Both the position numbers and the translations under genes were made by a program. From a virus, in the IMG/VR virus record IMGVR_UViG_3300028762_000049, positions 1 to 20,250 of that record: DNA of 20,250 nt; one strand, given 5' to 3'. Positions within the stretch are counted from its first letter, which is position 1. Each line of letters begins with the position of its first letter. This document shows positions 1 through 20,250 of the stretch, piece after piece. Below the pieces are notes generated by a model, which saw nothing but the letters and a program-made list of their open reading frames with translations, had not been told where the DNA came from and searched no databases.

Positions 1-1540
1 CGTCAAACCCTTGAGACTCGTGAAAACGCTGTTGAACCACATGATCGACATTAGGTGTAGCCCACCAGTCTGCGGGTAAGACCACGGTCCTGGTGCAGCG
101 AGCTGTCTTATGGACAACAACCCATACGACCCCTGGACTGGACTCCGCTTTCTTACGATTGCGTTCCAGATGGCCCGATCCTGTGAGAGTCCAAGTAGAC
201 TTGCACTCGAAATAGCCCTTGCCGCGAACCCAGAAGTCAGGAGTCCAGCTCAAGTCTCTTGGGAAGTCGGGATCGAACTGCGTCAGGACCCGACCAGCTC
301 CGTATTTTGCGACTAGCTTACGCAGCAGGATCTCTTCGTAGGTCCCTTGGAACTTAAAGACCCGTCCCTCGATCTCAACATCATGGGTCTTTGAACTGGA
401 GCGAAGGCCCTTTAGCGCCTGCTCCGGGTTCTTGTTCGGACTCTCATGACCGTAGATTCTAAACCAGGTGGCCTTGCACTTGGCCATTATCAATGGATTG
501 GAGGTTGCCACCTCGTGCCCGTACCGCTCCATGTTTGTGGCTTCAATACGCCTCCGTACCTTTGCGGAACCCTTGCCCATGCCGCCATGGCGTAGCATGT
601 TGGTTTCTACAACGCGAGCCTTGACCTCAAGGCGCTTCATAGGGTGATCAACCCCATATTTCTTGGTATGAGCTTGCCCACGTTCCTCCACGTGCAGAGG
701 GTTGCGCATGTTGTGATCAAACCCAGTACGCTTCCTGTAGGTCTCTGCGGATTTCACTCGGATCTCAGGATTCTGGCGCGGACTCGAGAAGCCAGTGCGT
801 TTCCTGTAAGTGGATGCCCGCTGCTCAGTTATGCGTGCCATCTCTACAGGATCGGAGAATCTTTTCTTCAGTCCACGGCTAGTCTTAACCGCGACCTCTT
901 TGCACTTCATAGGGTTGGCAACACCGTAGCGATCCAGGCTCGTAGCCCGACGCTTGGCTACTACGTCTTTGATGTCGTTGTTAGAGACAAAAGAGCTGCG
1001 AGTCTTTGCCTTGACGTCTGGGTTACGCGCATGGTGCTCAGTTCCGTATCGCTTGAGATTGGTTGCCCTTGTCTTCGCACGTATGGCTTCAGCCGCAAAA
1101 CCATCGGGGCCAAAATTAGACCTCAGGGTCACGACAGACTTGGCATTGCGGCTTGCGAAGTCAGCCGCGTGGGCAGCTTCTGGGTCTTTAGTGCGGCATC
1201 CTAGGCAAACGGCTCTCAGAGTTGTGAACCTTGAGCACATGGAACAACGCTGGTCATTGCGGATCGCCGCCACCATCATTGTCACACGCTTCGTAGCTTC
1301 GAACCTGAACGTGTACCAGAAAGCAGACCACAGAGTATGGCGCTTGAACAGTTGGTCCATGAAGTCGCGGGCACCGCCACGATCAGCTGGAAACTTCTCA
1401 AGCAGGCGTACAACGAGTGCAGCCTGCTTGTCAGAGAGGAGTGCCCGTCCAGTGATTTTAGCGATTTCTGCTGCGATCTTGGACGGGTCTTTGGATGTGT
1501 CAACGAAACGACTTATGGAGCCCTTGCTGGAACTGTTCAC
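1..1540 (-). CDS. Repeat-rich Vsr-like homing endonuclease (C-terminus cut by window edge)
   Basis: A minus-strand frame stays open from a GTG at 1540 to the left edge (513 codons, no stop). Seen: an N-terminal helical region; a zinc-ribbon pattern CSMC...CLGC at residues 99-115; about eight imperfect repeats of roughly 22-27 residues at 155-380 with cores such as RYGVANPMK and KYGVDHPMK; and a C-terminal nuclease-like segment (TYEE near 400, WTPDF 432-436, YFECK 443-447). The PDF...ExK pattern is typical of Vsr/EDxHD-type PD-(D/E)xK nucleases, and KYGV repeats are known from phage homing endonucleases, where they probably contact DNA. The start is GTG because AGGAGA lies 5 nt upstream and no nearby ATG fits. 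It follows the sheath gene by 66 nt. Its base composition looks more A+T-rich than the sheath gene, consistent with acquisition. Free-standing homing is inferred. Confidence 0.82.
   Translation of the reverse strand, partial: MNSSSKGSISRFVDTSKDPSKIAAEIAKITGRALLSDKQAALVVRLLEKFPADRGGARDFMDQLFKRHTLWSAFWYTFRFEATKRVTMMVAAIRNDQRCSMCSRFTTLRAVCLGCRTKDPEAAHAADFASRNAKSVVTLRSNFGPDGFAAEAIRAKTRATNLKRYGTEHHARNPDVKAKTRSSFVSNNDIKDVVAKRRATSLDRYGVANPMKCKEVAVKTSRGLKKRFSDPVEMARITEQRASTYRKRTGFSSPRQNPEIRVKSAETYRKRTGFDHNMRNPLHVEERGQAHTKKYGVDHPMKRLEVKARVVETNMLRHGGMGKGSAKVRRRIEATNMERYGHEVATSNPLIMAKCKATWFRIYGHESPNKNPEQALKGLRSSSKTHDVEIEGRVFKFQGTYEEILLRKLVAKYGAGRVLTQFDPDFPRDLSWTPDFWVRGKGYFECKSTWTLTGSGHLERNRKKAESSPGVVWVVVHKTARCTRTVVLPADWWATPNVDHVVQQRFHESQGFD
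401..1078 (-). repeat. Imperfect KYGV-type protein repeats
   Basis: This coding stretch (residues about 155-380 of the left-edge endonuclease) contains about eight degenerate repeats. Each has a helix-like part rich in A, T, K and R, then [KR]YG or RTG, two to four residues, NP or a similar turn, and a charged tail. The repeats are diverged at the DNA level, so they are an old protein architecture rather than a recent tandem duplication. Confidence 0.75.
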
Positions 1541-1545
1541 TGGAT

Positions 1546-1551
1546 TCTCCT
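1546..1551 (-). promoter_or_regulatory. Ribosome binding site fixing a GTG start
   Basis: AGGAGA on the minus strand lies 5 nt before GTG at 1540. It decides the start of the left-edge endonuclease, which has no ATG in a suitable position. Confidence 0.7.
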
Positions 1552-1606
1552 GTGAGGATTTCCAGCTATTTACAGTGCCAGACGGCAGGGCTCCTGGTCG
1601 TTACAG

Positions 1607-3544
1607 TCATTGTGTGTTTCCGTTGACTTGTGCGAGGACTTCGTTAAACGCCACACCCTGTTTCGAGATCACGATTTGGAGTTGGATCTCATGAATCGGG
1701 ATCATCGGCACCAGGACCACGGTAACCACCAAGATGCCGGCGTTTGCCGTCGTCGGGGTGTTGTTCCCGTTGTCGCACTCGACCGTGTAGTCAGACAGAC
1801 CATTCGACGCCTTGACGTTGTCGAGGTAGGCACTGCAACTGTTGATGATCTGACGCCGGACCGCGTCGGTATCCATTTCCTGCAGCGAATACAGCAGGAA
1901 CTGATACAGGGCGACCTTGATCACGTTGGTGATCCGTCGCACAGACAGCCACGACAGAGCCGAGTACTGGGCAGCCAGTGTTTGCTGCTCCCACAGGGCA
2001 ATGCCCTGGCCGACGAAGGTGCGGGTGTAGTTCACCTGCGCCTGGAACAGATCGGTCGCTTCCCCGTCGTCGTAGGCGTAGCGCTGCTTCAGCACGTTGA
2101 GCAGGCCGCGGTTCAGACCAGCGATCGAGTACGCCTGATTGGCAACGCGATCGGTCCGAGCACAGAGGGCGGCGGCCCAGCCGCTTGGCGGGTTGTAGAC
2201 CTGCTTGCCATTGATCAGGTCCGCCTGGAGCAGGTCCGGGCAGAACAGAGCACTGTACGTCGAGTTGAGGTTCAGGTTCAGGTTGCGATAGTCGATGGCC
2301 GATTGGAATTGCTGGCTCGACGACGGAACGTCGATCAACGAGACGGCGTCACCACGACCCTGCACCAGCGTGTCGAGCGACAGCTGGTAGACCGGATCTG
2401 CGATGCCAGCATTGACGAAGGTGTTGGTGTTGTACAGGCTCTTGTTGGCGAAGATCTGCATCGCCAGCGCAATCTGGTAGCTGGTCGGTGTGGTACCGCT
2501 GTTACCACCAGTCATCGCCGTCTCGACGACAGCATTGATCGTCGGCACGCTTGGCAGCGCCGGCACGTTCGACAGCACCTGGATGTAGGACGAGAACGGG
2601 TTGATCCGATCTTCGAGCTCCGTCTGGGTACCCGACGAGTCGACGTTTGGCAACAGGGTGCAGGTCCAGGTTTCGAGCGCGCCTTGGTTCGGCTGCGTGT
2701 TATCGAACACCGAGACAACGAATGTGTCACTGCCAACGACCTGACCTGCGTCTGTGATCGGCTGCTGCGTGGGATTCGGCGTGATGGTGTTGGTGTCGAC
2801 GAACGACACGGCGGCTGCACCAACGGTCGTGATCAGACCGAAGGTACCACCGGTCACGCGTCCGTACACATTGTAGCCGATCGCGTTGGGAACCGCGGTC
2901 CAGTTCACCGTGATCGATGCCACAGGGATCGACAGGCCGCTGGTGATGACCGTGGCCGGGCTGGAGGCCAGACCTTCACCATTCGGTCCCAGGGCCGACA
3001 CCATGTAGGTGTAGGTGGCGCTGGGGATCGAGCCGCCCGAACCCGTGTTCGCAGTGGCGGTTGCGGTCGGAGAGGTAAGAGCAGCCGTGCTTATCTGGAT
3101 GCTTGTGTTATCTCCATACGAACCCTGGCCATGGATCGGGTAGAATAGCGAGATCGCTTCTTGCCCCGGGGACACGTAGGTGCTGATGTCCAGATTGACT
3201 GGGTTGGCGAAGGACTGGCCACGGAGCTTGGTGGTTCCGTCGGTGTCCGCGTACATGAGTACACCGGCGTAGAGGGCGCCAGAGCCGACAACGCGCAGAC
3301 CCCAGGCTTGCTGACCTTCGGTGAAGTAGTTGAGGCCGGCCTGGATCGTCATGGAGACCGATGGATCCGGATTGCCGTACTCGCCCAGCCAGTCTTGCGC
3401 GTTCGTGAACAGCATCGGGTTCGTCGAGCCTTGCACCGACACGATGGGGAACGCAGCGACGGTGACACTGGTGCTGGTGATGACCGACGACAGGTTGATT
3501 TCGGTGACGCGAACGTCACTAGCGCGGGAAACGATTTGCGTCAT
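1607..3544 (-). CDS. Contractile tail sheath protein
   Basis: A 645-residue protein that polymerises around the tail tube and contracts during infection. The C-terminal half has recognisable sheath hallmarks: WAAALCARTDRVA (456-468), AGLNRG (475-480), the GIALWEQQTL segment (514-523) and SVRRITNVI (534-542), which form the conserved sheath core. The extreme C-terminus is a beta-strand-rich region (IPIHEIQLQIVI) of the type that donates strands to neighbouring subunits. An extra domain at about 172-252 has a fibronectin type III/Ig-like pattern (TYTYMVSALGPNGEG, ITVNWTAVP, GYNVYGRV) and is inserted before the native strand TFVVSVFDN. The gene starts 1 nt after the stop of the preceding small gene, so translation is probably coupled. 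The family is certain; the domain insertion is a pattern-based call. Confidence 0.95.
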   Translation of the reverse strand: MTQIVSRASDVRVTEINLSSVITSTSVTVAAFPIVSVQGSTNPMLFTNAQDWLGEYGNPDPSVSMTIQAGLNYFTEGQQAWGLRVVGSGALYAGVLMYADTDGTTKLRGQSFANPVNLDISTYVSPGQEAISLFYPIHGQGSYGDNTSIQISTAALTSPTATATANTGSGGSIPSATYTYMVSALGPNGEGLASSPATVITSGLSIPVASITVNWTAVPNAIGYNVYGRVTGGTFGLITTVGAAAVSFVDTNTITPNPTQQPITDAGQVVGSDTFVVSVFDNTQPNQGALETWTCTLLPNVDSSGTQTELEDRINPFSSYIQVLSNVPALPSVPTINAVVETAMTGGNSGTTPTSYQIALAMQIFANKSLYNTNTFVNAGIADPVYQLSLDTLVQGRGDAVSLIDVPSSSQQFQSAIDYRNLNLNLNSTYSALFCPDLLQADLINGKQVYNPPSGWAAALCARTDRVANQAYSIAGLNRGLLNVLKQRYAYDDGEATDLFQAQVNYTRTFVGQGIALWEQQTLAAQYSALSWLSVRRITNVIKVALYQFLLYSLQEMDTDAVRRQIINSCSAYLDNVKASNGLSDYTVECDNGNNTPTTANAGILVVTVVLVPMIPIHEIQLQIVISKQGVAFNEVLAQVNGNTQ

Positions 3545-3545
3545 T

Positions 3546-3809
3546 TCAGTTCGCCTTCACTTCAGGGGTGGGGGCCGGAGCCGGAGCCGGAGCAACTGCC
3601 GGCAGCGGGATCGGCCTCAACGTGAAGGTGGAGCCGTCGTCGTTGTAAACCCGGATGTTGACTTGGACCGACAACCAGTTCGTATCGACCGTGAAGCCCG
3701 GAGGCAGACTAGCCCGGCGCTTCGGTTGGATCATTGCGTGGTCAACCGAACCGTTGGGTGCTGTCAACTGCACCGAGACGGGGTGGGAATTCATGTTCAG
3801 AACGTCCAT
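3546..3809 (-). CDS. Small hypothetical virion-region protein
   Basis: An 87-residue protein with no family I recognise. The first 70 residues look like a small beta domain (VSVQLTAPNG, WLSVQVNIRVYNDDGSTFTL) and the tail is a flexible proline-alanine tract (PAVAPAPAPAPTPEV). AGAGGA lies shortly before the ATG at 3809. It sits 12 nt after the 222-residue gene and 1 nt before the sheath start, so the three genes are almost certainly cotranscribed. That position suggests a neck, tail or minor virion component, but nothing in the sequence proves this. Confidence 0.75.
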   Translation of the reverse strand: MDVLNMNSHPVSVQLTAPNGSVDHAMIQPKRRASLPPGFTVDTNWLSVQVNIRVYNDDGSTFTLRPIPLPAVAPAPAPAPTPEVKAN

Positions 3810-3821
3810 GATGGATCCTCT

Positions 3822-4490
3822 TTAGAAAGGGAAGAACTGCTGTCCGGGTTTGAGGGCGGGACCGTCTTGTAAGACGATCTGATTGATGCGGCCCCGCGTC
3901 CCGAGCGCAGGTTCCGATACGTATCCGTGGATCGTGATGTTGGACACCACTTGGTAGACCGACTCGGTATCGGCCGGATTCTCGCGCTTCGGGATCGAGA
4001 TGCTGTCACTCAACGTGACCCCGATTGTGAGCCGGGACAGCCCGTAGTCGATCTGGAAATTGATGGCGCCGTTGCGTCGGGTGAAGAGCCAACGCCGCAT
4101 GTACTGGTTCACGGCCTCTGGGCCCATGCCATCCATCTTGTTCGTGACGTAGGTTGCCTCGATCTCGAAGTTGGTTGGCAGTACCTTCGCCATCTGGAAC
4201 TGTTTGTTGTCGTTGCTCAGAGTGACGGGAATGCCATGCCTGGCCATTCGGTTCGTCGTGTAGCCATCCGTATTGGGGCTAGACGTCTGATGCCAGAGGA
4301 AGATGTACGGGTACTCGGGCTGCTTGTTTCCAAGCATGGCCTTCAGATTGGTCAGCGCGTCTGGACTGGTGACGAAGATAGTCGGAGCACGGAACTGCTC
4401 GATCATGTAGTGGCAGAAGCCGGCGCGAACAAAGTCGTCTACCGGCTTGATCTCCGTCTGGGGCTTTGGATCAGGGATTGCGTTGGTCAT
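3822..4490 (-). CDS. Probable virion structural protein (head-tail region)
   Basis: A 222-residue mixed alpha/beta protein without signal peptide or membrane segment. Features seen: FRAPTIFVTSP (33-43), the polar stretch ANYxTNKMD-like around 114-121, NQYMRRWLFTRRNG, and a strand-rich C-terminal half (INFQIDYG, LTIGVTLSDS, VVSNITIHGYVSEP). GGAGG lies close upstream of the ATG at 4490. It is the first gene after a strong terminator and is followed by the 87-residue gene and the sheath. Phages of this type often keep tail-terminator or sheath-stabiliser proteins in this position, so a neck or tail-completion role is plausible. This is contextual inference, as I do not recognise the family. Confidence 0.8.
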   Translation of the reverse strand: MTNAIPDPKPQTEIKPVDDFVRAGFCHYMIEQFRAPTIFVTSPDALTNLKAMLGNKQPEYPYIFLWHQTSSPNTDGYTTNRMARHGIPVTLSNDNKQFQMAKVLPTNFEIEATYVTNKMDGMGPEAVNQYMRRWLFTRRNGAINFQIDYGLSRLTIGVTLSDSISIPKRENPADTESVYQVVSNITIHGYVSEPALGTRGRINQIVLQDGPALKPGQQFFPF

Positions 4491-4562
4491 TCAAGCCTCC
4501 GGTTCCCATAAAATTAACGAGCAGGGACCGCTTGGTAGTCACTGATCTAGGCCCCATAAAAG

Positions 4563-4587
4563 AAAAGGGAGCACGCGGCTCCCTTTT
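4563..4587 (-). terminator. Intrinsic terminator (symmetric)
   Basis: A perfect 10-bp stem AAAAGGGAGC/GCTCCCTTTT encloses a 5-nt loop. On the minus strand it is followed by CTTTTA, giving a U-rich tail, and it lies 34 nt after the stop of the 142-residue gene. The A and T ends make it potentially bidirectional, but no plus-strand gene uses it. It separates the capsid-side genes from the tail-sheath group. Confidence 0.85.
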
Positions 4588-4621
4588 GGATCGAACGAGC
4601 ACCGACGTGCGCTCGATGCGA

Positions 4622-5050
4622 TTACTTGCCGGTCTTGACCTTGGCTTGCGGACGGGCCGACGCGGTGACGCGCGGCGCATTCAGGCGGGACAGGACTGCG
4701 GCCATCTGCTTGGCGGTCGAAGCGACGGCCGGAACCATCTCTTCTTCCTCGGCCACCGGCTCGTCGGCGACTTCGTCGAGCGGATCTTCACCGAACTCGG
4801 CGACCACCGGCTCTTCGCACGGTTCTTCGGCCACGGGCTCGAGCTCGGCCTTGACCTTGGCTGCGGCCACAACCTGGCCGTGTGCGTAGCGGTTGGTGGC
4901 TTCGATCGTGCGGATGGCGTCGTTGACGTCACCCTCTTGGCCTGCCTTGGCGAACAGGCGAGCGGCCAGGACGGGATTCTTGTTGGCGACCAGCTCGTTC
5001 AGAGCCAGTGCCACCCAATCCATCGCCCGGTTGTACTTCATCGGCTTCAT
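4622..5050 (-). CDS. Acidic hypothetical protein
   Basis: A 142-residue protein with three visible parts. Residues 1-60 are a helical domain (YNRAMDWVALALNEL, ARLFAKAGQEGDVNDAIRTIEATNRYA). Residues about 68-108 are a very acidic, Pro/Val-rich linker (AEEPCEEPVVAEFGED, VAEEEEM). The C-terminus is short and basic (RVTASARPQAKVKTGK). AAGGAA precedes the ATG at 5050. It lies 45 nt after the zinc-ribbon nuclease gene and ends before a strong terminator. The acidic/basic layout resembles scaffold-like or internal head proteins, but no family is recognised. Confidence 0.75.
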   Translation of the reverse strand: MKPMKYNRAMDWVALALNELVANKNPVLAARLFAKAGQEGDVNDAIRTIEATNRYAHGQVVAAAKVKAELEPVAEEPCEEPVVAEFGEDPLDEVADEPVAEEEEMVPAVASTAKQMAAVLSRLNAPRVTASARPQAKVKTGK

Positions 5051-5095
5051 GGTGTGTTCCTTCAGTGTTGCGTTTGGGAATTCAGACTGTGAGAC

Positions 5096-6136
5096 TCAAA
5101 CTGAGGCACCACCGCTAAGACTACGCCAGCTTGGAAGATGACGAACCCGAGTAAACCTGCCTCTTGCGAAGCAGAACACACGGAAGTCATCGAATTCAGC
5201 TAGCGCGGCCTTGAACTTGGCGCGGTTCTCTTTGAGAGCGTGTTCCTGCGGCATCCAGTGATAATGCTGCAGACCTAATGAAGACCTATCTTTGACCTCG
5301 ATCAGCGTGCTGCCAATCTTGAAATCTGGACGATAGCCACGGATGTCTCCGTAGATGGGATGCCTGTACTTCACCTCGCAGTTGCTGGGTTCGTACTCGA
5401 TCTGGCTTGGATCGACACCCTTCTCGTTGACTAGAAGCTCAACAAACTGCCGTTCCACCAATGAACGTGTTTTGAAGGCAACACCACCTACGGTGAACTC
5501 ATGCCAGCACGCGGAGGGCTGACACACGGTGCAGCGAACATTGTACCTAGACTTGCTTGGAGCAGTCACCTTGTAGGTCAGGAGCTTGAACTCATGACCA
5601 CACTCAGTGTCCGTAACAAGGACTGTACTTGGAACATACTGGCTGACCTTCGAACAACGCAGATTTGAATTGCGACTTCTGAGCTTCTTCACAAACTCTT
5701 CATGAGTGACGTACCTGAATCGGTCGTATGCATCCTGTCTGCATTTGACACACGGGTACTGGATCGTTGGTGTGAAGAAGACTGAAGCCACGGCGTGAAA
5801 CTTGTGGTCACACGTCAGGCACTTAAACAGATGCTTGTCGGTAGCGTAATGTCCACCAACCTTCAGGCATCTATACTTGTCTTTCCACCCCAGCTCGGCT
5901 AGCTGTTCGTTGGTGTTGGTGACAGTGCGCTCGTAAGCTTGAAACTTACGCACCATCTGACACCGACAACGCTGAACACGGGCTGATCCACGATTGACGA
6001 CACGCTTGGTACCACAAAGAGTGCACTTGACCTGACCTTCCAGCTCGTTCAACATGCGCACCATTGTGAAGGACTGACGTTCAGCGTATCTGACAATCAA
6101 CTCACGACTTGATTTGGGTTTTGGTCCGGTCTTCAT
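5096..6136 (-). CDS. Zinc-ribbon plus PD-(D/E)xK nuclease, putative homing endonuclease
   Basis: A 346-residue protein. Three cysteine-paired modules are visible: CTLC...CRC at 38-59, CLTC...CVKC at 106-132, and a degenerate C/CGH...CTVC at about 161-205. They probably bind zinc and DNA. The C-terminal nuclease domain has SLVERQFVELL (225-235), GYRPDF (267-272) and LIEVKD (278-283), the PD...ExK pattern of Vsr/TnsA-like enzymes. The frame extends upstream to 6220, but GGAAG 6 nt before the ATG at 6136 and the hairpin-rich leader favour 6136. It sits between the major capsid gene and an acidic small gene and looks more A+T-rich than its neighbours, which fits a mobile free-standing endonuclease. 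The exact target and activity are not deducible. Confidence 0.85.
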   Translation of the reverse strand: MKTGPKPKSSRELIVRYAERQSFTMVRMLNELEGQVKCTLCGTKRVVNRGSARVQRCRCQMVRKFQAYERTVTNTNEQLAELGWKDKYRCLKVGGHYATDKHLFKCLTCDHKFHAVASVFFTPTIQYPCVKCRQDAYDRFRYVTHEEFVKKLRSRNSNLRCSKVSQYVPSTVLVTDTECGHEFKLLTYKVTAPSKSRYNVRCTVCQPSACWHEFTVGGVAFKTRSLVERQFVELLVNEKGVDPSQIEYEPSNCEVKYRHPIYGDIRGYRPDFKIGSTLIEVKDRSSLGLQHYHWMPQEHALKENRAKFKAALAEFDDFRVFCFARGRFTRVRHLPSWRSLSGGASV

Positions 6137-6142
6137 TTCTAT

Positions 6143-6147
6143 CTTCC
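6143..6147 (-). promoter_or_regulatory. Ribosome binding site choosing the 6136 start
   Basis: GGAAG on the minus strand lies 6 nt before ATG at 6136. The longer in-frame start at 6220 falls in a hairpin-rich intergenic leader without a comparable site. Confidence 0.55.
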
Positions 6148-6185
6148 AGCTGGGCAAACAGCTAGTTGAATGTTGGTGACGGTAG

Positions 6186-6206
6186 CTCAGCCTTTTGCCG
6201 ACTGAG
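6186..6206 (-). other. Hairpin in the nuclease leader
   Basis: On the minus strand CTCAGTC pairs with GGCTGAG (seven pairs including one G-T) around a 7-nt loop. It lies in the leader between the capsid-gene hairpins and the nuclease start. It has no U-tract, so it is not a typical terminator. It could affect mRNA stability or translation. Confidence 0.4.
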
Positions 6207-6246
6207 CAGTGGTGCCCCACGTTCCCGCCGTAACTATCAAAGAGAA

Positions 6247-6303
6247 CCGCGCCGAAGCACGGTGAAGGGAGCCGAAGCTCCCGGGTGCCTCAAAAAGAGG
6301 CAC
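6247..6303 (-). terminator. Three consecutive hairpins after the major capsid gene
   Basis: In transcription order: GTGCCTC/GAGGCAC with a TTTTT loop (6285-6303), directly abutting the capsid stop codon; GGGAGC/GCTCCC with a TTCG loop (6267-6282); and CCGTGC/GCGCGG with a TTCG loop and one G-T pair (6247-6262). TTCG tetraloops are exceptionally stable. The last hairpin is followed on the minus strand by TTCTCTTT, so the array can terminate transcription and also protect the capsid mRNA 3' end. Confidence 0.7.
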
Positions 6304-7377
6304 TCATAGACGGTAGCCCTTAGCGAAACTGCGAGAATTCGCCACCGAGACGGCGAGCGATTCATGCAGGACGAAGCCGCGGCCCGGGATCTTCTCGATC
6401 GAGATGTCGATCGGGGTGGACTGGAGGCCGCCGCGGTCGCTGTACGCTCCGTGGTTCATGGCGTCCGAGATCACGAAGAACTCGCCCTGGCCCAGGACCT
6501 TGTGTTCCGGGTGACGGAACGCGTCCGACGTGATGGTCATGCCGTACAGCGTGCCCAGTTCGCCGGTCAGCAGCAGCTCGTGACGCGCGACCGGGTCGAT
6601 GGCGGTGAAGAAGTCGGAGTTGCCGACCACGTCTTGCCACAGGTCCGTCGCCATCAGCAGGTGAGCGCCCTTCAGGCCCCAGCGCGTCACATTCGTGACC
6701 ACGGTCATCAGGCTGTACGGGGTCAGCTGACCCGACACGATGGTCAGGTTATTGTCGACGCCGACGAGCTGTTGGAGCTGGTTGTAGTACAGGCGGTCTT
6801 CGGCGACCATCGTCGCTTCCACTGCCTCGATGTACTTCTCTTGCAGCACGTCGCCGCTCGATTGGTTCAGCTCGACCTGGGGAATGAACGGACGGGCCAC
6901 GACCACCAGTTCCGGCGGGGTGAACCACTTGTCGCGCGTGATCTGCGACTCGACCTTCGTCGGGCTGGTCGACCAGACCGCGGTCACGTTCTTGGTGCGC
7001 AGCGGGAAGCGCGGCACCGAGCCTTGCTGGACGTCGATCTTGGCCAGGTACTTGCGCATGAAGCCCTGGCGATTCGCGGTGATGTACAGCGCGTCGCTGA
7101 TCTTCTCGCCGAGCAGGCGGTGGGCTTCTTGGTCGTTGAAGGCGGCTTGCACCAGCTCCTTCGACTGCGCGCTGTCGATGGCCAGCATGTTGCCTTGGGA
7201 GGCAGCGGTCAGGAAGCGACGTTGCTGTTCGAGCAGGTCCTTCTTGGACGAGGCGTTCAGTTCGCCTTTGCCGGAGCCAGCGTACTGGCCGACCGCGTAC
7301 TCGTTCGAGCCGGCGACCTTGATTTCGTGTGCCAGGACGGGGGCCTTGGCGGCACGGACTTGAGCTTGGGTTCGCAT
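6304..7377 (-). CDS. Major capsid protein
   Basis: A 357-residue protein forming the head shell. Seen: a polar N-terminal arm (residues 1-60), then a helical/strand body with patterns expected of an HK97-fold subunit, such as FMRKYLAKIDVQQGSVPRFP, EATMVAEDRLYYNQL, a spine-like helix region, and a terminal domain with LLTGELGTLYGMTITSDAF and EFFVISDAMNHGAYSDRGG. The length is usual for phage major capsid proteins. AGGAGA precedes the ATG at 7377. It is the third gene of a scaffold/decoration-like/capsid cassette and is followed immediately by a hairpin array. The assignment rests on segment patterns plus position; no homology search was run. The N-terminal arm may be processed by the upstream protease, but this is not shown. 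Confidence 0.88.
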   Translation of the reverse strand: MRTQAQVRAAKAPVLAHEIKVAGSNEYAVGQYAGSGKGELNASSKKDLLEQQRRFLTAASQGNMLAIDSAQSKELVQAAFNDQEAHRLLGEKISDALYITANRQGFMRKYLAKIDVQQGSVPRFPLRTKNVTAVWSTSPTKVESQITRDKWFTPPELVVVARPFIPQVELNQSSGDVLQEKYIEAVEATMVAEDRLYYNQLQQLVGVDNNLTIVSGQLTPYSLMTVVTNVTRWGLKGAHLLMATDLWQDVVGNSDFFTAIDPVARHELLLTGELGTLYGMTITSDAFRHPEHKVLGQGEFFVISDAMNHGAYSDRGGLQSTPIDISIEKIPGRGFVLHESLAVSVANSRSFAKGYRL

Positions 7378-7417
7378 GTTGGAAATCTCCTAATGAGGGT
7401 TGGGTCAGTACCGCGGA

Positions 7418-8098
7418 TTAGGCGGCGCTGAATTCGAGGCCCAGGAAGGGGACTTCCTGCGTCGGGATGGCGACGATGTAGGCGCTGGCCAGAGCCGGAG
7501 CCGAACCGCCGATCACCAGGATGCCGCCGGCGCCCGTGTTGATGGTGGAGGGCGACAGCCAGTTGGCCGACGCGTCGAACTGGTCGGTGTAGACCGTGCC
7601 ACGCTTGATCAGGCCGACTTGACCAACGTAGGCGCCGACGTAGCCGCCCGGTTGCACGTCACCTTGGAGGGCGCGGGCTTGCGTCACGGTCAGGTTGTAC
7701 TTGTACGTGATGTTGACCGAGTCACCCGAGGCCAGGCCCGAGACGGTGGAGCCGACGACGGTGACACCGCCGGTGATGGGGACAGCAGCGCTGATCGTGG
7801 TGTCGTAGATGAACGCTTGGCCCGAGATGGGAGCGAACGCGAGCGACACGATACCCGAGGACGGGACGGTGAACTGCTCGACCTTGGTCGCGGTGGACGC
7901 AGGGTACGGAGCAGCCGAGACGCCGGCGAACGAGAAGCCGACGAAGAGCTCGCCAGCCGAACCTTGCGACGGGGTGACACCGGTCGAGGTGGCGCCCGCA
8001 GCGCGGACCAGAGCTTGGCCTTCGGCCGTGATGGAAGCGCCAGCAGCGACGTTCGTTTCCGAGCTGTCGACGATCTTGGTGAGGGGCAGGTACAGCAT
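7418..8098 (-). CDS. Head decoration/stabilisation-like protein
   Basis: A 226-residue protein, rich in Gly, Ala, Ser, Thr and Val and predicted mostly beta by pattern (VEQFTVPSSGIVSLAFAP, VPITGGVTVVGSTVSG, SVNITYKYNLTV). It contains GYVGAYVGQVGLIKRGTVYT, typical of a beta-rich virion coat component. AGGAGA lies 6 nt before the ATG at 8098, so the longer frame to 8296 is rejected because it would run into the scaffold gene. It lies between scaffold and major capsid genes, the usual place for a decoration or cement protein in many phages. The role is inferred from position and composition. Confidence 0.8.
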   Translation of the reverse strand: MLYLPLTKIVDSSETNVAAGASITAEGQALVRAAGATSTGVTPSQGSAGELFVGFSFAGVSAAPYPASTATKVEQFTVPSSGIVSLAFAPISGQAFIYDTTISAAVPITGGVTVVGSTVSGLASGDSVNITYKYNLTVTQARALQGDVQPGGYVGAYVGQVGLIKRGTVYTDQFDASANWLSPSTINTGAGGILVIGGSAPALASAYIVAIPTQEVPFLGLEFSAA

Positions 8099-8104
8099 GT
8101 GGTA

Positions 8105-8110
8105 TCTCCT
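8105..8110 (-). promoter_or_regulatory. Ribosome binding site choosing the 8098 start
   Basis: AGGAGA on the minus strand lies 6 nt before ATG at 8098. It fixes the start of the decoration-like gene and rejects the upstream in-frame extension. Confidence 0.7.
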
Positions 8111-8123
8111 GGAGTTCCTGGCC

Positions 8124-9671
8124 TTAAGCCAGGGGTTGATCGGATTGCAGGAAGGACAGGGCGGACGACAGGACCGGGGTGCTGGAACGGCTGCGACGGA
8201 AGGACGGCGAACCCAGAGCCGCCGTGACGGTGGCCGCCACGGGGTTGAACTCGTCTTCCTCTTCGTCGACGCTCGATTCGACCTCGTCGCCCGCATCTTC
8301 CTCGAAGTCTTCGTCGGACGTCATGTCCAGCGAGTCAGCGTGGTTGTTGCGGACTTCCTCCGGCATGGCCGCGATGCGGTTGGCCAGGGACAGGATCGAA
8401 CGTGCGTAGGCGACGCCGTGTTCGGCGAAGCAGGAGGCGACCAACTGGGACGCACCCTTGACACCAGCACGCTTCAGCTCTTCGACCAGGCTGGCCTTGA
8501 GCGAGTTGTCCGCATCCTTGAAGTAGCGCTTGTTGATGCCGACGGCAGCGATGGCGAGGGACTGGTCCAGCGCCTTGTTCTGCTTGGCGACAGCGTCCAT
8601 GCGACTGGCGATGCCGGCCTCGACCTTGGCCTTGATGACCTTGGCGTTAGCTTGGCTGGCCGTCATCTTGACCTTGGCGAGGGTCAGACCCTGCTGGATC
8701 AGACCCTTGCGCAGACCCTTGGTGTCGATCGCGTGAGCGAGGACGTCCTGGAACTGATCGCTCAGGTAGATGTCGGACATGCCGAGCTTGCGCGCCTTGG
8801 CGGGGCCCATGCTGGCGATGATGCGGTTGCTGCGAATCACGTGCAGGCTGTTCCGAACCGTAGCGAACACGATGTCCTCGCTGCCTTCGGTGTCCGGCAC
8901 CTGGTCGGCATCGACCAGCGGAACCTGCTCGTCGGTGACGGGAGCGGCTTCGAAGTCAGCGACTTCTTCGACCGGTTCTTCCATCATCGGCTCCGCGCCT
9001 TCGGCGACGGGAGCAGCCGCGGGTTCGACTGCACCGAAGTCCTCGAACTCCTCGCCGTCTTCGTCAGCCAGCGGGGCCGCTTCAGCCATCGGGGCCGCGG
9101 GTTCGTTCGACATGGAGGGCAGGTCGTCGAACTCGTCGCCCTCCTCGTTCTCGAGTTCAGCGCCGACTTCAGCTTCGAAGCCGGGAGCCGCGTCGGTTGG
9201 ACCATCCGGATCTTCAGCCGATTCGAACTCGTCGGCATCGAGGCCTTCGAGACTGGCGTTGTTGATCACGGGCAGACCGGCTTCCTTCTCCAGGTAGCCA
9301 GCAGCCGGATCGGTCTCGTTGTCGATCAGCGCGACGTTGACGCCGTCACCGGAAGGAGCGCCGGCAGGCAATTCCTTGTCGACGAGTTGTTGCTGTTGCA
9401 TCCCGTTGGCCTTGACGGGCTTCGCAGCCGCCCTGGCCTTGACAGCTGGCTTGATCGCTGGCTTCGTGGCGGCTGTGGTCGGGGCCTTGGTTGCGCCTGG
9501 CATCGTGGGCTTGTCCTGCGAGTGGGTGAGGCCACTCTCGAAATCATCAGCATCGATGAGCATCATCGGCGCCTGCGAATTCTCCAGCCCGCTGTCCCCG
9601 TCTTCCACCTTCAGCTTGAGGTCGTTACCCTCGTGCGTGAACGCGGAAGCTGCGTTGACTTTGTCGGTCAT
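8124..9671 (-). CDS. Probable capsid scaffold / prohead core protein
   Basis: A 515-residue protein in three parts. The N-terminal third is low-complexity with an Ala/Lys/Pro tract (KPAIKPAVKARAAAKPVKA). The middle, roughly residues 110-265, is strongly acidic (ENEEGDEFDDL, EDGEEFEDF, MMEEPVEEV). The C-terminal part is helical (LRKGLIQQGLTLAKVKMTA, IKAKVEAGIASRMDAVAKQ), followed by another acidic stretch and a Ser/Arg-rich end. Acidic, extended and helical composition directly upstream of decoration and capsid genes is characteristic of scaffolds that are removed or digested during head maturation. AAGGAG lies 5 nt before ATG at 9671; a GTG at 9677 overlaps that site and is unlikely. Role inferred from composition and position. 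Confidence 0.8.
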   Translation of the reverse strand: MTDKVNAASAFTHEGNDLKLKVEDGDSGLENSQAPMMLIDADDFESGLTHSQDKPTMPGATKAPTTAATKPAIKPAVKARAAAKPVKANGMQQQQLVDKELPAGAPSGDGVNVALIDNETDPAAGYLEKEAGLPVINNASLEGLDADEFESAEDPDGPTDAAPGFEAEVGAELENEEGDEFDDLPSMSNEPAAPMAEAAPLADEDGEEFEDFGAVEPAAAPVAEGAEPMMEEPVEEVADFEAAPVTDEQVPLVDADQVPDTEGSEDIVFATVRNSLHVIRSNRIIASMGPAKARKLGMSDIYLSDQFQDVLAHAIDTKGLRKGLIQQGLTLAKVKMTASQANAKVIKAKVEAGIASRMDAVAKQNKALDQSLAIAAVGINKRYFKDADNSLKASLVEELKRAGVKGASQLVASCFAEHGVAYARSILSLANRIAAMPEEVRNNHADSLDMTSDEDFEEDAGDEVESSVDEEEDEFNPVAATVTAALGSPSFRRSRSSTPVLSSALSFLQSDQPLA

Positions 9672-9676
9672 GAGCA

Positions 9677-9682
9677 CTCCTT
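9677..9682 (-). promoter_or_regulatory. Ribosome binding site choosing the 9671 start
   Basis: AAGGAG on the minus strand lies 5 nt before ATG at 9671. The alternative GTG at 9677 overlaps this site, so it cannot use it. Confidence 0.7.
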
Positions 9683-9794
9683 CTGTGAATGGGTTGTTCG
9701 AGTCGGCTAGGTACAGAGCACTAGTTCGCTGGACCTAACCTTCTCTGCGATGGAACCTTTCGGTGCCTGAAATAAAAATGTCGTCTGCAGGTTT

Positions 9795-9811
9795 AGGGTG
9801 TTTTGCACCCT
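9795..9811 (-). other. Hairpin in the scaffold gene leader
   Basis: AGGGTG and CACCCT pair around a 5-nt loop in the roughly 210-nt leader between the terminator at 9888 and the scaffold start. A run of T and A (ATTTTTATTT on the minus strand) begins about 16 nt downstream, too far for a standard terminator. The leader otherwise holds no convincing gene. It is the natural place for the promoter of the capsid cassette, although I could not identify one. Confidence 0.4.
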
Positions 9812-9887
9812 CCGTCTAGTCAGTGCCCCGACATGATTCCAATTTCGTGTCGTACCGTCGCCAAGTGAAGATGGAAAGGCCAAAGAA

Positions 9888-9915
9888 AAGGCTGCATCGG
9901 TGAAGATGCAGCCTT
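9888..9915 (-). terminator. Intrinsic terminator
   Basis: An 11-bp perfect stem AAGGCTGCATC/GATGCAGCCTT with a 6-nt loop. On the minus strand the right arm runs into TTCTTT. It starts 19 nt after the stop of the 133-residue gene and separates the protease block from the scaffold/capsid cassette. Confidence 0.85.
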
Positions 9916-9934
9916 CGCTACTGATCATTGGTTG

Positions 9935-10336
9935 TCAATCATGGACACGACGACGGAGTAGCAGCTTCGGTCCGTCAAGACCGAGTTCGACACCGGAGAT
10001 CAAGTCTCTGACGTGGATGCGTAGGAGAACTACGCCACGTCGGAGTCTGTCACGGTGATACCACCATTCATAGAACTGTCCACTGATCTTGCAGATGCGG
10101 TTGCTGTCGGCCAGACGCTGCCCATTCCGATGACGGAGCAGACAATGCACCGGCATAGGATCAGAGAACGAATCACCAATCAGCACAACGAACGCATCGC
10201 TGTCAGGATAGCGCAGAATGAACCGTGCTACCTCTGACTTGCAGTCACTGGTCATCGGGATCAGGCCGGCGATCAGTGCTCTAAGTTCCGCCAGGTACTG
10301 TCGCCGGGCGGGATTCTCCTGCCTCAGTCGAGTCAT
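9935..10336 (-). CDS. Hypothetical protein
   Basis: A 133-residue basic protein, MTRLRQENPARRQYLAELRA at its start, with a hydrophobic segment FVVLIGDSF, an aromatic cluster GQFYEWWYHRD and an Arg-rich C-terminus (LLLRRRVHD). No family is recognised and no membrane segment is evident. AAGGAG lies 5 nt before ATG at 10336. A GTG at 10411 would add 25 residues and lies 8 nt after the previous stop, so it remains an alternative start. It is the last gene before the terminator at 9888 and probably shares a transcript with the protease genes. Confidence 0.65.
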   Translation of the reverse strand: MTRLRQENPARRQYLAELRALIAGLIPMTSDCKSEVARFILRYPDSDAFVVLIGDSFSDPMPVHCLLRHRNGQRLADSNRICKISGQFYEWWYHRDRLRRGVVLLRIHVRDLISGVELGLDGPKLLLRRRVHD

Positions 10337-10341
10337 ACCTG

Positions 10342-10347
10342 CTCCTT
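10342..10347 (-). promoter_or_regulatory. Ribosome binding site favouring the 10336 start
   Basis: AAGGAG on the minus strand lies 5 nt before ATG at 10336. It supports the shorter form of the 133-residue gene over the GTG at 10411. Confidence 0.55.
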
Positions 10348-10418
10348 CTTCGTTCTGTCTCTTCTCTGAGGAACGGGGACCCTTAACCACGTCCCATGGG
10401 TAGGAGTTCACTTCACCC

Positions 10419-10604
10419 CTAGTTCTTCGTTGCGTGAATGGACTGCGACTCGCTTCCGCTGTTCAGGAGTCGGGCTTTGGCGCCCTTGCTCGTGTCAGGG
10501 ACCTGCATGTAGGCGCCAGGATCCACGTTGATGGAGCTGGATTGACCCACGCTATTTGGCTGCAAGAGGCGAGCCTTTGACTTGGTGACAACGGGTTTGG
10601 TCAT
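10419..10604 (-). CDS. Small protein with two copies of a KARLL motif
   Basis: A 61-residue protein. Its ATG overlaps the stop of the preceding gene by 4 nt (ATGA), which implies coupled translation. It contains two related segments, SKARLLQPNSVGQS (9-22) and AKARLLNSGSESQS (42-55), spaced 33 residues apart. The KARLL core matches the AKxRLL core at the N-termini of three other proteins in this window. The rest is polar and probably disordered. No known family is recognised. A role as a small internal head protein or processing substrate is speculative and rests on the motif and on the protease two genes upstream. Confidence 0.7.
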   Translation of the reverse strand: MTKPVVTKSKARLLQPNSVGQSSSINVDPGAYMQVPDTSKGAKARLLNSGSESQSIHATKN

Positions 10605-11305
10605 TCGTAGTCGTCAGGATTAACACCAGCCTTCTTGCACGCGGCAGAGAAGATCTTGTCGCTGCAGAACTCCTGCAACTTGTCGTAGGCCTCGTCGTCG
10701 AGGTCAGCGACCGGATCTGTGATGCCTAGGACCTCGCCAACGATGACGACTATATCGTCGAATTCGTAGTCGCGGCCAGTGTGCTTCTTCAGGTAGGCAG
10801 CGACCTTGTCTACGGCCTTCGCTGTCTGTTCCGGAGTGAACTTCGGCAGATCAGAACTTGGCGCAAATGTCGTCGCGAGCTTGGCACTGGTCTCCAAAGC
10901 CGTCAACGGAATCCATATGATGTCACTTGTGTTCACGACCTTCGTTCCTGGGTTGGCCGGGAAATACTGGTGCTCAACTGGAGCCGGGGTCGTCAGCATC
11001 CGATTTGCCTTGGCGACCGGAGTCGGAACATCCTTCATGCCTCCTGCGATGCCAGGAGTCGAGATGTAGGCCTTACCCATGGATGCGAGACCCGGTTTCA
11101 TGACCACGATTTTGAGACTTCTCTTTCCTTGCATGTCCCAGACCTGCTTGATACAGCCCTGGATCGGTTTCGTGATCTCGATCTGGAATTTGTGACTGTT
11201 CGCACCATTGAGTTTTGACGTCGCCTTCTTCACGAAGTCCGGTGTCAGCGCTTGACCGGCGGGAGCGGCGAGGAGGCGTTGCTTGGCTTGCAGATTGAGT
11301 GTCAT
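10601..11305 (-). CDS. Tagged hypothetical protein of the protease block
   Basis: A 234-residue protein beginning MTLNLQAKQRLLA, a start shared with two other genes at 19606 and 19833. The body has a beta-rich part (HKFQIEITKPIQG, SLKIVVMKPGLASMGKAYIS) and a helical, acidic C-terminus (FTPEQTAKAVDKVAAYLKK, DEAYDKLQEFCSDKIF). An in-frame ATG at 11317 overlaps the protease stop and would add four residues. I prefer 11305 because it is the position conserved among the three tagged genes. The gene follows the prohead protease and overlaps the 61-residue gene by 4 nt. Internal head or core protein is plausible; the function is unknown. Confidence 0.78.
   Translation of the reverse strand: MTLNLQAKQRLLAAPAGQALTPDFVKKATSKLNGANSHKFQIEITKPIQGCIKQVWDMQGKRSLKIVVMKPGLASMGKAYISTPGIAGGMKDVPTPVAKANRMLTTPAPVEHQYFPANPGTKVVNTSDIIWIPLTALETSAKLATTFAPSSDLPKFTPEQTAKAVDKVAAYLKKHTGRDYEFDDIVVIVGEVLGITDPVADLDDEAYDKLQEFCSDKIFSAACKKAGVNPDDYE
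11267..11305 (-). repeat. Shared N-terminal tag, copy 1
   Basis: Codes for MTLNLQAKQRLLA. The first nine bases ATGACACTC and the CAAGC block are identical to the copies at 19606 and 19833. The bases just upstream (AACAAA) also resemble those of the copy at 19606 (ACACAAA). Confidence 0.75.
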
Positions 11306-11310
11306 TTTGT

Positions 11311-12078
11311 TCACCATGTCATTACGTGATCGGAAAGGGCTGGAACCCAGGCTGGGTCTCGAACGAGTGATAGTTCGATCGGACTCAAACCGTGAGCCCT
11401 CAAGAAAGCAATGTGCTGACGTCCCATGTAGTCCACGATCTGCCAGTTCACATCCTTTGTCCCACCGACGTGACTGCAGTTAGCGAATTGGTTGTCCCCG
11501 ACTTCACGACCGCAGACACTGCAAGAGAACGAGTCAGCAAGCGCACCCATTGACACGGTGTTGATCTTGCCGTCCAATACTTCCTGCGCGATGTCAGGGT
11601 GCTTGTTCTTGTCGATGCCGGCCAGACCCATGACCTTGTAGTGTCGGCCCTGTCCGTAGTTCTGGATCCTGGTCAATGCCGTGTCAAAGACCACACCGTA
11701 GGCTTTCGTGCAGTCTTCGTTGTCGTGTTCCAAGTGCATTGGACACCCTCGCCACGCCTCGAATACCTGTCGGTTCATCGGAGGTGGCTGGAACTTGATC
11801 AACTCCTGCAGAGGGAAGCCGATGCCGTTGCGATTGGGGAAATCGCTCGGGCAGATCGGGACGTTCTTGAAGATGTAGTCTTCGATGTGAGGGCTTATGT
11901 GGTACGTCTTCGCCGCGAACGGGAGCCAGTGCTCAAAATCCAGTTTTGCAACCAGCTCCGGTTCTTTCTCCGCGTCGTAAGCCTGTTCCTGGCTCACACC
12001 TACGCCCTTGACCAGTGTGCTTGCCATCAGCAGCTCGCGCCGCAGGTCTTGATCGTGGTACTGCTGAGGGAAGCGCAT
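11311..12078 (-). CDS. Prohead maturation protease
   Basis: A 255-residue protein that probably cleaves scaffold and capsid proteins in the prohead. The pattern fits the His-Ser phage prohead proteases: a histidine region MHLEHDNEDCTKAYG (114-128), a strand KVMGLAGID (148-156), the nucleophile region INTVSMGA (172-179, candidate Ser176), and a conserved-looking end GLSPIELSLVRDPAW (230-244). Between the Ser region and the end is a CSVCG...CSH cluster (186-203), likely a zinc site. CAGGAG lies 9 nt before the ATG at 12078; an internal ATG at residue 18 is less likely. The stop overlaps the next gene region, suggesting coupling. The family is assigned from motif layout and context; the catalytic residues are proposed, not proven. 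Confidence 0.82.
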   Translation of the reverse strand: MRFPQQYHDQDLRRELLMASTLVKGVGVSQEQAYDAEKEPELVAKLDFEHWLPFAAKTYHISPHIEDYIFKNVPICPSDFPNRNGIGFPLQELIKFQPPPMNRQVFEAWRGCPMHLEHDNEDCTKAYGVVFDTALTRIQNYGQGRHYKVMGLAGIDKNKHPDIAQEVLDGKINTVSMGALADSFSCSVCGREVGDNQFANCSHVGGTKDVNWQIVDYMGRQHIAFLRAHGLSPIELSLVRDPAWVPALSDHVMTW

Positions 12079-12082
12079 GGTG

Positions 12083-12472
12083 TCAAGCTCCTGCGATGTG
12101 GACGATGCCGCCGGCGGAGCCGAACGTGATGCGCAGAGCTGAGGCCAGTGGATGGGTCAGCTTCTTGACACCATCCGTCACAGCGAACGTATCGTCGGTC
12201 GGCCCCCAGATGCCGGACGTCTGGTTCGGATTCACAGCAAGGTCAGCCGGCGCCAACGTCACGCCGATTGAGCACGCCCCACTCGTCACCTGAGCGAACA
12301 GACCCTGGTTGGCCACCCCTTTCAGGTACAGGCCCTCGGTGTCTAGGTACGCTACCTCGTTGGCAGCACCGCAGACGGTGATCGAGCCGAAGGAGGTCCG
12401 GCGCTGGACCACGCCGCTGCCGTTACCCCTGCTGTTCGGGCCTCCAGCACTGTTGTTGATTATCTGCGCCAT
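12083..12472 (-). CDS. Small beta-rich virion-type protein
   Basis: A 129-residue protein, Gly/Ser/Asn-rich at the N-terminus, then strand-rich (FGSITVCGAANEVAYLDT, LFAQVTSGACSIGVTLAP, ALRITFGSAGGIVHIAGA). No catalytic motif is visible. AAGGAG precedes the ATG at 12472 and overlaps the stop of the coiled-coil gene, so translation is probably coupled. It ends 4 nt before the protease start. The size and composition resemble small decoration or head-associated proteins, but the family is not recognised. Confidence 0.75.
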   Translation of the reverse strand: MAQIINNSAGGPNSRGNGSGVVQRRTSFGSITVCGAANEVAYLDTEGLYLKGVANQGLFAQVTSGACSIGVTLAPADLAVNPNQTSGIWGPTDDTFAVTDGVKKLTHPLASALRITFGSAGGIVHIAGA

Positions 12473-12475
12473 GCC

Positions 12476-13285
12476 TTACTCCTTGGCCACAGGAGGAGTC
12501 GGAGCCGCGGTGGTCGTCGGTTCGATCAGCTTCTTGGCTTCCGCCTCGGCTGCTGCTGCATCTGCCTCCAGCTTGGCCTTCACGGCAGCAGCGGCAGCTT
12601 CAGCTTCCGCCGCCGCTTCGTCAGCGAGCTTCTTGGCTTCTGCCTCGGCAGCGGCGACCTCTGCTTTTGCCTTGGCTTCCGTTTCTGCAGCCAAGTCAGC
12701 GGCGGCTGCATCGGCCACCTTCTTGGCTTCTGCCTCGGCAGCGGCGACCTCTGCTTTTGCCTTGGCTTCCGTTTCTGCAGCCAAGTCAGCGGCGGCTGCA
12801 TCGGCCACCTTCTTGGCGTCGGCTTCTGTGGTGTCGACCACGACTGCGGACTGACTCGTGACCTTGGCCTCCACCTTCCCGGTCAGAGCATTGACCTCGG
12901 TCTCCACCCCGTTCTTCACCAGACCCGCCAGATGTGCGGCTTCCGCCGTCAGCTTCGGGGCCAGATCGTGTGCTCCTTGAGCCACGGCGTGCTCGAAGCG
13001 GTGCCACTCGTCGCCGATGTGCTGGAGACCGACGGATGACAGGAAACTCCGGACAAGGCCGAACTCGTGGATCAGGAAGCCCTCGCCTTCGGACAGGACG
13101 TGACCGGCCTTGGTCATGGCTGCCTTGAGCGCGCTGTAACCGACCAGAGTCGGATCCGGCGTCTGCGGCTTCGCGTTGTCCGGATTCACAGCAACCGCGG
13201 GATTCGGGTTCGAATCGCTGACGGTGCCAGCCGGCGGCGACGTGGGTTCGGGAGTCGAGACGGGGGTCGAGACTTGATCGGTCAT
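12476..13285 (-). CDS. Alanine-rich coiled-coil protein with tandem repeat
   Basis: A 269-residue protein. Residues 1-45 are rich in Pro, Ser and Thr and likely disordered. Residues about 46-110 look globular (LVGYSALKAAMTKAGHVL, FGLVRSFLSSVGLQHIGDEW). Residues about 155-255 form an Ala/Glu/Lys helical tract including two identical 30-residue units that start EAKKVADAAAADLAAETEAK. The tract resembles TolA-like rods and likely forms a long single helix or coiled coil. AAGGAA lies 5 nt before ATG at 13285, so the longer frame to 13342 is rejected. It lies between the helicase gene and the virion-type genes. The function is unknown; a structural or internal head role is inferred from the neighbours. 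Confidence 0.8.
   Translation of the reverse strand: MTDQVSTPVSTPEPTSPPAGTVSDSNPNPAVAVNPDNAKPQTPDPTLVGYSALKAAMTKAGHVLSEGEGFLIHEFGLVRSFLSSVGLQHIGDEWHRFEHAVAQGAHDLAPKLTAEAAHLAGLVKNGVETEVNALTGKVEAKVTSQSAVVVDTTEADAKKVADAAAADLAAETEAKAKAEVAAAEAEAKKVADAAAADLAAETEAKAKAEVAAAEAEAKKLADEAAAEAEAAAAAVKAKLEADAAAAEAEAKKLIEPTTTAAPTPPVAKE
12629..12817 (-). repeat. Perfect 90-bp tandem duplication
   Basis: Bases 12629-12727 are identical to 12719-12817, a 90-bp period repeated about 2.1 times. The unit encodes 30 residues in the coiled-coil protein and keeps the frame. Complete nucleotide identity implies a very recent duplication or active copy-number exchange. More diverged EAKK[VL]AD-type units flank it. 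Confidence 0.95.
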
Positions 13286-13353
13286 GATGGTTCCTTGATA
13301 AGTGTGGGCACACAAAGGGCTGGTACTGAGCCGGCCCCGCATGCGATTAAATT

Positions 13354-13369
13354 GCCATCGGCCGATGGC
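13354..13369. other. 16-bp perfect palindrome at helicase stop
   Basis: GCCATCGGCCGATGGC is self-complementary and abuts the helicase stop codon (13370-13372). On the minus strand it is followed by AATTTAAT. As RNA it would form a 6-bp stem with a GGCC loop, a weak terminator or 3'-end stabiliser. As DNA it could be a protein-binding site before the coiled-coil gene. Confidence 0.5.
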
Positions 13370-16300
13370 TTACTTCTTTGCCTTCTTCTTAACGACGGGT
13401 GCTTCGTCGTCAGCAGCTTCCTTCTTCAGTGGGACGAGTTCGTCGTTCTGATTTTTCACCATCGAGACCTTCCGAACCTGGGCTGCGTCGGCCTTCAGTT
13501 CGTCGAGATTCTCGACGTTGATACCAGCGTCGATCAGCGCCTTCGTTGCCTTCACCGCCCCTGCCACATTGTTGACAAAGAGCGACATAGCTGGTTCGCT
13601 CACCATCCACTTTGACGACGGGGCCTTGAGCGCCGGATTTACCGCGTTCTTGGCACCCGGATGACCCGGTCCGTATGGGAGGCAGAGGTACGCTGCTCCA
13701 TAGTGCGGATTCTGGCCATCTTTCGCGTAGTCCGCCAGCGCAGCCGGGTCGGTGTCACCACCGTCGGTCACGAGAGCGAAGATCTGCAGCAGCTTCGGAT
13801 CAGCCGTGGCTTTGAATTCACCACGCAAGTAGTTCTTGAAGCCGGCGCCGCCGATCAGGCGATCGTAGTGCTTCGGGGTGAGGATGCCCCCACCTTTCAG
13901 CTCCTGTGCGAGGATCGACATCGTATCGCCGTAGAACTTCGAGTCGAACTTGAAGCCAGCGGCCTGCCACTTCTTACACTGAGTCATCAAGTGCAGGTAA
14001 TGCCGGATGCGGGTCTTCCAGTACATCGGGTCGTGCGTGAAACCCATAGCCTGCAAAGCCTTGACAGCACGAGCGTCCTTGCCGACCTTGTAACTCAGCC
14101 TCATGTAGCCGTTGACCAGCTCGAGTTCGAGGCCGATCGTGATGGCCTTGTTGACCTTTTCCACCACCTGCTCTTCCTGCAGGCGCTTCTTCTTGAGCTT
14201 CGGATTCTTGGCTTCTTCCTCGGCTTGACGACGATCGGCCTCTTCTTGCTCACGGCGGGTGATCTTGCGCTGCACCGTGTTGAACGACGGTACCGTGATC
14301 GGGGCAGTGACAGCGAGACCAGCCGCTTCAGCCAGCTTGTTCCGCATGTCAACTCCGTTGGTCTCCGTGCGCGTGACGATGAACACGTTGGTGACGCGGA
14401 GATTGCGACCAACAGTCCCGTCGTCGAACCGCACAACCAGACGCATGATGAAGTTGCCCTTCTTTGCCGCACCCGTCGCCGCGATGTAGCCGTCGCCGAG
14501 TTCGGTGTGAACCTTGCGGCCCATCACCATCTCGGTCTGCTGCTTGATGGCGAGGCGGCGCGCTTCGGCTGCTGCGCTGTGATCGCTCTCGTCTTCGCTC
14601 GACTCATCATCGTCGTTATCGTCACCCTCCTCGTCGGCTTCACGGCTCAGTTCGAGGCCGATGAAGTTGTCGACCCGGACCAAGCCGAGTTCACTCGCCT
14701 TGTAGAGCTCGGTGCCTGGCGCGTACGGGACACGCTGCAGCAACGCGGCGGCCGCAGGAGTCGGAGCCGGCTTCACCTGCGTGAGATGGAATCCACCAGC
14801 CGCCTCCATCTCCTTTCGGTACGCCTCGTTCTCGGCCTTCATGACGTCGTTCAGGGCGACCAGCGAGCGCTGATACTTAGCCAGGTTGGAGCCAAAGTCG
14901 TTCATGGTCTGGATGTTTTCCAGATTCATGGACAGCACAGGAATCGACGGGATGGTCTGATAGTTCGGGTCGTTCGGGTTCTCGAACTTGGCGACCGCCA
15001 CGATCTTGGCACGCAGACGCGCCGCCTTCGTGATGTCGATCGTGCGGTTGGCTACGATGGTGTCGAACTTCAGCACCTTCCGCTTGGCCACGCCAGGACG
15101 GAAGTCAGGACGTGCGATGCGGGAATCCCCCTGCTCCTGCTCACCCGGCGTCCACACCCCCTCGACGCGGATCATGTAGTCCGCGTCCTGGAGATTGAGG
15201 CCCACCTCCAGGCTGTGGCGGATGCCGATCATCCAGCGGATCTTCTTGTCGGTCTTGAACCGGTTGACCATCTCGGTCTTGAAGCCGGTCTTGTAGAGAA
15301 TGCCGCAGTCCTGCAGCTCCTTCGGCATGGCGGCGAACAGCGTGTCGGTCGACTCGTTGTAGTTCGTGAAGACCAGCACCTTGGCATCGCTGGTTGCCAG
15401 ATGCTCAGTCAGCAGCTTCTGCAGCTCCACTGCCTTCGGGCTCTTCAGGTCGTCACCTGTCAGAGGAGCGATGTGTTCGCCCTTGTCGTTGACGAAGCCA
15501 TTGCGCGCGTAGGGGTGGCCGGCCGGATTGGTCACGAACCGTTCGATGTCAGCGAGGTACGGCTGGAGGCCCGGACCGACGTCGCCGCCGTCGTCCTCTT
15601 CACCTTCTTCGCCCTCTTCGGTTTCGGTCTCATTCTCGACCTTCGGGGCATCACCCAGGTCACCGAACTGATCTTCGTCTTCCGGCGTCGCGCTCTTGCC
15701 CGTCAGTTGGTCCAGCAGCTTCTGGGCCTTCTTGTTGGTCTTCGCCTTCTCGCGGATCTGACTCACCATGTCGTCGAAGATCGCGTCGTACATGATCTTC
15801 TGGCGCTCGGACAACGACACAGAGAGGAAACGGTCGATGCGCTCTGGGAGGGCGCAGGCCCATTCCTTGCGCTTGGCCGGCGCCCAGACGATGGTACGTT
15901 GCAACGTCGGGAGCACGGTCGACACAGCATTCGGGCCCGTGTCCTGCCACGTGATGACGCGACCACCCTTGACTTCCTTGCCGTACTTCTCGTTGAAGTC
16001 CTGACGGGAGCCGAAGATCGTCGGGTCCAGGATCGCCGTCTGACCGGGCAGATCGGACGGGCTGTCCGGGTTCATGGTACCGGAGGCGATGCGCTTCTTC
16101 TTGATGTCGGCGACAAGGCTCATCACGGCCTTGAAGCGGGCACGACCAGCGTTGCGCAGGAAGTGCGACTCGTCCATCATGACGTAGCCGGGCTTGAATT
16201 GGCGGAGCATGTCCACTACAGGGAACACGGAGACCGACGACGTTCCGTACACCGTCTTGTAGTTGCCGTACTTCAGTGCGTCGTAGTCGACGACCAGGAT

Positions 16301-18244
16301 CGTATTGATCGGGGCCGCACGCAGGATCTCCTCGAAGCGCTTGACACCCGTGGTCTTGACGTTATAAGAGGTGACCGGGATCACGTTGACCTTGCCGTCG
16401 GTGAACTCGACGATCTCGGACACGTAGTTCGCCACCAGATGGGAGGGGCACATCACGAGGTAGGGCGCGCTCTCACCCTCCTTGATTTCGTATAGGATAT
16501 CCGTGATCGTGAGCATCGACTTTCCGCCGCCGGCATCGATGGGCCAAGCTGCATTGTCGGGCCGGCTGCGCATGATGTTGCGCACCTTGTTTTGGTGAGG
16601 CAGCAGTCCTGCTCCGTCGACGCTGAACTTGCCGGTCAGGAGTGGGCAGTCAGGCGGCGTCCAGTTCGGATCAACTCCTTGGTCGGTGGCCGGCTGGTTG
16701 ATTGTGTTGGCGGCAGCCGTGGTCGTAGCCAGATCGCCACCGTACGACGACAGGACGGTCAGCATGCCGAGGTTGTCCACCATTGTCGACACGGCGTACT
16801 TGACGAACAGGGCTTCGATGTTGGCGACCATCGCCGGTTGCAGCGTCTTCACGAAGCGCGCGATGGGCGCAAAGTTGGCCAGCTCCTCGTCCGTACCCTT
16901 CGTGTCCAACGACTGCATGATGTCGTAGTAGCGCAGATCCTGCTTGCCCGTCACTTCGTGGAACGTCTGGATCGCCTTCTGGGCCCAGGCCACGATGTTG
17001 TTTGGAACGCGAAGCTTCGCCGGATCAGCACCGTAATCCGTTGCGAGGACGCTGGTCTTGCACTCGGTGGCGTAGAAGCTGAGCTTCTTCACGTACTCGG
17101 TCGGCAGCGGGCGCTTCAGCACGTTCATGGCCATGGAGGCGTTGAACTTACGCATGTGCGCCAGGTCCAGAACCACAGGCTTGCCGACGGTCGAGCTGTA
17201 CACGAATTTGTTGTTCACCCAGTCCGTGAGGATGGGGATGTTGACGGGGAGCTTCGGTTCATTGATCGAGCCAACCTGGCGCAGGGCGAACTCACCGTTG
17301 TCCTTGGTGCCGGCGCTGTTGTACGACGACTCGTAGCGCTGCGTGTTGTCGCATTCCTTGGGGATCCAGAGCGGCTCACCGTCCATGTTGACGGTCAGGT
17401 TGTGCTCATCGACCCGCTCGTCACCCTTGATGTAGGGAGGGAGCGTGGACGCGATCTTGGAGATGGCTAGGCTGGTCTTCCCGTACAGTGCAGGCACGTA
17501 CTCGGCTTCTGACCAGGCAGTGAACAGCGGGTACAGGTCGAGGGCACGGATCTCTAGCCAGTCAGTGCTGGTCAGGTACTCGGCCTCATCCTTCATCACC
17601 TTGAACTCGACGAACACGGTGATGAAGTTGCCGGTCTGGCGGTAGACGACGCCGAAGCACGCCTGGGTTAACAGGGTCATCGCATCCGGGCGCAGTCCTG
17701 CGTTTGACAGGATCTTGGCCGCCGCGTAGTTGGTCTGCTTCAGCTCGTCACGCTGCGCCGTAGGAAGCGATGCTTCTGCCTGTTCGGTCAGTGACACGCC
17801 GTCGAACATGGTCAGGATGTTCGAGAGCTCGATGCCAGAGGAGAACTGCACGACAGGAACTGCGAGCAGGAAGTGAGACAGGTCGCCGTCATTGACCTTC
17901 TTCAGCGTTGTGTACTGTGCCAGATGCTGATCCAGGCGCTTGGATTCCCACTCGGCGATCGTTTTGGAGCGAGCGCGCTTGGAGCTACGCTCCTCTGGTG
18001 TGCGAGCAGCCGATCCAGCCGCGGTCCCCATGCTGCTCATGTTCATGAGCGGAGCGACAGCGACCTTGAGGAGGGTCTTGCGCGCGTCGCCAGCGTACTT
18101 CTTGTTGAAGATGCCCAGGAAGCCTGAGGCCTTCTTCTGCTTCGGCAGAGCGAACTTGACGTCCGGGACCAGATTGGACCGGGGGCGCTTGACCTCCGCC
18201 GCAATCGTTCGGTGCTTCTTAGCGCTCGGGGAAATGGTGTTCAT
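13370..18244 (-). CDS. Giant SNF2-type helicase/translocase
   Basis: A protein of about 1624 residues. The first 530 residues match no family I recognise. The ATPase core follows: LLPHQ (547-551), Walker A DAGGGKS (570-576), MMDESHFLRN (689-698, the DExH-type box of SNF2 proteins), SGTMNPDSP (721-729), and lobe 2 with KVLVFTNYNES (955-965), SLEVGLNLQDADYMIRVEG (1011-1029) and the arginine-finger region WTPGEQEQGDSRIARP (1031-1046). A Glu/Asp-rich loop at about 853-887 splits the two lobes. The C-terminal 550 residues hold a second acidic linker, a small beta domain (LGDGYIAATG...VRFDDGTVG) and a Lys-rich end. AGGAGG lies 6 nt before ATG 18244, overlapping the previous gene by 26 nt. The position among head genes suggests a packaged, DarB-like protein; this is inference. 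Confidence 0.85.
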   Translation of the reverse strand: MNTISPSAKKHRTIAAEVKRPRSNLVPDVKFALPKQKKASGFLGIFNKKYAGDARKTLLKVAVAPLMNMSSMGTAAGSAARTPEERSSKRARSKTIAEWESKRLDQHLAQYTTLKKVNDGDLSHFLLAVPVVQFSSGIELSNILTMFDGVSLTEQAEASLPTAQRDELKQTNYAAAKILSNAGLRPDAMTLLTQACFGVVYRQTGNFITVFVEFKVMKDEAEYLTSTDWLEIRALDLYPLFTAWSEAEYVPALYGKTSLAISKIASTLPPYIKGDERVDEHNLTVNMDGEPLWIPKECDNTQRYESSYNSAGTKDNGEFALRQVGSINEPKLPVNIPILTDWVNNKFVYSSTVGKPVVLDLAHMRKFNASMAMNVLKRPLPTEYVKKLSFYATECKTSVLATDYGADPAKLRVPNNIVAWAQKAIQTFHEVTGKQDLRYYDIMQSLDTKGTDEELANFAPIARFVKTLQPAMVANIEALFVKYAVSTMVDNLGMLTVLSSYGGDLATTTAAANTINQPATDQGVDPNWTPPDCPLLTGKFSVDGAGLLPHQNKVRNIMRSRPDNAAWPIDAGGGKSMLTITDILYEIKEGESAPYLVMCPSHLVANYVSEIVEFTDGKVNVIPVTSYNVKTTGVKRFEEILRAAPINTILVVDYDALKYGNYKTVYGTSSVSVFPVVDMLRQFKPGYVMMDESHFLRNAGRARFKAVMSLVADIKKKRIASGTMNPDSPSDLPGQTAILDPTIFGSRQDFNEKYGKEVKGGRVITWQDTGPNAVSTVLPTLQRTIVWAPAKRKEWACALPERIDRFLSVSLSERQKIMYDAIFDDMVSQIREKAKTNKKAQKLLDQLTGKSATPEDEDQFGDLGDAPKVENETETEEGEEGEEDDGGDVGPGLQPYLADIERFVTNPAGHPYARNGFVNDKGEHIAPLTGDDLKSPKAVELQKLLTEHLATSDAKVLVFTNYNESTDTLFAAMPKELQDCGILYKTGFKTEMVNRFKTDKKIRWMIGIRHSLEVGLNLQDADYMIRVEGVWTPGEQEQGDSRIARPDFRPGVAKRKVLKFDTIVANRTIDITKAARLRAKIVAVAKFENPNDPNYQTIPSIPVLSMNLENIQTMNDFGSNLAKYQRSLVALNDVMKAENEAYRKEMEAAGGFHLTQVKPAPTPAAAALLQRVPYAPGTELYKASELGLVRVDNFIGLELSREADEEGDDNDDDESSEDESDHSAAAEARRLAIKQQTEMVMGRKVHTELGDGYIAATGAAKKGNFIMRLVVRFDDGTVGRNLRVTNVFIVTRTETNGVDMRNKLAEAAGLAVTAPITVPSFNTVQRKITRREQEEADRRQAEEEAKNPKLKKKRLQEEQVVEKVNKAITIGLELELVNGYMRLSYKVGKDARAVKALQAMGFTHDPMYWKTRIRHYLHLMTQCKKWQAAGFKFDSKFYGDTMSILAQELKGGGILTPKHYDRLIGGAGFKNYLRGEFKATADPKLLQIFALVTDGGDTDPAALADYAKDGQNPHYGAAYLCLPYGPGHPGAKNAVNPALKAPSSKWMVSEPAMSLFVNNVAGAVKATKALIDAGINVENLDELKADAAQVRKVSMVKNQNDELVPLKKEAADDEAPVVKKKAKK

Positions 18245-18605
18245 TGTGCACCTCCTTGGACTGGATGATCGATTGGAATTGTCGGAGATCAGCTTTGCCC
18301 TCAGCGTTGATCTCACCTTGTTGGAAACTCTTGTACAGAGCCAGGAAGCGATTGAAGGACTCGACGTTGAGCTTGAGGCGGAATGGCGAGTCGTGCAGGT
18401 TATGCATCTCAGCCTTGAAGTTTCGACTCTGTGGTCCGATGTTGTGCTGACGGAGCCATGCGACCTTGGCACGCTCGACAGCCTGAGGGAACGACACGGC
18501 GGTCACCTCTCCGCTGTCGCCACGGAAACTCCATTCAAACCCGATCCACTTCTTCTCGACCGGAGTTTGGACAGGTCGTGAACGTAGGTCACTCTGGACA
18601 CGCAT
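18219..18605 (-). CDS. Hypothetical protein upstream of helicase
   Basis: A 128-residue basic protein with no recognised family. It contains KKWIGFEWSFRGDSGEVTAVSFP (18-40, cut here by its beta-like pattern), a helical middle (AVERAKVAWLRQHN) and a helical end (SFNRFLALYKSFQQG, LRQFQSIIQSK). GGAGG lies 6 nt before the ATG at 18605, in a context (GGAGGTGCAGA) nearly the same as that of the helicase gene. Its end overlaps the helicase start by 26 nt, so the pair is probably translationally coupled and functionally linked. Confidence 0.75.
   Translation of the reverse strand: MRVQSDLRSRPVQTPVEKKWIGFEWSFRGDSGEVTAVSFPQAVERAKVAWLRQHNIGPQSRNFKAEMHNLHDSPFRLKLNVESFNRFLALYKSFQQGEINAEGKADLRQFQSIIQSKEVHNEHHFPER
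18251..18256 (-). promoter_or_regulatory. Ribosome binding site fixing the helicase start
   Basis: AGGAGG on the minus strand lies 6 nt before ATG at 18244. It rejects the longer in-frame extension to 18472, which would overlap almost all of the 128-residue gene. Confidence 0.75.
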
Positions 18606-18769
18606 TCTGCACCTCCTCTAAGATTGGACAAGCGCCAAAAGGCCAGCCTGGACCGGTGTCATCTTGAGGGATGGACACTCATCACAGAGCTGACCTAGTG
18701 GTAGACGTTCATGGCTTCTTTACAGTCCTCAACGGAGGAGGACGAGGGGACTGATCCATGACAGAGTCC

Positions 18770-19606
18770 TCAGATGGAGTCGGGGCCTTGCGGCAAGTCA
18801 TTCATGAGGAGCGGCTGATCGCTGGGCTCTTCGGTGCCGCCGTCGTTCGTGGTCAGCTCCTGGACCACCGGCTCCTCTTGCGAGGGATCACCGTCGATCA
18901 GCATGTCGAATGCGTCGCCGCTGCTCACGTCGTCGATGAAGCTGGCCTCAGCCTTTTTGTCGTCGGCTGACTTCGACTTCTTGCCGCTATTCTTCCACTT
19001 CTCGTAGTCGAACGGTTCTTCGTTGGGGCCGGCGTCAGCTCCTTGCTCTGCGATCAACATGGCAACCACTTCCTCGCTTGTCAGGCTGCGGCCATGCTCG
19101 GCTTCCTTGGCTGCCTTGACTTCAGCGAAGGCAGCCAGCGCCTCGGCCTTGGTGAAGTAGCGAGGGCTGGCGTTCATCGTCAGGTCGCCTTCCGGATTCA
19201 GGACCGTGTTCGGGTGCTCGTTCTCGTCCAACGTTTCGGACGGGCAAGCCGCGGATTCCACGGTATCAGCAGCCTGTGCATCGGCCTTTCCCTTCGTCAT
19301 ATCAGCGGTGTTGGCGACGGGCAGGGTTTCGAAGTCGGACGTGTCGTTGGCCAGCAGAGTTTCGATCATGCGGGCTTCGAGTGCGCGTGTAGTCTCGTCT
19401 AGCACTCTCTGAGCCTGTTCGCGCGTCTCTTCCAGCGCGGCAACCGAGTCACTATCTGCGTTGGCGAAGAATGCGTTCGGGTTCGGTGTCGCGCCGGCAC
19501 CAGGCTCGTCGCTGGTGTCGATCCCGTCGATCGGCTCGTCAGTCGCCACGAGTTCTGGCACTTGACTGGCAAGGAGGCGCTGCTTAGCTTGAAGTTCGAG
19601 TGTCAT
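18770..19606 (-). CDS. Acidic protein with shared N-terminal tag
   Basis: A 278-residue protein beginning MTLELQAKQRLLAS, matching the starts at 11305 and 19833. The rest is acidic and mostly low-complexity, with two helical segments: VAALEETREQAQRVLDETTR (about 55-75) and SPRYFTKAEALAAFAEVKA (about 145-165). A Lys-rich patch KKSKSADDKK lies near 205. Its ATG overlaps the stop of the previous gene by 4 nt (ATGA); an upstream in-frame GTG at 19618 is less likely because the tag start is conserved. About 165 nt without a convincing gene follow. Acidic, disordered composition fits a scaffold-like or internal head protein, but the function is unknown. Confidence 0.75.
   Translation of the reverse strand: MTLELQAKQRLLASQVPELVATDEPIDGIDTSDEPGAGATPNPNAFFANADSDSVAALEETREQAQRVLDETTRALEARMIETLLANDTSDFETLPVANTADMTKGKADAQAADTVESAACPSETLDENEHPNTVLNPEGDLTMNASPRYFTKAEALAAFAEVKAAKEAEHGRSLTSEEVVAMLIAEQGADAGPNEEPFDYEKWKNSGKKSKSADDKKAEASFIDDVSSGDAFDMLIDGDPSQEEPVVQELTTNDGGTEEPSDQPLLMNDLPQGPDSI
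19568..19606 (-). repeat. Shared N-terminal tag, copy 2
   Basis: Codes for MTLELQAKQRLLA. It differs from the copy at 11305 at a single residue (Glu for Asn), while several synonymous bases differ. That points to protein-level selection rather than only recent DNA copying. Confidence 0.75.
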
Positions 19607-19833
19607 TTGTGTTTCCACTTCCGTGCTGATTCAGCAAATTCCGCCATTTTTGCGGGATGGCCGCCGGCGGCCTTTCCCTTGGCGATGTCTGCGTCGGTGA
19701 TTGGTTCGGACGGATCTTTGCCCAACCATTCGTGAAATCCGTTCTTCTTGATCGGACCGATAGGAGTTGCGTCCACGTGGACAAAGCCTTGGTCAGCCTT
19801 GAGGCGTGCTTTGGCTTGCAAAGCGAGTGTCAT
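19603..19833 (-). CDS. Small protein with shared N-terminal tag
   Basis: A 76-residue protein beginning MTLALQAKARLKADQG, the third member of the tagged set. The middle reads as a short globular segment (IGPIKKNGFHEWLGKDP) and the end is basic (GKAAGGHPAKMAEF, ARKWKHK). AAGGA lies 7 nt before ATG at 19833 and overlaps the stop region of the HNH gene, and the stop overlaps the next tagged gene by 4 nt. An in-frame extension to 19884 would overlap the HNH gene and is rejected. No known family. Confidence 0.72.
   Translation of the reverse strand: MTLALQAKARLKADQGFVHVDATPIGPIKKNGFHEWLGKDPSEPITDADIAKGKAAGGHPAKMAEFAESARKWKHK
19795..19833 (-). repeat. Shared N-terminal tag, copy 3
   Basis: Codes for MTLALQAKARLKA, the most diverged of the three N-terminal copies. 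It keeps ATGACACTC, CAAGCCAA and CGCCTC at the nucleotide level. Confidence 0.65.
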
Positions 19834-19844
19834 CTCGTGATCCT

Positions 19845-20225
19845 TCAAGGGACGTAGGGCTTGAGTTTGGGCTTTCGGCCCCAAGGATTGGAGACCTTAG
19901 GTTTCTGGCCTCCGAGCCGCACCGTGTTTTCGGGTCTGCGGATCGTGTGACCGGCGTGTCGCGCGTCGTGGCACGAGGCACACAACGTGATCAGGTTACT
20001 GTGCGTCGTGGTGCCGCCAGATGCCAGGCTGCGTATGTGATGAACCTCCCGTCCGGGCGCTCCGCATCGGAAGCCGAGGTTGTTCCGGCTCTGGCAGCAC
20101 CCGTCATCACGCTTGAAGACTTGGTCACGAATGGTCCACCAATCGGTCTGCGCGTTCGAGTATCCGTCCCGCTTGATCCTCGCCGTTCCGTCAGCCCGAC
20201 GAGTGGTTTTCGTACTTCGCTTCAT
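19845..20225 (-). CDS. HNH endonuclease
   Basis: A 126-residue protein with a compact HNH (beta-beta-alpha metal) nuclease core: FKRDDGCCQ (37-45), VHHIRSLASGG (61-71), NLITLCASCHDARHAGH (77-93). The two adjacent histidines, the central Asn and the CxxCH pair are the expected metal-binding and catalytic positions. The N-terminus and C-terminus are basic and would contact DNA. It may be a free-standing homing endonuclease or a phage packaging-linked HNH protein; no terminase is in view to support the latter. The ATG at 20225 has no clear ribosome site in the 25 bases available, so the start is less certain than the family. Confidence 0.88.
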   Translation of the reverse strand: MKRSTKTTRRADGTARIKRDGYSNAQTDWWTIRDQVFKRDDGCCQSRNNLGFRCGAPGREVHHIRSLASGGTTTHSNLITLCASCHDARHAGHTIRRPENTVRLGGQKPKVSNPWGRKPKLKPYVP

Positions 20226-20250
20226 GGACTAAAATTGCTTGATTCAAATT

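Follow-up and report, generated by a model that had tools for sequence, protein, structure and literature searches.

An N-terminal peptide common to unrelated proteins of a jumbo-phage lineage: a probable address for head cargo

Three Genes With One Beginning

Why should three genes whose products are otherwise unlike each other begin with the same few residues? The question is raised by a viral contig of 20,250 bases, analyzed here in its entirety and referred to as the window. Three of its minus-strand genes (starts at 19833, 19606 and 11305) open with MTL[AEN]LQAK[AQ]RL[LK]A. The pattern occurs three times in the window and its reversed control not once, and the bodies that follow it form three separate families by body similarity, which bears out the preliminary description of this DNA as encoding a tag common to three otherwise unrelated proteins.

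The contig codes for a tail sheath, a capsid protein, a head maturation protease and a giant helicase, i.e., part of a contractile-tailed jumbo phage. The capsid protein shares 70% identity with those of BcepSauron and BcepSaruman, both Burkholderia phages, and 56% with its counterpart in the Achromobacter phage Motura. The window is a piece of the genome of a jumbo myophage like BcepSauron and Motura. A sister contig (G001, 28,976 bases) encodes proteins identical to those of the window over the genes compared. The features that matter here are the following.

6304..7377, minus strand: major capsid protein (phrog_2522, E 2.6e-88)
8124..9677, minus strand: scaffold-like head protein, PHROG label 'ATPase', start uncertain
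10419..10604, minus strand: fourth gene, 61 aa, putative degenerate tag MTKPVVTKSKARLLQP with internal repeat KARLL, assigned by positional equivalence
10601..11305, minus strand: tagged gene 3, 234 aa, directly after the prohead protease
11267..11305, minus strand: N-terminal tag MTLNLQAKQRLLA of gene 3, seen in the sequence
11311..12078, minus strand: head maturation (prohead) protease (phrog_18299, E 3e-77)
13370..18472, minus strand: giant DNA helicase, start uncertain (phrog_21391, E 6.4e-89)
18770..19606, minus strand: tagged gene 2, 278 aa, acidic, model mostly disordered
19568..19606, minus strand: N-terminal tag MTLELQAKQRLLA of gene 2, LQAKxRLLA invariant in four homologues
19603..19833, minus strand: tagged gene 1, 76 aa, no Pfam match
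19795..19833, minus strand: N-terminal tag MTLALQAKARLKA of gene 1, seen in the sequence and kept in homologues G004:55178, G006:53884 and G007:88219

The neighborhood given for these genes was also correct, as gene 3 directly follows the prohead protease and genes 1 and 2 precede the giant helicase. All three tagged genes were confirmed, but the fourth, degenerate copy (10604-10419) had been missed. Its positional equivalents in two relatives (G006:62562 and G004:64434) are clearly tagged short ORFs located between the protease and the scaffold-like gene. The start of gene 2 overlaps the stop of gene 1 (AAATGA), so that translation of the two may be coupled. That the starts converge on the methionine of the tag held only in part. 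Upstream in-frame starts exist (ATG at 11317, four codons before the tag methionine of gene 3, GTG at 19618 and TTG at 19848), and therefore the choice rests on homologues and public annotation and not on the window alone. GenBank starts coincide with ours in six of the seven tagged genes in the first annotated stretch of Motura (gp168, gp170, gp171, gp175, gp176 and gp177) and in gp75, gp77, gp91 and gp99 of BcepSauron.

The three window proteins had no significant homologue in public phages and no match in Pfam, PHROGs or NCBIfam, and homologues of gene 3 were found only in sister contigs. AlphaFold2 folds the tag of the gene 2 product into a helix spanning residues 2-14, at a pLDDT of about 60, and the linker behind it has low confidence; these runs used two to four sequences and gave low-confidence models, from which we use the helix alone, and weakly. 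Two other genes of the contig deserve mention. One, of 374 aa and zinc-ribbon-like (5096-6220), separates the capsid gene from the following head gene and may be an inserted mobile gene, since the relatives G006 and G004 have no gene there. The other, upstream of the protease genes at 12476-13342, encodes a protein of 288 aa that is rich in alanine and contains nearly perfect internal repeats (AEAEAKKVADAAAADLAAETEAKAKAEVAA).

The Tag in Related Phages

It had been proposed that proteins starting with this pattern be sought in related phages, and the search found the tag on many more genes. When the definition was fixed as A-x(1,2)-R-[LIVM]-x-[AS] close to the beginning of a called gene (called starts only), there were 130 tagged genes in 15 records, belonging to 77 families by body similarity. 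Motura, a complete genome, has 16 among its 332 genes (about 5%), and there are 18 in G014, 12 in G009 and 11 in G012. Control genomes have 0-2 each, equal to the shuffled expectation, and the six of BcepSauron are a count within its null range. Most of the genomes are metagenomic fragments, with genes from a simple home-made caller. A looser first set (197 genes, 119 families) held false positives from internal ATGs, e.g., the helicase and Motura gp198; the conclusions held when it was replaced by the set of called starts.

Close relatives carry 6-15 tagged genes per partial genome. The sister contig adds MDLQAKTRL (two genes), MLQLQAKYRL, VKLQLQAKARL, MELQAKQRL and MQIQAKHRL. Contigs with capsid proteins at least 88% identical have 5-14 matches each to the core pattern, nearly all on one strand, and none to the reversed core pattern. 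A relaxed form of the motif was found in the clade 47 times at the N-terminus and once internally.

The tag was also rediscovered by an unbiased scan in which no motif was given, only over-represented gapped residue triplets in the first 13 residues after the methionine, compared with 60 column shuffles. The top triplets were all parts of the tag (QA..R, L.A..R, A..RL, I.A..R and K..A..R), i.e., hydrophobic-x-A-x-x-R-L-x-A. In 11 records (window, G001, G004, G006, G007, Motura, G012, G014, G013, G009 and G003) all 60 shuffles stayed below the observed score. The scan was borderline in G010 and G016, and showed nothing in BcepSauron alone, G017, Erwinia Y3, PaBG, Rhizobium N28, Xanthomonas PhiXhv (first 200 kb) and stretches of Peetri and GR11A. 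PaBG, Y3, PhiXhv and the Rhizobium phage are relatives at a greater distance. Scans of the whole of IMG/VR with strict forms of the tag gave repeated matches per contig in the lineage and single ones elsewhere, several by chance; those in the unrelated viral contigs L014, L015, L018 and L019, ORFs of 14 codons, were discarded as such. Our literature searches, covering open-licence papers, found no report of the tag.

A second short motif, [DE]W[WF]...S...Q..YLKEHP.SKYA, is often found directly after the tag on otherwise different proteins: G001 6741 (-), G010 90555, G012 3925 (-), G014 140679 (-), G016 23444 (-), G003 109448 (-) and 101666 (-), and BcepSauron gp75, with three copies. It is present too in Erwinia and Rhizobium jumbo phages.

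Lineage Dialects and the Proteins Behind the Tag

The spelling of the tag differs by lineage: LQAKxRLxA in the clade of the window, IQAxARLxA in Motura, KLEAAxRLxA in G012, KVKLNAAxRLAA in G014 and [FI]AxR[ILV]LA in G003. At five variable positions, unrelated proteins of the same lineage agree in 46% of cases, against 23% for homologues from different lineages and 21% for unrelated proteins from different lineages; when lineage labels were shuffled, same-lineage agreement reached at most 29.5% (0.295). The tag goes with the phage and not with the protein, the outcome one would expect from a single phage-specific partner that reads every tag. An N-terminus MKLTAHY or MKLTAHF is common to five small genes in G016 and to another five in L048. 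It is statistically borderline and possibly the same tag in a further dialect (MKLTAHY in G016 being perhaps the dialect of another lineage).

Where the protein behind the tag could be recognized, the tag is a detachable extension ahead of known enzyme domains. Oligoribonuclease-like proteins align to solved oligoribonucleases only from about residue 16 (G007) or 28 (G004), past tag and linker. Tagged Nudix domains begin at residue 196 (G004), 118 (G007) and 32 (BcepSauron gp99), and a saccharopine dehydrogenase or homospermidine-synthase-like domain at residue 26 (G009) or 24 (G013). There are also tagged SprT-like proteins (G012 and G010) and DUF3175 proteins (BcepSauron and G014). Motura gp163 (142820-143056, minus strand; 78 aa) is tagged and weakly resembles ribosome modulation factor (PF04957, 25.2 bits, below the cut-off of 27.9), which makes a packaged ribosome inhibitor possible. 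Finally, G003 has a tagged Alt-type ADP-ribosyltransferase of 322 aa (PF03496 2.4e-28; phrog_802 5.4e-9). The enzyme was tagged in this one relative and was not seen in the clade of the window.

Some proteins have the tag in one phage and lack it in another. G009 and G013 carry the saccharopine-type enzyme with a tag, Motura without. A family of 430 residues containing ELPKFRY is tagged in G012, G013, G010 and G014, and its members in Motura and G003 begin at or beside ELPKFRY or its equivalent. Absence of the motif from homologues had been named as the result that would count against the tag; when this was examined, homologues within a lineage were found to keep it, and some homologues in tag-using phages are without it.

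Position Among Head Genes

In Motura, 13 of 14 tagged genes lie within 35 kb of the capsid gene, against 99 of all 332 genes (P 0.001). Similar clustering was found in G014 (17 of 18 tagged genes, P 0.0014), G009 (P 0.0004) and G007 (P 0.0026), and with P<0.005 in G004, G006 and BcepSauron. The tagged genes are mostly on the strand of the capsid gene, including G004 and G006, in which both are on the plus strand. Seven consecutive tagged genes in Motura (gp158-gp164) end two genes from the head-tail connector gp166. Clustering around the capsid gene was not significant in G003 (P 0.68), the carrier of the Alt-like enzyme and of the most divergent dialect, or in G012, and some tagged genes are far from head genes.

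We propose that M-x(0-9)-[hydrophobic]-x-A-x-x-R-L-x-A is a peptide that addresses cargo to the phage head in this jumbo-phage lineage, and put the probability of this reading at roughly two in three. It is argued from constraint on the peptide (see below), the strictly N-terminal location, the unrelated bodies, the dialects, the neighborhood of head genes and the Alt-type enzyme. These are several independent lines of indirect support for a function like that of a capsid targeting sequence.

The dialects and the modularity would suit any phage-specific receptor, and the tag could instead take its proteins to another site or partner that the phage builds in the infected cell, e.g., a replication or transcription complex, a membrane, the tail or the baseplate. 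The tagged Nudix, oligoribonuclease, SprT and saccharopine dehydrogenase proteins could act in the producing cell, and some tagged genes are near tail genes. On the other hand, the tagged genes cluster with those of capsid, protease and connector, and the Alt-like enzyme is among their products, so that we consider such a destination unlikely, while giving it some weight. A membrane anchor of the amphipathic helix type was unsupported, as the amphipathicity of the tag is nothing unusual (mean helical moment of 0.28 vs. 0.30 in the bodies).

Cleavage Sites Sought After the Tag

The preliminary description had suggested an analogue of the T4 signal serving in head loading or processing. Head loading is the best supported part of it, with the head as the probable location, but processing found no backing, since no consistent protease site follows the tag. 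The end of the tag, R-L-x-A, is conserved, and neither A-x-E, the motif cut by the SPN3US protease (PMC10052503), nor the L/I-x-E of T4 comes consistently after it. Composition and cleavage-site counts rest on 173 genes of the looser set. L/I/V-x-E was not enriched after the tag (1.5% of positions vs. 1.3% in the bodies), and A-x-E within 25 residues past the tag was present in 24% of the proteins vs. 11% of windows elsewhere, an excess that comes partly from the fixed alanine of the tag. A universal A-x-E or L-x-E site was not found.

The tag might instead be chiefly a propeptide that the prohead protease recognizes and removes, cutting behind R-L-x-A or at an A-x-E close by. This reading is quite improbable: the conserved end of the tag and the excess of A-x-E would fit it, but three quarters of the tagged proteins have no A-x-E there. 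A further point in its favor comes from the capsid proteins of the lineage, which keep an A-x-E near residue 18 (AHE in the window, 6304-7377; ASE or ATE elsewhere) after a tag-like start, e.g., KVxVxAxK; this A-x-E may be a site of the prohead protease.

Peptide or DNA

The 32 LQAKxRL tags of the clade are encoded by 32 distinct strings of 21 nt. Their codon diversity at Leu, Ala, Lys and Arg equals or exceeds that expected from genome usage, with the exception of one position, the second Leu, where it is slightly low (P 0.033). In the family of gene 2, LQAK-x-RLLA is invariant in homologues only 42-45% identical to the window protein. The conserved unit is the peptide and not the DNA, as had been claimed from silent differences among the window copies.

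These data also speak to the idea that one N-terminal gene end was copied by recombination onto many genes, the peptide being functionless. The same tag does occur on unrelated bodies of adjoining genes, some in runs such as that of Motura, but all 32 tags differ in DNA while the peptide stays, the tag is invariant where the body has diverged, and the dialects agree within lineages and differ between them, which makes such a by-product very improbable. A translated DNA or RNA element (promoter, translation enhancer or recombination site), for which one could cite that Gln is CAA in 26 of the 32 tags although the genomes favor CAG, is rejected at the DNA level by the codon analysis and has a negligible chance overall, since untagged genes are also richer in CAA near the start (42% vs. 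15%, a bias weaker than in the tags), the other codons vary as the genome does and the tags lie at distances from the start codon that differ by as much as about nine codons.

Comparison With Known Systems

The internal proteins of T4 reach the prohead core by means of N-terminal propeptides of 10-19 residues; for IPIII the first ten are enough, and Alt and the internal proteins are ejected into the host (PMC9026906). The likeness to the T4 capsid targeting sequence (IPI, IPII, IPIII and Alt) extends to some ten N-terminal residues on otherwise unrelated proteins, a prohead protease encoded by the phage, an Alt-type ADP-ribosyltransferase among the carriers (in our case in one relative) and a signal that persists while cargo varies between related phages (PMC9026906, PMC5694885). 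The sequence of the tag is different, the T4 cleavage signature was tested and is absent, and the tag has many more carriers (11-18 in several genomes) and lineage dialects, so we do not claim that it is the T4 sequence itself. In phage P1, a fluorescent protein needs no more than the first 30 residues of DarB to be packaged (PMC9024508). There an N-terminal peptide loads an injected protein into the phage head, as the tag presumably would, but the authors saw no consensus among the Dar proteins (PMC9024508), whereas the tag is a clear consensus across dozens of families.

The ejection proteins of phiKZ and SPN3US are giant-phage head proteins with N-terminal propeptides thought to target the prohead, and the paralogues gp53 and gp54 have an identical N-terminus. 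Those propeptides are mostly longer than 100 residues, are cut at A-x-E and occur on few proteins, unlike the tag, with about 11-20 residues and no consistent A-x-E. A proteome was found for PaBG, a phage that has no tag, and none for a tagged phage. Outside phages, short terminal peptides load unrelated enzymes into the protein shells of bacterial microcompartments and encapsulins. These shells are unrelated to phage heads, and microcompartment cargo peptides are clearly amphipathic, which the tag is not to any unusual degree.

Head Cargo Possibly Legible From the Genome

If the tag addresses cargo to the head, the tagged proteins, encoded among head genes, would probably be made late. The short tag, probably helical, would bind some part of the head under assembly, e.g., the scaffold core, the portal or the inner face of the capsid. 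Candidates for its partner are the scaffold-like protein (8124..9677; gp186 in Motura), a small protein whose gene follows that of the capsid, and the capsid protein itself. The proteins would then be injected into the next bacterium. The receptor would co-evolve with the tag, giving each phage lineage its own dialect, and the protein behind the tag would be exchanged freely. To this fuller picture, of a lineage-wide tag with a receptor-coevolving dialect that loads swappable, unrelated effectors into the head for injection, with an arsenal that the genome reveals, we give about even odds.

Little is known of what jumbo phages package and inject, and finding it out usually takes virion proteomics. 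If the tag is a loading signal, the cargo list of any phage in the lineage could be read from its genome; across the lineage it would include an ADP-ribosyltransferase, Nudix, oligoribonuclease, SprT-like and saccharopine-dehydrogenase-like proteins and possibly an RMF-like one, together with dozens of proteins of unknown function that would become candidates for host takeover and counter-defence. Dialects that shift together across unrelated genes point to one co-evolving receptor that one could look for. A tag this short and portable could, like the T4 and P1 signals, also be used to bring proteins of choice into the heads of large phages.
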